This document shows, piece by piece, positions 1 through 64,000 of a stretch of 64,000 bases of DNA (positions are counted from its first letter, which is position 1; each line of letters starts with the position of its first letter). The notes under the pieces were generated by a model. The model was not told where the DNA came from. It made no database searches and saw only the letters and a list, made by a program, of their open reading frames with translations. Source of the DNA: Pseudomonas sp. A34-9 (lineage in GTDB: Bacteria > Pseudomonadota > Gammaproteobacteria > Pseudomonadales > Pseudomonadaceae); NCBI RefSeq assembly GCF_029543085.1, contig NZ_CP119967.1, forward strand, positions 5,619,001 to 5,683,000, in the 5' to 3' direction. The translations under genes were made by a program, and so were the position numbers.

Positions 1-170
1 AGCATGCCGTCGGCAGTCAGGCGCGTGCCGCGAGCGCAGGTCAGCATGCGCCGGCCTTCGATGCTGGCGGCGACAACTTCAATGGCGGCGCGGCGCAACA
101 CGTCGATCAGGGTCACGCTTTGCAGATCATCGATGCCCTCGGCGAGGGTAATCAGGACTCTAAAGGTCAT
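1..170 (-). CDS. DJ-1/PfpI family protein, N-terminal part (cut by window edge)
   Basis: Only the first 56 codons are present; the gene runs leftwards off the window. The frame from the ATG at 170 reads MTFRVLITLAEGIDDLQSVT and continues with a segment ending LTCARGTRLTADGML. This aligns by eye with the N-terminus of E. coli YajL (LAPGSEETEAV..IDLL, TCSRGVKLLAD). The family comprises small glyoxalase/deglycase-like or chaperone-like enzymes with a catalytic Cys further downstream, outside the window. The conserved Glu of the GSEETE motif appears to be Asp here (GIDDLQ). It lies 66 bases downstream of the exported-protein gene on the same strand, so co-transcription is possible. The family call is fairly safe; activity cannot be judged from this fragment. 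Confidence 0.75.
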   Translation of the reverse strand, partial: MTFRVLITLAEGIDDLQSVTLIDVLRRAAIEVVAASIEGRRMLTCARGTRLTADGM

Positions 171-236
171 GGGCGCTATCCGCTGGGTGATACTTCAAGC
201 GTAGTCAGCTTCAACCGGATCGCGCTGCAGCAGCCG

Positions 237-686
237 TTACTTGATGTAAAGCTGGGTCGACATTGTGTTGCGTGGCGCGTTGATTGACGTGTTGCTGAAG
301 GTGAAGGTGCCTTCCTGTTTGTCCGCCAGATCGAAGGTATATAGAGAACCAACGGTTTTATTACCGGGGGTGCATTCGGTCAGGTTGCCGTTATCAAAGG
401 CACACACCGGGGCACGGGTGCCGTTCACTTCAAAGCCGTCCAGTGTGACCTGAGGCTGGCTTTTGCCGTAGCCGACTTCGAGCACGTAGACCTTGATGTT
501 CGGGCCGCTGTGATTGCAGCGGGTCTGCGTCTGCCCATCGCCGATGTCTTCAAGACCGCAGGCCGACGATTGAACCTTGATGACTTTCACTTGCGTCAAC
601 GGCGGTGCCGATGCCGCCGAGGCTGTCGACATCCCGACCATCAGCGCGGCAATCAAACCCAAAACCTTCATCCAGCACCAGCTCAT
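237..686 (-). CDS. small exported protein of unknown function (possibly DUF4879-like)
   Basis: A 149-residue protein with a clear Sec signal: after MSWCWMK comes a hydrophobic stretch (VLGLIAALMVGMSTASA) and a likely cleavage site at ASA. The mature part of about 125 residues begins APPLTQVKVIKVQSSACG and contains four Cys, enough for two disulfides, suggesting a folded periplasmic or secreted domain. The general pattern (APPLTQ..V..V.S..CG) recalls DUF4879/YolA-type proteins, but this is from memory and uncertain. Starts further upstream (770) would add an Arg-rich stretch and are unlikely; the ATG at 686 follows a weak GGGA, and an ATG at 671 is an alternative. The product is hypothetical. 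Confidence 0.7.
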   Translation of the reverse strand: MSWCWMKVLGLIAALMVGMSTASAASAPPLTQVKVIKVQSSACGLEDIGDGQTQTRCNHSGPNIKVYVLEVGYGKSQPQVTLDGFEVNGTRAPVCAFDNGNLTECTPGNKTVGSLYTFDLADKQEGTFTFSNTSINAPRNTMSTQLYIK

Positions 687-791
687 GTGCGTCCCGCCCC
701 GAAAAAAACAGCGCGCAGTATGGCGCAGTTGGCTCCAACGCAAAACTTCGCCGACGATCGACACCAACAACCGCCATATTCCTCACGCTGC

Positions 792-800
792 TGGTATGAT
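792..800 (+). promoter_or_regulatory. extended -10 promoter element upstream of the purine permease
   Basis: TGGTATGAT is a TG-n-TATGAT extended -10 element. No good -35 hexamer is seen 17 bases upstream, as is common for extended -10 promoters. Transcription would start near 807, leaving about 100 bases of leader before the permease ATG. Placement is by inspection only. Confidence 0.4.
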
Positions 801-908
801 GCGCGGCTTTTTCCGGCCCACCACAATTTTTCAGGCGCTTGCGACGGTCTGTGCTTTGCTGTTGAGGTCGATACATTCACGGCGCCACGCGCGCCACGGG
901 GAGCAGAC

Positions 909-2204
909 ATGCTGGAAAGGCTGTTTCAACTCAAGGCACACAACACCAACGTGCGCACCGAGATTCTGGCGGGCATCACGACTTTCTTGGCCATGGCCTA
1001 CATTCTGTTCGTCAACCCGAGCATTCTCGGCGAGACCGGTATGGACAAAGGCGCGGTGTTTGTCGCCACCTGCCTGGCCGCCGCGATCGGTTCGACGATC
1101 ATGGGCCTGATCGCCAACTACCCGATTGCCCTCGCTCCGGGCATGGGTCTGAACGCCTTCTTCACCTACACCGTCGTCTTGCACATGGGTCACACCTGGC
1201 AAGTGGCACTGGGGGCCGTGTTCATCTCGGCCGTGTGCTTCTTCCTGTTGTCGATCCTCCGTATCCGTGAATGGATCATCAACAGCATTCCGCTGCCGCT
1301 GCGCTCGGCGATTGCTGCCGGTATCGGCCTGTTCCTGGCACTGATCGCCCTGCACAACGCCGGCATCGTGGTCAGCAACCCGGCGACCATGGTCGGCCTC
1401 GGTGACCTGAAAGCCCCGGCACCGATTCTCGCCACCCTTGGCTTCGCCCTGATCGTCGCCCTCGAAGCACTGAAAGTGCGTGGCGCTGTGCTGATCGGCA
1501 TCCTCGCGGTGACCATCGTGTCCATCGCCATGGGCTTCACCCCGTTCGGCGGCGTGACCTCGATGCCACCTTCGCTGGCCCCGACCTTCCTGCAATTGGA
1601 CATCAAAGGCGCACTGGACATCGGTCTGGTCAGCGTGATTTTCGCCTTCCTGTTCGTCGACCTGTTCGACAACTCCGGCACCCTGATCGGCGTCGCCAAG
1701 CGCGCCGGCCTGATGGGCAAGGACGGCCACATGCCGAAAATGGGGCGTGCGCTGATCGCTGACAGCACGGCGGCCATGGCCGGTTCGTTGCTGGGTACGT
1801 CGACTACCACCAGTTACATCGAGTCTGCTGCCGGCGTGAGTGCGGGCGGCCGTACCGGTCTGACGGCCATCGTCGTGGCGATGCTGTTCCTGCTGGCACT
1901 GTTCTTCTCGCCACTGGCGGCCAGTGTTCCGGCCTTCGCCACCGCGCCGGCACTGCTGTTCGTCGCCGTGTTGATGACGTCGGGCCTGGCGGAAATAGAC
2001 TGGGACGACATCACCGTCGCCGCACCGGTCGTGGTGACCGCGCTGGCCATGCCGTTCACTTATTCGATCGCCAACGGCATCGCGTTCGGTTTCATTTCCT
2101 GGACCGTGATCAAGTTGCTGTCGGGCCGTGCCCGTGAGCTGAACCCGGCGCTGGTGATTCTGTCGATTCTGTTTGTGATCAAGTTGGGTTGGTTCAACGC
2201 ATGA
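909..2204 (+). CDS. NCS2 family guanine/hypoxanthine permease (AzgA type)
   Basis: A 431-residue, 12-14 helix inner-membrane proton symporter for purine bases. The AzgA branch of the NCS2 family (E. coli AdeQ, GhxP, GhxQ) is recognised by the N-terminal region around [21 protein letters not shown], the central segment [21 protein letters not shown] and the following [19 protein letters not shown] motif, all present and in order. Length is normal for the family. The ATG at 909 was chosen because GGGGAG lies 6 bases upstream and the family begins close to this residue; the open frame extends further upstream but without family similarity. The stop codon overlaps the trmA start (ATGA). Which purine is carried cannot be told from the sequence. 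Confidence 0.9.
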
Positions 2205-3280
2205 CATTCGATTCCCAGACTTACGCCGAGCAACTTGAAGCCAAGGTCACGCGCTTGCGTGATCTGCTGGCGCCGTTCGATGCCCCCGAGCCGACGGTGT
2301 TCGACTCGCCGCTGCAGAACTTCCGTCTGCGCGCCGAATTCCGCCTGTGGCGCGAGGGTGGCGAGCGGCATTACGCGATGTTCGCTCAGGACGACAAACG
2401 CACGCCGATCCTCATTGAAGACTTCCCGATTGCCAGCCTGCGCATCAACCAGTTGATGCCGCAGCTGAAAGCGGCGTGGCAGGCCAGTTCGGCGTTGAGC
2501 CACAAGTTGTTTCAGGTCGAGTTCCTGACCACGCTGTCCGGCGATGCGATGATCACCCTGTGCTATCACCGCCCGCTGGACGCGCACTGGCATGCCGCTG
2601 CGACCCAATTGTCGGCAGATCTGGGCGTCAGCATCATTGGCCGCTCGAAGGGCAAACGCGAAGTACTTGGCCTCGATTACGTGGTCGAGAAGCTTGAAGT
2701 CGGCGGTCGCACCTTCAGCTATCGCCAGCCGGAAGGCGCGTTCACCCAGCCTAACGGCACGGTGAACCAGAAGATGCTGAACTGGGCGTACGAAGCACTC
2801 GGCGATCGCAGCGACGATCTGCTGGAGCTGTACTGCGGCAACGGCAACTTCACCCTGCCGCTCGCGACCCGCGTGCGCAAGGTGCTGGCCACCGAAATCA
2901 GCAAGACCTCGGTCAACGCCGCATTGAGCAACCTCAGCGAAAACGCTGTGGACAACGTCACGCTGGTGCGTTTGTCCGCCGAAGAACTGACCGAAGCACT
3001 CAACGAAGTGCGCCCGTTCCGTCGTCTGCAAGGCATCGACCTGAAGAGCTACGAGTTCGGCAGCGTCTTCGTCGACCCGCCGCGCGCTGGCATGGATCCG
3101 GACACCTGCGAGCTGACCCGGCGTTTCGACAACATCCTGTACATCTCCTGCAACCCGGAAACCCTGGCGGCCAACATCGCCCAGTTGCACGACACGCACC
3201 GTATTACCCAGTGCGCGCTGTTTGACCAGTTTCCGTGGACACATCACATGGAATCGGGTGTGTTGCTGACCCGGCGCTGA
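2201..3280 (+). CDS. trmA: tRNA (uracil-5-)-methyltransferase TrmA
   Basis: A 359-residue SAM-dependent enzyme that makes m5U54 in the T-loop of tRNA. The protein begins [16 protein letters not shown] and has the RNA-binding N-terminal half, the SAM site [16 protein letters not shown], the VDPPRAG motif, and the nucleophile motif ISCNPETL near residue 315, whose Cys attacks C6 of the uracil. Length equals that of E. coli TrmA (366) within a few residues. The start overlaps the permease stop by the ATGA arrangement, so translation is coupled. An intrinsic terminator follows. An in-frame ATG 12 bases upstream is less likely. Confidence 0.97.
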
Positions 3281-3300
3281 GTGCAGATGCCAATACAAGA

Positions 3301-3326
3301 AAGCCGTCGTGATTGACGGCTTTTTT
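3301..3326 (+). terminator. intrinsic terminator after trmA
   Basis: AAGCCGTC and GACGGCTT form an eight-base-pair stem around a GTGATT loop, followed by a run of T. It lies 20 bases after the trmA stop codon and should end the permease-trmA transcript. Confidence 0.85.
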
Positions 3327-3399
3327 GTGGGTGTTCATTTTTGTTTGTGCGATCACCGAACATAAAACGCCAAGGCCATTGTTGTTCAATTGACCATGG

Positions 3400-3411
3400 T
3401 AACCATCTAGT
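3400..3411 (-). promoter_or_regulatory. possible TetR operator upstream of aroQ
   Basis: Read on the minus strand this site is ACTAGATGGTTA, matching ACTAnnnGGTTA of the better palindrome upstream of the MFS gene (7683-7696). It sits 66 bases before the aroQ start. The site overlaps a second small dyad, ATGGTAACCAT (3396-3406). Shared spacing in two promoters of one pathway suggests, but does not prove, a common regulator such as the TetR protein encoded at 4821-5498. Confidence 0.3.
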
Positions 3412-3476
3412 ACATTTTATCTCCACAGGCTGAAACCCTCGGCCAAAGCCAAAAACAATAAGTGGAGTCCCCCCTC

Positions 3477-3917
3477 ATGCCCCCTATCGTTCTGGTGCTC
3501 AACGGCCCGAACCTGAACCTGCTCGGCACCCGCGAGCCGGCGACTTATGGTCACGAAACCCTGGCGGACATCTCGGCGTTGTGCGGTCGCGCTGCCGAAG
3601 AATTCGGCCTGGCCGTGGAGTTTCGCCAGACCAACCACGAAGGCGAACTGCTCGACTGGATTCACGCGGCTCGCGGTCGTTGTGCCGGGATCGTGATCAA
3701 CCCGGCAGCATGGACGCACACGTCGGTGGCGATCCGCGATGCGCTGGTGGCCAGTGAGTTGCCGGTCATCGAAGTGCACCTGTCCAACGTCCATGCCCGC
3801 GAACCGTTTCGTCATCACTCGTTTGTCTCGGCAATCGCCACGGCGGTGATGGCCGGTTTTGGCAGTCATGGCTATCGCCTGGCGCTGGAACATTTCAGTC
3901 AGCGGCTGAAGGGGTGA
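3477..3917 (+). CDS. aroQ: type II 3-dehydroquinate dehydratase (catabolic copy)
   Basis: A 146-residue dodecameric dehydratase that interconverts 3-dehydroquinate and 3-dehydroshikimate. Hallmarks of type II enzymes are present: [14 protein letters not shown] with the catalytic Tyr shortly after (ATYG), the flexible lid Arg in [36 protein letters not shown], and [15 protein letters not shown]. The ATG at 3477 has TGGAG nine bases upstream. Pseudomonads usually carry a second, biosynthetic aroQ elsewhere (next to accB); this copy lies with shikimate dehydrogenase, quiC and an importer, so it probably serves quinate/shikimate breakdown. It is followed after five bases by the dehydrogenase gene. 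Confidence 0.95.
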
Positions 3918-3922
3918 ATCGC

Positions 3923-4777
3923 ATGTCTCGCTCTAACGTGATACTCGCCGGGCTGATCGGCGCTGGCATTCAGGCCTCGCGCACGCCAGCGCTGCATGAG
4001 CACGAAGGTGATGCGCAGGACATGCGTTACCTGTACCGATTGATCGATCTCGATCAGCTGAAAATGGACAGCAGTGCCCTGCCCGACCTGCTGCTGGCGG
4101 CCGAACGGATGAATTACACCGGGCTGAACATCACGTTCCCGTGCAAGCAGGCGATCATCCCCCTGCTCGATGAGTTGTCGCCGGAAGCCAAAGGTATTGG
4201 TGCGGTCAATACGGTGGTGCTGAAGGACGGTAAACGCGTCGGCCACAACACTGACTGTCTGGGATTCGCCGAGGGTTTTCGCCGTGGCTTGAAGGACGCT
4301 GCCCGTGAGCGTGTGGTCCAGATGGGCGCTGGTGGCGCGGGCGCGGCAGTGGCCCACGCGTTATTGAGCGAAGGCGTACAGCAACTGAGCATTTTCGACG
4401 TCGACCGTGAACGCGCGGAAAGTCTGGCGAACAATCTCAATCAGCATTTCGGCTCGAGTCGCGCAGTGGCCGGGCTCGATCTGCCGAGCACGCTGAATCT
4501 GGCCGACGGTTTGGTTAACACGACACCAATGGGCATGGCCAAACTACCGGGCATGCCGGTGCCGATTGAGCTGTTGCGCAAGGAATTGTGGGTGGCGGAG
4601 ATTGTGTATTTCCCGCTGGAAACCGAATTGTTGCGCAATGCCCGCGCGCTCGGTTGCCGGACCCTGGATGGCGGCAACATGGCGGTGTTTCAAGCCGTGA
4701 AGGCGTTTGAACTGTTCAGCGGCGTGGTGCCGGATGCGCAGCGCATGCTTGCGCACTTTCAAAGCATGAATGGTTGA
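3923..4777 (+). CDS. shikimate dehydrogenase (AroE family), catabolic type
   Basis: A 284-residue NAD(P)-linked dehydrogenase oxidising shikimate (and possibly quinate) to its 3-dehydro form. The substrate-binding region has NYTGLNITFPCKQ with the catalytic Lys, then GAVNTVV and HNTDCLGF; the nucleotide-binding loop is GAGGAGAAV near residue 135, and VNTTPMGM follows. The N-terminus (LIGAGIQASRTPALHEHE) replaces the biosynthetic AroE pattern of SxSPxxHN by SRTPALHE, as in the catabolic or RifI-like branch. The ATG at 3923 follows GAAGGGG; the GTG at 3914 is an alternative. It is co-directional with aroQ. Cofactor preference and activity on quinate are not decided by the sequence alone. Confidence 0.9.
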   Translation: MSRSNVILAGLIGAGIQASRTPALHEHEGDAQDMRYLYRLIDLDQLKMDSSALPDLLLAAERMNYTGLNITFPCKQAIIPLLDELSPEAKGIGAVNTVVLKDGKRVGHNTDCLGFAEGFRRGLKDAARERVVQMGAGGAGAAVAHALLSEGVQQLSIFDVDRERAESLANNLNQHFGSSRAVAGLDLPSTLNLADGLVNTTPMGMAKLPGMPVPIELLRKELWVAEIVYFPLETELLRNARALGCRTLDGGNMAVFQAVKAFELFSGVVPDAQRMLAHFQSMNG

Positions 4778-4781
4778 AAAC

Positions 4782-4810
4782 CTGTGGGAGTGAGCCTGCT
4801 CGCTCCCACA
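4782..4810. repeat. single REP-type palindrome (GTGGGAG/CTCCCAC)
   Basis: CTGTGGGAG and CTCCCACA arms flank a GAGCCTGCTCG core, the motif that recurs at 17963, 25881 and 34035-34243. It lies between the convergent ends of the shikimate dehydrogenase and TetR genes and could also act as a bidirectional transcription or mRNA end. Confidence 0.7.
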
Positions 4811-4820
4811 ATGGAATGCC

Positions 4821-5498
4821 TCAGGCCTGCAGGTAGCGCAGCACCGATTCGCAAATCATCTCGCGATGTCGCTGTTTGATGCTTTCATCCGGCAGATCGA
4901 TCTGGAAGATCTCGCCGAACGTGTGCCGGTTCGACACACGATAAAAGCAGAACGAACTGATCAGCAAATGCACATCCAGGGCATTGAGCCCAGCACGGAA
5001 CACACCCTCTTCAGCACCCCGACGCAGAATTTCGCCGAGTGAATCGAGGATGGTGTTGTTCATCGCCTTGATCGCATCGGAACGCTTCACGTATTCAGCG
5101 TTGTGGATGTTTTCGATGCTGACGATGCGCACGAAATCGACGTTGCGATCGTGGTGATCGAAGGTGAATTCGACCAGTCGGCGAATCGCCTCCACCGGCG
5201 CCAACTCGGCCAGGTGCAGACGGTTTTCAGTACTGCGGATATCACCGTAAAGCTTCTCCAGCACCTCGACGTACAATTGCTCCTTACTGCCGAAGTAGTA
5301 ATAGATCATGCGTTTGGAGGTGTGGATACGCTCGGCGATCGCATCGACGCGAGCGCCGGACAAGCCCTGCTGGACGAACTCGACGATCGCCTCCTGCAGG
5401 ATGTTCTCGCGGGTCTTTTCCGGGTTGTTCTTGCGACTCTTGCGCGGCTCAACGGCGGACACTTCAGGAGCTGCGGTAAGTTCTGTATTCATCGTCAT
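4821..5498 (-). CDS. TetR family transcriptional regulator of the quinate/shikimate genes
   Basis: A 225-residue repressor-type protein. The first 20-30 residues are a loose tail rich in Glu, Arg and Lys (SAVEPRKSRKNNPEKTRENIL), then a TetR helix-turn-helix at about 30-75: ILQEAIVEFVQQGLSGARVD, AIAERIHTSKRMIYYYFGSK. The C-terminal ligand domain resembles TetR_C proteins (HDRNVDFVRIVSIENIHNAEYV). In the related P. aeruginosa block (PA0243) a TetR gene sits in the same place, between the shikimate dehydrogenase and quiC genes. It faces away from aroQ/aroE and is transcribed in the direction opposite to the MFS gene, ahead of it on the same strand as quiC. The natural effector is probably a pathway intermediate; this is inference. 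Confidence 0.9.
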   Translation of the reverse strand: MTMNTELTAAPEVSAVEPRKSRKNNPEKTRENILQEAIVEFVQQGLSGARVDAIAERIHTSKRMIYYYFGSKEQLYVEVLEKLYGDIRSTENRLHLAELAPVEAIRRLVEFTFDHHDRNVDFVRIVSIENIHNAEYVKRSDAIKAMNNTILDSLGEILRRGAEEGVFRAGLNALDVHLLISSFCFYRVSNRHTFGEIFQIDLPDESIKQRHREMICESVLRYLQA

Positions 5499-5599
5499 TG
5501 CGGGCTCACGGCCATCACTGCACAGGCGGCGATTATGGGCCGCGCAGCACAGTGAAGGAAGCCGCGCGGCCTGTGTTTAATCCCGCGTTTACGAATTTC

Positions 5600-7501
5600 C
5601 TACAACTTAGCCTGGCGCACTGCGCCACTGCGTGATTTGGCCATCGCCGCCAGACGCACCGCGACGTTCGCCGCGCCATACCCGACATAGCCATTTTTAC
5701 GCTGGATGATCTCGAAGAAGAAGCGCCCTTCGAACGGTTCGGTGTAGACGTGGAACAGCTCACCGCCCTGGGCATCACGGTCGTACAAGACGTTGTAATA
5801 CGCCAGTTCGCTGAGAAATTCGTCGTCGAAATCGAAACGCGCGGCGAGGTCGTCGTAATAGTTGAGCGGAATATCCAGCAACGGTACGCCGGCCTCTTTG
5901 GCGCGACTGACTTCGGCGAAGATGTCGTCACAATCGAAGGCGATGTGATGCACACCGGAACCGCGATAACTCGACAGCGCGTGGGAGATCGCGGTGTTGC
6001 GGTTCTCGGAGATGTTCAACGGCAAGCGGATCGAACTGTCGCGGCTGCGCAGTGCGCGGCTTTTCACCAGACCATAGGGATCGGGCAGCACCACTTCATC
6101 GTCCGCTTCGAAATCCAGCAGGCTCTTATAGAACAGCACCCAACTGTCGAGGCTGTCGGCTGGCAGCGCCATGGCCATGTGGTCGATGCGCTTGAGACCG
6201 CCACGGGCCGTGGCGTCCGGCAACAGATTGAAATCGGTGCCGTAGACATCCGCCTCTTCATCGACCAGATAAATCAGACTGCCGTCGGGTGCGCGCACGG
6301 CTGCCAGCTCCAGTTCATTGGGGCCGACCAGTCCGCGATAAGGCTGGCCTTTGTAAGCGACGGCGCGGGCCAGAGCGCTGGCGCTGTCCTTGACCCGCAC
6401 GGCGGTGGCACACAGCGACGGGCCATGTGCCTCGAAAAAGCTGTGAGCGAAGGAATAAGGTTCGGAGTTGAGGATCAGGTTGATGTCGCCCTGGCGCAGC
6501 AGGCTCACACTCTTGGAGCGATGCTGCCCGGCCTTGACGAACCCGAGGCGCTCCAGCCAGTTCGACAGCTTGGCGCCGAGGCTTTCATCAACGGCGAACT
6601 CAAGAAACTCGATGCCGTTGTACTCGCTGGCCTTCGGTGTTTCGAAGAGAATTTCGCGATTGGCCACAGGTTTGACGTCCTGCTCCAGACGCTGACGGGT
6701 CTTCTCTTCCAGATACAGCAGCGAACGCAAACCGTCGGCAGCATTGGCCCGTGGCGGCGCGGCGCGGAAGCCGTCGTTGAAGATTTCCAGCGACAGTGGC
6801 CCGGTGTAGCCACTCTGGATGATCGGCGCGAGGAAGCCCGGCAGATCGAATTCGCCCTGCCCCGGGAAACAGCGGAAATGCCGGCTCCACTCCAGCACGT
6901 CCATGGCCAGAATCGGCGCATCTGCCATCTGCACGAAGAAGATCTTGTCGCCGGGAATGTCGGCGATGGCGCGGGGATCGCCCTTCAACGACAAGGTGTG
7001 AAAGCTGTCGAGCAACACGCCGAGACTTGGATGATCGGCCTGACGCACGATGTCCCAGACCTGTTGATAAGTATTCACGTGACGGCCCCACGCCAGCGCC
7101 TCATAACCGATGCGCAAGCCGCGTGCGCCGGCGTGTTCAGCCAGCAGGCGCAGATCATCGACCAGAATTTGTTGATCGCCGACGCTGTCGGCCGAGGCGT
7201 TACTGCAGACCAGCACCAGGTCGGTGCCCAGTTCCTGCATCAGATCGAACTTGCGTTCGGCCCGCTCCAGATTGCGCGCCAGGCGATCACGGCGGCAGCC
7301 TTCGAAATCGCGGAACGGCTGAAACAGGGTGATGGCGATGCCGAGGTCGGCGCACATCTGTTTAATTTCCCGCGGACTGCCGTCGTAGTACAGGAGGTCG
7401 TTTTCGAAAATCTCCACCCCGTCGAACCCGGCGGCGGCGATGGCTTCGAGCTTTTCCGGCAGGGTGCCGCTCAAGGAAACGGTGGCAATGGAACGCTGCA
7501 T
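5600..7501 (-). CDS. quiC: 3-dehydroshikimate dehydratase QuiC, fused to an HPPD-like domain
   Basis: A 633-residue two-domain protein. Residues 1 to about 280 form a sugar-isomerase/AP-endonuclease-2 TIM barrel (MQRSIATVSLSGTLPEKLEA, FDGVEIFENDLLYYDG, GYEALAWGRHV, LDSFHTLSL, QMADAP, FPGQGEFDLPGFL) which dehydrates 3-dehydroshikimate to protocatechuate with a divalent metal held by Glu, Asp, Gln and Glu. Residues about 285-620 resemble 4-hydroxyphenylpyruvate dioxygenase (VOC folds: GIEFLEFAVDE, LKRIDHMAMA, GVHHIAFDCDDIF, FFEIIQRKNGYVGYGAANV). This fused form is known from P. putida QuiC1, where the second domain is needed for stability or activity rather than having a known dioxygenase reaction. 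The ATG at 7501 follows GGGAG. The gene is divergent from the importer. Confidence 0.93.
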   Translation of the reverse strand: MQRSIATVSLSGTLPEKLEAIAAAGFDGVEIFENDLLYYDGSPREIKQMCADLGIAITLFQPFRDFEGCRRDRLARNLERAERKFDLMQELGTDLVLVCSNASADSVGDQQILVDDLRLLAEHAGARGLRIGYEALAWGRHVNTYQQVWDIVRQADHPSLGVLLDSFHTLSLKGDPRAIADIPGDKIFFVQMADAPILAMDVLEWSRHFRCFPGQGEFDLPGFLAPIIQSGYTGPLSLEIFNDGFRAAPPRANAADGLRSLLYLEEKTRQRLEQDVKPVANREILFETPKASEYNGIEFLEFAVDESLGAKLSNWLERLGFVKAGQHRSKSVSLLRQGDINLILNSEPYSFAHSFFEAHGPSLCATAVRVKDSASALARAVAYKGQPYRGLVGPNELELAAVRAPDGSLIYLVDEEADVYGTDFNLLPDATARGGLKRIDHMAMALPADSLDSWVLFYKSLLDFEADDEVVLPDPYGLVKSRALRSRDSSIRLPLNISENRNTAISHALSSYRGSGVHHIAFDCDDIFAEVSRAKEAGVPLLDIPLNYYDDLAARFDFDDEFLSELAYYNVLYDRDAQGGELFHVYTEPFEGRFFFEIIQRKNGYVGYGAANVAVRLAAMAKSRSGAVRQAKL

Positions 7502-7536
7502 GATTCAACTCCCGGACTGCGCCGCTTTATCTTTAC

Positions 7537-7620
7537 TGTAGGAGCTGCCGCAGGCTGCGATCTTTTGATGTTGCTTCTCAGATCAAGATCAAAAGATCGC
7601 AGCCTGCGGCGGCTCCTGCA
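7537..7620. repeat. REP doublet (REPIN), GAGCTGCCG type
   Basis: Two inverted copies of TGTAGGAGCTGCCGCAGGC..GATCTTTTGAT face each other across a short spacer (TTGCTTCTCA region); the right arm is slightly diverged (GGCGGCTCCTGCA). It lies in the quiC/MFS divergent intergenic region, nearer the quiC start. The rest of this 355-base gap holds promoter sequence and the dyad at 7683-7696; nothing else was recognised. Confidence 0.85.
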
Positions 7621-7682
7621 TGGGATGTTTTTTATAAGGGGAAATTATTGGCTGCATCGAACGTCGCAGCAATTTAAAGTGT

Positions 7683-7696
7683 ACTACCCGGTTAGT
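7683..7696. promoter_or_regulatory. candidate TetR operator between quiC and the MFS gene
   Basis: ACTACCCGGTTAGT is a near-perfect 14-base palindrome (ACTA-c-CCGG-t-TAGT). It lies between the divergent quiC and MFS genes, 161 bases before the MFS start. TetR proteins bind short palindromes of this kind. A half-conserved relative (ACTAnnnGGTTA) lies upstream of aroQ. The assignment to the TetR protein encoded in this block is inference. Confidence 0.45.
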
Positions 7697-7856
7697 TTTG
7701 CGTGCGATTATCGAACACAATGGCGGTTTGGCGAATTGACGATTTTTCGTCCACTGCCCAACATCGGCTGCACATTGAGTCCGGATCTGAACCACCGGTC
7801 GCAGCGTGCACAGAAAAAAGCACACCAAATAACAAATCCAAAAACGGGTGGAACAC

Positions 7857-9194
7857 ATGATTCCTTCACAGACTTCCCGCATGGCTCCGGCCATCAACAC
7901 TGCCACGGGTGGCATCGGCGACAAGATCCGCGGCGCCATGGCCGTCGGCAAGACCCGTTGGGGCATGCTGGCACTGGTGTTTTTCGCCACCACCCTGAAC
8001 TACATCGACCGCGCAGCCCTCGGCGTCATGCAGCCGATCCTCGCCAAGGAAATGAGCTGGACGGCGATGGATTACGCCAACATCAACTTCTGGTTTCAGG
8101 TCGGCTACGCGATCGGTTTCGTCCTGCAAGGTCGACTGATCGACCGGGTCGGCGTCAAGCGCGTGTTCTTCTGCGCCGTACTGCTGTGGAGCCTGGCCAC
8201 CGGTGCCCACGGTCTGGCGACATCGGCCGTCGGCTTCATGGTCTGCCGGTTCATCCTCGGTCTGACTGAAGCGGCGAACTACCCGGCCTGTGTGAAGACC
8301 ACGCGCCTGTGGTTCCCGGCCGGCGAACGCGCAGTCGCCACCGGCATCTTCAACGCCGGCACCAACGTCGGTGCGATGTTCACGCCAATGCTGCTGCCAC
8401 TGGTCCTGCACGTCTGGGGCTGGCAAGCGGCGTTCCTGTGCATGTCGGCACTGGGCGGCATCTGGCTGTTGTTCTGGGGCTTGAAGTACTTCAACCCGGA
8501 AGATCATCCGAGCGTCAAACAGTCCGAGCTGGACTACATCCAGCAAGAAGTCGAACCGGAACAGGCCCGCGTACCGTTTTCGAAGATCCTGCGCATGCGC
8601 GGCACCTGGGCTTTCGCCCTCGCCTACTCGCTGACTGCGCCAGTGTTCTGGTTCTACCTGTACTGGCTGCCGCCGTTTCTCAACCAGCAATACAACCTGG
8701 GCATCAACGTCACCCAGATGGGTATTCCGCTGATCATCATTTACGTCACGGCTGACTTCGGTAGCGTCGGTGGCGGCATCTTGTCTTCGTTCCTGATCGG
8801 TCGCGGGATGAACTCGATCAAGGCGCGGCTGCTGTCGATGTTCCTGTTTGCCTGCTGCATCATCGGCGTGGTCATGGCGGCTGGCTCGGCCAATCTGTGG
8901 GTCGCAGTGGCGGCTATCTCTCTGGCCATCGGTGCACATCAGGCCTGGACCGCAAACATCTGGAGCCTGGTGATGGACTACACGCCCAAGCACATGATGA
9001 GCACGGTGTTCGGTTTCGGCGGCATGTGCGCAGCGATCGGCGGGATGTTCATGACCCAGATCGTCGGCCACATCCTCACCGTGACCAACAACAACTACAC
9101 CGTGTTGTTCACCTTGATCCCGGCGATGTACTTCATTGCGCTGACGTGGATGTACTTCATGGCGCCGCGCAAAATTCCTACCGTCACCGAGTAA
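7857..9194 (+). CDS. MFS transporter (ACS family), likely quinate/shikimate uptake
   Basis: A 445-residue inner-membrane carrier with about 12 helices. The signature LNYIDRAALGVMQPILAKEM in the first helix and loop, GRLIDRVGVKRVFFCAVLLW between helices 2 and 3, and ILGLTEAANYPACVKTTRLWFP in helix 4 mark the anion:cation symporter (ACS) family, which takes up organic acids such as galactonate, hexuronates and phthalate. Length is normal. The ATG at 7857 follows GGTGG; a GTG at 7848 is the alternative. It is divergent from quiC, as in the P. aeruginosa PA0241-PA0242 pair, so the substrate is most likely quinate, shikimate or 3-dehydroshikimate. Substrate assignment is by context only. Confidence 0.88.
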   Translation: MIPSQTSRMAPAINTATGGIGDKIRGAMAVGKTRWGMLALVFFATTLNYIDRAALGVMQPILAKEMSWTAMDYANINFWFQVGYAIGFVLQGRLIDRVGVKRVFFCAVLLWSLATGAHGLATSAVGFMVCRFILGLTEAANYPACVKTTRLWFPAGERAVATGIFNAGTNVGAMFTPMLLPLVLHVWGWQAAFLCMSALGGIWLLFWGLKYFNPEDHPSVKQSELDYIQQEVEPEQARVPFSKILRMRGTWAFALAYSLTAPVFWFYLYWLPPFLNQQYNLGINVTQMGIPLIIIYVTADFGSVGGGILSSFLIGRGMNSIKARLLSMFLFACCIIGVVMAAGSANLWVAVAAISLAIGAHQAWTANIWSLVMDYTPKHMMSTVFGFGGMCAAIGGMFMTQIVGHILTVTNNNYTVLFTLIPAMYFIALTWMYFMAPRKIPTVTE

Positions 9195-9214
9195 CCGGCC
9201 TACACCACCTTCCC

Positions 9215-9302
9215 CTGTAGGAGCTGCGGCACGCTGCGATCTTTTGATCTTGATGTTGAAGATCAAAAGATCTCAACCTCGTTTCACTCGCCAGCTCCTA
9301 CA
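9215..9302. repeat. REP doublet (REPIN), diverged GAGCTG type
   Basis: CTGTAGGAGCTGCGGCACGCTGCGATC and a poorer inverted copy (GATCTCAACC ... CCAGCTCCTACA) flank TTTTGATCTTGATG..GATCAAAAGAT. It lies between the MFS gene and the convergent EamA gene. Its right end contains the EamA stop codon (TAG on the minus strand at 9298-9300). Confidence 0.75.
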
Positions 9303-10188
9303 AGGGTTGGTGTTTTCTGCTCTGCTGCCACGCCGCCGCCAGCCCGCTGCAACAGATCACCGCAATGCCGATGATCGTCAACAGACTCGGCGTGTGATTG
9401 AACAGCAACCAGCCCAACAACCCCGCAAACACGATCTGGCAATAACCGAACGGCGCCAGCAACGCCGGAGCGGCATGGCGGAATGCCTGGGTCAGAAACA
9501 AATGCGCAGTCATCCCGCAACTGCCCAGCGCCAGCATTAGCCCGGCATGGGTCAGCGTCGGCACTTGCCAGAAGAACGGCACCAGCGCACTCATCACCAG
9601 CGTGTTGCACAACCCGGCGAAAAAGTTGCTGGTGGTCGGGCTGTCCACTTCGGCGAGCTTGCGGGTCAGCAGTTGATAGAAGCAGAAAAACAGCGCCGAA
9701 CAGAACGGCAGCAACACCGCCGGTGTGAACAATTCACCGCCCGGGTGAACGATGATCAGCACGCCGATAAAGCCGCAGATCACGGCAATCCATTGCCCGC
9801 GTGTCACACGCTCCTTGAGCAGCGGCACCGACAAAGCGGTGACTAATACCGGCGCAAGAAAGTTGACCGCCGTGGCTTCCGCCAGCGGGATATACAGCAG
9901 GGCCGTGGTGAAAAACAGGCTTGTACCGAGTAGGCAAAGTGCTCGGGTCAACTGCCATAACGGCTTCTTGGTGCGCAGGACGCGCAACCCGGACTGCGGC
10001 AGAAAAATCCCCGCCATCAGTAAGGTGTGCACCAGATAGCGTGCCCAGACCACCATCACGATCGGATAGAAACCCGAGAGGTATTTCGACAATGCGTCGT
10101 GACTGGAGAACAGGAAGGTCGCCACAACGATCAGCAAGATCCCTTTGAAGGGTTGGTTGACACCGGAGAGCGGGGTGCTGACGGTCAT
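9298..10188 (-). CDS. DMT/EamA family transporter
   Basis: A 296-residue membrane protein with ten predicted helices in two EamA repeats (residues about 15-140 and 150-285), e.g. GILLIVVATFLFSSHDALSKYL and LPLAEATAVNFLAPVLVTALS. The drug/metabolite superfamily moves amino acids, nucleosides, sugars or other small metabolites in either direction. It is co-directional with the isomerase and Gfo/Idh genes but 100 bases beyond them, with a REP unit in the gap, so it may or may not share their transcript. The last codons (CAA CCC TTG) and stop lie at or inside a REP element, so the C-terminus may have been altered by that element. Substrate unknown. Confidence 0.88.
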   Translation of the reverse strand: MTVSTPLSGVNQPFKGILLIVVATFLFSSHDALSKYLSGFYPIVMVVWARYLVHTLLMAGIFLPQSGLRVLRTKKPLWQLTRALCLLGTSLFFTTALLYIPLAEATAVNFLAPVLVTALSVPLLKERVTRGQWIAVICGFIGVLIIVHPGGELFTPAVLLPFCSALFFCFYQLLTRKLAEVDSPTTSNFFAGLCNTLVMSALVPFFWQVPTLTHAGLMLALGSCGMTAHLFLTQAFRHAAPALLAPFGYCQIVFAGLLGWLLFNHTPSLLTIIGIAVICCSGLAAAWQQSRKHQPL

Positions 10189-10242
10189 TGGGTTTCCTTG
10201 TGGTGCCGTAAAAGATCAAAAGCTTCGCAGGCAGTCTCGCCT

Positions 10243-10275
10243 CCCCCTGTGGGAGCGGACGTGCCCGCGATCAGG
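10243..10275. repeat. single REP-like unit, diverged
   Basis: CCCCTGTGGGAGCGGACGTG and the following CCCGCGATC resemble the GTGGGAGCGAGC...GCTCGCGA family but with changed core. It sits in the 100-base gap between the EamA and isomerase genes. Confidence 0.45.
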
Positions 10276-10288
10276 TGCGCAGCAGCGC

Positions 10289-11104
10289 TTACAGCCGCGC
10301 CAACAACTCCCGCGTTCTATCAATCGCCATCTGCGCCCGCTGCAATCCGCTCACGCCCTGCTCCAGCAGTTTAACCGTGGGAATTTCCAGACTCAGTGGG
10401 ATATTAGCCGGCAGCGCTTTCAGCAACCCGAGCAGATCACAATCACCCTCGCCGGGAAACCGCCGCTCGTTGCGCGCCTGACGCAAGATCTCGGCCATGT
10501 CTGACGGTCGCGGACCCGCGACATCACATAACTGCGCATAACGCAGGCGCGACATCGGCACTTGCGCCAGATCCTCCAAGCGTGACGCCGAACGATCAAA
10601 GTGAAACGCATCAACCAGCACCGCAGCGTTTTCCCGATCAGCGTTTTCGACAATTCGCAGCGCTTGTTCGAGGTTGCGCGCATCAGTCCAGGGCATGAAC
10701 TCCAGATGCGGGTGCAACCCGTAAGGCGCGGCCAGATCGCACAGGGCCGCGAAGTTCTCAGTCAGCCGCTGTTCGTCAGAATCGTTACCGGCGACCAGCA
10801 ATTCAGTAGCGCCCAATTGCGCGCCGACCGTAAGAAGCTTCTCGAAATCGGCGACGACGGTTTGCGGCTTCAAACGCAGGATTTCCACATCGAGTACACG
10901 GATGCCGGTATCGCGCAGGCGTTGCAACGTCTGACGCCGCAAATCGCCATCGGCTACCAGCGGGAAGTGATATTCCTCAGGTGTCGCCGGTTCCAGGCGC
11001 AAGCCGACATGGCTGTAACCGGCACGCGCGGCCACCTCGACCATTTGCGGTGGCGACAACTCCAGCACGGTCAGGCTGGCCAGGGACAGGATTCGTTCGC
11101 TCAT
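10289..11104 (-). CDS. sugar phosphate isomerase/epimerase-like TIM-barrel protein
   Basis: A 271-residue xylose-isomerase-like (AP endonuclease family 2) barrel. Recognisable elements: ERILSLASLTVLELSPPQMV, GYSHVGLRLEPATPEE, TELLVAGND, the metal-site strand HPHLEFMPWTDARNL, VLVDAFHFDRS, RLRYAQLCDVAGPRP and FPGEGDCDLLGLL, ending SLEIPTVKLLEQG. Relatives include inosose dehydratases, epimerases and dehydroshikimate dehydratases. Four acidic or His ligands (Glu, Asp, His, Glu) appear retained, so it is probably an active metal enzyme. The ATG at 11104 comes two bases after the Gfo/Idh stop codon, so the two are translationally coupled; such pairs are common in polyol and sugar-acid catabolism. 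The reaction is unknown. Confidence 0.85.
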   Translation of the reverse strand: MSERILSLASLTVLELSPPQMVEVAARAGYSHVGLRLEPATPEEYHFPLVADGDLRRQTLQRLRDTGIRVLDVEILRLKPQTVVADFEKLLTVGAQLGATELLVAGNDSDEQRLTENFAALCDLAAPYGLHPHLEFMPWTDARNLEQALRIVENADRENAAVLVDAFHFDRSASRLEDLAQVPMSRLRYAQLCDVAGPRPSDMAEILRQARNERRFPGEGDCDLLGLLKALPANIPLSLEIPTVKLLEQGVSGLQRAQMAIDRTRELLARL

Positions 11105-11106
11105 GT

Positions 11107-12168
11107 TCAAGCCTCGATCAGTGCAGGGGCGCAGGCGCGGCCAGTGGCGGCAGCTTCGCGAATGGCTTCGATCAGCGCGAGGGTGCGCGCTGCATCGGCA
11201 GCGCTCACCAACGGCTCGACCTCCCGGCGTGCCACGCGGACGAAATGCTCTAACTGCAAGCGTAAAGCTTCGTCACCGCTGTAGGACTCTTCCACACTCA
11301 ACAACGGTTCATGCCAACCGGCATCCACCTGATCAGCGGCGTAATGCCAACGCTTGAGTTGCGGAATGCTCAACGCTCCGGCGGTACCCGCCAGCAGATA
11401 ACACGGTTGATCCGCCTGGCGCGGATACGCCGGGTTTTCACCGGATGCCAGCTCCCAACTCCACGGTGCCGCAACTGCATCGGAACCGCTCAACGTGCCA
11501 AGTGTGCCGCTCACAAATTGCAGCAACACTGCCGCGCTGTCTTCGTTGGCGAAACCGCGCACTGAGTTGTCAGTGATCGCTTGCACCGATCGCACCTCAC
11601 CGCACAGGTGACGCAACAGGTCGAGATCGTGAATCAGGTTAGTCAGCAACATCCCCGCCCCCGCTTCACGGCGCCACGGGATCTCGAAATAGCTGTCCGG
11701 TTTGCGCAACTGAAACAGCGCGGTGACCGTGGTCAGGCGCCCGAGCGCTCCGCTCTGCAGCAATTCATAAGCGCGAACGATCAATGGATTGTGGCGCCGA
11801 TGATGGCCGACCAGAACCGGCACACCGCTGCGTTTAACCGCCGCGACCAGCTCGCGCGCTTCATCCAGATGCACGCCGACCGGTTTCTCCAACAGCACCG
11901 GTACGCCTGCCGCCAGACAATCGAGCGCCGTCGCGACGTGCTGATTATTCGGATTGGCGACGATCACCGCGTCTGGCCTGACGTGCTCGAGCATCTGACG
12001 ATGATCAGCGAAATGCCTTACACCCCATTCAGCCGCAAGTGCTGCTGATTGCGGCCCGGGATCAGCTACCGCGCAGAGCGTCGCTTCGGTGAGGAATTGC
12101 AGATGCCGATAATGTTGCTGGCCCATGTTGCCAGCACCGATCAAGGCGATTCGAAGGGGCGAATTCAA
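11107..12168 (-). CDS. Gfo/Idh/MocA family oxidoreductase
   Basis: About 353 residues: an N-terminal Rossmann fold (IALIGAGNMGQQHYRHL) and the C-terminal Gfo/Idh domain. The catalytic Lys is in VLLEKPVGVHLDEA near residue 95, and a dehydrogenase His-rich strand follows (LLTNLIHDLDLLRHLCGEV). The family oxidises or reduces hydroxyl groups of inositols, sugars and related compounds with NAD(P). The TTG at 12168 is chosen as start because AGAGGA precedes it at good spacing and the Rossmann strand begins seven residues later; a GTG at 12204 would add 12 residues. It is coupled to the isomerase gene and preceded by an IclR-type palindrome. Substrate not determined. Confidence 0.88.
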   Translation of the reverse strand: MNSPLRIALIGAGNMGQQHYRHLQFLTEATLCAVADPGPQSAALAAEWGVRHFADHRQMLEHVRPDAVIVANPNNQHVATALDCLAAGVPVLLEKPVGVHLDEARELVAAVKRSGVPVLVGHHRRHNPLIVRAYELLQSGALGRLTTVTALFQLRKPDSYFEIPWRREAGAGMLLTNLIHDLDLLRHLCGEVRSVQAITDNSVRGFANEDSAAVLLQFVSGTLGTLSGSDAVAAPWSWELASGENPAYPRQADQPCYLLAGTAGALSIPQLKRWHYAADQVDAGWHEPLLSVEESYSGDEALRLQLEHFVRVARREVEPLVSAADAARTLALIEAIREAAATGRACAPALIEA

Positions 12169-12217
12169 GGTGCGGTCCTCTTGTGATTGTTCTCGGAATG
12201 ACACTCCGCAAACAATT

Positions 12218-12232
12218 TAGAACCGAGTTCCA
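12218..12232. promoter_or_regulatory. candidate IclR operator upstream of the Gfo/Idh operon
   Basis: TAGAAC-CGA-GTTCCA is a 15-base palindrome with one mismatch (read on the minus strand, TGGAAC-TCG-GTTCTA). It fits the IclR-family operator form TGGAAnnnnnTTCCA. It lies 50 bases upstream of the Gfo/Idh start. A second copy lies before the FAD dehydrogenase gene (13306-13320). Confidence 0.5.
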
Positions 12233-12299
12233 GAATCAAAAACCCATGAGTGAGAAAACCGTGCGAACACCGCACCCTTTCAGCAAATACAAAAATCCC

Positions 12300-12380
12300 T
12301 GTAGGAGCTGCCGAAGGCTGCGATCTTTTGATCTTGTCCCTTAAAAGCAAAAAGATCGCAGCCTTCGGCAGCTCCTACAA
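12300..12380. repeat. REP doublet (REPIN), GAGCTGCCGAAGG type
   Basis: TGTAGGAGCTGCCGAAGGCTGCGATC and its exact inverse GATCGCAGCCTTCGGCAGCTCCTACA flank a short AT-rich loop (TTTTGATCTTGTCCCTTAAAAGC). It lies 16 bases beyond the IclR stop codon, between the IclR gene and the Gfo/Idh promoter region. Confidence 0.9.
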
Positions 12381-12395
12381 GGGATTGGCGGCGGA

Positions 12396-13172
12396 TCAGA
12401 TAAACAGTTCTGAGGCCAGGCTCGCCGCGGATAATTCTTCGGTGAATGTCAGCAACAACGGCGCAAGTTCATGCAACCGCGCCCCCGGCATCCGCGCGCT
12501 CGGCCCGGCGATACTCAGCACGCCAATCACTCGCCCATCTGCAGGATGTCTCACCACCGCGGCAATCGCCGAAGTCCCCACTGCCGAACTCTCTTCGACA
12601 CAGGCATACCCCTGCTCGCGCGCCAAGCGCAGCCGCTCGAGCAACTCGATATTCGAGCGCGGCGCATTCGGCCCAACCCCCACCGGCACTTCCGCCGCTT
12701 GACGCTCAACCAGCGACAGCGCCTCGGCATCGCTCATGCACGCCAGCCATGCGTGCCCGGACGCGGTGTAGAACAGCGGCGCATCGCGGCCCATGTCCGG
12801 GTCATAACGCAGACCGGTACGCGCCCCCTGCGCCTTGGCGATCCAGGTCTGGCGCTCGCCATCGATCACGCCCAGACGCACCAGTTCACCGGTTTCCTGC
12901 GCCAGTCGATCCAGCACTGGCTGGACAATATCGGCGCCGCTACTCGAAAGGTATTGAAAGCCCATCGCGACCAGTTTGGTCGACAAGTGATAACGCAAGG
13001 TTTCCGCATTCTGCCGCACATAGCCCAAGCGGATCAGCTCGGCGAGCAAGCGGTGCGTTGCACTCTTGGGGATGCCCAGTTGCTCGGCCAGCATCTGCAT
13101 CGGCAGCCCGCGCGGATCACTGGTGAGGCTTTCCAGCACGCTGAAAACCCGTTCGATTTGACTGCCGGCCAT
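12396..13172 (-). CDS. IclR family transcriptional regulator
   Basis: A 258-residue regulator, the usual length. An N-terminal winged helix-turn-helix spans about residues 5-65 (GSQIERVFSVLESL, MQMLAEQLGIPKSATHRLLA, RLGYVRQN), and the IclR effector domain covers 80-250 (LAQETGELVRLGVIDGERQTW, YTASGHAWLACMS, REQGYACVEESSAVGTSAIA, GVLSIAGPSARMPG). The ATG at 13172 was chosen because the domain starts there; upstream codons lack family similarity. It is divergent from the FAD dehydrogenase gene and followed by the Gfo/Idh operon, and both have IclR-type palindromes upstream. It is therefore the probable switch for both arms. Confidence 0.93.
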   Translation of the reverse strand: MAGSQIERVFSVLESLTSDPRGLPMQMLAEQLGIPKSATHRLLAELIRLGYVRQNAETLRYHLSTKLVAMGFQYLSSSGADIVQPVLDRLAQETGELVRLGVIDGERQTWIAKAQGARTGLRYDPDMGRDAPLFYTASGHAWLACMSDAEALSLVERQAAEVPVGVGPNAPRSNIELLERLRLAREQGYACVEESSAVGTSAIAAVVRHPADGRVIGVLSIAGPSARMPGARLHELAPLLLTFTEELSAASLASELFI

Positions 13173-13274
13173 GGTGAAATCCAAATAAAATTTCGCCGAT
13201 TCTAGAAGACATCTCCCACAAAGCGAAATCTGGAACCGTACGTTCGATAACCGCCCGGTTTGTCGTATCAAGGC

Positions 13275-13304
13275 TTGTAGGCCGTCGGCAGCAATGGTTA
13301 TTTT
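13275..13304 (+). promoter_or_regulatory. possible promoter of the FAD dehydrogenase operon
   Basis: TTGTAG (13275-13280) and TATTTT (13299-13304) are spaced by 18 bases and resemble a sigma-70 promoter. The predicted start near 13311 falls inside the IclR-type palindrome at 13306-13320, an arrangement that would suit repression. Confidence 0.35.
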
Positions 13305-13305
13305 C

Positions 13306-13320
13306 TGGAATCAAATTCCA
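13306..13320. promoter_or_regulatory. candidate IclR operator before the FAD dehydrogenase gene
   Basis: TGGAAT-CAA-ATTCCA is a perfect 6-3-6 palindrome, close to the E. coli IclR site form (TGGAAATnATTTCCA). It is 29 bases before the ATG at 13350. A further half-site TGGAAC is at 13231-13236. Confidence 0.6.
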
Positions 13321-13349
13321 AAAAAAAAACCAGCCTGGAGCCTTGTTTG

Positions 13350-15089
13350 ATGCCTGCCGAACTTCCCGCAATCGACTGCGACGTATTAATCGTCGGCTCC
13401 GGCGCCGCCGGATTGTCAGCAGCCGTCACCGCTGCATGGCATGGCCTGAAGGTCATCGTCGTCGAAAAGGATTCGGTGTTCGGTGGCGCCACCGCATGGT
13501 CGGGGGGCTGGGCGTGGGTGCCGTGCAATCCGCTGGCCCGTCGCGCCGGCATCATCGAAGACGTCGAACAGCCGCGCACCTATTTGCGCCATGAGCTGGG
13601 CGAGCATTTCGATCCGGCGATGATCGACGCTTTCCTCGAAGCCGGGCCACGCATGGTCGCGTTTTTCGAGCAGCACACTGCCTTGCAGTTCGCCGACGGC
13701 AATGCGATTGCCGACATCCATGGCGACACACCGGGCGCAGGCACCGGCGGTCGATCGGTGATCGCCGCCCCCTACGATGGCCGCAAGGTCGGACGCTTGC
13801 TCAAGCGACTTCGTACGACCATGCGCGAAACGTCCTTCATGGGCATGCCGATCATGGCGGGCGCAGACCTGTCGGCGTTCCTCCACTTGACCCGTTCGCT
13901 GACAGCCGCGTGGCACGTGACGCGACGGTTCACTCGGCACCTGTTTGACCTCGCACGGCATGGCCGCGCGCTGCAACTGGTCAACGGCGTGGCGCTGGTC
14001 GCGCGACTGGCGAAATCGGCGGAAGACCTCGGCGTGTTGCTGTGGGAATCGGCGCCGGTGACCGAGTTGCTGCGCGACGAAAACCGCGTTTGCGGTGCTG
14101 TGATCAACAGCAACAAAGGCCCGATCCGCATTCATGCAGGCAAAGCCGTCGTGCTCGCGGCAGGTGGTTTCGCCAACGACATCGAACGCCGCCAAGCCCT
14201 GTTCCCGCGCACACCCACCGGCCACGAACATTGGGCATTGCCGCCACTGGCCGTGAATGGCGATGGCTTGCGGCTGGGCGAAAGCGTCGGTGCGCGGGTC
14301 AACAGCGACGTCGCGTCACCGGTCGCGTGGGCACCGGTTTCACAAGTGCCTCATTCCGACGGCAGCATCGGCCATTTCCCACACATCATTGAGCGCGGCA
14401 AACCCGGCATCATCGGCGTGCTCAGCAACGGTCAGCGTTTCGTCAACGAAGCCAACGGCTATTTCGACTACGTCAGCGCCATGGTTGCCGCCGCGCCAGA
14501 AGGTGAAGAAGTCGCCTCATGGCTGATCTGCACCCACGCCTTTCAACGTCGTTATGGCCTCGGCATATCGCGACCGTTTCCGCTTCCATTGTCAGAATTT
14601 ATCCGCAGCGGCTATCTGAAAACCGGCAATACCGTTGAGGAATTGGCCAACAATTGCGGCATCGACCCCAACGGTTTGCGCCAGACCCTCGACAACTACA
14701 ACCGCCATGCACGCCACGGCGAAGACCCGCAGTTCGGTCGTGGCTCAACACCCTACAACCGCAAACAGGGTGATCCGGCGAACCTTCCCAACCCCTGCGT
14801 TGCCCCCATAGAAACCGGCCCGTTCTACGCCGTAAAAGTCCAACCGGGCTGCTTCGGTACGTTTGCCGGCCTTAAGGTCAACCCACACGCGCAAGTGCTG
14901 AATGCCCACGAACAACCCATCACCGGCCTTTACGCAGCGGGTGGTGACATGGCCAGCATCATGGGTGGCCACTACCCGGCGGGCGGCATCAACCTCGGCC
15001 CGGCCCTGACTTTCGGTTACATCGCCGCCCGGCACATTGCCGGCATGACTGCTTTCGAACAGGAGATCGACCATGCAGTACATCGTTAA
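13350..15089 (+). CDS. FAD-dependent dehydrogenase, fumarate reductase/KstD-like
   Basis: A 579-residue flavoprotein. The FAD-binding Rossmann motif DVLIVGSGAAGLSAAVTAAW starts near residue 11, followed by VVEKDSVFGGATAWSGGWAW, AGKAVVLAAGGFAND, and the C-terminal FAD contact GLYAAGGDMASIMGGHYPAGGINLGPALTFG. This is the FAD_binding_2 family that includes fumarate reductase, 3-ketosteroid delta-1-dehydrogenase and tricarballylate dehydrogenase; it commonly introduces or reduces a C=C next to a carbonyl. No signal peptide or heme motif is seen, so it is cytoplasmic. The ATG at 13350 has GGAG upstream. The end overlaps the aldo/keto reductase start by 17 bases. Substrate unknown; a cyclic keto compound is plausible. 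Confidence 0.85.
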   Translation: MPAELPAIDCDVLIVGSGAAGLSAAVTAAWHGLKVIVVEKDSVFGGATAWSGGWAWVPCNPLARRAGIIEDVEQPRTYLRHELGEHFDPAMIDAFLEAGPRMVAFFEQHTALQFADGNAIADIHGDTPGAGTGGRSVIAAPYDGRKVGRLLKRLRTTMRETSFMGMPIMAGADLSAFLHLTRSLTAAWHVTRRFTRHLFDLARHGRALQLVNGVALVARLAKSAEDLGVLLWESAPVTELLRDENRVCGAVINSNKGPIRIHAGKAVVLAAGGFANDIERRQALFPRTPTGHEHWALPPLAVNGDGLRLGESVGARVNSDVASPVAWAPVSQVPHSDGSIGHFPHIIERGKPGIIGVLSNGQRFVNEANGYFDYVSAMVAAAPEGEEVASWLICTHAFQRRYGLGISRPFPLPLSEFIRSGYLKTGNTVEELANNCGIDPNGLRQTLDNYNRHARHGEDPQFGRGSTPYNRKQGDPANLPNPCVAPIETGPFYAVKVQPGCFGTFAGLKVNPHAQVLNAHEQPITGLYAAGGDMASIMGGHYPAGGINLGPALTFGYIAARHIAGMTAFEQEIDHAVHR

Positions 15090-15906
15090 TACCCAAGGTT
15101 TGAACATGCCGAAACTCGGCCTCGGCACCTGGCCAATGCTCGGCGATGAATGCACCCGCGCCGTGGAGCAAGCGCTGGAATTGGGTTATCGACACATCGA
15201 CACCGCGGCGGCCTACAACAACGAGGACGCTGTCGGACAAGCGCTGGCGAATACCCCGACACCACGCGAGCAGATCCATGTCACCACCAAAGTCTGGTGG
15301 GATCAGTTGCAACCCGACGCGATGCGGCACTCCATGGACCGCAGTCTTACGGCCTTGCGCAGCGACTACGTCGATCTGTTCATGATCCACTGGCCAACCA
15401 CCGACTGGGATCTGCCACGTACCCTCGAGACGCTGGCCTCGTTCAAGCAGCAAGGCCTGGCGCGGAACATCGGCGTAGCGAATTTTCCGCTACCGTTGCT
15501 GCGCAAAGTCATCGAGGAATATGGGATTGGTCTGTCAGCCGTTCAGGTCGAGTACCACGTACTCCTCGGTCAGAACGCCCTGCTTGACTACGCCCGCCAC
15601 CACAACCTGGCGCTGACGGCCTACACCCCGCTGGCGCGCAACAAGGTGTCGGACATCCCGCAGATTCAACAGATCGCCAACAAGCACGGCGTGCTGCCGA
15701 CTCAAGTGGCGTTGAAATGGCTGCTCGATCAACCCAACGTCGCGGCGATTCCCAAGGCCAGCAGCCGAACCAATCAACTGGCCAACCTCGCCTCGCTGAA
15801 GGTCGAACTCGACGATGAAGACCGCGCAATGATCGCCGCGCTGCCAAAGCGTGAACGCCAGGTCAGTCCGGATTTCGCCCCGGAGTGGGATGCATTTGAT
15901 CGCTGA
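15073..15906 (+). CDS. aldo/keto reductase, DkgB-like
   Basis: A 277-residue NADPH-dependent (alpha/beta)8 reductase. The catalytic tetrad is visible: Asp and Tyr in DTAAAYNNEDAVG, Lys in TTKVWWDQL and His in MIHWPTTDWD. IPKASSRTNQLANLASL is the cofactor loop. The C-terminus RQVSPDFAPEWDAFD matches the ending of E. coli DkgB, a 2,5-diketo-gluconate/methylglyoxal reductase. The ATG at 15073 has GGAGATCGACC upstream and lies inside the end of the FAD dehydrogenase gene, so the two are coupled. A strong hairpin follows. Its partner role is probably interconversion of a carbonyl and hydroxyl in the same pathway. Confidence 0.9.
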   Translation: MQYIVNTQGLNMPKLGLGTWPMLGDECTRAVEQALELGYRHIDTAAAYNNEDAVGQALANTPTPREQIHVTTKVWWDQLQPDAMRHSMDRSLTALRSDYVDLFMIHWPTTDWDLPRTLETLASFKQQGLARNIGVANFPLPLLRKVIEEYGIGLSAVQVEYHVLLGQNALLDYARHHNLALTAYTPLARNKVSDIPQIQQIANKHGVLPTQVALKWLLDQPNVAAIPKASSRTNQLANLASLKVELDDEDRAMIAALPKRERQVSPDFAPEWDAFDR

Positions 15907-15968
15907 TTGATCATCCAGCGATAGAAATCCTGCGCAGGATTGAATTTGCCGCACGCCAGACCGTCAAT

Positions 15969-16007
15969 AACAGGCCCGACCTCGTCAGCACGAGGCCGGG
16001 CCTGTTT
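15969..16007 (+). terminator. hairpin terminator after the aldo/keto reductase
   Basis: A 17-base stem beginning AACAGGCCCGACC and closing with GGGCCTGTT, with one mismatch and a CAGC loop, is followed by TTT. It is 62 bases after the stop codon and ends the FAD dehydrogenase-aldo/keto reductase transcript. The T run is short. Confidence 0.75.
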
Positions 16008-16098
16008 GCGTGTGGCCAATAGACGGACGACCGGACTGGCGCCACACTCACACAACAGCAACACTCATCACCACCCGATACACACAGAGGATTCCCAC

Positions 16099-16986
16099 AT
16101 GCTATGGAAAAAAGGCCGACGCAGTGACAACGTCGTCGATGCCCGTGGTGATGATGCCGGCGGTGGCGGCGGCATGCGTTTCGGCGGTGGCAAAGGCCTG
16201 AGTCTGGGGGCCATTCTGCTGATCGTCGGTATCGGCTGGATCACCGGGCAGGATCCGCTGCAGATCCTCGGCCAACTCGCCGGGCAATCGGGGCAACAAG
16301 CCGCACCGACTTCGCAAACCCGCCAGGCGCCGCCGGCCAATGATGAACAGGCCGAATTCGTCCGCTCGATCCTTGGCGACACCGAAGACACCTGGGGCGC
16401 GATTTTCCAGCAGGCCGGGCGGCAATATAAAGATCCGACCCTGGTGCTGTTCAGCAATCGGGTCAATTCCGCCTGCGGTCTGGCAACCTCGGCCACCGGC
16501 CCGTTCTATTGCCCGGCGGACCAGAAGGTCTATCTGGACATGGCGTTCTTCCAGGAAATGTCACAACGCTTCAAGGCTGCCGGCGACTTTGCCCAGGCCT
16601 ACGTGATCGCTCACGAAGTCGGACACCACGTGCAGACTCTTCTCGGCGTCTCGGCGAAAATTCAGACAGCCCGTCAACAAGGCCGGCAGATGGAAGGCGA
16701 CGGCGGTTTGCTGGTGCGTCAGGAATTGCAGGCCGACTGCCTCGCCGGCGTCTGGGCCAACAACGCGCAAAAGCGCCTGAACTGGCTGGAACCGGGCGAC
16801 ATCGAAGAAGCTTTGAACGCGGCCAACGCCATCGGTGATGATCGCCTGCAACAACAGGGTCAGGGCCGTGTGGTGCCGGACTCGTTTACCCACGGTACGT
16901 CGGCGCAAAGGGTGCGCTGGTTCAAAACCGGATTCGCGCAGGGCCAGGTCGGCCAGTGCGACACCTTCGCGGCGAAAAACCTGTAA
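16099..16986 (+). CDS. ypfJ: neutral zinc metallopeptidase YpfJ family
   Basis: A 295-residue membrane-anchored putative metalloprotease. The N-terminal charged part (MLWKKGRRSDNVVDARGDD), a Gly-rich stretch, one membrane segment (LSLGAILLIVGIGWITG), then the catalytic domain with VIAHEVGHHVQ (HExxH zinc motif) near residue 175 and RQELQADCLAGVWAN, whose Glu is the likely third ligand. Length matches E. coli YpfJ (287). AGAGG lies eight bases before the ATG. The stop codon abuts the start of the next gene. The physiological substrate of this family is not established. Confidence 0.9.
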   Translation: MLWKKGRRSDNVVDARGDDAGGGGGMRFGGGKGLSLGAILLIVGIGWITGQDPLQILGQLAGQSGQQAAPTSQTRQAPPANDEQAEFVRSILGDTEDTWGAIFQQAGRQYKDPTLVLFSNRVNSACGLATSATGPFYCPADQKVYLDMAFFQEMSQRFKAAGDFAQAYVIAHEVGHHVQTLLGVSAKIQTARQQGRQMEGDGGLLVRQELQADCLAGVWANNAQKRLNWLEPGDIEEALNAANAIGDDRLQQQGQGRVVPDSFTHGTSAQRVRWFKTGFAQGQVGQCDTFAAKNL

Positions 16987-17937
16987 ATGCATAAATGGCT
17001 TTTGGCGTTACTGATCGTTGGCAGCACTGCGCAAGCCGCCGGTGTCGATGCGATCAGCCCCGGTCGTTTGCAACTCAAGGCCGGGGAAATGGCGGTGGGC
17101 ATCGGGCCTGCGCCGGAGAAAATCGAGCGCGTGCTGATCGTCATTCATGGCCGTTTGCGCAACGCCGAGACCTATCGCAAAAGCGCCGAGAGCGCGGCCG
17201 AGCTGGCGGGGCAAAGCGCGCACACCTTGGTGATCGCCCCGCAGTTTCTCAATGAGAGTGATGTCGCACTGTATTCGCTACCGGCGACCGTGCTGCGCTG
17301 GCAGGGCAACGAGTGGATGGGCGGCGGGTTATCCACAGGTCCGAATCCGTTGAGTTCCTATGCGGCGCTCGATGAGATCGTCGGACGGATCACCGACCGC
17401 AAACAGTTTCCGGACGTGAAGCAGATCGTGATCTTCGGCCACTCCGGTGGCGGTCAGGTGGTGCAGCGTTATGCCCTGCTCGCCAAGGATCAGCCGGCGC
17501 TGAAGGCCAACGGCATCCGCTTGCGCTACGTGGTCGCCAATCCTTCGTCGTATGCGTATTTCAATGAACAACGGCCGGTGGCGTTCGATCATGCCAAGTG
17601 CGTGGGCTTCAATCGCTGGAAGTACGGTCTGTCAGACATGCCGGTGTACGCCGGTGGGCAAACGCCGTTGCAGCTTGAGAGCAGTTACGTCAAACGCGAG
17701 GTGATTTATTTGCTTGGGCAGCAGGACACCGATCCCAAGCATCCGGCACTGGACAAGCGTTGTGAAGCCGAGGCGCAGGGTGCGTATCGCCTGGAGCGTG
17801 GCAAGCTGTACTTCGGTTATTTGCTGCGTCGGCATCCGGAAGGGGTCAATCAACGACTGGTCGAGGTGCCCGGGGTTGGGCATAACGGCGATGGCATGTT
17901 GACGTCGCCGGAGGGGCAGAAGGCGTTGTTCGAATAA
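16987..17937 (+). CDS. secreted alpha/beta hydrolase-like protein
   Basis: A 316-residue protein with a short signal peptide (MHKWLLALLIVGSTAQA). The mature part has an alpha/beta-hydrolase layout: VLIVIHGRLRNAETY (oxyanion region), IFGHSGGGQVVQRYA with a G-H-S-G-G nucleophile elbow (Ser near residue 155), and a C-terminal VEVPGVGHNGDGM that may supply the catalytic His. It is probably a periplasmic or secreted esterase-like enzyme; the substrate is unknown. The ATG directly follows the ypfJ stop codon, indicating one operon. Its homologues are usually annotated only as hypothetical or alpha/beta fold hydrolase. Confidence 0.85.
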   Translation: MHKWLLALLIVGSTAQAAGVDAISPGRLQLKAGEMAVGIGPAPEKIERVLIVIHGRLRNAETYRKSAESAAELAGQSAHTLVIAPQFLNESDVALYSLPATVLRWQGNEWMGGGLSTGPNPLSSYAALDEIVGRITDRKQFPDVKQIVIFGHSGGGQVVQRYALLAKDQPALKANGIRLRYVVANPSSYAYFNEQRPVAFDHAKCVGFNRWKYGLSDMPVYAGGQTPLQLESSYVKREVIYLLGQQDTDPKHPALDKRCEAEAQGAYRLERGKLYFGYLLRRHPEGVNQRLVEVPGVGHNGDGMLTSPEGQKALFE

Positions 17938-17962
17938 GTTTTGTGCTGATTGATCTGACGTC

Positions 17963-18030
17963 ATCGCGAGCAGGCTCACTCCTACAGGGGGAAGGCATTC
18001 CAATTGTAGGAGCGAGCCTGCTCGCGAAGG
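17963..18030. repeat. REP doublet (GAGCGAGCCTGCTCGC type)
   Basis: ATCGCGAGCAGGCTCACTCCTACAG and, inverted, TGTAGGAGCGAGCCTGCTCGCGA flank a 20-base spacer. It lies between the convergent hydrolase and HAD genes. Confidence 0.85.
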
Positions 18031-18052
18031 GGCAGCTCAGGCACCGAAGATT

Positions 18053-18646
18053 TCAGGCCAGAAGCATCCGCCGCAACTCGACACAATCCTGCGCATGCCA
18101 GTCGGTCAGCTCCGGCCATGGGTTATCCGGCAGATTCACCAGCACCGTCCGCGCGCCCGCCGCTCGCCCGCAATCCAGATCAAAACGGTAATCACCGACC
18201 ATCACCATCTCGCTGGCCGGTACTTGCCAGGCGTCTGCCAGTTTCAGCAAACCACCCGGATGCGGTTTCGGCGGTGCTTCATCGCGGCCCAACACATCCT
18301 CCACCGCGAAGCAGTCAGCCAGGCCGATCGCCTCCAGCGTCACATGCGCCAGTTCCCGCGCATTGCGGGTCAGAATGCCGAGGCGATAACCGCGCGCGTG
18401 CAGATCACGCACCAGCTCTACCGCCCCATTGGCCGGGGTCGAACCCAGCGCCAGATCCCGTTCGTGCTCAAGCAACCAGGCATGCTTGGCCGCCGCCTCT
18501 TGCGCCGGCAATGCCGCCAGATGAGTGAGGATGTCGTCCTCCGGCGGAATCGCCAGTGCCACGCGAATCGCCGCAAAATCATGCACGGCGACGGTCAGCG
18601 TGCCGTCCATGTCGAACACCCAGTGCTTCACATCCTTCAGGCTCAT
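18053..18646 (-). CDS. HAD-IA family phosphatase
   Basis: A 197-residue haloacid-dehalogenase-type phosphatase. Motif I is VFDMDGTLT near residue 10 (both catalytic Asp present), motif II ILTRNA near 100, motif III the Lys in PPKPHPGGLL, and motif IV MVGDYRFDLDCGRAAG. A small helical cap lies between motifs I and II, as in phosphoglycolate phosphatases. The ATG at 18646 overlaps the tesB stop (ATGA), so expression is coupled to tesB. The order tesB-HAD phosphatase is common in pseudomonads, though the physiological substrate is not known. Upstream in-frame codons lie inside tesB and were not used. Confidence 0.9.
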   Translation of the reverse strand: MSLKDVKHWVFDMDGTLTVAVHDFAAIRVALAIPPEDDILTHLAALPAQEAAAKHAWLLEHERDLALGSTPANGAVELVRDLHARGYRLGILTRNARELAHVTLEAIGLADCFAVEDVLGRDEAPPKPHPGGLLKLADAWQVPASEMVMVGDYRFDLDCGRAAGARTVLVNLPDNPWPELTDWHAQDCVELRRMLLA

Positions 18647-19512
18647 GCCCAATCCTTGCGATGACGGATCAAGCCTTCCTGCGTCACCGAAGCCACCAGT
18701 TGCCCGGCGCGGTTGTACACGCTGCCACGGGAGAAACCGCGGGAGTTGCCGGCCCATGGACTGTCCATTGCATAAAGCAACCAGTCATCGGCGCGCAAAT
18801 CGTTGTGGAACCACAACGCGTGATCGAGGCTGGCGACCTGCATGTCTTTCTGCCAGACCGATTTGCCGTGGGGCAGCATCGAGGTGGTCAGCAGACCGAA
18901 GTCCGAGGCGTAGGCCAGCAAGTATTTGTGCAGCGCCGGAATGTCGGCCAATGCGCCGTCGGCGCGGAACCACACATATTTCACCGGATCGGCCGGTTGC
19001 GGGTTGTATGGGTCTTTTTCGGTGACCGGGCGCACTTCGATCGGCTTCGGGCACAGCAGTTTTTCGCGCATGTGTTCCGGAATCAAATGCGCGCGTTGCT
19101 GGGTCAACTCCAGCTCCGACGGCAGGTTTTCCGGACCGACCACGACCGGCATCTGGCTCTGGTGCTCGAAGCCGGCCTCGTCGTATTGAAACGAAGCGCT
19201 GCAGGTGAAAATCGGATGGCCCTTCTGGATCGCCGTGACGCGGCGCGTGCTGAAACTGCCGCCATCGCGCACGCGATCAACCGAATAGACCACCGGCAAC
19301 TTGGCATCGCCCGGACGCAGGAAATAACCGTGCATCGAATGCACATGGCGCGTTTCTTCAACCGTCTGACTGGCCGCCGACAGCGACTGACCGAGCACCT
19401 GACCACCGAACAACTGACGGAACCCCAGATCCTGGCTACGGCCACGGAACAGGTTTTCTTCGATCGGTTCCAGGGTCAGCAGGTCGACCAGATCTTCCAA
19501 CACTTGGCTCAT
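18643..19512 (-). CDS. tesB: acyl-CoA thioesterase II
   Basis: A 289-residue double hot-dog thioesterase that hydrolyses medium- and long-chain acyl-CoA to free fatty acid and CoA. TesB features: MSQVLEDLVDLLTLEPIEEN, FRGRSQDLGFRQLFGGQVLGQS, VHSMHGYFLRPGD, and in the second domain LLAYASDFGLL (the catalytic Asp) and SLDHALWFH. Length matches E. coli TesB (286). It overlaps the HAD phosphatase gene by four bases. Confidence 0.96.
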   Translation of the reverse strand: MSQVLEDLVDLLTLEPIEENLFRGRSQDLGFRQLFGGQVLGQSLSAASQTVEETRHVHSMHGYFLRPGDAKLPVVYSVDRVRDGGSFSTRRVTAIQKGHPIFTCSASFQYDEAGFEHQSQMPVVVGPENLPSELELTQQRAHLIPEHMREKLLCPKPIEVRPVTEKDPYNPQPADPVKYVWFRADGALADIPALHKYLLAYASDFGLLTTSMLPHGKSVWQKDMQVASLDHALWFHNDLRADDWLLYAMDSPWAGNSRGFSRGSVYNRAGQLVASVTQEGLIRHRKDWA

Positions 19513-19621
19513 TCAGACTCTCCTCACACAAAGCTATGCCGCGCAGTCTTGGCTGCGGCGGGCGATTCAGGTTCTGGCGCGGGCCAATGATATGGCGGCC
19601 ATTGTAAACGTCCGTGTCGGC

Positions 19622-20191
19622 TTAGCCATGCAAGGTTTGCAGCCATTGTTCCCGGGTGATGCGGTACAGCACATGCCTGCGTAACGGATGATCGACAGCA
19701 AGCTTGGGGTGATCGAAATCATCGTCCGGGGCGTGATGCATGCCGATCGCCTGCATGACTTTCTCCGAAGGCAGATTGGTTTGCGCGGTGAAGGAGACGA
19801 TTTGCTTCAAGGCCAAGCGGTCAAAGCCTGCGCGCAACGCGGTCCACGCCGCTTCACTGGCATAACCCAGGCCCCAATGCTCCTTGGCCAGACGCCAGCC
19901 GATCTCCACCGCCGGGGTGAACGGGGCATCGAAGCCGACCACGCCAAGCCCGGTGAAACCGATGAATTCGCCGCTGTCCTTGCGCTCCAGCGCCCACAAG
20001 CCGAAACCGTGCTCGGCAAAATGCCCGCGCACCCGACCGATCATCGACGCGCTTTCCAGTCGGCTCAACGGTGCCGGAAAGTAGCGCATCACCTGCGGAT
20101 CGGCGCACATCGCCGCAAATGCCGGCAAATCTTCGTCCTGCCACTGACGCATCAGCAAGCGCGCGCTTTCAAGTTCCAGTATCGGCTCCAT
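19622..20191 (-). CDS. GNAT family N-acetyltransferase (RimJ/RimL-like)
   Basis: A 189-residue acyltransferase. It begins MEPILELESARLLMRQWQDED, typical of the RimJ/RimL type, with the acetyl-CoA region VEIGWRLAKEHWGLGYASEA and FTAQTNLPSEKVMQAIGM. The target could be a protein N-terminus or a small amine; it is not predictable. The ATG at 20191 follows GGAGGGGGCCG, an unusually strong Shine-Dalgarno. Divergent from the deacetylase-like gene, 82 bases apart. Confidence 0.88.
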   Translation of the reverse strand: MEPILELESARLLMRQWQDEDLPAFAAMCADPQVMRYFPAPLSRLESASMIGRVRGHFAEHGFGLWALERKDSGEFIGFTGLGVVGFDAPFTPAVEIGWRLAKEHWGLGYASEAAWTALRAGFDRLALKQIVSFTAQTNLPSEKVMQAIGMHHAPDDDFDHPKLAVDHPLRRHVLYRITREQWLQTLHG

Positions 20192-20273
20192 CGGCCCCCT
20201 CCGTTTCCATGCCGCAAGTCTACATCGCTGGTAGGATCCTTCACTCTTTCCAACGTTCCTACATGAAACCGCC

Positions 20274-21194
20274 ATGCCACTGCCGCTGATCTACCACGAA
20301 GACTACAGCCCCGAGTTTCCGGCGGATCACCGCTTTCCGATGGACAAGTTTCGTCTGCTGCGCGATCACCTGGTCGACAGCGGTCTGACCCGTGATGCCG
20401 ATCTGCTGCGCCCCGAGATCTGTCCCAACGACATCCTCGCCCTCGCCCATGACCGTGCGTATATCGAACGCTACATGAGCGGCGAGTTGTCACGCGAAGA
20501 CCAACGGCGCCTCGGCCTGCCATGGAACGAAGCCTTGGCGCGACGTACGGTGCGGGCCGTCGGCGGTTCGATTCTGGCGGCGGAGAAAGCCCTGGAGCAC
20601 GGTCTGGCCTGTCACCTGGCCGGCGGCACCCATCACGCGCATTACGACTATCCGGCGGGCTTCTGCATCTTCAATGACCTGGCGATCATCAGCCATTACC
20701 TGCTGCAAAGCGGCCGGGTGAATCGCGTGCTGATCTTCGATTGCGATGTGCATCAGGGCGATGGCACCGCGCGGATCCTGCATGACACGCCGGAGGCGAT
20801 TACCGTTTCCCTGCACTGCGAGAAGAATTTTCCTGCACGCAAAGCCGAAAGTGACTGGGATATTCCGCTGCCCAAAGGCATGGGCGATGCTGATTACCTG
20901 AAAGTGGTCGATGACACGCTCAACTATTTGCTGCCGCTGTATCAACCGGATCTGGTGCTGTATGACGCCGGTGTCGACGTGCACAAGGATGATGCCCTCG
21001 GTTATCTGCAACTGACCGACGAAGGCGTCGCCGCCCGCGATGAAAGCGTGATGCGCCATTGCCTTGGCCGCGACATTCCAGTGATGGGCGTAATCGGCGG
21101 CGGCTACAGCAAGGATCGCCATGCTCTGGCCCGCCGCCACGGCATCCTGCATCACAGCGCGCAACGGGTCTGGCAGTCACACGGTTGTCATTGA
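20274..21194 (+). CDS. histone deacetylase family protein (bacterial, AcuC/APAH-like)
   Basis: A 306-residue Zn-dependent amidohydrolase of the arginase-deacetylase fold. Motifs: LAGGTHHAHYDYPAGFCIFN (His pair and the N-terminal active-site part), IFDCDVHQGDGTARIL (Asp and His zinc ligands), LYDAGVDVHKDDALG (Asp zinc ligand) and GVIGGGYSKD. Bacterial members deacetylate acetylpolyamines, acetoin-related compounds or proteins; the actual substrate is not known for this subgroup. The ATG at 20274 has no strong Shine-Dalgarno, but TGGTAGGAT at 20228-20236 looks like an extended -10 element, giving a leader of about 30 bases. The adjacent divergent GNAT acetyltransferase gene is notable. Confidence 0.9.
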   Translation: MPLPLIYHEDYSPEFPADHRFPMDKFRLLRDHLVDSGLTRDADLLRPEICPNDILALAHDRAYIERYMSGELSREDQRRLGLPWNEALARRTVRAVGGSILAAEKALEHGLACHLAGGTHHAHYDYPAGFCIFNDLAIISHYLLQSGRVNRVLIFDCDVHQGDGTARILHDTPEAITVSLHCEKNFPARKAESDWDIPLPKGMGDADYLKVVDDTLNYLLPLYQPDLVLYDAGVDVHKDDALGYLQLTDEGVAARDESVMRHCLGRDIPVMGVIGGGYSKDRHALARRHGILHHSAQRVWQSHGCH

Positions 21195-21311
21195 GCTGTG
21201 CTGCGTTACCCACAATCGCTGTGGAACGGCCTGTGGATAACCTGAGTGAAAGGGACTGCAGGCCATGCTGGCTATACCGTCCAGCACTGTGGTTGTTTTT
21301 CAACCAATCGC

Positions 21312-21396
21312 TGTAGGAGCTGCCGCAGGCTGCGATCTTTTGATCTTGATCTTTAAAAACAAGATCAAAAGATCGCAGCCTGCGGCAGCTCCTACA
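21312..21396. repeat. REP doublet (REPIN), GAGCTGCCGCAGG type, nearly perfect
   Basis: TGTAGGAGCTGCCGCAGGCTGCGATC followed by TTTTGATCTTGATC, a small loop (TTTAAAAAC), and the perfect inverse. It is the longest uninterrupted palindrome in the window and lies between the deacetylase and flavoprotein genes. Confidence 0.92.
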
Positions 21397-21410
21397 AAGA
21401 TCCCGGCTGT

Positions 21411-21416
21411 TAGAAT
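21411..21416 (+). promoter_or_regulatory. -10 element of the flavoprotein gene
   Basis: TAGAAT in the context GCTGTTAGAATGCGCGCC resembles many Pseudomonas -10 regions. Transcription from about 21423 would exclude the ATG at 21415 and supports the start at 21451. Confidence 0.35.
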
Positions 21417-21450
21417 GCGCGCCTTATCCCGCCATACCGCAGCGCACGCC

Positions 21451-22686
21451 ATGACCCAGAACTCCGCCTCCTCCCCCGCTCACGTCGCCATCATCGGCGG
21501 TGGCCCTGCCGGCCTGATGGCCGCTGAAGTGCTGAGCCAGGCCGGCATTCGCGTCGATCTCTACGACGGCATGCCCTCGGTGGGTCGCAAGTTTCTACTG
21601 GCTGGTGTCGGCGGCATGAACATCACCCACTCCGAAGCCTACCCGGCGTTTCTCTCGCGCTACGCCGAACGCGCGCCGCAAATCGCCCCGCTGCTGCGCG
21701 GCTTCGACGCCGATGCGCTGTGCAAATGGATTCACGATCTGGGCATCGAAACCTTCATCGGCAGCTCCGGCCGGGTGTTCCCTACGGACATGAAAGCCGC
21801 GCCGCTGTTGCGCGCCTGGCTCAAGCGTCTGCGCGACAGTGGCGTGGTTATCCACACCCGCCATCGTTGGCTCGGTTGGGATGAACACGGCGCGCTGCGC
21901 ATCGACAGCCCCGATGGCGAAATCACCGTAAAACCCGCCGCCACCCTGCTCACCCTCGGCGGTGGCAGTTGGGCGCGCCTCGGCTCCGACGGTGCATGGA
22001 TGCTCGCACTGGAGCAGCGCGGGGTAGGACTGGCGCCGTTGCAGCCGAGTAATTGCGGCTTCGAGGTGCAGGCCTGGAGCGAGTTGATGGTCAGAAAATT
22101 CGCCGGCGCGCCGCTGAAAAACATCGCCATCGGTCTGAACGACGACATTCCACGCTTGGGCGAATGCGTGATCACCGCGACCGGGATTGAAGGCAGTCTG
22201 ATTTATGCGTTGTCGGCGCCGATCCGTGAGGCGATCCATCAGTACGGTGCAGCGACCCTTCACATCGATCTGCTGCCCGGCCGACCTGTGGATAAATTGC
22301 AGGCGGCGCTGAGCAAACCACGGGGTTCGCGTTCGATGGCCAAGCACCTGCACAGTCAGATCGGGATTGATGGCGTGAAAGCAGCATTGCTGCGTGAACT
22401 GACTGACGCGGCGACCTTCGCCGATCCGGCACTGCTGGCGCGGGCGATCAAGGCGCTGCCACTGACATTGGTGAAAACCCGTCCACTGGACGAGGCAATC
22501 AGCAGTGCCGGGGGCGTGACGTTCGAGGCGATGGACGAGCGGCTGATGCTCAAGGCGTTGCCGGGGGTGTTCTGTGCGGGCGAGATGCTCGATTGGGAAG
22601 CGCCGACGGGCGGCTATTTGCTGACGGGGTGTTTTGCCAGCGGGCGGGCTGCAGGGTTGGGGATTGTGCAGTGGCTGAAAAGCTAA
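21451..22686 (+). CDS. NAD(P)/FAD-dependent oxidoreductase (YhiN/TIGR03862-like flavoprotein)
   Basis: A 411-residue flavoprotein of the BaiN/YhiN (HI0933) group. The dinucleotide fold HVAIIGGGPAGLMAAEVLSQ starts near residue 11, VGRKFLLAGVGGMNITHSEA follows (typical of the group), then TLLTLGGGSWARLGSDGAWM, and the C-terminal FAD contact AGEMLDWEAPTGGYLLTGCF. Some family members reduce bile-acid intermediates, but no function is established for the pseudomonad version. The start at 21451 leaves out upstream in-frame codons that lie in the promoter and REP sequence. It is monocistronic, ending next to a repeat element. Confidence 0.88.
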   Translation: MTQNSASSPAHVAIIGGGPAGLMAAEVLSQAGIRVDLYDGMPSVGRKFLLAGVGGMNITHSEAYPAFLSRYAERAPQIAPLLRGFDADALCKWIHDLGIETFIGSSGRVFPTDMKAAPLLRAWLKRLRDSGVVIHTRHRWLGWDEHGALRIDSPDGEITVKPAATLLTLGGGSWARLGSDGAWMLALEQRGVGLAPLQPSNCGFEVQAWSELMVRKFAGAPLKNIAIGLNDDIPRLGECVITATGIEGSLIYALSAPIREAIHQYGAATLHIDLLPGRPVDKLQAALSKPRGSRSMAKHLHSQIGIDGVKAALLRELTDAATFADPALLARAIKALPLTLVKTRPLDEAISSAGGVTFEAMDERLMLKALPGVFCAGEMLDWEAPTGGYLLTGCFASGRAAGLGIVQWLKS

Positions 22687-22687
22687 A

Positions 22688-22913
22688 CCCTCACCCCAGC
22701 CCTCTCCCAGAGGGAGAGGGGGCCGACCGAGGTGTCTGACGCCATACATCGACCTGAAACACCGAGTCGATTATGGATTCGGCCAGCCAACCGAAGTGTC
22801 TGGCGAAGGCCCTGTCGCTTATGGATTCACAACAGAAGAATCAGGTCGGCGTACTTCGCAAGCATCCCCCAATCAGTCCCCTCTCCCTCCGGGAGAGGGT
22901 TAGGGTGAGGGGC
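22688..22913. repeat. long mosaic intergenic repeat with CCCTCACCC ends (copy 1)
   Basis: The outer ends CCCTCACCCCAGCCCTCTCC and, inverted, GGAGAGGGTTAGGGTGAGGG each form a CTCTCCC/GGGAGAG hairpin. Inside is a block (GTGTCTGACGCCATACATCG ... TTATGGATTC) present, inverted as a whole, in the element at 42967-43157. This copy carries an internal partial duplication of GTGTCTG..TTATGGATTC. It fills the gap between the flavoprotein and rhlE genes. Confidence 0.85.
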
Positions 22914-22921
22914 TTTTTGAC

Positions 22922-24259
22922 TTAAGGCTTGCGCTTACGCGGCCCGGTGTTGAACACCGGCACTTTACGCACAGGCTTGATCGAAGGCTCCGGCGCTTGG
23001 GTCTCGCCGCTGTCGACCCACTTACCGAGATTGCGCTTACCGCCACCGCCAGAGGTTTTGGGTTTTTTCGGCTTCTTCGGCTTCTTGATCACCTGACCGC
23101 TGGCATCGGTGTCCGGCACGCGGTGCTCAGGCTCGAAGTCCGGCTCGTTCTGACGCTTCAGCGTCTGACGCGTCAGCATCTCGATCGCCGACAACATGTT
23201 CACTTCATCGGCACACACCAGCGAGATCGCCTCGCCCGTAGCGCCAGCGCGGCCGGTACGACCGATCCGGTGAATGTAATCCTCAGCCACAATCGGCAGA
23301 TCGAAGTTGATCACCAACGGCAGGTCTTCGATATCCAGACCACGAGCGGCAACGTCGGTTGCGACCAGAATCTGCACTTCACTGAGTTTGAAACGATCCA
23401 GCGCACGCTGACGGGTGGCCTGCGGTTTGTCGCCATGGATACCGTCGGCATTCACGCCCAGACCCTGAAGTTTTTCCACCAGCGCATCAACACCGTTGCG
23501 GGTCTTGGCGAACACCAGCACCTGCTTCCACTTGTTCTTGCGCATCAAGTGCACGAACAGTTCAGCCTTGCGCTTCTTGTCCACCGTCACCACCCATTGC
23601 TTGACGGTGTTGGCGGCGACGTTGCGCGGGCTGACTTCTACAGTCAGTGGATCGTCGAGCATTTGCCCGGCAAGCAGGCGGATGTCATCAGAGAACGTCG
23701 CGGAAAACAGCAGCGTCTGACGCTTCTTCGGCAGTGCGCGGTAAATGTTCGACAGTTCTTCGGAGAAACCCAGATCGAGCATCCGATCGGCTTCGTCGAG
23801 CACCAGCGTTTGCAGCTGATTGAATTTCAGTGCCTTCTGGCGGAACAGGTCGAGCAAGCGCCCCGGCGTTGCCACCAACAGATCAACACCACCGCGCAGC
23901 TTCATCATTTGCGGGTTGATGCTGACGCCGCCATACACCGCGTAAGTGCGCAGCGGCAGGTTTTCGGCGTACTGGCGCACGGCTTCGTGAACCTGCTCGG
24001 CAAGCTCGCGGGTCGGAACCAGAATCAGTGCGCGCACCGAGTTGGCGGCGACTTTCGGCCCTTCCATAGCCAGCAACTGCAGCAGTGGCAAGGCGAAACC
24101 GGCGGTTTTGCCGGTGCCGGTCTGGGCCGCTGCCATCAGGTCACGACCGGCCAGCACGGCCGGGATGGCTTGCGCCTGAACCGGCGTCGGGGTCTGGTAG
24201 CCGAGCTTCTCGAGGGAGCGCAGCAAGGGTTCGATCAGGCCAAGGGTGGCGAAAGTCAT
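22922..24259 (-). CDS. rhlE: ATP-dependent RNA helicase RhlE (DEAD box)
   Basis: A 445-residue DEAD-box helicase. Ordered motifs: Q motif in GYQTPTPVQAQAIPAVL, motif I AAAQTGTGKT, Ia PTRELAEQV, Ib ATPGRLLDL, II LDEADRML, III SATFSDDI, IV LVFAKTRNGVDALV, V ATDVAARGLDIEDLP, VI HRIGRTGRAG. The C-terminus (after 375) is a basic tail with repeated PKKP units and a Gly-rich part, useful for RNA binding. RhlE proteins act in ribosome assembly and mRNA turnover and favour cold growth. The ATG at 24259 fits the family N-terminus MTFATLGL; upstream in-frame codons are not conserved. It lies 52 bases from the yedA-like stop codon upstream on the same strand. Confidence 0.95.
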   Translation of the reverse strand: MTFATLGLIEPLLRSLEKLGYQTPTPVQAQAIPAVLAGRDLMAAAQTGTGKTAGFALPLLQLLAMEGPKVAANSVRALILVPTRELAEQVHEAVRQYAENLPLRTYAVYGGVSINPQMMKLRGGVDLLVATPGRLLDLFRQKALKFNQLQTLVLDEADRMLDLGFSEELSNIYRALPKKRQTLLFSATFSDDIRLLAGQMLDDPLTVEVSPRNVAANTVKQWVVTVDKKRKAELFVHLMRKNKWKQVLVFAKTRNGVDALVEKLQGLGVNADGIHGDKPQATRQRALDRFKLSEVQILVATDVAARGLDIEDLPLVINFDLPIVAEDYIHRIGRTGRAGATGEAISLVCADEVNMLSAIEMLTRQTLKRQNEPDFEPEHRVPDTDASGQVIKKPKKPKKPKTSGGGGKRNLGKWVDSGETQAPEPSIKPVRKVPVFNTGPRKRKP

Positions 24260-24311
24260 GGGAGTACCGTAGGAAAAAATAACGCAGGCATGCAATGCCG
24301 CGCAGTTTACC

Positions 24312-25247
24312 CTAATTCGTACGCTGTTCTTCGCGAACGGCTGTCGGCGCGGCGACTGGCGGCTGTGGCGGGCGGCGCCACTGCGGCAAACCAATCAACA
24401 CCACGGCACTGATGATCACCAGCATCGCCAGCGCTTCTTCGACCCCGATGGTCTCGCCCACAAACACGATCCCCAGCAACACCGCGACTGCCGGGTTGAC
24501 GTAGGCATAACTGGTCGCCGCCGCCGGACGCACGTGCTTGAGCAAATACATGTAGGAATTGAACGCGATGATCGAGCCGAAGAAGATCAGGTACGCCAGC
24601 GCCAGCCAGCCCTCAACCGGCGGCACAGCTTGCAGGTGTTCACCACTCGCGGCGCTACCGATCAGCAGCACCACACCGCCGACCAGCATTTCCACCGCAC
24701 TGGCCATCGCGCCCTGCGGCAACGGCAGATGTCTGCTCCACACCGAACCGAACGCCCAGGTCGCCGCAGCGAAAATCAGCAGCGCCGCGCCCGTCGGACT
24801 CGATTGCAGGTTGGAGCCCATATTGAGCATGGCGATACCGATAATCCCCAACACCACCCCCGCCCACTCGAGCCGAGTATTACGCGCGCCCCAGAAATAC
24901 CCGCAAAGCAATGTGAACAACGGCACCGTCGCCACCGCCAATGCCGCCACACCTGAAGCAACGCCCGTGTGCTCGGCCACACTCACCGCGCCGTTACCGA
25001 AGCTGAGCAGCAAAATGCCGATGATCCCCGCCGCTTTCCACTGCGCCCAGGTCGGCGCCGGTGCCCCGCGCCAGCGCAGGAAGGCGTACATCAGGCTGCC
25101 GGCAATCACGAAGCGCACCCCGCCCAGCATCAGCGGCGGCCAGTACTCGACGCCGAGGCGAATCACCAGGTAGGTCGATCCCCAAATCACGTACAGCGCG
25201 AAAAACGCGGCGATCAACGGCAAGGAAAAACGGCGCAAGGCAGGCAT
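24312..25247 (-). CDS. yedA: EamA-type inner membrane transporter YedA
   Basis: A 311-residue ten-helix drug/metabolite transporter. It lines up with E. coli YedA (306 residues) throughout: FFALYVIWGSTYLVIRLGVE, WPPLMLGGVRFVIAGSLMYA, AEHTGVASGVAALAVATVPL, FGSIIAFNSYMYLLKHVRPA and TSYAYVNPAVAVLLG. The substrate of YedA-type exporters is not settled; amino acids are a common assumption. The ATG at 25247 gives the family length. A Lrp-type regulator is encoded divergently 163 bases away and may control it, as is usual for exporter/Lrp pairs. Confidence 0.92.
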   Translation of the reverse strand: MPALRRFSLPLIAAFFALYVIWGSTYLVIRLGVEYWPPLMLGGVRFVIAGSLMYAFLRWRGAPAPTWAQWKAAGIIGILLLSFGNGAVSVAEHTGVASGVAALAVATVPLFTLLCGYFWGARNTRLEWAGVVLGIIGIAMLNMGSNLQSSPTGAALLIFAAATWAFGSVWSRHLPLPQGAMASAVEMLVGGVVLLIGSAASGEHLQAVPPVEGWLALAYLIFFGSIIAFNSYMYLLKHVRPAAATSYAYVNPAVAVLLGIVFVGETIGVEEALAMLVIISAVVLIGLPQWRRPPQPPVAAPTAVREEQRTN

Positions 25248-25410
25248 GGGCAGCTCGAATGTCAGAGGTAGCGGATGAATTATTCTAGAAAGGCCGGCGA
25301 GCAAAAATAAGTTACAAAACCTGTTTATCTCGCCGGTACACTTTGGAAATCACGGAGATCGACGGGATAAACCACGATTTCGAAAGTCTGGCATTTTCAG
25401 GAGTACGGCC

Positions 25411-25866
25411 TTGGACAAATACGACCGCATGCTGCTCAGCGCCCTACTCGAAAACGGTCGCGCGTCCTACGCCGATCTGGCGCGCAAGGTGAACCTTTCC
25501 GCCCCCGCCGTCGCCGAGCGCGTGGCCAAGCTTGAGGCATCCGGGGTGATCACCGGCTATGAGGCGAAAATCGACCTATCGAAAATCGGCTTGCCGATCC
25601 AGTGCATGATCGAATTGCGCCTGCACCAGAACGGCAGTCAGAAGGTCTACGACGAACTGGTAAAAATCCCGCAACTCACCGAGTGTTTTCGAGTGACGGG
25701 CGATCCGTGCGTGATGATGAAGGGAGCGGTGGGCTCGATGCCCGAGCTTGAGGAGTTGATCAATCGGGTGGCGAAGTTCGGGTTCAGCAAGACGTCGATT
25801 GTGTTGTCGAGCGCCATCGAAAAACGCGTGCCGCTCGGCCAGATCGAAGGCAACGGCAAATCCTGA
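25411..25866 (+). CDS. Lrp/AsnC family transcriptional regulator
   Basis: A 151-residue regulator with TTG start; AGGAG lies eight bases upstream. Residues 1-60 form the AsnC helix-turn-helix (MDKYDRMLLSALLENGRASY, ADLARKVNLSAPAVAERVAK), and 65-145 the RAM effector domain (GLPIQCMIELRLHQNGSQKV, TGDPCVMMKGAVGSMPELEE). It is divergent from the yedA-like exporter gene and probably controls it in response to an amino acid; which one is unknown. Confidence 0.9.
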   Translation: MDKYDRMLLSALLENGRASYADLARKVNLSAPAVAERVAKLEASGVITGYEAKIDLSKIGLPIQCMIELRLHQNGSQKVYDELVKIPQLTECFRVTGDPCVMMKGAVGSMPELEELINRVAKFGFSKTSIVLSSAIEKRVPLGQIEGNGKS

Positions 25867-25880
25867 GGATGATGATGCCC

Positions 25881-25976
25881 CCCTGTGGGAGCGAGCCTGC
25901 TCGCGAAAACGGTGTATCAGGCAACATCCATGTTGAATGAAAAACCGCTTTCGCGAGCAGGCTCGCTCCCACAGGG
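25881..25976. repeat. REP doublet (GAGCGAGCCTGCTCGC type), perfect arms
   Basis: CCCTGTGGGAGCGAGCCTGC at the left and its exact inverse at the right flank a 45-base spacer. It lies between the Lrp gene and the convergent exonuclease gene. Confidence 0.9.
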
Positions 25977-25996
25977 ATTTTGTGTGGGGCGCGGGG

Positions 25997-26602
25997 TCAG
26001 CGAAAGCGCTGCAAGTGTTCCGTGACTTTGGCGGCAGGTACTTTCTGCAATTTGCACAGCAGATCATGCGATAGCTCGCGCACGCCGTGCTTGTGCCGCA
26101 GTTCTTCCGCCAGATGCGCCATCAGGTTGGCCGCCATCTCGGCATCGGCCATGGCCCGGTGAGCCTGGCCGGTGTGCGGCAGGCGCGCGAACGTGGTGAG
26201 CGTACCGAGCTTGTGATTCGGCGCCGCCGGCATCAGGCGCCGGGCGAGCAGCAGTGAACAGGCAAAATTCTGCAACCGCGTACGCTTGATTCGCCCCAGC
26301 TCAAAGTCCCAGAACTTCTGGTCGAACGAAGCGTTGTGCGCGACCAGCGGCGTGCAGCCGACGAATTCGTTGACCTCTTCCATCACCCGCTCGGCTGGGG
26401 GTGCGGTGCGCAGCATGGCGTTGCTGATGCCGGTCAATTGTTCGATGAAGGCCGGGACGCGCACGCCGGCATTCATCAGGCTTTGGTAACGCTCGACGAT
26501 ACGGCCGTTTTCCAGCATGACCACGGCGATTTCCGTGGCGCGGCAGCTGCTGTTCGGCGAGAGGCCGGTGGTTTCAAAGTCGATGACTGCAATGCGTTCC
26601 AA
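25997..26602 (-). CDS. 3'-5' exonuclease, DnaQ-like (DEDDh)
   Basis: About 201 residues with all exonuclease motifs: ExoI IAVIDFETTGLSPN (Asp, Glu), ExoII LVAHNASFDQKFW (Asp), ExoIII HRAMADAEMAANLM (His, Asp). It resembles the epsilon proofreading subunit but is shorter and lacks the polymerase-binding tail, so it is a stand-alone DNA or RNA exonuclease. The start is uncertain: TTG at 26602 with GGAG upstream, or TTG at 26623. The NYN-domain gene lies just upstream in the same direction (about 40 bases), so the two nuclease-type genes probably form one unit. Confidence 0.88.
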   Translation of the reverse strand: MERIAVIDFETTGLSPNSSCRATEIAVVMLENGRIVERYQSLMNAGVRVPAFIEQLTGISNAMLRTAPPAERVMEEVNEFVGCTPLVAHNASFDQKFWDFELGRIKRTRLQNFACSLLLARRLMPAAPNHKLGTLTTFARLPHTGQAHRAMADAEMAANLMAHLAEELRHKHGVRELSHDLLCKLQKVPAAKVTEHLQRFR

Positions 26603-26643
26603 ACCGGGTTCAACTCCGTACAAATCAATTCTTCAGTCGCTGT

Positions 26644-27123
26644 TCAATTCTTCAGCAGCAGCGCGCCTTCGATCGGCACGTAACGGCTGGCAGCGCGGAT
26701 CAGCGAGTTGGCGGTCAGGCCCGGCACGCCGTAGGCGACCGCTTGCACGCCGTGTTTGCTGATGATGCGTTCGAGCAGCATGTCGAAATCGCCGTCACCG
26801 GAGGCCAGGACGATTTCGTCGACGTGGTCGGCGGCGTCCATGATGTCGAGGGTGATGCCCACGTCCCAGTCGCCCTTGGCCGAGCCGTCGCTGCGCTGGA
26901 TGTACGGTTTGAGCTTCACGGTGAAGCCGAGGTTGCGCAGGATCTGCTGGAACTGCTGCTGTTTGCTGTCACCACGGTCGATGGCGTAGGCGTAGGCCTC
27001 GACGATCTGCCCGTCCTTGCTGATGTCTGCCCACAATGCGGCGTAGTTGAAGTGACAACCATAGGCCTGACGCACGGTGTAGTAGAGGTTCTGCACGTCG
27101 GCGAACACTGCGATTTTTTTCAC
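26644..27123 (-). CDS. NYN domain protein (LabA/DUF88 family)
   Basis: A 159-residue protein starting MKKIAVFADVQNLYYTVRQA. NYN/PIN-like domain residues are present: Asp in VFADVQN, and a central SAKGDWDVGITLDIMDAADH followed by VLASGDGDFDMLLERI, both carrying the conserved acidic residues of the LabA-like group. These proteins are putative RNases with Mg2+ in the active site. It precedes the DnaQ-like exonuclease on the same strand. Function in the cell is unknown. Confidence 0.9.
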   Translation of the reverse strand: MKKIAVFADVQNLYYTVRQAYGCHFNYAALWADISKDGQIVEAYAYAIDRGDSKQQQFQQILRNLGFTVKLKPYIQRSDGSAKGDWDVGITLDIMDAADHVDEIVLASGDGDFDMLLERIISKHGVQAVAYGVPGLTANSLIRAASRYVPIEGALLLKN

Positions 27124-27227
27124 CGGAGTTCCTGTGGGCGCGCAAGCGCACGAAGCGGGATCAGGCGCCAGGCCCGAAAAAGGCGCTCAGTATGCCAGCC
27201 ATCAGGAGGGTTCCGCGAATAATCGGC

Positions 27228-27249
27228 CCGGAGCCCTCAGGGGCTCCGG
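27228..27249 (-). terminator. hairpin after the DUF2076 gene
   Basis: CCGGAGCCC and GGGCTCCGG form a perfect nine-pair stem with a TCAG loop, 12 bases past the DUF2076 stop codon on the minus strand. No T run follows, so it may be a Rho-assisted end or mRNA stabiliser. Confidence 0.5.
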
Positions 27250-27261
27250 ACGAATGGTGAA

Positions 27262-28020
27262 TCAGACGAAGGAATCGTCGTCATCGAAGAACGATGAGCT
27301 GTCGTCGCTGTAGTCGGTGTCGGTGAACCCGCCCTGGTCATTGCCAGAGAAGCCGTTATCGGCCACACGCTGATCATCGCCCCAGCCGCTGTTGCTCTGG
27401 TCGGCGACCTGCGCCGGTTCTTCCTTGATCACTTCAACGATTTCTTCCGGCTGCTGATTGTGATGAAAGAGGCTGCTGATGCCCTGCGCCAGCATCACGC
27501 CGCCGGCCACACCGGCCGCGGTTTTCAAAGCGCCGCCGAGGAAGCTGCTGCCTGCTGCTGGAGTGGCTTGTTGTGCGTAGTTAGGTGGTGGGGCGCCGAA
27601 GTTCTGTTGTGGTGCCGGCGCCGCATAATTCTGCTGCGGGGCCGGTTCACGCCAACCGCCAGTGGATGCCGGGGCGGCACTCTGGGTCGGCGCCGGACGC
27701 GGGCTGCCACCAAAAATGCTCGACAGGAAACCGCCGCCACCGCTCGGCGCCGGTGCGGCACTCTGCGCCTTGGCCGATTGCAGTTCAGCCTGCAACTGCT
27801 GAACTTGTTGCGTCAGCTGCTTGTTCTGTTCATCGAGGCTCTTGAGCGCAGCCTCTTGCACCAGAATCGCCTGGGTCATGAAATAACCTGCAGCCGGTTG
27901 GCGGGTCAGGTGTTCCTTGATCCGCGCCTCAGCCTGGGCGTCGCGCGGGGCTGCCTCCGTTTCGGCCTGTTGCAGCCGGGAAAACAGTCCATCGATCAGG
28001 GTTTGCTCTTCGCTGTTCAT
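27262..28020 (-). CDS. DUF2076 domain-containing protein
   Basis: A 252-residue protein of unknown function. Its first 75 residues are helical (MNSEEQTLIDGLFSRLQQAE), followed by a coiled coil (SLDEQNKQLTQQVQQLQAEL), a Pro/Ala/Gln/Gly-rich linker (about 110-180: PSGGGGFLSS, PAPQQNFGAPPPNY), a hydrophobic Gly-rich segment (GSSFLGGALKTAAGVAGGVM) and an acidic, Asp/Ser-rich tail (TDYSDDSSSFFDDDDSFV). This architecture fits DUF2076 (periplasmic ligand-binding sensor-like in older annotation). The hydrophobic segment may interact with membrane. ATG at 28020; upstream in-frame codons are not conserved. Confidence 0.85.
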   Translation of the reverse strand: MNSEEQTLIDGLFSRLQQAETEAAPRDAQAEARIKEHLTRQPAAGYFMTQAILVQEAALKSLDEQNKQLTQQVQQLQAELQSAKAQSAAPAPSGGGGFLSSIFGGSPRPAPTQSAAPASTGGWREPAPQQNYAAPAPQQNFGAPPPNYAQQATPAAGSSFLGGALKTAAGVAGGVMLAQGISSLFHHNQQPEEIVEVIKEEPAQVADQSNSGWGDDQRVADNGFSGNDQGGFTDTDYSDDSSSFFDDDDSFV

Positions 28021-28198
28021 GGCGACCTCGTAGATTGCCGGGGATAACATTGCCCTCGCCCACATTGGCCGAGGTGCTCTCCTGTAATGGAGACGGTGAC
28101 AAAACGTTTCAATGACCTTTACCGAATGTTTACGTTTGTGTCGCGCCAGCCATCATCGGTTAAAGTGAGCCACTGTTTTCGACCTGCGATACCGACTG

Positions 28199-28873
28199 AT
28201 GAATGCCCTCGAAGTGCTGCGCGACTCTCTGTATTTTTTCAAACGCCATTTGGGCAGCATCGTGCAGTTGTGCCTGCCGTTGGTGATTTTCGAAGCGTTC
28301 TTGCAACAAGTGGTCGATCGCGCCACCGGGCCGGAAAATATCTCGGCCATCAGTATCGTCGTCGGTCTGCTGGTGTATCCGCTGTACACCGCCGCGCTGA
28401 TCCTGTTCCTCGATGCGCGCAGCCGTGGCGAGGCGCCGCGCAACCGTGACCTGCTGGCAATGGCCGCCACCCTGTGGCCACGTTTCGCTTTGCTCACGGC
28501 ACTGAACACCTTGCTGATTTTGCTGGGCCTGTCGCTGTATTTCCTCCCGGGCCTGATGCTGATGGTCATGCTCGCGTTCGGCGAATACTTGCTGGTGCTG
28601 CGCGGCATGGGGCCCTTGCAGGCCATGAAAGAAAGCCTGCGCCTGACCCGTGGACACTTCTGGCGGATCCTGCTGTGCATTCTCTGTGTGATGACACCGC
28701 TGTGGTTGCTCAAAGGCGCGACATTGGCGGTGTACCCCGAGCCGCAGAATCCGCTGATTGCCGTACTGATCGACAGTGCTCACAGCTTCCTGCAACTGTT
28801 TACCAGTGTGGTGTTGTTCCGCTTGTTCATGCTGATCAGCGAATTGCCTGACAAACGTGACAGAGCCGTCTGA
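28199..28873 (+). CDS. YciC-like multi-pass membrane protein
   Basis: A 224-residue protein with about six hydrophobic segments, for example SIVQLCLPLVIFEAFLQQV, LVYPLYTAALILFLDARSRG and LLTALNTLLILLGLSLYFLP. The layout, with a central LRGMGPLQAMKESLRLTRGH loop, matches the YciC (UPF0259) family of inner membrane proteins of unknown role. The ATG at 28199 begins MNALEVLRDSLYFFKRHLGS. It is followed by the EEP hydrolase gene after 75 bases in the same direction. Confidence 0.8.
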   Translation: MNALEVLRDSLYFFKRHLGSIVQLCLPLVIFEAFLQQVVDRATGPENISAISIVVGLLVYPLYTAALILFLDARSRGEAPRNRDLLAMAATLWPRFALLTALNTLLILLGLSLYFLPGLMLMVMLAFGEYLLVLRGMGPLQAMKESLRLTRGHFWRILLCILCVMTPLWLLKGATLAVYPEPQNPLIAVLIDSAHSFLQLFTSVVLFRLFMLISELPDKRDRAV

Positions 28874-28948
28874 TGGCACTGTGCTTGGGCTTCGAGTCGA
28901 CCGTCAGGTATGCTCGGGGCCACTTTCTGTAACGCTATAAGCCGAGCC

Positions 28949-30028
28949 ATGACCCGTCTACTGCGCTACACCCTGCTGCTTGTCGTGCTCGCCATCGCCC
29001 TGATCGGCGGGCTGCTGTTCAGCCTGACCTGGCGCCCTGACGCCCGCGAAACCCTGCCGGTCAGTTGCACCGCCACACCACCGACGCTGGTGCCGGGCCA
29101 GGCGCTGAAAGTCATGACCTGGAACGTGCAGTACCTGGCCGGCAAGCGTTACGTGTTCTGGAATGATCTGGCCGAGGGCACGGATGAAGCGCCAACCCTG
29201 GAAGACATGGCCTTCAGCCTCGACGAAGTGGCCCGGGTGATCCGTGACGAGCAGCCCGACGTGGTGCTGCTGCAGGAGCTCGATGACGGCGCCAAGGCCA
29301 GCGACTATCAGGACCAGCTCAAGCTGTTGCAGGAACGCGTCGCCGACCTGTATCCGTGCAGCGCCAGCACGTTTGACTGGAAAGCCGAGTTCGTCCCTGA
29401 TCGACACATCTTCGGCAGCGTTGGCCGCCAGTTGGCAACCCTGAGCCGCTACCGCATCGAACACGCCGAACGCCTGCAATTGCCGGTCGCCACGACTGAC
29501 TTCATCAGCCGTCAGTTCCAGCCGAAAGACGCCCTGCTCGCGACCAAACTGCCCCTGAGTGACGGCGGACAGCTCACCGTGTTCAACACCCACCTTGAGC
29601 GCGCCAGCAAACCGGATGACACCGCGCAGGCACAAGTGACCGCCGTGGCCAAAGTGCTCGACAAGTACGAAAGCCAGGGCCTGCCGTGGTTGATCGGTGG
29701 CGACTTCAACCTGCTGCCGCTCGGCCAGTTTCGTCGCCTCCCCGCCGAGCAGCGTACGCCCTACTCCGCCGACAGCGAATTGCATCTGCTGTGGGACAAA
29801 TACCCGATGATCCCGACCAACAACGAAGCCAGCGGCATCGACCGTGCGCAGTGGTTGACCCACTACCCCAACGACCCCGGCCTGAATGGCCCGGATCGCA
29901 CAGTCGACTATCTGTTTTACAGCCCGAAGATCAAACGGGTGGAAGCGATGGTGCGCCAGGACGATACGTTGCGCATTTCCGATCACTTGCCGGTGATTGC
30001 GCGCTTCCTGCTGCCGGCGGCGCCCTAG
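28949..30028 (+). CDS. endonuclease/exonuclease/phosphatase family protein, membrane-anchored
   Basis: A 359-residue protein with an N-terminal signal anchor (LLRYTLLLVVLAIALIGGLLF) and an EEP (DNase I-like) domain from about residue 55: KVMTWNVQYLAG, VVLLQELDDGAK (the Mg-binding Glu), VFNTHLERASKP, LIGGDFNLLPLG (Asp and Asn) and ISDHLPVIARF (Asp-His pair). All catalytic motifs are present. The substrate may be a phosphodiester in the periplasm, such as a phospholipid or nucleic acid. A TATGCT -10-like sequence precedes it at 28907. The next gene starts 52 bases later. Confidence 0.88.
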   Translation: MTRLLRYTLLLVVLAIALIGGLLFSLTWRPDARETLPVSCTATPPTLVPGQALKVMTWNVQYLAGKRYVFWNDLAEGTDEAPTLEDMAFSLDEVARVIRDEQPDVVLLQELDDGAKASDYQDQLKLLQERVADLYPCSASTFDWKAEFVPDRHIFGSVGRQLATLSRYRIEHAERLQLPVATTDFISRQFQPKDALLATKLPLSDGGQLTVFNTHLERASKPDDTAQAQVTAVAKVLDKYESQGLPWLIGGDFNLLPLGQFRRLPAEQRTPYSADSELHLLWDKYPMIPTNNEASGIDRAQWLTHYPNDPGLNGPDRTVDYLFYSPKIKRVEAMVRQDDTLRISDHLPVIARFLLPAAP

Positions 30029-30080
30029 GCAGGGCCGAGGAACATCGACTCGTCGCCCCGAATTCACGATATGGAATCCC

Positions 30081-31001
30081 ATGAAAATCTTATTGGTGTG
30101 CAAGGACATTGGTGGTTACGCGCGCAAACTGGCTGACTATCTGAGGATCGACAATGAGGTGTGTTTCATCGATACATCATCGACGCAGAACAGCTTTGAT
30201 CGAGCGCCGAAGATCCTGCGCCGCCCGCTTAAACGCTGGGCGCAGTTACGCCAGTTCAAGAAGAGTATCGGTGCATCAGGGCGCTTTGACGTTGCGTTGA
30301 TCATCAACCCGGCACAAATCGATCCCCGGCAACTGAGCGCTGGCCTCAATGCCAGCGAACACAAAATCGCCTACCTCTACGACAGTTTCAGTCGCTGGCC
30401 GATGACCCGCGAAGCCCTTGCCGCCTATGACGAGGTGTTTTCCTTCGACCCGGAAAATGCCCAGAGCCACGGCCTGAAAAAGCTCTACAACTTCATCTAC
30501 GACGACTACATCGCCGACGGCGAACCCGGTGAATACTCGGCGTTTGTGGTAATGGCGGGCAAGGATCGGGTGCCAGCACTTGAGGGCCTGGCGCAGGCAT
30601 TCGATCGTCTCGGGGTGACTGATTACAAGTTTTTGGTGCAGTGCAAACCGATTGCGGGCGCCCATCCGGGCATCACTTTCTTTGAGCAAAGAATGTCACT
30701 GGCGTCTGTCGGCGAACTGGTCAAGCGCTCGCGGATCATTCTGGACATTTCCAAACCCGGCCAGACCGGGTTGAGCTTCCGGTTCTTTGAAGCCATGGCT
30801 GCACGGAAAAAAGTCATCACCACCAACAAGAGCGTGGTCGACTATGACTTCTACAACCCGGCGAACATTCTGGTCATCGATGAGGCCAACCCGGTGATTC
30901 CGGAACAGTTCATTACTGATCCGTATGTCGATATCCCTGAACCCATTTACCAGAAATACACTTTGCAGGGTTGGGTCAAAACCGTGTTCGCCCGCCCCTG
31001 A
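30081..31001 (+). CDS. putative glycosyltransferase, CgeB/group-1-like
   Basis: A 306-residue protein beginning MKILLVCKDIGGYARKLADY. It has a Rossmann-like N-terminal half without the usual acceptor motifs and a C-terminal half with DISKPGQTGLSFRFFEAMAA followed by KKVITTNKSVVDYDF, the E-x7-E-like region seen in many GT-B nucleotide-sugar transferases. It may act in lipopolysaccharide or surface-polysaccharide synthesis, but the family was not firmly identified. The first third is visibly richer in A and T than its neighbours, hinting at acquisition from outside. It follows the EEP gene by 52 bases and is isolated from any other polysaccharide gene. Confidence 0.7.
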   Translation: MKILLVCKDIGGYARKLADYLRIDNEVCFIDTSSTQNSFDRAPKILRRPLKRWAQLRQFKKSIGASGRFDVALIINPAQIDPRQLSAGLNASEHKIAYLYDSFSRWPMTREALAAYDEVFSFDPENAQSHGLKKLYNFIYDDYIADGEPGEYSAFVVMAGKDRVPALEGLAQAFDRLGVTDYKFLVQCKPIAGAHPGITFFEQRMSLASVGELVKRSRIILDISKPGQTGLSFRFFEAMAARKKVITTNKSVVDYDFYNPANILVIDEANPVIPEQFITDPYVDIPEPIYQKYTLQGWVKTVFARP

Positions 31002-31032
31002 ACTGACTTCGCCCCCCTGCACCACAAAACCC

Positions 31033-31110
31033 TGTAGGAGCTGCCGAAGGCTGCGATCTTTTGATCCTGCCGCTAAAAAACCAAAAATCGCAGCCTTCGG
31101 CAGCTCCTAC
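31033..31110. repeat. REP doublet (REPIN), GAGCTGCCGAAGG type
   Basis: TGTAGGAGCTGCCGAAGGCTGCGATC and its inverse flank TTTTGATCCTGCCGCTAAAAAAC. It separates the convergent ends of the putative glycosyltransferase and the ABC ATPase genes. Confidence 0.9.
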
Positions 31111-31131
31111 GGGTTCGGTGTCAGATCTGAA

Positions 31132-31968
31132 TCAATGCACTTCTTCCAGGTCGTCATGCAGCAATCCGAATATCTGCCGTTTCATGTCGATGAACGAGCG
31201 CTCCATGACCATGTCGAGTGAGCGCGGGCGTTCGATCGGCACATCGAGTATCTGTTTGATCCGCCCGGGTTTGGCGCCCATCACATAGACCCGGTCACCG
31301 AGCAGAATCGCTTCGTCGATGTCATGGGTGACGAACAACACGGTCTTCTTGCTGTTGCCCCAGACCCGCAGCAACAACTGCTGCATCTGCAAACGCGTCT
31401 GGCTGTCGAGGGCACCGAAAGGTTCGTCCATCAGCAGAATCTGCGGATCATTGGCCAGTGCCCGCGCAATCGCTACGCGCTGCATCATCCCGCCCGACAG
31501 TTGCTTGGCGTAATTGTCGGCGAACCCGGCGAGGCCGACTTCGTTAACGTAGTAATCGACAATCTCCTTGCGCCGCGCCGCCGGCATGCCGCGGCGCTTG
31601 AGGCCGAACTCGACGTTTTGCCGCACCGTCAGCCACGGGAACAATGTGTAGCTCTGGAAGACCATGCCGCGATCCGCGCCGGGGCCTTGCACTTGCTGGC
31701 CGCCAACGTAGATCTCGCCGGACGTCGGTTCAGCCAGACCAGCGGTCAGGTACAACAGACTCGATTTACCGCAACCCGACGGCCCGACCAACACGGCGAA
31801 TTGCTGATCCGGCACCTCGAACGACACCTCTTCCAGCGCCGTAAAGGTCCCGCCGTCAGGCTTCTTGTAACGCAGGCTGACTTTATCCACCTGCAAGCGT
31901 GGCGCGGCTTGTGCCGGGGTCGCGACAGGTTCGATGAAACGATGATTGGCAGCAGTCACTGAGCCCAT
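31132..31968 (-). CDS. ABC transporter ATP-binding protein (TauB/SsuB/NrtD type)
   Basis: A 278-residue ATPase: Walker A VGPSGCGKSSLL, Q-loop MVFQSYTLFPWL, signature LSGGMMQRVAIARAL, Walker B ILLMDEPFGALD and switch His in FVTHDIDEAIL. It matches the nitrate/sulfonate/taurine branch. It is the last gene of a three-gene operon running substrate-binding protein, permease, ATPase, and overlaps the permease by 13 bases. A 40-residue N-terminal lead precedes the core. Confidence 0.93.
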   Translation of the reverse strand: MGSVTAANHRFIEPVATPAQAAPRLQVDKVSLRYKKPDGGTFTALEEVSFEVPDQQFAVLVGPSGCGKSSLLYLTAGLAEPTSGEIYVGGQQVQGPGADRGMVFQSYTLFPWLTVRQNVEFGLKRRGMPAARRKEIVDYYVNEVGLAGFADNYAKQLSGGMMQRVAIARALANDPQILLMDEPFGALDSQTRLQMQQLLLRVWGNSKKTVLFVTHDIDEAILLGDRVYVMGAKPGRIKQILDVPIERPRSLDMVMERSFIDMKRQIFGLLHDDLEEVH

Positions 31969-32759
31969 GCGGCAACCCTCAAGCGAAGAAAACGGAACAG
32001 TTGATCGGTGACCAGACCGAGCAGGCCGATGATCGCGATGGCGAGGAAAATCACATCCACCTGAAAGCCGCGCATGGCCTTCAGGCTCAGGTAACCCAAA
32101 CCGCTGGAAGCGGCGACCAGTTCAGCCACCACCAGATAGGTCCAGGCCCAGCCCATGGTCACGCGCAAGGTGTCGAGTACACCGGGCACCGAGGCCGGCG
32201 CGATCACATGCAACACCGCATCACGGCGACTGGAGCCCAGGGTGTAGGAGGCGTTGATCAGGTCCTTGGAAATGCCCTTCGAGACGTCGGCAATCATCAC
32301 CAGTTGCTGAAAGAACACACCGAAGATAATCACCGACACGCGCTGCTCCAGACCGATGCCGATCCACAAGATGAACAGCGGCACAAACGAGGTCACCGGC
32401 AAGTAACGAATGAAGTTCACCAGCGGTTCAAGGAACGCCTGAACAATGCGGAAGCTGCCCATCAGCAACCCCAACGGCACCGCCACCAGCGACGAAACAA
32501 TGAAGCCGACCATCACCACTTCGACGCTGGCCCAGACATGCGTGCCCAGCGTGCCGTCGCGGCCCAGGCGTACGGCGGCTTCAACCACCGCGCCCGGCGT
32601 CGGCAGGAACATCCCCGGGACAACGCCGCCGTAAGACAACCCGGCCCACAGGCCGACCAACAACACCCAGGCCAGACCGCTGGCGCTCCATACCACTTGC
32701 ACCGGCAAAGCGGTTTTCGGCGTGAGGCTGCGGCTCAGCCACGAATTGCGCTTGAACAT
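31956..32759 (-). CDS. ABC transporter permease (TauC/SsuC type)
   Basis: A 267-residue inner-membrane permease with about six helices. The EAA-like loop and the surrounding FGVFFQQLVMIADVSKGISK and DLINASYTLGSSRRDAVLHV are typical of SsuC/TauC/NrtB proteins. A periplasmic stretch (YGGVVPGMFLPTPGAVVEA) precedes the core. It lies between the binding protein and ATPase genes and overlaps the ATPase by 13 bases. Confidence 0.93.
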   Translation of the reverse strand: MFKRNSWLSRSLTPKTALPVQVVWSASGLAWVLLVGLWAGLSYGGVVPGMFLPTPGAVVEAAVRLGRDGTLGTHVWASVEVVMVGFIVSSLVAVPLGLLMGSFRIVQAFLEPLVNFIRYLPVTSFVPLFILWIGIGLEQRVSVIIFGVFFQQLVMIADVSKGISKDLINASYTLGSSRRDAVLHVIAPASVPGVLDTLRVTMGWAWTYLVVAELVAASSGLGYLSLKAMRGFQVDVIFLAIAIIGLLGLVTDQLFRFLRLRVAAWAQ

Positions 32760-32769
32760 TGCAAACCTC

Positions 32770-33756
32770 CTAGAGCGGGCTGACGAAACGGTTGTCGACC
32801 AGTTCGTCGTTGCTGACGTTGTACGGTTTGCCCTGCAATTCGCTGGCGGTTTCGTTGGCCAGCTTGATCAGCGGGGCGCTGTCGCCCGGTTTGCCCGGCG
32901 AGCCGAGCAGTTTCTCGCTCATGGCTTGATCGTAGAAGCGCACGCCTTGTGCGGCGGCGGCCAGTTCCTTCGGATCAGACAGGTAACCGCCGACGCCTTT
33001 GGCCATGATTTTGTAGGCGTCTTCCGGATGGTCCTTGGTGTACTGCACGGCTTTGTACAAACCGGCGACCAGCGCCTTGACGTCTTGCGGCTGTTTTTCT
33101 ATGACGCTGCAATTGAGCGCAACCACATCGACGATCACGCCCGGGGTACTGCTGCTGTCGATCAGCACTTTGCCTTGCTGCTTGTCGCGGACCATCGACA
33201 GGTGCGGCTCCCAAGTGACGGCGGCCGGCACGCGACCGGCGATGAACGCGGTGGCGGCATCGTCTGCGGTCATGTTCTGCACGGTGATGTCGCTCATCGT
33301 CATGCCATTCTTTTTCAGCAGGTACGAGAGCCAGAACTGCGAAGTGGAGCCTTCGTTGACCGCGACGGATTTGCCCTTGAGTTCCTGCAGGCTCTTCACA
33401 TCTTTACCGACCAGCACGCCGTCACCGCCATGGCTGTCATCCAGCGCTGCGACTGCCTTGAAGCAGAACTGCGGGCGGTATTTGAGCACTTCATCGATGG
33501 TCGACGCCGAACCGGACAATTGCCCGGACGCCTGCGCGGCCATGTACATCGACGCTTCCTCGACCACCGGCAACTCGACGGTCAGGCCGTTTTCCTTGAA
33601 GTAGCCCAGATCCTGAGCCAGGTAAAGGGTGCCGTAGCCGACCCACGTGGTGTGGCCGATGGACAGGGTGCCGGCCTGGGCGCTGGTCGCGACCGTGGCG
33701 GCCAGGGCGGTGATTGCCAGTGGATGAGTAAGACGAATACACAAGGACTTGATCAT
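32770..33756 (-). CDS. ABC transporter substrate-binding protein (SsuA/TauA/NrtA-like)
   Basis: A 328-residue periplasmic protein with signal peptide (MIKSLCIRLTHPLAITALAA..AQA). The mature part starts TLSIGHTTWVGYGTLYLAQD and shows the two-lobe fold of the sulfonate/taurine/nitrate binding family (LGYFKENGLTVELPVVEEAS, IAGRVPAAVTWEPHLSMVRD). The ligand is unknown; the neighbouring PuuC/KauB-type aldehyde dehydrogenase suggests an amine-derived compound. The ATG at 33756 has GGGAG upstream; a start further upstream is not supported. Confidence 0.92.
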   Translation of the reverse strand: MIKSLCIRLTHPLAITALAATVATSAQAGTLSIGHTTWVGYGTLYLAQDLGYFKENGLTVELPVVEEASMYMAAQASGQLSGSASTIDEVLKYRPQFCFKAVAALDDSHGGDGVLVGKDVKSLQELKGKSVAVNEGSTSQFWLSYLLKKNGMTMSDITVQNMTADDAATAFIAGRVPAAVTWEPHLSMVRDKQQGKVLIDSSSTPGVIVDVVALNCSVIEKQPQDVKALVAGLYKAVQYTKDHPEDAYKIMAKGVGGYLSDPKELAAAAQGVRFYDQAMSEKLLGSPGKPGDSAPLIKLANETASELQGKPYNVSNDELVDNRFVSPL

Positions 33757-34034
33757 GGAGCACTCCCGACGCTGTTGATTTAGTTTTGTCATGGGCAGTA
33801 CGGTCGCCGGCCGTTGTGCAGTTGCTGCCGTTGGTCTCTCGCGGACGCTTGGGCGGACAACATTCGGCTGGCGGGCAAGTTCGATGGTGGCCCATGTGCG
33901 CGGTGAGGAAAATCAGGAAATTGTTGGCTGCAAATGATGAAAAAACTGGGTAGTGCGCACCGCTAAAGGGCGGGGATTGCGGGGGTGCGCAAGGTGGGTG
34001 CAGATCGGGGGGACGCCTGTGACTGACCCACCGC

Positions 34035-34243
34035 ATTCGCGAGCAAGCTCGCTCCCACAATGATCTCGAGCGAACCCTGGATTTGTAGACACCACTGAAT
34101 CTGTAGGAGTGAGCCTGCTCGCGATGGCGGTGTGTCAGACACAGATGTATTAACTGACAGACAGCTATCGCGAGCAGGCTCACTCCTACAGGGGATCTTC
34201 GGTGTGACATAGATCCAGTGTGGGAGCGAGCTTGCTCGCGAAG
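34035..34243. repeat. cluster of four REP units (GAGCGAGCCTGCTCGC type)
   Basis: Units are at 34035-34060, 34101-34127, 34166-34193 and 34219-34243. The second and third form a proper inverted doublet (TGTAGGAGTGAGCCTGC and its inverse) about 40 bases apart; the outer two are the more diverged GTGGGAGCGAGCTTGCTCGC form, in opposite orientation. They occupy the right half of the 501-base gap between the binding-protein and aldehyde dehydrogenase genes. The left half (33757-34034) should hold the ABC operon promoter; no other feature is recognised there. Confidence 0.85.
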
Positions 34244-34257
34244 GGGGCGACTCGGTC

Positions 34258-35748
34258 TCAGCGCAACTGAAACCAGGTGGTTTTCAGCTGGGTGTATTTG
34301 TCGAACGAGTGCAGCGACAGATCGCGGCCGAAACCCGATTGTTTGCCGCCGCCAAAAGGCACCGTAACGTCCAGCGCATCCACCGTATTGACCGACACCG
34401 TGCCCGCGCGCAACTGCCGCGCCACGCGATGTGCGCGGTTGAGGTCATCGGTCCACAGCGAGGCCGCCAGTCCGTACACGCTGTCATTGGCCAAGCTGAT
34501 CGCCTCGGCTTCATCATCGAACGGCATAACCGCCAGCACCGGCCCAAACACCTCGTCACGAAACAGCGGCATGTCGGTTGTTACACCGGTAAAAATGGTC
34601 GGCTCAATAAAATTATCCGAGCCGTTGAAGCGCCGCTGCTCCCCCCCACAAACACGCGTCGCCCCCGACTGCTCGGCACTGCGAATGAAGCGCATGATGC
34701 TCGCCGTCTGCTGGTGATCGACGATCGCGCCAGCACTGCTCTGCGGATCCAGCGGATCCCCCGGCAACCAACGCTCGGCCTGGGCTTTCAGGCGTTCGAC
34801 AAACTCATCATGGATCGAACGCTGCACCAGCAAGCGCGAATTGGCCGAGCAGACTTCACCTTGATTGAAGAAAATCCCGAACGCCGCTTTCTCCGCCGCC
34901 AGATCCAGATCCTGACAATCAGCGAACACCAGATTGGCGCTCTTGCCACCGCACTCCAGCCACACCTGCTTGAGGTTTGATTGCGCGGAATACGCCATGA
35001 AATATTTGCCGACCTGAGTGGAGCCAGTGAACACCAGACAATCGACATCCGCGTGTAACCCCAACGCCTTGCCGGTCTGCTCGCCAAGCCCCGGCAAGAC
35101 GTTCAACACACCCGCCGGCAGCCCCGCTTCCAGCGCCAGCTCAGCCAGACGCAAGGCCGAAAACGGTGACTGCTCGGCCGGTTTGAGAATCACCGAATTG
35201 CCCGCCGCCAATGCCGGCGCAAGCTTCCACGCCGCCATGTCCAACGGGAAATTCCACGGCACGACCGCCGCAACCACACCGAGCGCTTCACGGGTAATCG
35301 TCGCAAACACATTCGGCGCACTGGGCGCGACCTGATCGTAGAGCTTGTCGATGGCTTCGGCGTACCAACGGAACACCCCGGCGGCGCCGGGCACGTCGAT
35401 GTTGTAAGCGTCCATCACCGGTTTGCCCATGTTCAGCGAGTCGAGCAAGGCCAGTTCTTCGCGATGACTCATCAGCAGATCAGCCAAGCGCAGCAGCACT
35501 TGCTTGCGTTCGGCCGGAGAACGTTGCGACCACGTACCGGCCTCAAACACCTGTCGCGCATTGCGCACGGCGGCGTCGACATCCGCCTCACCACACGCGG
35601 CGACATTCGCCAGGCATTGCCCGGTCGCCGGGTTGATCGCGGCGAAGGTCTGCCCCGATTGAGCGGCGCAATATTTGCCGTCGATCACGGCCTGGTCGGG
35701 AAACTTCAATGCAACGGCACGGCGCTGCCACTCTGCAAGCTCGAACAC
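34258..35748 (-). CDS. NAD(P)-dependent aldehyde dehydrogenase (PuuC/KauB type)
   Basis: A 496-residue aldehyde dehydrogenase. The fold is complete: VVPWNFPLDMAAWKLAPALA with the catalytic Asn, LVFTGSTQVGKYFM, the general base Glu in VWLECGGKSANLV, the nucleophile Cys in FNQGEVCSANSRLLV and EVFGPVLAVMPFDDE. Best resemblance is to gamma-glutamyl-gamma-aminobutyraldehyde dehydrogenase PuuC and 4-guanidinobutyraldehyde dehydrogenase KauB, of polyamine or arginine breakdown. GTG at 35748 is chosen because AGGAG precedes it and the length equals PuuC (495); the frame extends upstream into a region with no similarity. It is divergent from a LysR gene. Confidence 0.92.
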   Translation of the reverse strand: MFELAEWQRRAVALKFPDQAVIDGKYCAAQSGQTFAAINPATGQCLANVAACGEADVDAAVRNARQVFEAGTWSQRSPAERKQVLLRLADLLMSHREELALLDSLNMGKPVMDAYNIDVPGAAGVFRWYAEAIDKLYDQVAPSAPNVFATITREALGVVAAVVPWNFPLDMAAWKLAPALAAGNSVILKPAEQSPFSALRLAELALEAGLPAGVLNVLPGLGEQTGKALGLHADVDCLVFTGSTQVGKYFMAYSAQSNLKQVWLECGGKSANLVFADCQDLDLAAEKAAFGIFFNQGEVCSANSRLLVQRSIHDEFVERLKAQAERWLPGDPLDPQSSAGAIVDHQQTASIMRFIRSAEQSGATRVCGGEQRRFNGSDNFIEPTIFTGVTTDMPLFRDEVFGPVLAVMPFDDEAEAISLANDSVYGLAASLWTDDLNRAHRVARQLRAGTVSVNTVDALDVTVPFGGGKQSGFGRDLSLHSFDKYTQLKTTWFQLR

Positions 35749-35969
35749 GACGGATGCTCCTGAGACGTTATTGTGAATCGATGGTCGCTCAGGCCCACGC
35801 GGGCTAAAAATAGTAAAAATATCTTCGCAGGCAATAAAAACACTGGGCAATGACTTCCCCGGAACGCTGCGCAGGTGACTATGGTTGAAGGATAAAAACA
35901 TCGTCGTGCAATGGACGTGGCGGCGCACAAATTGCTTTGAAGTCGAGTCCGCTCGTCCTGAGGTTTGCC

Positions 35970-36884
35970 GTGGCCGCCTACAATTTGCGTCAGCTGAAGT
36001 ATTTCATCACCACCGTCGAATGCGGCAGCGTTGCCGAGGCTTCACGCAAGCTGTACATCGCGCAGCCGGCGATTTCCACCGCGATCAAAGGACTGGAAGA
36101 CAGCTTCGGTGTGCAACTGCTGATCCGTCATCACGCCCAAGGTGTGTCGCTGACGCCAAGCGGTGCGCGGTTTTTTCGCAAGGCGCAAGAGTTGCTGCGC
36201 ATGGCCAAGGAGTTCGAACAGAATGCCCTCGCCGACAATGACGTGGTCGCCGGGCAGATCGATATCGGGTGTTTCGAAACGGTCGCGCCGTTGTACCTGC
36301 CGCAGTTGATCGCCGGGTTCTCGGCGCTGTATCCGGGCGTGAAAATCCGCATTCGCGACGGTGAACAGCAAGAGCTGGTGCAAGGCCTGACGTCAGGCGC
36401 GTTCGATCTGGTGATTCTTTATGAACATGAACTCGACGCGACCATCCAGACCGAACCGCTGATGCCCGCGCAACGCCCGTATGCGCTATTGCCCGCCAAC
36501 CACCGTTTTGCCCAATACAAGCAAGTGTCGCTGCGCGATCTTTGTCTGGATCCGATGATCCTGCTCGACGTGCAGCCGAGCCGGACTTACTTCGTCAGCC
36601 TGTTTGAAGAACTGGGGCTGACGCCGCGAATCGAGTTCAGCTCACCTTCCATCGAGATGGTGCGCGGCATGGTCGGTCAGGGTTTCGGCTTCTCGATTCT
36701 GGTGACCAGACCGCATTCGGAATGCACCTACGACGGCAAGAAAGTCGTGTGCGTGGACATCGTCGAGAACGTCACCGGGTCGGGTTTGGTGGCGGCGTGG
36801 CTCAAGCGCGGGCAACTGACCAAACCGGCGCAGTTGTTCGCCGATTATTGCCGCGAACAACTCACTGCCAAGACCCACCTTTAA
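35970..36884 (+). CDS. LysR family transcriptional regulator
   Basis: A 304-residue regulator with GTG start, TGAGG six bases upstream, beginning VAAYNLRQLKYFITTVECGS. The winged HTH is at residues 4-64 (SVAEASRKLYIAQPAISTAI, GVQLLIRHHAQGVSLTPSG), followed by the two-lobe effector domain (GQIDIGCFETVAPLYLPQLI, RPYALLPANHRFAQYKQVSL). It is divergent from the aldehyde dehydrogenase gene across 221 bases, the usual arrangement for a LysR protein and its target. The effector is unknown. Confidence 0.92.
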   Translation: MAAYNLRQLKYFITTVECGSVAEASRKLYIAQPAISTAIKGLEDSFGVQLLIRHHAQGVSLTPSGARFFRKAQELLRMAKEFEQNALADNDVVAGQIDIGCFETVAPLYLPQLIAGFSALYPGVKIRIRDGEQQELVQGLTSGAFDLVILYEHELDATIQTEPLMPAQRPYALLPANHRFAQYKQVSLRDLCLDPMILLDVQPSRTYFVSLFEELGLTPRIEFSSPSIEMVRGMVGQGFGFSILVTRPHSECTYDGKKVVCVDIVENVTGSGLVAAWLKRGQLTKPAQLFADYCREQLTAKTHL

Positions 36885-36887
36885 CAG

Positions 36888-36990
36888 CAAAAGATCGCAG
36901 CCTGTGGCAGCGCCTACAGTAGATCGAGGTAGCTCCATTATTTGTGGCCGACTTCAATTCTGTAGGAGCTGCCGAAGGCTGCGATCTTTT
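36888..36990. repeat. two separate REP units (GAGCTGCCG type)
   Basis: An inverted unit at 36888-36919 (CAAAAGATCGCAGCCTGTGG...CGCCTACAG) and a direct unit at 36960-36990 (TGTAGGAGCTGCCGAAGGCTGC...). They point away from each other, not towards each other as in a REPIN. They lie between the LysR and hrpB genes, the second almost touching the hrpB stop codon. Confidence 0.75.
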
Positions 36991-36995
36991 GCCCT

Positions 36996-39515
36996 TCAGG
37001 TTCCGCGCGGTTTCGCCCGCGCCGTCGCCTCGGCCACCAACGGATCGTCCGGCCAATAGTGCTTCGGATAGCGGCCCTTCAAATCCTTCTTCACCTCGGC
37101 ATAGGTGCTGCGCCAGAAGTTGGCCAGATCCTGCGTCACCTGCACCGGCCGCCGCGCCGGCGACAGCAGATGCAACTTGACCACCTGTCGTCCGCCGGCA
37201 ATGCGCGGCGTATCCGCCAGACCAAACAATTCCTGCAAACGCACCGCCAGAATCGGTGGAAACTCGCTGTAGTCCAGACGAATCGATGAACCCGACGGCA
37301 CACTCAGATGATGTGGCGCCAGTTCATCAAGCTTTTGCGGCAGCGGCCATGGCAGCAGATTGCGGACGATGCTCGACAGGTCCAGATTGGCGAAATGACT
37401 GAGCCGCGAGACCTTGCCCAGATACGGCATCAGCCAGTCTTCGAGGGTGTTCAGTAACGTCGCGTCGCTGACATCCGGCCACTGACTGTCGTCCTGACTG
37501 TTCAATTCCAACTGCCGCAATAACGCCACGCGCGCCTGCCACTGACGCAATTCCGGCGTCCACGGCAACAGCTCCAGACCTTTGCGCCGCACCAGGTTGA
37601 CCAGCGCCTGACTGCGCGCATTTTCGTCGAGACCGGTCAGCGGTTCACGGCTGAGAATCAGCTCGCCGACCTTGCGCTGCCGCTCGGCACGCAGCACGCC
37701 TTCGCGTTCGTCCCAGTCGAGTTGATCGACATTGCGCACCTGTTCGGCGAGCACCGAATCGAACAGCGCCGGATCGAAATCCGCCGCCAGATAAATCCGT
37801 TCTTCGCGCTGGCCCTGACGGCTGCCGAGATCGGCGATGACGATCCACGGCTCTTTCATCAGGCTGTCCGCTTCGGCGAACAGCGCCGCGCGACCGTTGG
37901 CCAGACGGTATTCGGCGCCACCGGCACGCCGCTGTTGCGCAACACGATCGGGATACGCCAGCGCCAGCAATGCGCCGAGCCAACGCGGATGATCGGGATC
38001 GCTGACCGGCTCACTCGCCTTGCCACGCAGATAACCGCGATATTGCCGCGCCAGTTGCCTGGCGCGCTGCACACCGCCCTGCGCACCTCGAGCCGCACGT
38101 TCTTCACCAGAGAGCAGTACCAGACGACTGTGCAGATCAGCCCCGGCGCCACGCAAGATATCGCGCTCGCCAAGCAGTGCAGCAACATCGCACGCCATGT
38201 TCGCCAGGCCCAACGCCTGACCGCGCAGTAACAAGTGACCGATGCGCGGATGCGCCGGCAGCTCGGCCATGGCTTGACCGTGGGAAGTCAGCGCCTCACT
38301 TTCCAGCGCACCGAGCCGTTGCAGCAAATCCTGCGCCTGTGCATAAGCTGCCGCTGGCGGAACGTCGAGCCACACCAGTTCGCCCGGCGTGACACCCCAG
38401 CGCCCCAATTGCAGCGCGAGGCTGGCGAGATCCGCCGAAAGAATTTCCGCACTGCCATAAGCCGCGAGTTGTTCGTGCTGATCCTGCGACCACAAGCGAT
38501 AGCAAACACCCGGTTCCAATCGTCCGGCGCGGCCCGCGCGCTGAGTGGCGCTGGCTTTGGAAATCCGCTGGGTTTCGAGACGCGTCATGCCGCTGCCGGG
38601 ATCGAAACGCGGCACCCGCGCCAACCCGGCGTCGATGACTACACGCACGCCGTTGATGGTCAGACTGGTCTCGGCGATATTGGTCGCCAGCACCACTTTG
38701 CGCTGGCCGGCCGGCGCTGGATCGATCGCCGCGCGTTGCGCATTGAGGTCGAGTTCACCGTGCAACGGGCAGAGCAACACATCGCTGCGCTCACCGATGG
38801 CATCGGCCAATTGCTGGTGGACGCGGCGGATTTCCGCCTGCCCCGGCAGGAAAACCAACAGACTGCCGGTTTCATCGTGCAGCGCTTCGAGCACGGTTTG
38901 CGTGACGCGTTGATCAATGTACTCGCCGGGCTGAAACGGCCGCCCCCAGCGCATCGTCACCGGATACATGCGCCCTTCGCTGCGCAGGATCGGCGCGTCA
39001 TCCAGCAACCCGGCCAGACGTTCACCTTCCAATGTGGCCGACATCAGCAAAATCTTCAGCGGCTGTTCAGCTCGGAACAGTTCGCGACCGTTCAGACTCA
39101 AGGCCAGTGCCAGATCGGCGTCGAGGCTACGCTCGTGAAATTCGTCGAAGATCAGCAAGCCCACGCCTTCCAGCGCCGGATCATCCTGCAAACGCCGGGT
39201 GAGAATGCCTTCGGTGACCACTTCGATACGGGTATTGGGGCCGACTTTGCTGTCGAGACGAATGCGATAACCGACGGTTTCACCGACCTTCTCGCCCAGC
39301 TCGCTGGCCAGACGTTCCGCCGCTGCACGCGCGGCGAGACGGCGCGGCTCAAGCATCAGAATGGTCTGCCCGGCCAGCCACGCTTCATTGAGCAAGGCCA
39401 AAGGCACGCGGGTGGTTTTACCGGCACCGGGCGGTGCTTCGAGCACAGCTTCGTGGCGCGTCGCCAAGGCTTCACGCAGGGCGGGTAAAACGTCATCGAT
39501 TGGCAAAGAATTCAT
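36996..39515 (-). CDS. hrpB: ATP-dependent helicase HrpB
   Basis: An 839-residue DEAH-type helicase. Motifs: LEAPPGAGKTTRVPLALL (Walker A), LEPRRLAARAAAERL, ILTRRLQDDPALEGVGLLIF with DEFHERSLDADL (DEFH, motif II), LLMSATLEGERL, LATNIAETSLTINGVRVVID, and QRAGRAGRLEPG (motif VI). The C-terminal HrpB-specific part (about 400-830) is complete, including the domain near VKLHLLSPARRPVQVTQDLA. HrpB is a near-universal proteobacterial helicase of poorly known cellular role; some homologues act on mRNA. The ATG at 39515 follows GGGAG. Confidence 0.96.
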   Translation of the reverse strand: MNSLPIDDVLPALREALATRHEAVLEAPPGAGKTTRVPLALLNEAWLAGQTILMLEPRRLAARAAAERLASELGEKVGETVGYRIRLDSKVGPNTRIEVVTEGILTRRLQDDPALEGVGLLIFDEFHERSLDADLALALSLNGRELFRAEQPLKILLMSATLEGERLAGLLDDAPILRSEGRMYPVTMRWGRPFQPGEYIDQRVTQTVLEALHDETGSLLVFLPGQAEIRRVHQQLADAIGERSDVLLCPLHGELDLNAQRAAIDPAPAGQRKVVLATNIAETSLTINGVRVVIDAGLARVPRFDPGSGMTRLETQRISKASATQRAGRAGRLEPGVCYRLWSQDQHEQLAAYGSAEILSADLASLALQLGRWGVTPGELVWLDVPPAAAYAQAQDLLQRLGALESEALTSHGQAMAELPAHPRIGHLLLRGQALGLANMACDVAALLGERDILRGAGADLHSRLVLLSGEERAARGAQGGVQRARQLARQYRGYLRGKASEPVSDPDHPRWLGALLALAYPDRVAQQRRAGGAEYRLANGRAALFAEADSLMKEPWIVIADLGSRQGQREERIYLAADFDPALFDSVLAEQVRNVDQLDWDEREGVLRAERQRKVGELILSREPLTGLDENARSQALVNLVRRKGLELLPWTPELRQWQARVALLRQLELNSQDDSQWPDVSDATLLNTLEDWLMPYLGKVSRLSHFANLDLSSIVRNLLPWPLPQKLDELAPHHLSVPSGSSIRLDYSEFPPILAVRLQELFGLADTPRIAGGRQVVKLHLLSPARRPVQVTQDLANFWRSTYAEVKKDLKGRYPKHYWPDDPLVAEATARAKPRGT

Positions 39516-39625
39516 GCTGGCTCCCAAACAGAGGGCCGAGTATAACGGCGAACTGCCGGGCGTTCGTCAGGGTCTTAATTCCAGACGACTACGCTTCGTT
39601 TTCAAATGACTCAGGAGATTTCCCC

Positions 39626-40045
39626 ATGCGCTTACCTTTTCGCCTGATCGGCGGTGTACTGGTCGCCACCCTGCTCACGCAAATCACCGCGTGCGGTTCG
39701 ATTTTCTACCCGGACCGGCGCGGTCAGATCGACGGCAAAGTCGACCCGGCGATTGCCGTGCTCGACGCCGTGGGCCTGCTGTTCTACATCATTCCCGGGC
39801 TGATCGCGTTCGCCGTCGACTTCGCCACCGGCGCGATCTACTTCGAACCGGGCCACACCGCGCAGATCGATCCAGCCAAGCTCAAGCAAGCCATCGGCCC
39901 GGACGGTCAGGTCGATAATCACAAGTTGCAGGCTATTCTCGAAAGCGAGTTGGGCCGAGACTTCCCACTCGATGATCCTCGCCTGATTCAACATAAAGGC
40001 AGCACCCAGCAACTGGCGATGTTCGGCCTGCAACCCGCCGCCTGA
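39626..40045 (+). CDS. conserved hypothetical lipoprotein
   Basis: A 139-residue lipoprotein: MRLPFRLIGGVLVATLLTQI followed by TAC-GSIF, a lipobox (I-T-A-C) with the lipidated Cys near residue 23. The rest has one hydrophobic segment (DAVGLLFYIIPGLIAFAVDF) and a short charged C-terminus with QAIGPDGQVDNHKLQAILES. Small Pseudomonas lipoproteins like this have been mislabelled as polyribonucleotide nucleotidyltransferase in some genomes; nothing here supports that. AGGAG lies ten bases before the ATG. It is followed by fieF after 13 bases, so it is probably in the same transcript. Confidence 0.88.
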   Translation: MRLPFRLIGGVLVATLLTQITACGSIFYPDRRGQIDGKVDPAIAVLDAVGLLFYIIPGLIAFAVDFATGAIYFEPGHTAQIDPAKLKQAIGPDGQVDNHKLQAILESELGRDFPLDDPRLIQHKGSTQQLAMFGLQPAA

Positions 40046-40058
40046 ATAAGGAAACGCA

Positions 40059-40967
40059 ATGACCTCCAGCCCCGAACATGCTCGCCTGCTGCGGCTGGCG
40101 ACTCGCGCCTCGGTAGCGGTCGCCTGCACGCTGATCGTCGCCAAAGCCATCGCCTGGTGGTTCAGCGGCTCGGTGAGCATGCTCGCCGGCCTGACCGACT
40201 CGGCGCTGGATGGCATCACCTCGATGCTCAATCTGCTGGCGGTGCATTACGCGCTGCGCCCGGCCGATGACGACCACCGTTATGGCCACGGCAAGGCTGA
40301 ATCATTGGCGGGCATGGCGCAGGCATTGTTTATCGGCGGCAGTGCGGTGTTGATCGCGTTTCAGGCGTACGAGCGACTGCACGATCCGCAGCCGCTTGGC
40401 GCGCCATGGCTGAGCATCGGCGTGATCGTGTTTTCACTGCTGCTGACAGCGGCGTTGCTGGTGTTGCAGCATCGGGTGATCAAGCAGACGGGTTCCAACG
40501 CCGTGCGCGCCGACTCGCTGCACTATCGCTCGGACATGTTGCTCAACGGCAGCATCCTGATCGCGCTGGTATTGGCCGGATTCGGTTTTGATCAACTGGA
40601 TGCGTGGTTCGGTCTGGGAATTGCCGGGTACATCTTGTGGAGCGCGATCCAGATCGCCCGGGAAAGTTTTTCGGTGTTGATGGATGAAGAGCTGCCGACG
40701 GACGTCAGTCAGCACATGCTCGAACTGGCCTGCAGTGTGCCAGGGGTGTTGGGCGCGCATGACTTGCGCACGCGGATCTCCGGCAACCACTGGTTCGTGC
40801 AGTTGCACCTGGAGCTGCCGGGGGAATTGACCCTGTCAGTGGCCCACGGCATCAGCGATCAAGCCGCCGATGCCATCCACAAAGCCTACCCGCGAGCCGA
40901 AGTGCTGGTGCACGCCGACCCGCAGGAAGTGGTCAAGTCAGAACAGGCGCAAACCCGGCTTCAGTAA
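40059..40967 (+). CDS. fieF: cation diffusion facilitator (FieF/YiiP type)
   Basis: A 302-residue metal/proton antiporter. Six helices and a C-terminal metal-sensing domain. The metal site residues are visible: DSALD (the two Asp of helix 2, equivalent to Asp45 and Asp49 of E. coli FieF) and HYRSD (His and Asp of helix 5). The loop HRYGHGKAESLAGMAQALFI is the family signature. Alignment to FieF is good over the whole length. It exports Fe2+ or Zn2+. AAGGA lies upstream of the ATG. The stop overlaps the convergent DUF6515 gene by seven bases. Confidence 0.95.
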   Translation: MTSSPEHARLLRLATRASVAVACTLIVAKAIAWWFSGSVSMLAGLTDSALDGITSMLNLLAVHYALRPADDDHRYGHGKAESLAGMAQALFIGGSAVLIAFQAYERLHDPQPLGAPWLSIGVIVFSLLLTAALLVLQHRVIKQTGSNAVRADSLHYRSDMLLNGSILIALVLAGFGFDQLDAWFGLGIAGYILWSAIQIARESFSVLMDEELPTDVSQHMLELACSVPGVLGAHDLRTRISGNHWFVQLHLELPGELTLSVAHGISDQAADAIHKAYPRAEVLVHADPQEVVKSEQAQTRLQ

Positions 40968-42037
40968 CTGACCCGATAACCGCGACTGCTCAGGCAATTG
41001 CCCTGAGCCTGTCGATAGGCCTGCACCACTTCGGGCGCTGGTTGATAGGTCGCGGTGCGCGGGTCGAAACCGCTTTGCTGCACGGCGTATTGATAGCACT
41101 GGTAACCGTCCTGCTGCACCTGCTCCGGCGACTGGCCGTTGGCCGGATAGGCTTCGACGTCATAGCCTTGGGATTGCGGCTGCGGCGGTTGCTGCACCGG
41201 CGGCTCGACCACCACGTAATCCTGCGTCGCTTCCTGATAGGCATAGTAGGAACCGGCGGCGAGAAACAGCAGCGAACCACCAATCCACACTTCACGGGCG
41301 TAATCGGGCAAATACTGGATGCGAATCCCGCGCGGCGGCTGCACAACGATGTAGCGCGGGCCTTGCGGGCGATACCAGTAGCCGCCGGAATAGAAGTAAT
41401 CCTGGCCGCGATACGGCACGCGGTAATCGCGATCCGGGAAACGGTCGATCACGTGCCCCGGGCGATATTGCGGGCCCGGCCCCCAGCCGTTGCCATCCCC
41501 GTCCGGACGCCCCGGCCAGCGATTGTCGTTGGGCCGGTTGCCGGTCTGCCATTGCTGGTTGTGGTAACCGTTCTGCGGACGCTCGTCGCGGTAGTAACCC
41601 TGACGCGGCTCTTGAGTCTGGCGCACGGCGTCGGGCCGTGGCTGAATCGGCAGGCTGTTGGCCGGCAGTTGGGGTGGCGGGGGTGGCTGGCGCACCGGGT
41701 TAGGGTTGTACGCGGGACGGTTCTGGTCGTGGTTTTGCCACTGGCCATTATTGTTGTTGTGCTGCTGGCCGTTGTGCTCGAACTGGCGGCTGTTGTCGCC
41801 TCGAATGATCTCGTTGTTCTGCGGACGCGGCTGATTCTGTGGCGGCTGATTCTGGGATGGATTGTTCTGCGGGCGCGGCTGGTTGTTGCCGCCATGCCCC
41901 TGATTATTGCCCTGATGGTCCTGGCCGTGGCCACCGCCATCCGGCCCACGATTCTGCGGCTCGTCGGCGAGCGTTTGCACACTGACACTCATACACAGCA
42001 AACCAACACCGGCCAGACGCCAGATGCGCGAATTCAT
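40961..42037 (-). CDS. DUF6515-like exported N/Q-rich protein
   Basis: A 358-residue exported protein. A signal peptide (MNSRIWRLAGVGLLCMSVSV..LA) is followed by about 170 residues of low complexity rich in Asn, Gln, Pro and Gly (GNNQGHGGNNQPRPQNNPSQ), an Arg/Pro/Tyr-rich region (RPGHVIDRFPDRDYRVPYRG), a conserved YFYSGGYWYRPQGPRYIVVQ segment, one membrane segment (VWIGGSLLFLAAGSYYAYQE) and a Gln-rich tail with a YRQAQGNCLSSRGYRVSY end. The YxGGYWYRP and GIRIQYLP parts fit DUF6515. It overlaps fieF tail to tail. The region upstream contains a terminator for another transcript (42161-42188). Confidence 0.85.
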   Translation of the reverse strand: MNSRIWRLAGVGLLCMSVSVQTLADEPQNRGPDGGGHGQDHQGNNQGHGGNNQPRPQNNPSQNQPPQNQPRPQNNEIIRGDNSRQFEHNGQQHNNNNGQWQNHDQNRPAYNPNPVRQPPPPPQLPANSLPIQPRPDAVRQTQEPRQGYYRDERPQNGYHNQQWQTGNRPNDNRWPGRPDGDGNGWGPGPQYRPGHVIDRFPDRDYRVPYRGQDYFYSGGYWYRPQGPRYIVVQPPRGIRIQYLPDYAREVWIGGSLLFLAAGSYYAYQEATQDYVVVEPPVQQPPQPQSQGYDVEAYPANGQSPEQVQQDGYQCYQYAVQQSGFDPRTATYQPAPEVVQAYRQAQGNCLSSRGYRVSY

Positions 42038-42160
42038 GCTTTTTCTCACTGAGGTTTAGGACCTGTAACTAAGACCGGACATGTACACCTCCGGTTCTGC
42101 AACAGGTTATCAGTCACGCAACTTATTTATTGAGCGCGACAACATGAAATCGCAGGCAAG

Positions 42161-42188
42161 AAAAAAGGGAGACCCGTCGGCCTCCCTT
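42161..42188 (-). terminator. intrinsic terminator on the minus strand, upstream of the DUF6515 gene
   Basis: On the minus strand AAGGGAGGCC and GGTCTCCCTT pair (one A-C mismatch) around a GACG loop, followed by TTTTTT. It is 124 bases upstream of the DUF6515 ATG, so it must end a transcript that begins to the right of it, or act as an attenuator of the DUF6515 gene itself. Confidence 0.75.
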
Positions 42189-42440
42189 CTAGAGAACTTC
42201 GTCCTGGCTCGACGCTTTTGACGTCGGCTCACCTCACGCCGTCTTCTGGACAGTGTGCAGCTCGGGGGCCGGCACAACCCCGGTGGGGGTGGCGACCGCG
42301 GCGGGCCTGATAGGGCGGGCCGCTGTGGACTGTGTTACCGAGCAGTGATTCTGGTGATAAGAATAGGCCTGAGGCCGCGACAGAGGATTGCGAAGATTGC
42401 TGAAATAAACACCACTTGCGCAATTTTTAACCCTGGATAG
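42165..42440 (-). ncRNA. candidate small transcript or leader ending at the 42161 terminator
   Basis: The 440 bases between DUF6515 and the Lrp gene contain a strong minus-strand terminator but no established gene. The minus strand also has an open frame from 42485 (MLINLSLVVTIAAD...) to a stop at 42234, 83 residues, ending in the Ala/Pro/Thr-rich TAARPIRPAAVATPTGVVPA. It could be a small protein, a leader peptide or chance. No promoter of good quality was seen; the 5' end is a guess. Plus-strand frames here look like shadows. Confidence 0.3.
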
Positions 42441-42477
42441 ATAATCCGCCGCAATAGTTACAACCAAGGACAGATTG

Positions 42478-42957
42478 ATGAGCAAACTCGACCGTTACGA
42501 TCTGAGCATTTTGGCGGAATTGCAGCGCGACGCCCGCATCTCCAACCAGGAATTGGCCGAGCGCATCGGTCTGTCGCCCTCCCCCTGCTCGCGCCGGGTC
42601 AAGCAGCTGGAAGACGACGGCTACATCTCGCGTCAGGTGGCGTTGCTCGATCGCAAGATGCTCGGGCTGAGCCTGACCGCTTATGTATTGATCGGCATGG
42701 ACCGGCATACGCCGGAGCGCTTCGAGAACTTCGAGGCGGCGATTCGCACGTTGCCGCAGGTGCTGGAGTGCAGCCTGGTGACGGGCGTGGATGCGGATTA
42801 CCAGTTGAAAGTGGTGGTGCCGGACATGGATCACTATCAGAAGCTGCTGCTCGGACACCTTACCCGGATTGAAGGCGTGACCAGCGTGCGCTCGAGTTTT
42901 GTGCTGAATCAGGTGTTGAACAGCACTGAACTGCCCCTCACCCACCTGCGCAACTGA
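42478..42957 (+). CDS. Lrp/AsnC family transcriptional regulator
   Basis: A 159-residue regulator. Residues 1-60 form the HTH (MSKLDRYDLSILAELQRDAR, NQELAERIGLSPSPCSRRVK), residues 65-150 the RAM domain (LLDRKMLGLSLTAYVLIGMD, GVDADYQLKVVVPDMDHYQK). It resembles the Lrp relatives that control amino acid uptake or export, but no target is adjacent in a divergent position except the unassigned minus-strand region. ATG at 42478 with AAGGA eight bases upstream; a TTG three bases before is unlikely. A repeat element follows. Confidence 0.92.
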   Translation: MSKLDRYDLSILAELQRDARISNQELAERIGLSPSPCSRRVKQLEDDGYISRQVALLDRKMLGLSLTAYVLIGMDRHTPERFENFEAAIRTLPQVLECSLVTGVDADYQLKVVVPDMDHYQKLLLGHLTRIEGVTSVRSSFVLNQVLNSTELPLTHLRN

Positions 42958-42966
42958 TCGAAAGCA

Positions 42967-43157
42967 CCCTCATCGGAACGCCGCCCGCCCAGCCCTCTCC
43001 CGGAGGGAGAGGGGGCCGACCGTGAGATGCTGAAGAAGTACGCCGACCTGAGCGTACTTCTGTGAATCCATAATCGACTGGATATTTCAGGTCGATGTAC
43101 GACGCCAGACACCTCGGTCAGTCCCCTCTCCCTCTGGGAGAGGGCCAGGGTGAGGGC
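42967..43157. repeat. long mosaic intergenic repeat (copy 2, inverted core relative to copy 1)
   Basis: CCCTCATCGG...CAGCCCTCTCCC at the left and GGGAGAGGGCCAGGGTGAGGG at the right are the ends. The core, read on the minus strand (GAGGTGTCTGGCGTCGTACA .. TTATGGATTC), matches the block at 22727-22790 and the following GGTCGGCGTACTTC segment. It lacks the internal duplication of copy 1. Confidence 0.85.
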
Positions 43158-43183
43158 AACCGCTCCGGATCAGACCCAGATCA

Positions 43184-43212
43184 ATGCCACCCCACACACC
43201 TTGGCGTATAAT
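43184..43212 (+). promoter_or_regulatory. promoter of the DUF2788 gene
   Basis: A consensus -10 TATAAT (43207-43212) and a -35-like ATGCCA (43184-43189) are 17 bases apart; the predicted start is about 36 bases before the ATG at 43253. Confidence 0.55.
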
Positions 43213-43252
43213 CGCCGCGCCCTTTCAGCCCCGCGCGCGTCGGAGAAACCCA

Positions 43253-43462
43253 ATGGATCCAGCACTATTAGAAGAGTGGATGATGACCGGCCTGGTCAGC
43301 ATCCTGATCATTTTCATGGGTTTTATCGTCTGGGATCTGGCGAAAAAATCCAAGGCCGGGCGCTTTGGCTCGTTCATTCTGTTCTTCGTGCTCGGGCTGG
43401 GCGTGGCCGCGTTCATCATCAAGAGTGTGGTGATCGGCCTGATCGAATCCGGCGCTCTATAA
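43253..43462 (+). CDS. DUF2788 small membrane protein
   Basis: A 69-residue protein with two hydrophobic segments: [20 protein letters not shown] and [20 protein letters not shown]. The length and pattern match DUF2788, a conserved small inner-membrane protein of unknown role in pseudomonads. GGAG lies upstream of the ATG. Its last six bases overlap the convergent rluE gene. Confidence 0.85.
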
Positions 43463-44092
43463 GCGCGCCGGCACTTCCTGCCACTGGCCCTGATCCAGCC
43501 CTTCGATCGTCCAGTCGCCAATCCTTACCCGCACCAGCCGCAATGTCGGCAGCCCGACTGCCGCGGTCATTCGCCGTACCTGACGATTGCGCCCTTCGCG
43601 GATCACCAGTTCCAGCCATGAAGTCGGTATGGTCGCGCGAAAGCGTACCGGGGGGGTGCGTGGCCACAGGTCAGGCTCATCCAGTTGCCGTGCTTCGGCG
43701 GGCAAGGTCATGCCGTCGTTCAACTCGACGCCATCACGCAGACGCTGCAACTGCTCGGCCGTCGGCACCCCTTCGACCTGCACCCAATAGGTTTTCGCCA
43801 GTTTGTGTTTCGGATCGGCGATGCGCGCCTGCAATTGCCCGTCATTGGTCAGCAGCAATAAACCTTCGCTGTCACGATCAAGGCGTCCGGCCGGGTAGAT
43901 GCCGGGGATGTCGATGTAATCCTTGAGTGTCGCCCGCCCCTCTCCATCGCTGAATTGCGTCAGCACATCGAACGGTTTGTTGAACAGGATCAGCTTCGGC
44001 TCGGCCGGCGGCGCCTTGGCGACACGGCGCGGGGAAGAAGACTGAGGCTTCGCGCCAGGGCGGCGGGAAGGTGGACGTGGAGGACGGGACAT
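43457..44092 (-). CDS. rluE: 23S rRNA pseudouridine synthase RluE
   Basis: A 211-residue RsuA-family pseudouridine synthase. A basic N-terminal tail ([20 protein letters not shown]) precedes the core [20 protein letters not shown], the catalytic motif [18 protein letters not shown] (catalytic Asp after GRLDR) and the C-terminal [20 protein letters not shown]. It aligns throughout with E. coli RluE, which makes pseudouridine 2457 of 23S rRNA. It has no S4 domain, like RluE. The tail end overlaps DUF2788 by six bases. Confidence 0.94.
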
Positions 44093-44164
44093 GGCGAAAA
44101 AAACATCTAACGGTCAGGGCTGCTAATGCTAGTGCCCCGACCGCCAAATGACCACGCCTAACCG

Positions 44165-45628
44165 TTAACGGAACGGCGGCTCGTCGAAGCTGCGCAGTTT
44201 GCGCGAGTGCAGCGAGTTGAGTTCGGTGCGCAGCAGGTCCACCGCTTCGATGCCGATCTTCAGGTGCTGGCTGACCGCGCGCTCATAGAACGCGTTGGCC
44301 GAACCCGGCAGCTTGATTTCGCTGTGCAGCGGTTTGTCCGAGACGCACAGCAACGTGCCGTACGGCACCCGCAAGCGATAACCCTGCGCGGCAATCGTGC
44401 CGCTTTCCATGTCCACCGCGACCGCGCGGGACAGGTTGATCAACGGCCGCTCCTGCGCCCAACGCAATTCCCAGTTACGGTCGTCGTAAGTCAGCACGGT
44501 ACCGGTGCGCAGGCGTTTTTTCAGATCATCACCCTTCTCGCCGGTGACATTCGCCGCTGCCTGCTGCAGCGCCATTTGCACTTCGGCCAGTGCCGGGATC
44601 GGAATGTTCGGCGGCACCACGCGGTCGAGAATGCCGTCGCGACGCATGTAAGCGTGGGCCAGCACGTAGTCGCCAATGGTCTGCGACTGACGCAGGCCGC
44701 CGCAGTGGCCGATCATCAGCCAGCAATGCGGACGCAGCACCGCCAAGTGGTCGGTGATGTTTTTGGCATTGGACGGGCCGACGCCGATGTTGACCAAGGT
44801 CACGCCGTGGCCATCGCTGGCGATCAGGTGATAGGCCGGCATCTGGTAGCGGTGCCAGACCACACCGGCAGCAATCGCCGACGCTTCGCCGTGATCCATG
44901 CCTTTCTCGATGATCACATTACCCGGCAGCACCATGCGCACGAAACGCGGGTCGCGGCGCAACTGCTCCAGACCATGGACGATGAACTGGTCGACGTAGC
45001 GGTGGTAGTTGGTCAGCAGAATCCACGGCTGCACATGGCGCCAGTCACTGCCGGTGTAGTGCACCAGACGACGCAGCGAGAAATCCACGCGCGCGGCGTC
45101 AAACAAGGCCAGCGGCAGCGGATCGGTGTTTTCCCAATCGTAGAGACCGTCGGCGATGCCATCGGTGGCGGCAGACAGATCGGTACTCGGGAACACCCGC
45201 GCCAGCACGGCGGCGGTAACGCCGGAGCCGGCCAGTTCATCGCCCTGTTCGACCACGTACGGATAGGGAATGTTTTGCTGGCTGACGCCGACTTCCACGG
45301 TCACGGTGAAGTCGTGCATCAACGGCACAAGTTGTTCGAGCAGGTATTTGCGGAACGCCGCCGGGTGGGTGACGGTGACGCTGTAAGTGCCCGGCAATTG
45401 CACCTTGGCGTAAGCGCGGGTGGTCTGTGGGACTTCGCCCTGGCAATGGTAGGTCAGACGCAATTCGGGATAACGAAAAAGAGCACGCTGCGCAGCGTCG
45501 GGTTCGACGCGATCCTTGAGGTAACGCTTGAGTGCGGAATTCAGTGCGGTGGTAGCCTGCTCATGCAGCTCGGCCAGACGATCCACGGCTTGTTCGGCGG
45601 TTTGAACGACAATAAACGCTTCGGTCAC
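44165..45628 (-). CDS. amn: AMP nucleosidase
   Basis: A 487-residue enzyme cleaving AMP to adenine and ribose 5-phosphate. The N-terminal AMP_N domain (VDRLAELHEQATTALNSALK) precedes a nucleoside-phosphorylase-like catalytic domain: ILTNYHRYVDQFIVHGLEQL, GHCGGLRQSQTIGDYVLAHA, VDMESGTIAAQGYRLRVPYG. Length is close to E. coli Amn (484). GTG at 45628 is preferred, with AGGAAG upstream; an ATG at 45664 would add 12 residues. No neighbouring purine gene; it is followed by a REPIN on its upstream side. Confidence 0.95.
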   Translation of the reverse strand: MTEAFIVVQTAEQAVDRLAELHEQATTALNSALKRYLKDRVEPDAAQRALFRYPELRLTYHCQGEVPQTTRAYAKVQLPGTYSVTVTHPAAFRKYLLEQLVPLMHDFTVTVEVGVSQQNIPYPYVVEQGDELAGSGVTAAVLARVFPSTDLSAATDGIADGLYDWENTDPLPLALFDAARVDFSLRRLVHYTGSDWRHVQPWILLTNYHRYVDQFIVHGLEQLRRDPRFVRMVLPGNVIIEKGMDHGEASAIAAGVVWHRYQMPAYHLIASDGHGVTLVNIGVGPSNAKNITDHLAVLRPHCWLMIGHCGGLRQSQTIGDYVLAHAYMRRDGILDRVVPPNIPIPALAEVQMALQQAAANVTGEKGDDLKKRLRTGTVLTYDDRNWELRWAQERPLINLSRAVAVDMESGTIAAQGYRLRVPYGTLLCVSDKPLHSEIKLPGSANAFYERAVSQHLKIGIEAVDLLRTELNSLHSRKLRSFDEPPFR

Positions 45629-45738
45629 GATCAGCTTCCTGTGTTCTGACTTGCAGAGCTTCATCTTGCCTGCATCGTGGCGTCACGGGAACAGTGGCAT
45701 GTTGGCAACTGCACAATATATGGGTCACCTACGATCAC

Positions 45739-45820
45739 TGTAGGAGCTGCCGAAGGCTGCGATCTTTTGATCTTATAAACAGCAAGATCAAAAGATCGCA
45801 GCCTTCGGCAGCTCCTACAG
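45739..45820. repeat. REP doublet (REPIN), GAGCTGCCGAAGG type
   Basis: TGTAGGAGCTGCCGAAGGCTGCGATC and its perfect inverse flank TTTTGATCTTATAAACAGCA. It lies between amn and the aidB-like gene, which run in the same direction. Confidence 0.92.
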
Positions 45821-45836
45821 GTGATTTTGTGTGAGG

Positions 45837-47486
45837 TCAGAAGCCTTGCGGGGTTGAGCGGGCGACGAGGGCTTCGACGTCCAGACCACGCGGCAAGGCG
45901 CCGTAGACCCGGCCGCCACCGCTCAGACGGCTGGCAATGAAAGCATCACTGACCGAAGAGTTGCCGGCCTCCAGCAACAGCTTGGCCTGCAAACCGAGCG
46001 CGATGTCTTCGGTCAGTTGCCGTGCCCGATACTGAATGTCGCTGGTGTCCTTGAACTGCGCCTGCAACTGCTGAATATGCGCGGCCAGGCGTTTGTCACC
46101 ATGTCCGTCGCCCAGCTCACTGAACAACACATCCAGCACTCCCGGCTCTTTCGACAAGGCGCGCAACACATCGAGGCACTGCACATTCCCCGAGCCTTCC
46201 CAAGTCGAATTTACCGGCGCCTCGCGGTACAGACGCGGCAGGATGCTGTCCTCCACATACCCGGCGCCGCCCATGCATTCCGCCGCTTCATTGATCATCC
46301 CCGGCGCACGTTTGCAGATCCAGTATTTGCCCACCGCCGTCACCAGCCGGGCGAATTGCGCTTCGTGGCGATCATCCAGATGATCCAGCGCCTTGCCCAT
46401 GCGCAAACTCAGCGCCAGCGCGGCTTCGCTTTCCAGCGCCAGATCGGCCAGCACGTTTTGCATCAACGGCTGCTCGCTGAGCAGTTTGCCGCCGACCTTG
46501 CGGTGCGCGCAGTGGTGGCTGGCCTGGGTCAGCGCCTGACGCATCAGCGCACTGGAACCGACCATGCAATCGAAACGGGTCATCGCCACCATTTCGATGA
46601 TGGTCGGTACGCCGCGCCCTTCTTCGCCGACCATCCACGCCAGCGCGCCGCGGAACTCCACTTCACTGGAGGCGTTGGACTGGTTGCCCAATTTGTTTTT
46701 CAGACGCTGGATATAGAACTGATTGCGCGTGTCATCCGGGCGATGGCGCGGCAGCAGGAAGCAGCTCAAACCCTTGTCGGTCTGCGCCAGCGTCAGGAAG
46801 GCATCGCACATCGGCGCCGAGCAGAACCACTTGTGCCCGACCAGTTCATAAGCCTGACCCGGGCCGCTGGCGCCGACCGGATAGGCCTTGGTGGTGTTGG
46901 CGCGCACGTCGGTGCCGCCCTGTTTTTCAGTCATGGCCATGCCGATGGTCACGCCGGCCTTGTGCGCCATGCCGACATTGCGCGGGTCGTATTCGGTGGC
47001 GAGGACTTTCGGCAGCCACTGCTCAGCGATATTCGCCTGCAAACGCAGGGCCGGCACGCTGGCGAAGGTCATGGTCAGCGGGCAACCGCTGCCCGCCTCA
47101 GCCTGACTGTGCAGATAACTCATGGACGCGCGGGCAACGTGCGCGCCGTCCTGTGGGTGAGTCCACGGCATCGACGTCAGACCATGCTCAATCGCCATGC
47201 GCATCAGTTGGTGATAAGCGGGATGAAATTCCACCAGGTCGATGCGATGGCCGTAGCGGTCATGGCTAGCGAACGTTGGTTTGTTCTGGTTGGCGAGGAA
47301 CCCGGCTTCCATCAGCGGGCCACCGGCCAGCGCGCCGTAGGCATCGATTCGCGACTCAGCCCAACCGGCACCGAACCGGCGCGACCACTCCTGCAACGGC
47401 AGGTCGATACGGTACAGGTTGGTGCCGTCCAGCGACGGTGGCTGGTTGGTGACTTCGTGGGTTTCGGCGAACTGATGCAGGTTCAT
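45837..47486 (-). CDS. acyl-CoA dehydrogenase, AidB-like
   Basis: A 549-residue flavoprotein of the acyl-CoA dehydrogenase fold, with the extended length of E. coli AidB (541). It starts MNLHQFAETHEVTNQPPSLD, has GMAMTEKQGGTDVRANTTKA (the FAD loop), RLKNKLGNQSNASSEVEFRG, and MINEAAECMGGAGYVEDSIL with the Glu of the catalytic loop region. AidB binds DNA and FAD in the adaptive response to alkylation; the dehydrogenase activity of AidB proteins is weak. The alternative is an isovaleryl-CoA-type dehydrogenase, but length and N-terminus favour AidB. Next to ladS, matching the PA3972-PA3974 order in P. aeruginosa. Confidence 0.9.
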   Translation of the reverse strand: MNLHQFAETHEVTNQPPSLDGTNLYRIDLPLQEWSRRFGAGWAESRIDAYGALAGGPLMEAGFLANQNKPTFASHDRYGHRIDLVEFHPAYHQLMRMAIEHGLTSMPWTHPQDGAHVARASMSYLHSQAEAGSGCPLTMTFASVPALRLQANIAEQWLPKVLATEYDPRNVGMAHKAGVTIGMAMTEKQGGTDVRANTTKAYPVGASGPGQAYELVGHKWFCSAPMCDAFLTLAQTDKGLSCFLLPRHRPDDTRNQFYIQRLKNKLGNQSNASSEVEFRGALAWMVGEEGRGVPTIIEMVAMTRFDCMVGSSALMRQALTQASHHCAHRKVGGKLLSEQPLMQNVLADLALESEAALALSLRMGKALDHLDDRHEAQFARLVTAVGKYWICKRAPGMINEAAECMGGAGYVEDSILPRLYREAPVNSTWEGSGNVQCLDVLRALSKEPGVLDVLFSELGDGHGDKRLAAHIQQLQAQFKDTSDIQYRARQLTEDIALGLQAKLLLEAGNSSVSDAFIASRLSGGGRVYGALPRGLDVEALVARSTPQGF

Positions 47487-47583
47487 GACGGGGCTCCTTT
47501 GGGCAACCGAGGAACTCAGTTAAGCACCGCACCGCAACCGGTCAAAGTGTCATATCAGCCGAATTTGCGGCGCTTTTACCCTA

Positions 47584-49938
47584 TCAGCAGCACAACACGC
47601 GCCGCTCCAGCGCAGATTGCAGGTCTTCGAATTTCACCGGTTTGTTCAGGTAGTCAATCGCGGCGCCCGTTGCGCAAAGCTCTCGATCAGCGTTCAACGC
47701 CAACATGAACACCGGCAGATTGGCGCAGCCCGGCAGCGCATGAATCTGGCAGCACAACGAAACGCCTTCGTGGCTCGGCAACTGGCAATCGATCAGCACC
47801 GCATCGACCGTTTCACGCTGCAAACAATCGAGCGCCGCTGCGCCGTTGTCAGCGGTACGCACGCGAAAACCGAGCTTGAGCAACATGCCGCGCATCACCA
47901 GTTGGTTGACGCTGTTGTCGTCCACCAGCAACACCGTGCAGTCCTGCGGTGCACGCACGCAATCGTGTGCAGGTATCGGCGTCGATGCCGCCTCAACCAC
48001 CGGCAACTCAAACTCGACATCCAGCTGGAAGCGGCTGCCACGCCCGGGCTCCGAGCGGTGCGTGAGCTTGCCGCCGAGCAACTCGACCAACTGTCGACAG
48101 ATCGCCAGCCCGACGCCCAAACCGCCATATTCGCGAGTCATTGAACCGTCGAGCTGGAAGAAGCGCTGGTACATGGTGGCTTCGCCCAGATCGGTAAAGC
48201 CGATGCCGGTGTCGATCACCGCAAATGACAACGCCAGGCGATTGTCCGTCGACGGTTTGCCCGTGACCCGCAGCGCCAGGCCGCCGACGCGGGTGAACTT
48301 GATCGCGTTATCCAGCAGGCATTCCAGGCATTGCACGAGTTTGGCGCTGTCGCCATGCAAGCGATCCGGCAAGCTCGGCAGGACTTCAACCTTGAAGTCC
48401 AGCGACTTGCTCGCCGCATTGCCGTCGAACTGTGCGCGCAACGCCTCGACCACCGCGCGCAGACTGAAACTGCCCGGTGTGGCCTTGAGTTTGCCGGCCT
48501 GCAATTCGGTGAGGGTGAGGATGCCGTTGACCATGCGCATCATGTCCCGCGCAGACCCGGCGGCGGTCTGCTGGTATTGCTCAAGCTCCGGATCCAGATC
48601 GACGGTCTGCATCAGTTCCAGCGAACCGATCACGCCATTCATCGGCGTACGCAGTTCGTGGGTCAGCGTCGCCAGGAATTCATCCTTGAGCTTGTTGCTA
48701 TGGGCCAGTTGCTGGTTGAGCACTTCGAGTTTTTGCCCCGCGTCGTACAGCGTTTGCGCCTGCTGCTCGCGCATCGCGTTGATCCGGTCGGCCAGTGCCA
48801 GCGACAGCAACGCCACCTCAATGGCCGAACCGATCTGGCTGGCGTACATGGTCAGGAACACATTCGGCAGCAAGCCCAGCACCATCAGCGTGTTGACGAC
48901 GCCGCCGAGCAGAAACGCCGACCAGGCGATGATGAAATAGCGCGCCACGCGCAAGCCGCGCCACCAGGCAAGAATCCCGGCGGCAAAAATCACCACAGTA
49001 AAGGTCAGCGCCAGCGTCGTTGCCAGCCGCAAAGCCAGGGCGTAACTGGTCATCAGTGACAGACCGATGACCAACGCACCGAATGCAATGAGCCCGATCA
49101 GCAAGCGATCGAGCCAACGGCTGTGGTTTTTGGTCTGCAGGAAGCTGCGGGCGAACTGACTGCCGAACAGGCCGGCGCAGCCAATGAAGAATGGCGTCGC
49201 GGCGTTGGCCCACCATGGGTTGTCCGGCCAGAAGTACTCGACCGCCGCACCGTTCACCGACAGTTGATAGAGACCGAACGAAGCAATGTAGAAGATGTAA
49301 TAGAGGTAGCTGGTGTCGCGCACGCTGAGGTAGATGAACAGGTTGTAGACCAGCATCCCCAACAGCACGCCATAAATGATGCCAAGCACATACAGGCGCA
49401 CGGGTTGATCTTCGAGGTACGCAGTACTGGACCATAACGTGACCGGTGCCTGGATTGAGCCTTCGCTGGCCAGTCGCAGGTACACGGTTTGCAGTTGATC
49501 GGGCTTGAAGGAAAGGTCGAACAAATAGTTGTTCTGACGGATCTCGCGACTGGCGAACGGCAAGGCATCGCCGGTTTGCCGGACGAGGCGGTAGTCGCCA
49601 CTGGCGTCAGGCATATAGAGGTCGAGATGGTCGAGCGGTGGGTACGCCAGTTCCAGCAGCCACGTGCGCTGGGCGGCGGGATTGCTCGGACGGTAATGCA
49701 GGTCGATCTTCAACCAGAACGCCGAGCGCGAGTATCCGGCATTGAGCGTGGCTTTATCGTGAGCTTTGAAATTGCCGGCAGCAGCCTGCGCGCGAACATC
49801 GGCAATGCTCGCCTGACCACTCGGGTCTTCGAACACTTGCAGCGATCGGCCCAGAGGGAGGCTCTGGGTAAACTCGTCGAATTCGACGGCGCTCGCCATT
49901 AGGGGCAAGCAGAACAACAACATCAGCAAATAGCGCAT
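47584..49938 (-). CDS. ladS: hybrid sensor histidine kinase LadS
   Basis: A 784-residue hybrid kinase. Signal (MRYLLMLLFCLPLMASA), a periplasmic 7TMR-DISMED2 sensor (residues about 30-170), a seven-helix 7TMR-DISM region (180-380), HisKA with FLATLTHELRTPMNGVIGSL (phospho-His), HATPase (N box LLDNAIKFT, G boxes DTGIGF and GGLGVGLAI), and a C-terminal receiver VLLVDDNSVNQLVMRGMLLK with phospho-Asp in AVLIDCQLPS and Lys in NKPVKF. This domain order and the neighbours (aidB-like before, thiD-thiE-hemL after) match P. aeruginosa LadS (PA3974), which feeds phosphate to GacS and raises the small RNAs RsmY/RsmZ, favouring biofilm over motility. The known Pseudomonas protein senses calcium. Confidence 0.92.
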   Translation of the reverse strand: MRYLLMLLFCLPLMASAVEFDEFTQSLPLGRSLQVFEDPSGQASIADVRAQAAAGNFKAHDKATLNAGYSRSAFWLKIDLHYRPSNPAAQRTWLLELAYPPLDHLDLYMPDASGDYRLVRQTGDALPFASREIRQNNYLFDLSFKPDQLQTVYLRLASEGSIQAPVTLWSSTAYLEDQPVRLYVLGIIYGVLLGMLVYNLFIYLSVRDTSYLYYIFYIASFGLYQLSVNGAAVEYFWPDNPWWANAATPFFIGCAGLFGSQFARSFLQTKNHSRWLDRLLIGLIAFGALVIGLSLMTSYALALRLATTLALTFTVVIFAAGILAWWRGLRVARYFIIAWSAFLLGGVVNTLMVLGLLPNVFLTMYASQIGSAIEVALLSLALADRINAMREQQAQTLYDAGQKLEVLNQQLAHSNKLKDEFLATLTHELRTPMNGVIGSLELMQTVDLDPELEQYQQTAAGSARDMMRMVNGILTLTELQAGKLKATPGSFSLRAVVEALRAQFDGNAASKSLDFKVEVLPSLPDRLHGDSAKLVQCLECLLDNAIKFTRVGGLALRVTGKPSTDNRLALSFAVIDTGIGFTDLGEATMYQRFFQLDGSMTREYGGLGVGLAICRQLVELLGGKLTHRSEPGRGSRFQLDVEFELPVVEAASTPIPAHDCVRAPQDCTVLLVDDNSVNQLVMRGMLLKLGFRVRTADNGAAALDCLQRETVDAVLIDCQLPSHEGVSLCCQIHALPGCANLPVFMLALNADRELCATGAAIDYLNKPVKFEDLQSALERRVLCC

Positions 49939-50147
49939 TGAAGCCCCAGCGTGGCTCGTCCGGTTGTGTCAGGAAGCCCCCCATTCCCTTTGAGTAGACG
50001 TAAAACCGGTATTACCTGTTATTGGTTTGGATCCAGACTAGCATAGCCGTTGATGGCCATTGAGCACCATTGAAATTTTTCCTACAAAGGCTCTAGAACG
50101 GGCGTTCCAGAGCAAAGCAGCGAGCTAGAGCTGTTGGATTGGTCAGG

Positions 50148-50248
50148 AAGACAAAAAGATCGTCCGAACGCGGCCCGAGCCTTCGGCAGCTCCTACATTG
50201 GAATGCGTTCCCTGCAGGTGCTGCCGCAGGCTGAGATCTTTTGATCTT
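50148..50248. repeat. degenerate REP pair between ladS and thiD
   Basis: An inverted, damaged unit (GATCGTCCGAACGCGGCCCG then AGCCTTCGGCAGCTCCTACA) and a second unit GTGCTGCCGCAGGCTGAGATCTTTTGATC. The 360-base gap otherwise contains the divergent ladS and thiD promoters; no thiamine riboswitch is seen. Confidence 0.6.
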
Positions 50249-50298
50249 GCGCTACCGCCCACACCCGAAAATCAGCTTTGGTGGTAAGCTCGCGCACC

Positions 50299-51096
50299 AT
50301 GAATATCTACAGCTCTCGCCCCGTTGTCCTCTGTCTCTCCGGCCACGACCCAAGTGGTGGCGCCGGCTTGCAGGCAGATATCGAAGCCTTGCTCGCGCAG
50401 GGTTGCCATGCGGCTCCGGCCGTCACCGCCCTGACCGTGCAAGACACCGTCAACGTCACTGACTTCCGCGTCCTCGACCGTGAGTGGGTACTGGCCCAGG
50501 CCAATGCCGTGCTCAACGACTCCGAGGTCGCGGCGGTTAAACTGGGCATGCTCGGTTCGCTGGAAATGGTCGACACCGTGGTCGAACTGCTCTCGGCGCA
50601 CCCGCACTTGCCAGTGGTCTGCGACCCGGTGCTGCGCGCCGGCGGCGGCGGACGCCTGGGCAAGGACGAGGTCGGCTATGCGATGCGCGAGCGTCTGCTG
50701 CCGCTGTCGATCATTGCCACCCCTAACCTCCCTGAAGCCCGCATCCTCGCCGAACTGCCCGAAGGCAGCGCCGACGAGTGCGCGGAAAAACTCCTGCCGT
50801 TCGTCAAAAACCTGCTGATCACCGGCGGCCACGGCGACGAAACTGAAATCCACAACCGCGTGTACAGCCGCGACGGTCTGCGTGAAACCTTTATCTGTCA
50901 GCGTCTGCCGGGCAGCTATCACGGTTCCGGCTGCACGTTGGCCAGTGCTTTGGCCGGGCGTCTGGCCCAAGGCGAACACTTGGCCAGCGCCGTGCGCAGC
51001 GCATTGGATTACACCTGGCGCACCCTGCGCGATGCCGAACAACTGGGCAAAGGCCAGTTCGTACCGCGTCGCCTGCCGCTGGATTTCTGCTCGTAA
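50299..51096 (+). CDS. thiD: hydroxymethylpyrimidine/phosphomethylpyrimidine kinase
   Basis: A 265-residue ribokinase-family kinase making HMP-pyrophosphate for thiamine synthesis. CLSGHDPSGGAGLQADIEAL, TALTVQDTVNVTDF, KLGMLGSLEMVDTV, PVVCDPVLRAGGG, and the C-terminal catalytic GSGCTLASALAGRLAQGE loop are present. ATG at 50299; an upstream in-frame GTG is not needed. It is followed by thiE after 18 bases. Confidence 0.96.
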   Translation: MNIYSSRPVVLCLSGHDPSGGAGLQADIEALLAQGCHAAPAVTALTVQDTVNVTDFRVLDREWVLAQANAVLNDSEVAAVKLGMLGSLEMVDTVVELLSAHPHLPVVCDPVLRAGGGGRLGKDEVGYAMRERLLPLSIIATPNLPEARILAELPEGSADECAEKLLPFVKNLLITGGHGDETEIHNRVYSRDGLRETFICQRLPGSYHGSGCTLASALAGRLAQGEHLASAVRSALDYTWRTLRDAEQLGKGQFVPRRLPLDFCS

Positions 51097-51114
51097 CGTC
51101 GTGAGGTCTGCCCG

Positions 51115-51738
51115 ATGAAACTACGTGGCCTGTATGCCATCACCGACAGCGAATTGCTGGCCGGCAAGTTTCTGTCTTACGTAGAGGCGGCGCTGGAAGG
51201 CGGCGTCACCCTGCTGCAATACCGCGACAAGAGCAACGACGAGGCTCGCCGTCTGCGCGAGGCCGAAGCGTTGCGCGATCTGTGCGAGCGCTACAAGACG
51301 CAACTGATCATCAACGATGACGCCGAACTGGCCGCACGCCTGAACGTCGGTGTGCACTTGGGCCAGACTGACGGCCCGCTGTCGCCGACCCGCGCCCTGC
51401 TCGGATCGAAAGCGATCATCGGTTCGACCTGCCACGCGCAAATCGCGCTGGCCGAACAAGCGGCCAAAGAAGGCGCGAGTTACGTCGCCTTCGGCCGCTT
51501 CTTCAATTCCAACACCAAGCCCGGCGCGCCGACGTGCAGCCTCGACCTGCTCGACGAAGCCAGGCGCACACTGCACTTGCCGATCTGCGCGATTGGCGGC
51601 ATCACCCTCGACAACGCACCGCCGCTGGTCGCCCACGGGGTCGACCTGCTCGCCGTGGTCCACGGCTTGTTTGGTGCCGAAAGCACCGCCGAAGTGACCC
51701 GTCGCGCCCGCGCGTTCAATGAATTACTTAAAGTCTGA
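51115..51738 (+). CDS. thiE: thiamine-phosphate synthase
   Basis: A 207-residue TIM-barrel enzyme joining HMP-PP and thiazole phosphate to thiamine phosphate. Motifs: [99 protein letters not shown] lies eight bases before the ATG. It is part of thiD-thiE-hemL. Confidence 0.96.
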
Positions 51739-51753
51739 TTTGAGAGCCCGATC

Positions 51754-53037
51754 ATGTCTCGTTCCGAAACCCTGTTTGCCAATGCCCAGAAACACATCCC
51801 CGGTGGCGTGAATTCGCCAGTGCGTGCGTTCAAAAGCGTTGGCGGCACGCCGCTGTTCTTCAAGCACGCCGAAGGCGCCTACGTCACGGACGAAGACGAC
51901 AAGCGTTATGTCGATTACGTCGGCTCGTGGGGGCCGATGATCCTCGGCCACAGCCATCCGGACGTGCTCGACGCGGTGCGCAATCAGCTGCAACACGGCT
52001 TGTCGTACGGCGCGCCGACTGCGATGGAAACCGAGATGGCCGATCTGGTCTGCTCGCTCGTGCCGTCGATGGACATGGTGCGCATGGTCAGCTCCGGCAC
52101 CGAAGCGACCATGAGCGCGATCCGTCTGGCCCGTGGTTACACCGGCCGTGACAGCATCATCAAGTTCGAAGGCTGCTACCACGGCCACTCCGACAGCCTG
52201 CTGGTCAAGGCCGGCTCCGGCGCACTGACCCAGGGCGTGCCGAGCTCGGCCGGTGTGCCGGCGGCGTTCGCCAAGCACACCCTGACCTTGCCGTTCAACG
52301 ATATCGACGCGGTTGAGAAGATGCTCGCCGAAGTCGGCCAGGACGTGGCGTGCATCATCGTTGAACCGGTGGCCGGCAACATGAACTGCGTACCACCGGC
52401 ACCAGGTTTCCTCGAAGGCCTGCGTTCGCTGTGCGACAAACATGGCGTGGTGCTGATTTTCGACGAAGTGATGACCGGTTTCCGCGTTGCCCTCGGTGGT
52501 GCTCAGGCGTACTACGGCGTCAATCCTGACCTGACCACGTTCGGCAAGATCATCGGCGGCGGCATGCCGGTCGGCTGCTTCGGTGGCAAACGCGAAATCA
52601 TGCAGCGCATCGCGCCGCTGGGCCCGGTGTATCAGGCCGGTACGCTGTCGGGTAACCCACTGGCGATGGCCGCCGGTTTGACTACTCTGCGTCTGATCAG
52701 CCGTCCGGGGTTCCACGCCGAGCTGACCGACTACACCACGCGTTTGCTCGACGGCCTGCAACAACGCGCCGATGCTGCCGGTATTCCGTTCGTGACCACG
52801 CAGGCGGGCGGCATGTTCGGTCTGTACTTCAGCGGCGCCGATGACATCGTCACCTTTGAAGACGTGATGGCCAGCGACGCTGCACTGTTCGGTCGCTTCT
52901 TCCACCTGATGCTGGAAGGTGGCGTTTACCTGGCGCCGAGCGCCTTCGAGGCCGGTTTCACTTCGATCGCTCACGGCGAAGCCGAGTTGAAACTGACGCT
53001 GGACGCTGCCGAGCGCGCCTTCGCCGCACTGAAATAA
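51754..53037 (+). CDS. hemL: glutamate-1-semialdehyde 2,1-aminomutase
   Basis: A 427-residue PLP enzyme converting glutamate 1-semialdehyde to 5-aminolevulinate, the first committed C5 intermediate of heme synthesis. The PLP-binding Lys lies in [17 protein letters not shown]; the N-terminal [20 protein letters not shown] and [20 protein letters not shown], and [20 protein letters not shown] are family signatures. ATG at 51754, 15 bases after the thiE stop codon. A hairpin follows. The thiD-thiE-hemL linkage is standard in Pseudomonas. Confidence 0.97.
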
Positions 53038-53047
53038 TCGCACTACC

Positions 53048-53075
53048 GCTGACGTTGGCTATCGCCAGCGTCAGC
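53048..53075 (+). terminator. hairpin after hemL
   Basis: GCTGACGTTGGC and GCCAGCGTCAGC form a 12-pair stem with one G-T wobble and a TATC loop, ten bases past the hemL stop codon. No T run follows; probably an mRNA end or weak terminator. Confidence 0.55.
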
Positions 53076-53262
53076 ATTCACCTACATCCATGCCGTTTTT
53101 CCGACGCTCCTGCTAAAAATCCCCCATAAAGTGGGCGATATATTCCCCGCGCAGCAGAAAAACGAGTAAAGACTTTGTAAGGTTGGCCCTGCTTATTTCA
53201 TAATGCGCGCTTATTGGATCCCTCGATGGGTCCGCGTGCCCTTCAGAGGTAAGTCGATTCCC

Positions 53263-53817
53263 ATGAACCGCACCGGCCGCACCCTTGCCTTGGGCTGCCT
53301 GTTGCTCCTTCAGCCCCTGCTCGCGCATGCACAAGCAGGCGGCAACTCGTTGTTGATCCCGGCGATGGGTCGTTGCACCCTCAATACTCAGCCGCAAGAC
53401 GTCACGCAGGCACTGGCCGCCTGCCAGAAAGCGGCGGACGAAGGGGATGCGCAAGCGCAATACGAGTTGGGTGAGTTCTACTACGACGGCAAGAATGCGC
53501 CGCGCGACCTCAATCAAGCCCTGAGCTACTTCGAAAAAGCCTCGCTGCAAGGCCACGCTCAGGCGCAATTCAAACTGGGCACCATGTTCTTCCACGGTGA
53601 AGGCGTGCAGGCCAACAACATTCAGGCGTACATCGTGCTGAAGATGGCTGCAGTCAACGGCGCTGAAGACGCGCTCGACACGGCCGACGAAGTCTCGGAA
53701 AAAATGTCCCGCGAAGACCTCGAAACCGCCACGCAGGTGCTCGGGCAAATTTTCCGTAAATACCTGATGGAACTGCAGAGCGCCGATGGGCGTACGCCTT
53801 TCTCACCTCTTCCCTGA
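53263..53817 (+). CDS. exported Sel1/tetratricopeptide-like repeat protein
   Basis: A 184-residue protein with signal peptide (NRTGRTLALGCLLLLQPLLA..HA). Two Sel1-type repeats are visible (AADEGDAQAQYELGEFYYDG, ASLQGHAQAQFKLGTMFFHG), the second followed by a helical tail (MAAVNGAEDALDTADEVSEK). Sel1 repeats usually mediate protein contacts, often with periplasmic or secreted partners. The ATG at 53263 has AGAGG upstream at long spacing. It is the equivalent of the gene at this place between hemL and DUF1820 in other pseudomonads. Confidence 0.88.
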   Translation: MNRTGRTLALGCLLLLQPLLAHAQAGGNSLLIPAMGRCTLNTQPQDVTQALAACQKAADEGDAQAQYELGEFYYDGKNAPRDLNQALSYFEKASLQGHAQAQFKLGTMFFHGEGVQANNIQAYIVLKMAAVNGAEDALDTADEVSEKMSREDLETATQVLGQIFRKYLMELQSADGRTPFSPLP

Positions 53818-53822
53818 TCAGC

Positions 53823-53853
53823 GATCGTTCCCACGCTCTGCATGGGAACGATC
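53823..53853. repeat. GATCGTTCCCACGC palindrome (single copy)
   Basis: GATCGTTCCCACGC and GCATGGGAACGATC are arms around CTCT. The longer relative is at 59722-59832. It lies between the convergent ends of the Sel1 and DUF1820 genes. Confidence 0.7.
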
Positions 53854-53865
53854 ATCTGAACCGGC

Positions 53866-54195
53866 TTACTTCTCAGGCATCGGCATCGGGAACGGCATCA
53901 CATTGCCGACCGCGCCACGGGCTTCGCTGATTTTCGGGGTACCCAGACGCTCAACCTCGTCGATGCGCACAATCGAATGCATCGGCACAAAGCTGCGCAC
54001 CACGCCTTCGAACTGCGCCTTGAGCTTTTCTTCGCTCGGATCGACGACCACTTGCGTGCGCTCGCCAAAGACGAACTCTTCCACTTCCAGAAAACCCCAC
54101 AGATCACTTTGATAGATCTGTTTGGCGTACATTTCGAACACCTGGCCCTGGTTGAGGAAAATCACCTTATAGATTGGAGCTTCGCGTTTGGTCAT
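53866..54195 (-). CDS. DUF1820 family protein
   Basis: A 109-residue cytoplasmic protein of unknown function: MTKREAPIYKVIFLNQGQVF, LWGFLEVEEFVFGERTQVVV, DPSEEKLKAQFEGVVRSFVP. The pattern matches DUF1820, which is conserved in pseudomonads at this position next to miaB. ATG at 54195; upstream in-frame codons are poor. It is divergent from miaB. Confidence 0.85.
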   Translation of the reverse strand: MTKREAPIYKVIFLNQGQVFEMYAKQIYQSDLWGFLEVEEFVFGERTQVVVDPSEEKLKAQFEGVVRSFVPMHSIVRIDEVERLGTPKISEARGAVGNVMPFPMPMPEK

Positions 54196-54264
54196 GGCGG
54201 GGGGATAACATCGGGGATAAAAATGAGGGCGCAAACTATAGCATAGCCTCCGGACGCACAGCGG

Positions 54265-54293
54265 TAGGAACCTGCGGGCTTGTTCCCTATAAT
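54265..54293 (+). promoter_or_regulatory. promoter of miaB
   Basis: A consensus TATAAT -10 (54288-54293) lies 36 bases before the miaB ATG. A weak -35 (TAGGAA, 54265-54270) is 17 bases upstream. Confidence 0.55.
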
Positions 54294-54328
54294 GCCGGGT
54301 TCTTTGAATCACGTGACGACACTAATCC

Positions 54329-55657
54329 ATGGCCAAGAAGCTTTACATCGAAACCCACGGTTGCCAGATGAACGAGTACGACAGCTCGCGCATGGTCGAT
54401 CTGTTGGGTGAACATCAGGCCCTGGAAGTCACCGCTCGCGCGGAAGACGCCGACGTGATTCTGCTCAACACCTGCTCGATCCGTGAGCGCGCGCAAGACC
54501 GCGTGTACTCGCAGCTCGGCCGCTGGCGCGAACTGAAACTGGCCAACCCGGAGATGGTGATCGCCGTCGGCGGTTGCGTCGCCAGTCAGGAAGGTGCGGC
54601 GATCCGGGATCGCGCGCCGTACGTCGACGTCGTGTTCGGCCCGCAGACCCTGCACCGTCTGCCGGAAATGATCGACGCCGCGCGCATCACCAAGCTGCCG
54701 CAAGTCGACGTGTCGTTCCCGGAAATCGAAAAATTCGACCACCTGCCGGAGCCGCGCATCGATGGCCCTAGCGCCTACGTGTCGGTGATGGAAGGCTGCA
54801 GCAAGTACTGCACGTTCTGCGTGGTGCCATATACCCGCGGCGAAGAAGTCAGCCGGCCGTTCGATGACGTGATCGCCGAAGTCATCCATCTCGCCGAAAA
54901 CGGCGTGCGTGAAGTGACCTTGCTCGGGCAGAACGTCAATGGCTATCGCGGCACCACCCACGACGGTCGTCTGGCCGATCTCGCCGAGCTGATCCGTGTC
55001 GTCGCCGCGATCGATGGCATCGACCGTATTCGCTATACCACTTCGCACCCGCTGGAGTTCTCCGACAGCCTGATCCAGGCCCACGCCGATGTCCCGGAAC
55101 TGGTGAAACACCTGCACTTGCCGGTGCAATCGGGTTCCGACCGGATTCTCGCAGCGATGAAGCGCAACCACACGGCGCTGGAGTACAAATCCAAGCTGCG
55201 CAAACTGCGCGCCGCTGTGCCGGGGATCTGCATCAGCTCGGACTTCATCGTCGGCTTCCCGGGCGAAACCGAGAAAGATTTCGAACAGACCATGAAGCTG
55301 ATTGCCGACGTCGGTTTCGACTTCTCCTATTCCTTCGTTTATAGCCAGCGCCCGGGCACCCCGGCTGCCGATCTGGCCGACAACACTCCGGAAGAGTTGA
55401 AGAAGGAGCGCCTGAATGCGCTGCAACATCGCTTGAATCAGCAAGGTTTCGAGATCAGCCGACAGATGGTCGGCTCGGTCCAGCGCATTCTGGTGACCGA
55501 CTATTCGAAGAAAGACCCGGGCGAGCTGCAAGGGCGCACCGAGAATAATCGTATCGTCAACTTCCGCTGCGACAATCCCACCCTGATCGGCCAGTTCGCC
55601 GACGTGTACATCGACGCGGCGCAACCGCACTCGCTGCGCGGCTCGCTGATCCAATAA
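54329..55657 (+). CDS. miaB: tRNA-2-methylthio-N6-dimethylallyladenosine synthase
   Basis: A 442-residue radical-SAM methylthiotransferase making ms2i6A37 in tRNAs for codons beginning with U. N-terminal UPF0004 domain with three cluster Cys ([36 protein letters not shown]), the radical-SAM CxxxCxxC in [15 protein letters not shown], and a C-terminal TRAM domain ([12 protein letters not shown]...). Complete and of normal length. ATG at 54329 with weak upstream ribosome site. Confidence 0.97.
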
Positions 55658-55663
55658 CACGCA

Positions 55664-55736
55664 AAAGATCGCAGCCTTCAGCAGCTCCTACATGGATCGC
55701 ATTCCCCCTGTAGGAGCTGCCGGAGGCTGCGATCCT
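55664..55736. repeat. REP pair, GAGCTGCCG type, units facing away
   Basis: Inverted unit CAAAAGATCGCAGCCTTCAG ..CTCCTACA, a 20-base spacer, then TGTAGGAGCTGCCGGAGGCTGCGATC. The units are outward-facing, the reverse of the REPINs elsewhere. It is between miaB and ybeZ. Confidence 0.75.
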
Positions 55737-55836
55737 GACGGTCTCGACGCCAAGAATATTTAAGAGCTTTCGCACCCAAGCCTCTGGCGTTATCCTTGAT
55801 TTCATCTTAATTGCCCCAGGGCGGCTAAATACGACC

Positions 55837-56835
55837 TTGAACGCACCCATAGAACCACATCGTTTTATCCTCGAGCCCTTTGAGGCTCGCCGCTTCGCCA
55901 ATCTGTGCGGGCAATTCGACGAGCATTTGCGCTTGATCGAACAGCGCCTGACCATCGAGATCCGCAACCGCGGAAATCAGTTCGAGCTGATCGGCGACCC
56001 CAAACACACCACGTCTGCGGAAAACCTGCTGCGCCGCTTGTACCGCGAAACCAAAGGTACCGAGCTGTCGCCGGACCTGGTGCACCTGTTCCTGCAGGAA
56101 TCGGCCGTCGTCGAGCTGGACAATCACGCCCCCGCCGAAGCCTCCGTCGCCCTGCGCACCAAGAAAGGCATGATTCGCCCACGCGGCTTGAATCAGCTGC
56201 GCTATGTGAAGGAAATCCTCGGCAACGACATCAACTTCGGCATCGGCCCCGCCGGTACCGGCAAGACCTATCTGGCCGTGGCGTGCGCGGTCGATGCACT
56301 GGAGCGCGAGCAGATCCGCCGCATCCTGCTGGTCCGTCCGGCGGTTGAAGCGGGTGAAAAACTCGGCTTCCTGCCCGGCGACCTGTCGCAGAAGATCGAC
56401 CCGTACCTGCGCCCGCTCTACGATGCGCTCTACGAGATGCTCGGTTTCGAATACGTGGCCAAGCTGATCGAACGTCAGGTGATCGAAGTTGCGCCACTGG
56501 CCTACATGCGCGGTCGCACGCTGAACAACAGCTTCATCATTCTCGACGAAAGCCAGAACACTACCGTCGAACAAATGAAAATGTTCCTGACCCGGATCGG
56601 CTTCGGCTCTACAGCAGTGATCACCGGTGACATCACCCAGGTCGACCTGCCGAAAGGCACCAAGTCGGGCCTGCACCACGTGATTGAAGTGCTCAAAGAC
56701 GTGCCGGGCATCAGCTTCACGCACTTCCAGCCTAAAGACGTCGTGCGCCATCCTTTGGTCCAGCGGATCGTCGAAGCCTACGAGCGCTTCGAAAACCGTG
56801 ACGAAGCCCCCAAGGACACCTCGCGAAATGCTTGA
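55837..56835 (+). CDS. ybeZ: PhoH-family ATPase YbeZ
   Basis: A 332-residue PhoH-like NTPase. Walker [17 protein letters not shown] near residue 146, [20 protein letters not shown], and Walker B region [20 protein letters not shown] (Asp-Glu), then [14 protein letters not shown]. YbeZ works with the YbeY ribonuclease in ribosome quality control and 16S maturation. TTG is used as start (residues [20 protein letters not shown] follow), matching relatives; no strong Shine-Dalgarno is seen. Its stop codon overlaps the ybeY start. Confidence 0.93.
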
Positions 56836-57322
56836 GCTAGACCTGCAAATCGCGACTGAAGCGAGCGCGCCGAGTGAAGTCGACTTCCGTCTGTGGTGTG
56901 AACTGGCCCTGCGCCAGCGCACCGCTGACTCGGAAATGACCATTCGTCTGGTCGACGAGGAAGAAGGCCGCGAGCTCAACCACACCTGGCGTCACAAGGA
57001 TTACGCGACCAACGTCCTGTCGTTCCCGGCCGAAGTGCCCGACGAGTTTCTCGACATCCCGCTGCTCGGCGATCTGGTGATCTGCGTGGCCGTGGTCGAG
57101 CGTGAAGCCGCCGAACAAGGCAAGGAACTAAAGGCCCATTGGGCACATCTGGTCATTCACGGCTGCTTGCATCTGCTTGGTTACGACCATATAGATGACG
57201 AGGAAGCCGAAGAAATGGAAGCACTGGAACGCGAGTTGCTTGCCGAATTGGGCTATCCCGATCCGTACGCGGACGACGAACCCGAAACATCCCCTATCGT
57301 TACAACAAAGGATTCAGAGTAA
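56828..57322 (+). CDS. ybeY: endoribonuclease YbeY
   Basis: A 164-residue single-domain metalloprotein required for maturation of the 3' end of 16S rRNA and ribosome quality control. The zinc site [11 protein letters not shown] (H-x3-H-x5-H) is present; [14 protein letters not shown] is a family signature. ATG at 56828 overlaps ybeZ by eight bases. Five bases separate it from corC. Confidence 0.96.
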
Positions 57323-57327
57323 TCGCT

Positions 57328-58167
57328 ATGAGCGAAGATCGATCGAGCAACGGGCAGAAGTCATGGCTGGGTAAACTGACCCAGGCTTTTGCCCACGAGC
57401 CGAAGAACCGTCAGGAGCTGCTTGAGCTGCTGCGTGATGCACATCAGAACAAACTGCTGGACAGCGAAGCGCTGGCCATCGTCGAAGGCGCCATTCAGGT
57501 GGCTGACCTGCAAGTACGCGACATCATGGTGCCGCGCTCGCAGATGATCAGCATCAAGGCGACCCAGACACCGCGTGAATTCCTCCCGGCCGTGGTCGAC
57601 TCGGCCCACTCGCGCTATCCGGTCATCGGTGAAAGCCATGACGACGTGATGGGTGTGCTGCTGGCCAAGGATCTGCTGCCGCTGATCCTCAAGGAGAACG
57701 GCGACAGCTTCAACATCAAGGACCTGCTGCGCCCGGCCACGTTCGTGCCGGAGTCCAAGCGTCTGAATGTGTTGTTGCGTGAATTTCGCGCCAACCATAA
57801 CCACATGGCCATCGTCATCGACGAATACGGCGGCGTGGCGGGCCTGGTAACGATTGAAGACGTGCTGGAGCAGATCGTCGGCGACATCGAAGACGAGCAC
57901 GACGTCGAAGAAGACAGCTACATCAAGCCGCTGCCGAGCGGTGACTTCCTGATCAAGGCCCTGACGCCGATCGAGAACTTCAACGAGTTCTTCGACAGCG
58001 AATTCTCCGATGACGAGTTCGACACCGTTGGCGGCCTGGTGATGAGCGCGTTCGGGCACTTGCCAAAACGCAACGAAATCACTGAAATCGGCGCCTATCG
58101 CTTCCGCATCCTGAACGCCGACAGCCGTCGGATTCATTTGCTGCGACTGACCCCAATCGCTCGGTAA
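57328..58167 (+). CDS. corC: CBS-domain transporter-associated protein CorC (YbeX)
   Basis: A 279-residue soluble protein with two CBS domains (RDIMVPRSQMISIKATQTPR and VPESKRLNVLLREFRANHNH to GLVTIEDVLEQIVGDIEDEH) and a C-terminal CorC_HlyC domain (FDTVGGLVMSAFGHLPKR). CorC is linked to Mg2+/Co2+ efflux and, as YbeX, to ribosome assembly. The N-terminus (SEDRSSNGQKSWLGKLTQAF) is cytoplasmic, with no membrane domain. ATG at 57328 follows ybeY by five bases. Confidence 0.94.
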   Translation: MSEDRSSNGQKSWLGKLTQAFAHEPKNRQELLELLRDAHQNKLLDSEALAIVEGAIQVADLQVRDIMVPRSQMISIKATQTPREFLPAVVDSAHSRYPVIGESHDDVMGVLLAKDLLPLILKENGDSFNIKDLLRPATFVPESKRLNVLLREFRANHNHMAIVIDEYGGVAGLVTIEDVLEQIVGDIEDEHDVEEDSYIKPLPSGDFLIKALTPIENFNEFFDSEFSDDEFDTVGGLVMSAFGHLPKRNEITEIGAYRFRILNADSRRIHLLRLTPIAR

Positions 58168-58184
58168 TACATCTAAGGATTGAA

Positions 58185-59708
58185 ATGCGCTGGACAACCC
58201 GCCCCGGCTGGCCCGGTAACCTGCTGGCCGTGGCGGCCGGTGCAATCACCACCTTCGCTCTGGCACCTTTCAACATCTGGCCGCTGGCTTTGCTGGCGGT
58301 CGGCTTGTTCTATGCCGGTTTGCGCGAACTGAGCCCGCGTCAGGCGCTGGGCCGTGGCTGGTGTTTCGGTTTCGGCCTGTTCGGCGCCGGCACCAGCTGG
58401 ATCTATTACAGCATTCACCATTTCGGCGGCGCTTCGGTGCTGCTGGCCGGGTTCCTGATGCTGCTGTTCACAGCGGCGATCGCTTTTTTCTTCGCTTTGC
58501 CCGCCTGGCTCTGGGCGCGCTGGTTGCGTCGCAACGAGGCGCCACTGGCCGATGCATTGGCATTTGCTGCGTTGTGGGTTGGCCAGGAAGCGTTTCGCGG
58601 GTGGTTCCTCACCGGGTTCCCGTGGCTGTACTCCGGTTATAGCCAGCTCGACGGGCCGTTGGCCGGACTCGCGCCAGTCGGTGGTATGTGGCTGGTGTCG
58701 TTCGTTCTGGCATTGACCGCAGCATTGATCTACAACACGCCGCGTCTACTGCAAACCGGCCGCAAAGGTTTTGTTGCCGCAGGTTTGGTGCTGCTGGTTG
58801 GCCCTTGGGTGGCCGGCATTGCGCTTAAGGGCCACGCCTGGACCAGCCCGTCCGGTGCGCCGCTGTCCGTTGCCGCGATTCAGGGCAACGTTGCGCAAAG
58901 CATGAAATGGGACCCGGCGGAGCTAAACGCACAGTTGGCGCTTTACCGCGATCTCAGTTTCCGCTCGAAACCGGTGGACCTGCTGATCTGGCCGGAAACC
59001 GCCGTGCCGGTACTCAAGGAGTCCGCCGAGGGCTACCTGAGCATGATGGGCAACTTCGCCGCCGAGCGTAAATCAGCACTGATCACCGGCGTACCCATTC
59101 GCGAAACGGTGCGTCACGAAAAACGCTTCTTCAACGGCATCACTGTCGTAGGCGAAGGTGATGGCACTTACCTGAAGCAAAAACTGGTGCCGTTCGGCGA
59201 ATATGTGCCGTTGCAGGATATCCTGCGCGGGCTGATCGCCTTCTTCGACCTGCCGATGTCCGACTTCGCTCGTGGCCCGGCGGATCAGGCACTGTTGCAA
59301 GCCAAGGGTTATCAGATCGCACCTTTCATCTGCTACGAGGTGGTGTATCCGGAATTCGCCGCTGGCCTGTCGGCGCGCAGTGATCTGCTGCTGACGATCA
59401 GCAACGACACCTGGTTCGGCACCTCTATTGGCCCGCTGCAACATTTGCAGATGGCGCAGATGCGCGCGCTTGAGGCTGGGCGCTGGATGATTCGTGCAAC
59501 CAACAACGGCGTGACCGGCCTGATCAACCCGTTCGGGCAGATCACCGAGCAGATCCCGCAGTTTGAACAGGGCATTCTCTACGGCGAAGTGGTGCCGATG
59601 CATAACCTGACGCCGTACCTGCAATGGCGCTCATGGCCGTTGATCATCGTGTGCTTGCTGCTGTTTGGCTGGGCACTGATGGCCAGCCGGATGTCGAAAA
59701 CGCTTTAA
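58185..59708 (+). CDS. lnt: apolipoprotein N-acyltransferase
   Basis: A 507-residue inner-membrane enzyme adding the third acyl chain to lipoproteins. About six N-terminal helices (LLAVAAGAITTFALAPFNIW), then a nitrilase-fold periplasmic domain with catalytic Glu in LLIWPETAVPVL, Lys in KQKLVPFGEYVPLQ and Cys in APFICYEVVYPEF, then a C-terminal helix. Length close to E. coli Lnt (512). ATG at 58185 with AAGGA upstream, 17 bases past corC. It closes the ybeZ-ybeY-corC-lnt operon; a repeat follows. Confidence 0.97.
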   Translation: MRWTTRPGWPGNLLAVAAGAITTFALAPFNIWPLALLAVGLFYAGLRELSPRQALGRGWCFGFGLFGAGTSWIYYSIHHFGGASVLLAGFLMLLFTAAIAFFFALPAWLWARWLRRNEAPLADALAFAALWVGQEAFRGWFLTGFPWLYSGYSQLDGPLAGLAPVGGMWLVSFVLALTAALIYNTPRLLQTGRKGFVAAGLVLLVGPWVAGIALKGHAWTSPSGAPLSVAAIQGNVAQSMKWDPAELNAQLALYRDLSFRSKPVDLLIWPETAVPVLKESAEGYLSMMGNFAAERKSALITGVPIRETVRHEKRFFNGITVVGEGDGTYLKQKLVPFGEYVPLQDILRGLIAFFDLPMSDFARGPADQALLQAKGYQIAPFICYEVVYPEFAAGLSARSDLLLTISNDTWFGTSIGPLQHLQMAQMRALEAGRWMIRATNNGVTGLINPFGQITEQIPQFEQGILYGEVVPMHNLTPYLQWRSWPLIIVCLLLFGWALMASRMSKTL

Positions 59709-59721
59709 AGCCCCCAACAAT

Positions 59722-59832
59722 GATCGTTCCCACGCTCCGCGTGGGAATGCCGCCGGGGACGCTCCGCGTTCCGCTTCGGATGTGGCGCAGAGCGCCACGG
59801 GATGCATTCCCACGCAGAGCGTGGGAACGATC
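59722..59832. repeat. GATCGTTCCCACGC long palindromic element
   Basis: GATCGTTCCCACGCTCCGCG at the left and the inverted TGGGAACGATC with AGAGCG at the right form the ends; the interior holds nested GCGTGGGAATG/CATTCCCACGC and GTGGCGC/GCGCCAC arms. The end of the element runs into the stop codon (TGA) of the ydcF-like gene. A short copy is at 53823-53853. Confidence 0.85.
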
Positions 59833-60598
59833 AGTCACCGCGGTAGAACAACGAATACCCCACCTGCCCCACCGCCTCATTCAGCAACTGCCCGCTCTGC
59901 CAGATCGATTTGAATTCCGGCAACCAGCCACCAAACGGTCTGGCATTATCGGTCCCCAGAAACCCGACCGGCGCCGGCACCACTTCAAATCCCGCCTGCT
60001 GAAAACTCCACACCGAGCGCGGCATATGCCAGGCCTGCGTGACCACCACTACGCGCTTGATTCCCTGCGGCAACAAGATATCAGCCGTGAATTTCGCGTT
60101 TTCCCACGTCGTCCGGCTCTCGCCTTCCTGCCAACGCACTGTCACCCCAAAGTCGTCTCGCAAAGAATCCGCCATCAACTTTGCCTCGGTCGGCGGCGTC
60201 CCGTAATGCAGGCCGCCCGTGGTCAAAATCGGCAAGCCCGAGGCTTTCGCCAGCCGCGCGGCATAACGCTGACGCTCAAGCCCTACGCCGGTCGGCTGAT
60301 CCTCACCCCAGGCCAGATCGCCGCGCTCGCGCCCGGAACCCATCACCACAATGGCATCCGCTCGTTGCGCCAGCGTCGCCCATTCTTCACGTGCCAGCGG
60401 CGGCTCGCGCTCCAGCGCTTTGGCGCCCCATTGCACGACCACCGGCAGGCTCATGAGCCACAGCCCGCCAAAACCAAGGGCAAAACACACGCCAGCGATT
60501 CGCGGCCGTGAGCGGCGAAGCCACCACGCAGCCAGCAACAGCAGCAAAAGAATGCCGGGCGGCAATAAAAGTTGTTTGATGAAATAACGAAAGGGCAT
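59831..60598 (-). CDS. YdcF/ElyC-like membrane protein
   Basis: A 255-residue protein with two N-terminal membrane segments (FIKQLLLPPGILLLLLLAAW, PRIAGVCFALGFGGLWLMSL) and a DUF218 domain from residue about 70: IVVMGSGRERGDLAWGEDQP, RQRYAARLAKASGLPILTTG, TTWENAKFTADILLPQGIKR, VVVTQAWHMPRSVWSFQQAG. ElyC proteins influence lipid carrier and envelope metabolism. ATG at 60598 with GGAG; the long frame upstream is not conserved. Its stop codon abuts a repeat element. Confidence 0.88.
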   Translation of the reverse strand: MPFRYFIKQLLLPPGILLLLLLAAWWLRRSRPRIAGVCFALGFGGLWLMSLPVVVQWGAKALEREPPLAREEWATLAQRADAIVVMGSGRERGDLAWGEDQPTGVGLERQRYAARLAKASGLPILTTGGLHYGTPPTEAKLMADSLRDDFGVTVRWQEGESRTTWENAKFTADILLPQGIKRVVVVTQAWHMPRSVWSFQQAGFEVVPAPVGFLGTDNARPFGGWLPEFKSIWQSGQLLNEAVGQVGYSLFYRGD

Positions 60599-60702
60599 CG
60601 AGCATCTCCAGAGATGCCCGAAGCCTAAGAGTGTTAATAAAGCGTTACAACCAATAGGTGGGATCCTGTTGAAAAAGATCCGGTTCCTAACCTGCCATGC
60701 GC

Positions 60703-61026
60703 TTACTTGGCCTGCAAAGAGCGAACCTTGACGGTGTCTCTGCCGGGTGCCTTGTCCTTGAGCCAGATAACCTTGGCCGAATGTGCTGCATCGAGCTGCT
60801 TCACTGCTTGTGACAGGCATCCATGCGATTCACGTTCACTGCGATCCAGATAGGCCTTGACCAGTTTGAACTCGGCGGGGCTCAAGCCACGCAATTCCAG
60901 TTCCAGGGGGCGCTCGTCGCGCAGCCGGTCAGCGGTTTTTACTGCGTCCAGGGCCATACCCAGACGGTCGATCAACCTCTCGTACAACTCGGGTTTAGTC
61001 ACGTTTTTTTGCCGTTGCTCCACCAT
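60703..61026 (-). CDS. small conserved hypothetical protein upstream of leuS
   Basis: A 107-residue basic helical protein: MVEQRQKNVTKPELYERLID, RLGMALDAVKTADRLRDERP, LRGLSPAEFKLVKAYLDRSE, KQLDAAHSAKVIWLKDKAPG. No motif or domain was recognised. TGAGGTGAGGG gives a good ribosome site. The counterpart at this position in P. aeruginosa is a hypothetical protein next to leuS. It is divergent from leuS. Confidence 0.75.
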   Translation of the reverse strand: MVEQRQKNVTKPELYERLIDRLGMALDAVKTADRLRDERPLELELRGLSPAEFKLVKAYLDRSERESHGCLSQAVKQLDAAHSAKVIWLKDKAPGRDTVKVRSLQAK

Positions 61027-61199
61027 CCCTCACCTCATTGAAGATAAGACTCACTCCCCAGTTAGAGCTTAGCTTCGCTGCACAAACCGGCTGCACGCCG
61101 CGACCAACGGCCCTCGCCACGGATTTGTCGGGACAAACAGCTGTAATCAGGGTTTCCCTAGGCCAAGCGCGGTCATGTATGCTACGGCGCTTCCTGTAA

Positions 61200-63887
<2,688 letters not shown>

Positions 63888-63895
63888 TTGGATCG

Positions 63896-63917
63896 GGCGT
63901 CAGGTTCGCCTGACGCC
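63896..63917 (+). terminator. UUCG hairpin after leuS
   Basis: GGCGTCAGG-TTCG-CCTGACGCC is a perfect nine-pair stem closed by a UUCG tetraloop, an exceptionally stable RNA hairpin, nine bases past the leuS stop codon. No T run follows, so it may stabilise the leuS mRNA end rather than terminate before lptE. Confidence 0.6.
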
Positions 63918-63974
63918 AAGTAAAACCTTTCGGGCCGCACCGTCGGCCCACGTGGTTTCAAGGGGAGCAACACA

Positions 63975-64000
63975 ATGATCAAACGCAATCTGCTGGTGAT
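63975..64000 (+). CDS. lptE: LPS assembly lipoprotein LptE, first codons only
   Basis: The ATG at 63975 follows AGGGGAG and reads MIKRNLLV to the window end. The start resembles Pseudomonas LptE, and lptE follows leuS in this genus. The rest is outside the window, so the call rests on position and eight residues. LptE plugs the LptD outer-membrane LPS translocon. Confidence 0.7.

Follow-up and report, generated by a model that had tools for sequence, protein, structure and literature searches.

What pathway do the six genes beside the quinate/shikimate locus of Pseudomonas sp. A34-9 encode, and how is it controlled? In the 64,000-nucleotide stretch of DNA that was analyzed (the window, to which all positions refer), the quinate/shikimate part consists of aroQ (plus strand, 3477..3917; type II 3-dehydroquinate dehydratase, 193.8 bits versus the aroQ cutoff of 169.85), a gene for an AroE-like quinate/shikimate dehydrogenase (plus, 3914..4777; PRK12549, 471 bits versus a cutoff of 235), a TetR-family regulator gene of the quiC locus (minus, 4821..5492), quiC (minus, 5600..7501; 3-dehydroshikimate dehydratase, 1287 bits versus the equivalog cutoff of 1200), and an MFS transporter gene (plus, 7848..9194; Pfam MFS_1, 179.9 bits). 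The six genes follow, and profile searches (Pfam and NCBIfam) placed all of them in the families named by the original prediction: an EamA-family transporter (minus, 9298..10188; Pfam EamA, 92.8 bits), a TIM-barrel (AP_endonuc_2), xylose-isomerase-like enzyme (minus, 10289..11104), a Gfo/Idh/MocA dehydrogenase (minus, 11107..12204; Pfam, 95.5 bits), an IclR-family regulator (minus, 12396..13172; HTH_IclR, 62.5 bits with a cutoff of 22; IclR_C, 89.4 bits with a cutoff of 24), a KstD-like FAD dehydrogenase (plus, 13350..15089; Pfam FAD_binding_2, 362.5 bits), and an aldo/keto reductase (AKR; plus, 15073..15906; Pfam, 186.5 bits). The AKR scores below the NF008377 cutoff for the DkgB 2,5-didehydrogluconate reductase (247.4 versus 327 bits).

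The expected tight coupling is present, with 2 nt between the Gfo stop and the TIM ATG and a 17-nt overlap of the FAD and AKR genes; EamA starts 100 nt after TIM. The likely start of the IclR gene is the ATG at 13172 (the mechanical open reading frame opens with TTG at 13271), and the likelier Gfo start, read from the sequence, is the TTG at 12168, which is preceded by AGAGGA. An inverted pair of a 25-bp, REP-like repeat (12301..12378) separates the minus-strand IclR gene from Gfo, such that three transcription units are more probable than the two divergent arms proposed previously. A sigma-70 promoter scan returned nothing at its threshold, and the one terminator-like hairpin downstream of IclR is not more than shuffled sequences give.

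Among 99 Pseudomonas genomes, the genes for Gfo/Idh, the TIM barrel, and FAD have one and the same distribution, an identical set of 34 genomes. The E-value cutoffs were preset for each gene (FAD, 1e-120; TIM, 1e-40; Gfo, 1e-70 and then 1e-45; IclR, 1e-40; QuiC, 1e-150), and the genome set of this triad was the same after the Gfo cutoff was relaxed from 1e-70 to 1e-45. In seven of the 34 genomes the Gfo gene is a relative with 41–45% identity, and three of the seven genomes carrying this substitute have it in one likely operon with aroQ. IclR orthologs (at least 64% identity) were found in 46 of the 99 genomes, a number that would be 47 if matches at 38% and 48% had been taken as orthologs; they are present in all 34 triad genomes and in 12 of the 65 others. 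In all 12 of these triad-less genomes, IclR and EamA still lie beside quiC and the MFS gene. The AKR gene is intact in 17 of the 32 stretches that hold both IclR and TIM, and the other 15 have no intact reading frame for it. These patterns indicate that the six genes combine an older part, in which EamA is the partner of IclR, with the Gfo-TIM-FAD triad and an optional AKR, rather than forming one self-contained unit. The cluster is an optional insert in the aroQ-aroE-TetR-quiC-MFS locus, built around the older IclR-EamA part.

The distribution of quiC (34 of 34 triad genomes and 48 of 65 others) bears on whether the triad simply provides redundant isoenzymes for ordinary quinate/shikimate degradation, with no new substrate. 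A shared neighborhood and a likely shared end product would fit such redundancy. However, the presence of quiC in 48 triad-less genomes shows that the classical route stands alone, and known quinate/shikimate degradation offers no step for a KstD-like desaturase. We therefore consider redundancy very unlikely.

The regulatory sequences follow the genes closely. As predicted, palindromes precede the FAD gene and the Gfo/Idh gene: the right operator, TGGAATCAAATTCCA (13306..13320), is a perfect 6-3-6 palindrome that adjoins a -10-like TATTTT, and the left operator, TAGAACCGAGTTCCA (12218..12232), lies before the Gfo-TIM(-EamA) unit and has one mismatched pair. A loose motif allowing one mismatch showed no excess in the window (nine sites versus 9.55 expected in shuffles), and a strict pattern, TRGAAYNNNRTTCYA, was chosen for this reason. 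In the 6.54-Mb genome this strict pattern, which was fixed only after the two window sites and a first scan were known, has two sites, precisely the left and right operators. Other genomes have two sites (G096, G019, and G061), three (G083), or five (G086). The reversed pattern used as a control occurs in only one of the six genomes, G086, with two sites.

Site positions were then compared across 109 distinct loci (11 loci with duplicate IclR DNA were removed, and loci without an IclR match of at least 60% were skipped). Of the 77 loci in which FAD diverges from IclR, 74 have the right site, compared with one of the 32 that lack this arrangement. The left site lies upstream of whichever gene heads that arm in 97 of 108 loci, and it is found in 10 of the 13 loci where EamA comes first. 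Altogether, 172 of 175 sites fall in one or the other expected gap; the remaining three (L054, L079, and L158) lie before EamA. Loci named individually are the best 80 of 224, a sample biased to close relatives. Laboratory strains with the cluster include P. fluorescens FW300-N2E3 (locus L165) and P. koreensis DSM 16610 (locus L121). In G023 a distance of about 3.8 Mb on the contig separates IclR from the genes for the Gfo-like protein, TIM, and FAD, yet strict sites occur both between FAD and TIM and upstream of the Gfo-like gene; G079 has one strict site in its TIM/FAD gap. The retention of sites by genes that have moved megabases away suggests that IclR probably acts in trans. From these patterns we infer that IclR binds the sites. 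The operator adjoins a -10-like box in the 10 promoters inspected, which we count in favor of repression over activation. At the sequence level, palindromic operators precede the putative IclR targets and, with the exceptions counted above, are conserved together with them, in line with the earlier proposal that a single IclR protein serves the two arms through palindromes of operator form. Taken together, the locus and its regulon are well supported.

Comparisons with characterized IclR-family systems help to delimit this regulator. The spacing TGGAA-N5-TTCCA is common to these sites and the Escherichia coli IclR operator (motif TGGAAATNATTTCCA in Table 1 of PMC8222616), but the targets differ and the present genome has only two strict sites. 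PcaR, PcaU, and PobR also belong to the IclR family, and a PcaR-type box adjoins the cluster; however, the palindromes found here are unlike GTTCGAT-type boxes, and the regulator scores 111.3 bits against TIGR02431 (PcaR/PcaU/PobR subfamily), under the cutoff of 284.75. The PcaR-type box, GTTCGATAACCGCCC (plus, 13242..13256), agrees at 13 of 15 positions with the core of the PcaR consensus (PMC8222616). Pattern GTYCGATWAYCGSMC has four matches in the genome (G000), of which three lie upstream of pcaR, of an OprD gene near the pca operon, and of quiC, and the fourth is the one at 13242–13256; the box before quiC/MFS is GTTCGATAATCGCAC (minus, 7702..7716). In addition, GATTCTAGAAGAC (13198..13210) in the IclR leader provides candidate half-sites for autoregulation. 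An element resembling it was seen by eye, uncounted, in many relatives among 119 leaders. The survey in PMC8222616 places a set of COGs with quinate/shikimate and 4-hydroxyphenylpyruvate under IclR regulators, and its section 15 does not name the present cluster among the IclR regulogs.

Which reactions the triad may catalyze is suggested by its enzyme families. The FAD protein has full-length similarity to KstD and to the 4-oxocyclohexanecarboxylate dehydrogenases ChcC1/ChcC2. It keeps three of the four key KstD residues (roles in PMC5348764): Tyr318, Tyr487, and Gly491 of KstD1 correspond to Y371, Y542, and G546 of the 579-aa form. In contrast, Tyr119 is replaced (the aligned residue is Ile123), the gene neighborhood differs, and the scores fall under the family cutoffs for KstD (442 versus 789 and 396.5 versus 788; NCBIfam equivalogs) and for ChcC2, a 4-oxocyclohex-2-ene-1-carboxylate 5-dehydrogenase (NF053677, 521 versus 900). 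Only for PRK06134, a subfamily without a name, does the score exceed the cutoff (997 versus 747). Judged by sequence, the enzyme appears fit for the C=C formation next to a carbonyl that had been proposed, and desaturation adjoining a ring ketone is predicted.

The TIM-barrel protein, predicted to be a metal-dependent enzyme that dehydrates or isomerizes a cyclic keto acid, has the QuiC active-site residues Glu134, Asp165, Gln191, and Glu239 in all 34 triad genomes. It keeps seven of 10 QuiC1 active-site residues (as listed in PMC7442255); the Arg64 position is an alignment gap. It is a single-domain protein, unlike the two-domain QuiC, and scores 43.9 bits against NF042435 (QuiC; cutoff 1200). 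By fold comparison it is equally close to QuiC and IolI, which is among the top matches. This would fit a different order of steps, in which Gfo oxidizes the substrate, the flavoenzyme makes 3-dehydroshikimate for QuiC, and TIM acts upstream as an IolI-like epimerase or ketone-shifting isomerase on a stereoisomer, such as epi-quinate or epi-shikimate. The universal presence of QuiC in triad genomes and the many loci in which the triad adjoins quiC are consistent with that order. However, the fourth metal position of TIM is Gln, as in QuiC, where the aligned IolI residue is His, and in four loci (L039, L040, L044, and L045) quiC lies outside the stretch, though elsewhere in the same genome. We regard this order as unlikely.

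The predicted role of Gfo is the oxidation of a ring hydroxyl. Its best NCBIfam match is inositol 2-dehydrogenase (IolG), far under the cutoff (149.5 versus 355), which, together with IolI as one of the top fold matches of TIM, could point to an inositol-type cyclitol or polyol pathway, with an IolG-like Gfo and an IolI/IolE-like TIM, placed next to quiC by chance. The surroundings argue against this. Neighbor genes were called by codon score and clustered at 45% identity, and one or a few members per cluster were scanned with Pfam; no further iol-type gene was found among this scanned subset. The surroundings instead include carboxylate carriers, aroQ, the PcaR-type box, and protocatechuate-dioxygenase-type pcaHG genes, which accompany the locus in 10 of 59 stretches, seven of them with TIM (one pair was scanned and the rest assigned by clustering). 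In some other loci, TctABC, OprD, and a chemoreceptor gene neighbor the cluster. A similar setting is seen in G463, a genome from a different family within the order, where the neighbors of FAD and TIM include aroQ, aroE, a quiC-like gene, and tct genes. A cyclitol pathway is therefore highly improbable. Among the substrate candidates first considered, a quinate-like cyclic acid is favored by the qui context, and polyols and sugar acids are less favored.

We favor, with some confidence, a reading in which the cluster is an IclR-repressed side branch of the quinate/shikimate locus that takes a hydroaromatic acid of the dihydroshikimate type to protocatechuate. IclR would occupy both palindromes and keep FAD-AKR and Gfo-TIM-EamA repressed as long as no compound of the pathway is bound to it. 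The substrate would be a hydroaromatic acid closed to the classical pathway; the likeliest candidate is a relative of shikimate with a saturated ring, for example dihydroshikimate (3,4,5-trihydroxycyclohexanecarboxylate). Gfo/Idh would oxidize a hydroxyl group on the ring, giving a ketone; the TIM barrel, which has the QuiC metal site, would remove water beside this ketone; and the KstD-like flavoenzyme would take two hydrogens beside the carbonyl, aromatizing the ring. The protocatechuate would enter the beta-ketoadipate pathway, and PcaR, which regulates that pathway, may act on the FAD promoter as well. The three enzymes probably convert a plant-derived ring acid to protocatechuate. Compared with the QuiC route (P. 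putida QuiC1; Corynebacterium glutamicum QsuB), the locus and likely end product are the same, but the cluster adds Gfo/Idh and a KstD-like desaturase. Among the literature matches listed (titles and the beginnings of abstracts, with few subscription journals covered), none describes this cluster or dihydroshikimate breakdown by such genes. A more tentative reading is QuiC-independent aromatization. Fermenting bacteria make ring-saturated shikimate relatives from plant quinate; these would be oxidized, dehydrated, and then aromatized to protocatechuate, the last step by a KstD-like flavoenzyme, and a dedicated, probably trans-acting IclR switch would control the genes.

An unnamed enzyme cluster of 34 of the 99 sampled Pseudomonas genomes thereby gains a concrete, directly testable prediction. 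If true, it would represent a new entry point to protocatechuate and give three large enzyme families new uses, and the two IclR operators, a compact pair with hardly any further strict sites elsewhere in the genome, would be useful as a sensor.

All six genes of the original prediction, which encode an EamA transporter, a TIM-barrel protein (TIM), a Gfo/Idh dehydrogenase (Gfo), an IclR regulator, a KstD-like dehydrogenase (FAD), and an aldo/keto reductase (AKR), were found at their predicted places in the window. The two palindromes proposed as IclR operators were also confirmed, at 12218–12232 before the Gfo arm (left site) and at 13306–13320 before FAD (right site). These are the only copies of the strict palindrome TRGAAYNNNRTTCYA in the 6.54-Mb genome. 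Three compared genomes (G096, G019, and G061) also have two copies each in corresponding places, and G083 and G086 have three and five, respectively. The control, in which the pattern was read backwards, matched nowhere in five genomes and twice in G086.

For the composition of the cluster, the view of the six genes as one unit was not borne out. Among the 99 genomes compared, the genes for FAD, TIM, and Gfo (the triad; E up to 1e-120, 1e-40, and 1e-70, respectively) each have matches in an identical set of 34, and loosening the Gfo cutoff to 1e-45 added none. All 34 also have the IclR ortholog (46/99 overall) and the 3-dehydroshikimate dehydratase gene quiC (82/99 overall). AKR is an optional member: of the 32 stretches that contain both IclR and TIM, 17 have it intact, and it also occurs in two of the 12 genomes that have IclR without the triad. 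In all 12 of the latter, IclR, EamA, quiC, and an MFS gene remain together in the fetched stretch; therefore, the six genes represent an old IclR-EamA portion of a quiC locus into which further genes were inserted on both sides of IclR. The co-occurrence counts call for caution, as the 99 genomes are interrelated. In the tree of the 46 IclR proteins, presence of the triad requires six changes (four on well-supported branches), fewer than the mean of 10.7 for shuffled labels, and significance is out of reach for a paired test. Left of the cluster in the window are aroQ (3477–3917), an aroE-like gene (3914–4777), a TetR gene, quiC (5600–7501; 1287 bits, cutoff 1200), and, immediately adjacent, the MFS gene, neighbors that the original prediction did not mention. 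On the other side, a YpfJ-type zinc metallopeptidase gene (16099–16986) adjoins the cluster, as in many relatives. In addition, a 25-bp repeat (up to three mismatches) has 16 copies between 7538 and 55734, mostly as inverted pairs, where chance would give none; one such pair separates IclR from Gfo, and another separates quiC from MFS.

Among 109 distinct loci (1.99 Mb; 11 duplicates removed), all but three of the 175 strict sites (172) fall in the two expected gaps; the exceptions, in L054, L079, and L158, precede EamA. The left site stands before whichever gene heads the arm (Gfo in 73/81, TIM in 14/14, and EamA in 10/13). Of the 77 loci with FAD divergent from IclR, 74 have the right site, versus one of the 32 without this arrangement, which assigns it to the FAD promoter. 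In the 10 promoters displayed, it adjoins a TATATTTT-like -10 box, an arrangement that fits repression. Displaced genes provide a natural test of the site-gene association. In G023, a distance of about 3.8 Mb on the contig separates the Gfo-like gene, TIM, and FAD from IclR, yet two strict sites are kept: the FAD/TIM gap holds the first, and the second precedes the Gfo-like gene. G079 has one in the TIM/FAD gap, with fragmentary FAD and TIM matches. Other genomes speak against the association: among the eight triad genomes with non-divergent FAD, five (G012, G062, G063, G077, and G060) lack a strict site next to FAD, and in G070, FAD adjoins a second IclR gene (47–48%), by which the site, that gene's own TGGAATTGAATTCCA, is located (L052:9031). 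In L042+L055, L043, L049, and L050, genes for a TctABC carrier, an OprD porin, and a chemoreceptor (assigned by scanning in L043 and by clustering in the others) lie between IclR and FAD, and no strict site was found by FAD. The IclR leader (13198–13236) contains half-sites that face outward (GATTCTA...TGGAAC). On visual inspection, many of the 119 leaders look similar here, even some from loci that lack FAD; autoregulation through a different half-site arrangement is possible.

In seven of the 34 triad genomes (G007, G009, G023, G050, G075, G079, and G085), Gfo is a 41–45% relative located elsewhere. This substitute adjoins AroQ in G075 (L088) and G007 (L089), is separated from it by one MFS gene in G009 (L087), and adjoins TIM and FAD in G023. 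As further exceptions to the site-gene association, six of the seven substitute loci (L087–L089 and L091–L093) have no strict site. The substitute Gfo, AroQ, and a divergent LysR gene (L087:4324–9561, L088:6042–9781, and L089:5266–7876), with a second Gfo/Idh in L087 and L088, look like an independent hydroaromatic operon. TIM is rare, being found at 1e-25 in only two of 369 genomes of the class, our own included. The other, G463, belongs to another family of the order; its FAD and TIM genes neighbor aroQ, an aroE gene, two tct gene sets, and a quiC-like gene that scores 748 bits, under the cutoff of 1200. No Gfo relative was found in G463 at 1e-20; therefore, some other dehydrogenase must serve there, perhaps the AroE-like one.

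With the consensus for PcaR, the regulator of the beta-ketoadipate pathway, taken from Table 1 of PMC8222616, the PcaR-type pattern GTYCGATWAYCGSMC has four copies each in our genome, G096, and G019. In our genome, one precedes pcaR, one precedes an OprD gene beside pcaR, pcaK, pcaF, pcaB, and pcaC, and the others lie before quiC/MFS (7702–7716) and in the IclR-FAD gap (13242–13256), where the box may give the cluster a second regulatory input. The FAD-side box varies among loci: 45 of 119 leaders match the single regular expression used, many of the rest are one base off, and some have nothing similar. Moreover, pcaHG-type genes occur at the locus edge in 10 of 59 fetched stretches (seven with TIM and three without). 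At the sequence level, the box and these genes tie the FAD unit to protocatechuate. Eight stretches (L039–L042, L044–L046, and L056) also contain a further operon, in which a NIPSNAP protein gene is joined by an AroE-like gene and two additional KstD-like FAD genes (L042 set scanned, others assigned by clustering); in six, a PcaR-type IclR gene accompanies it. This operon is probably another ring-aromatizing route in the same neighborhood.

Taken together, we propose that Gfo would oxidize a saturated or isomeric hydroaromatic acid, TIM would dehydrate the product, and FAD would then dehydrogenate it to protocatechuate, with IclR as a putative repressor of both the FAD and Gfo-side units. Alternatively, FAD may act before TIM, via 3-dehydroshikimate. 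We prefer TIM before FAD: with quiC found in every one of the 34 triad genomes, the FAD-first order would not need the dehydration by TIM. None of the papers listed by searches of an open-licence library describes the cluster. In a survey of IclR regulators, section 15 places a quinate/shikimate gene set under such regulators in general (PMC8222616), and its supplements may list this regulon. The proposed pathway would be a peripheral route into protocatechuate, a variant on known routes.
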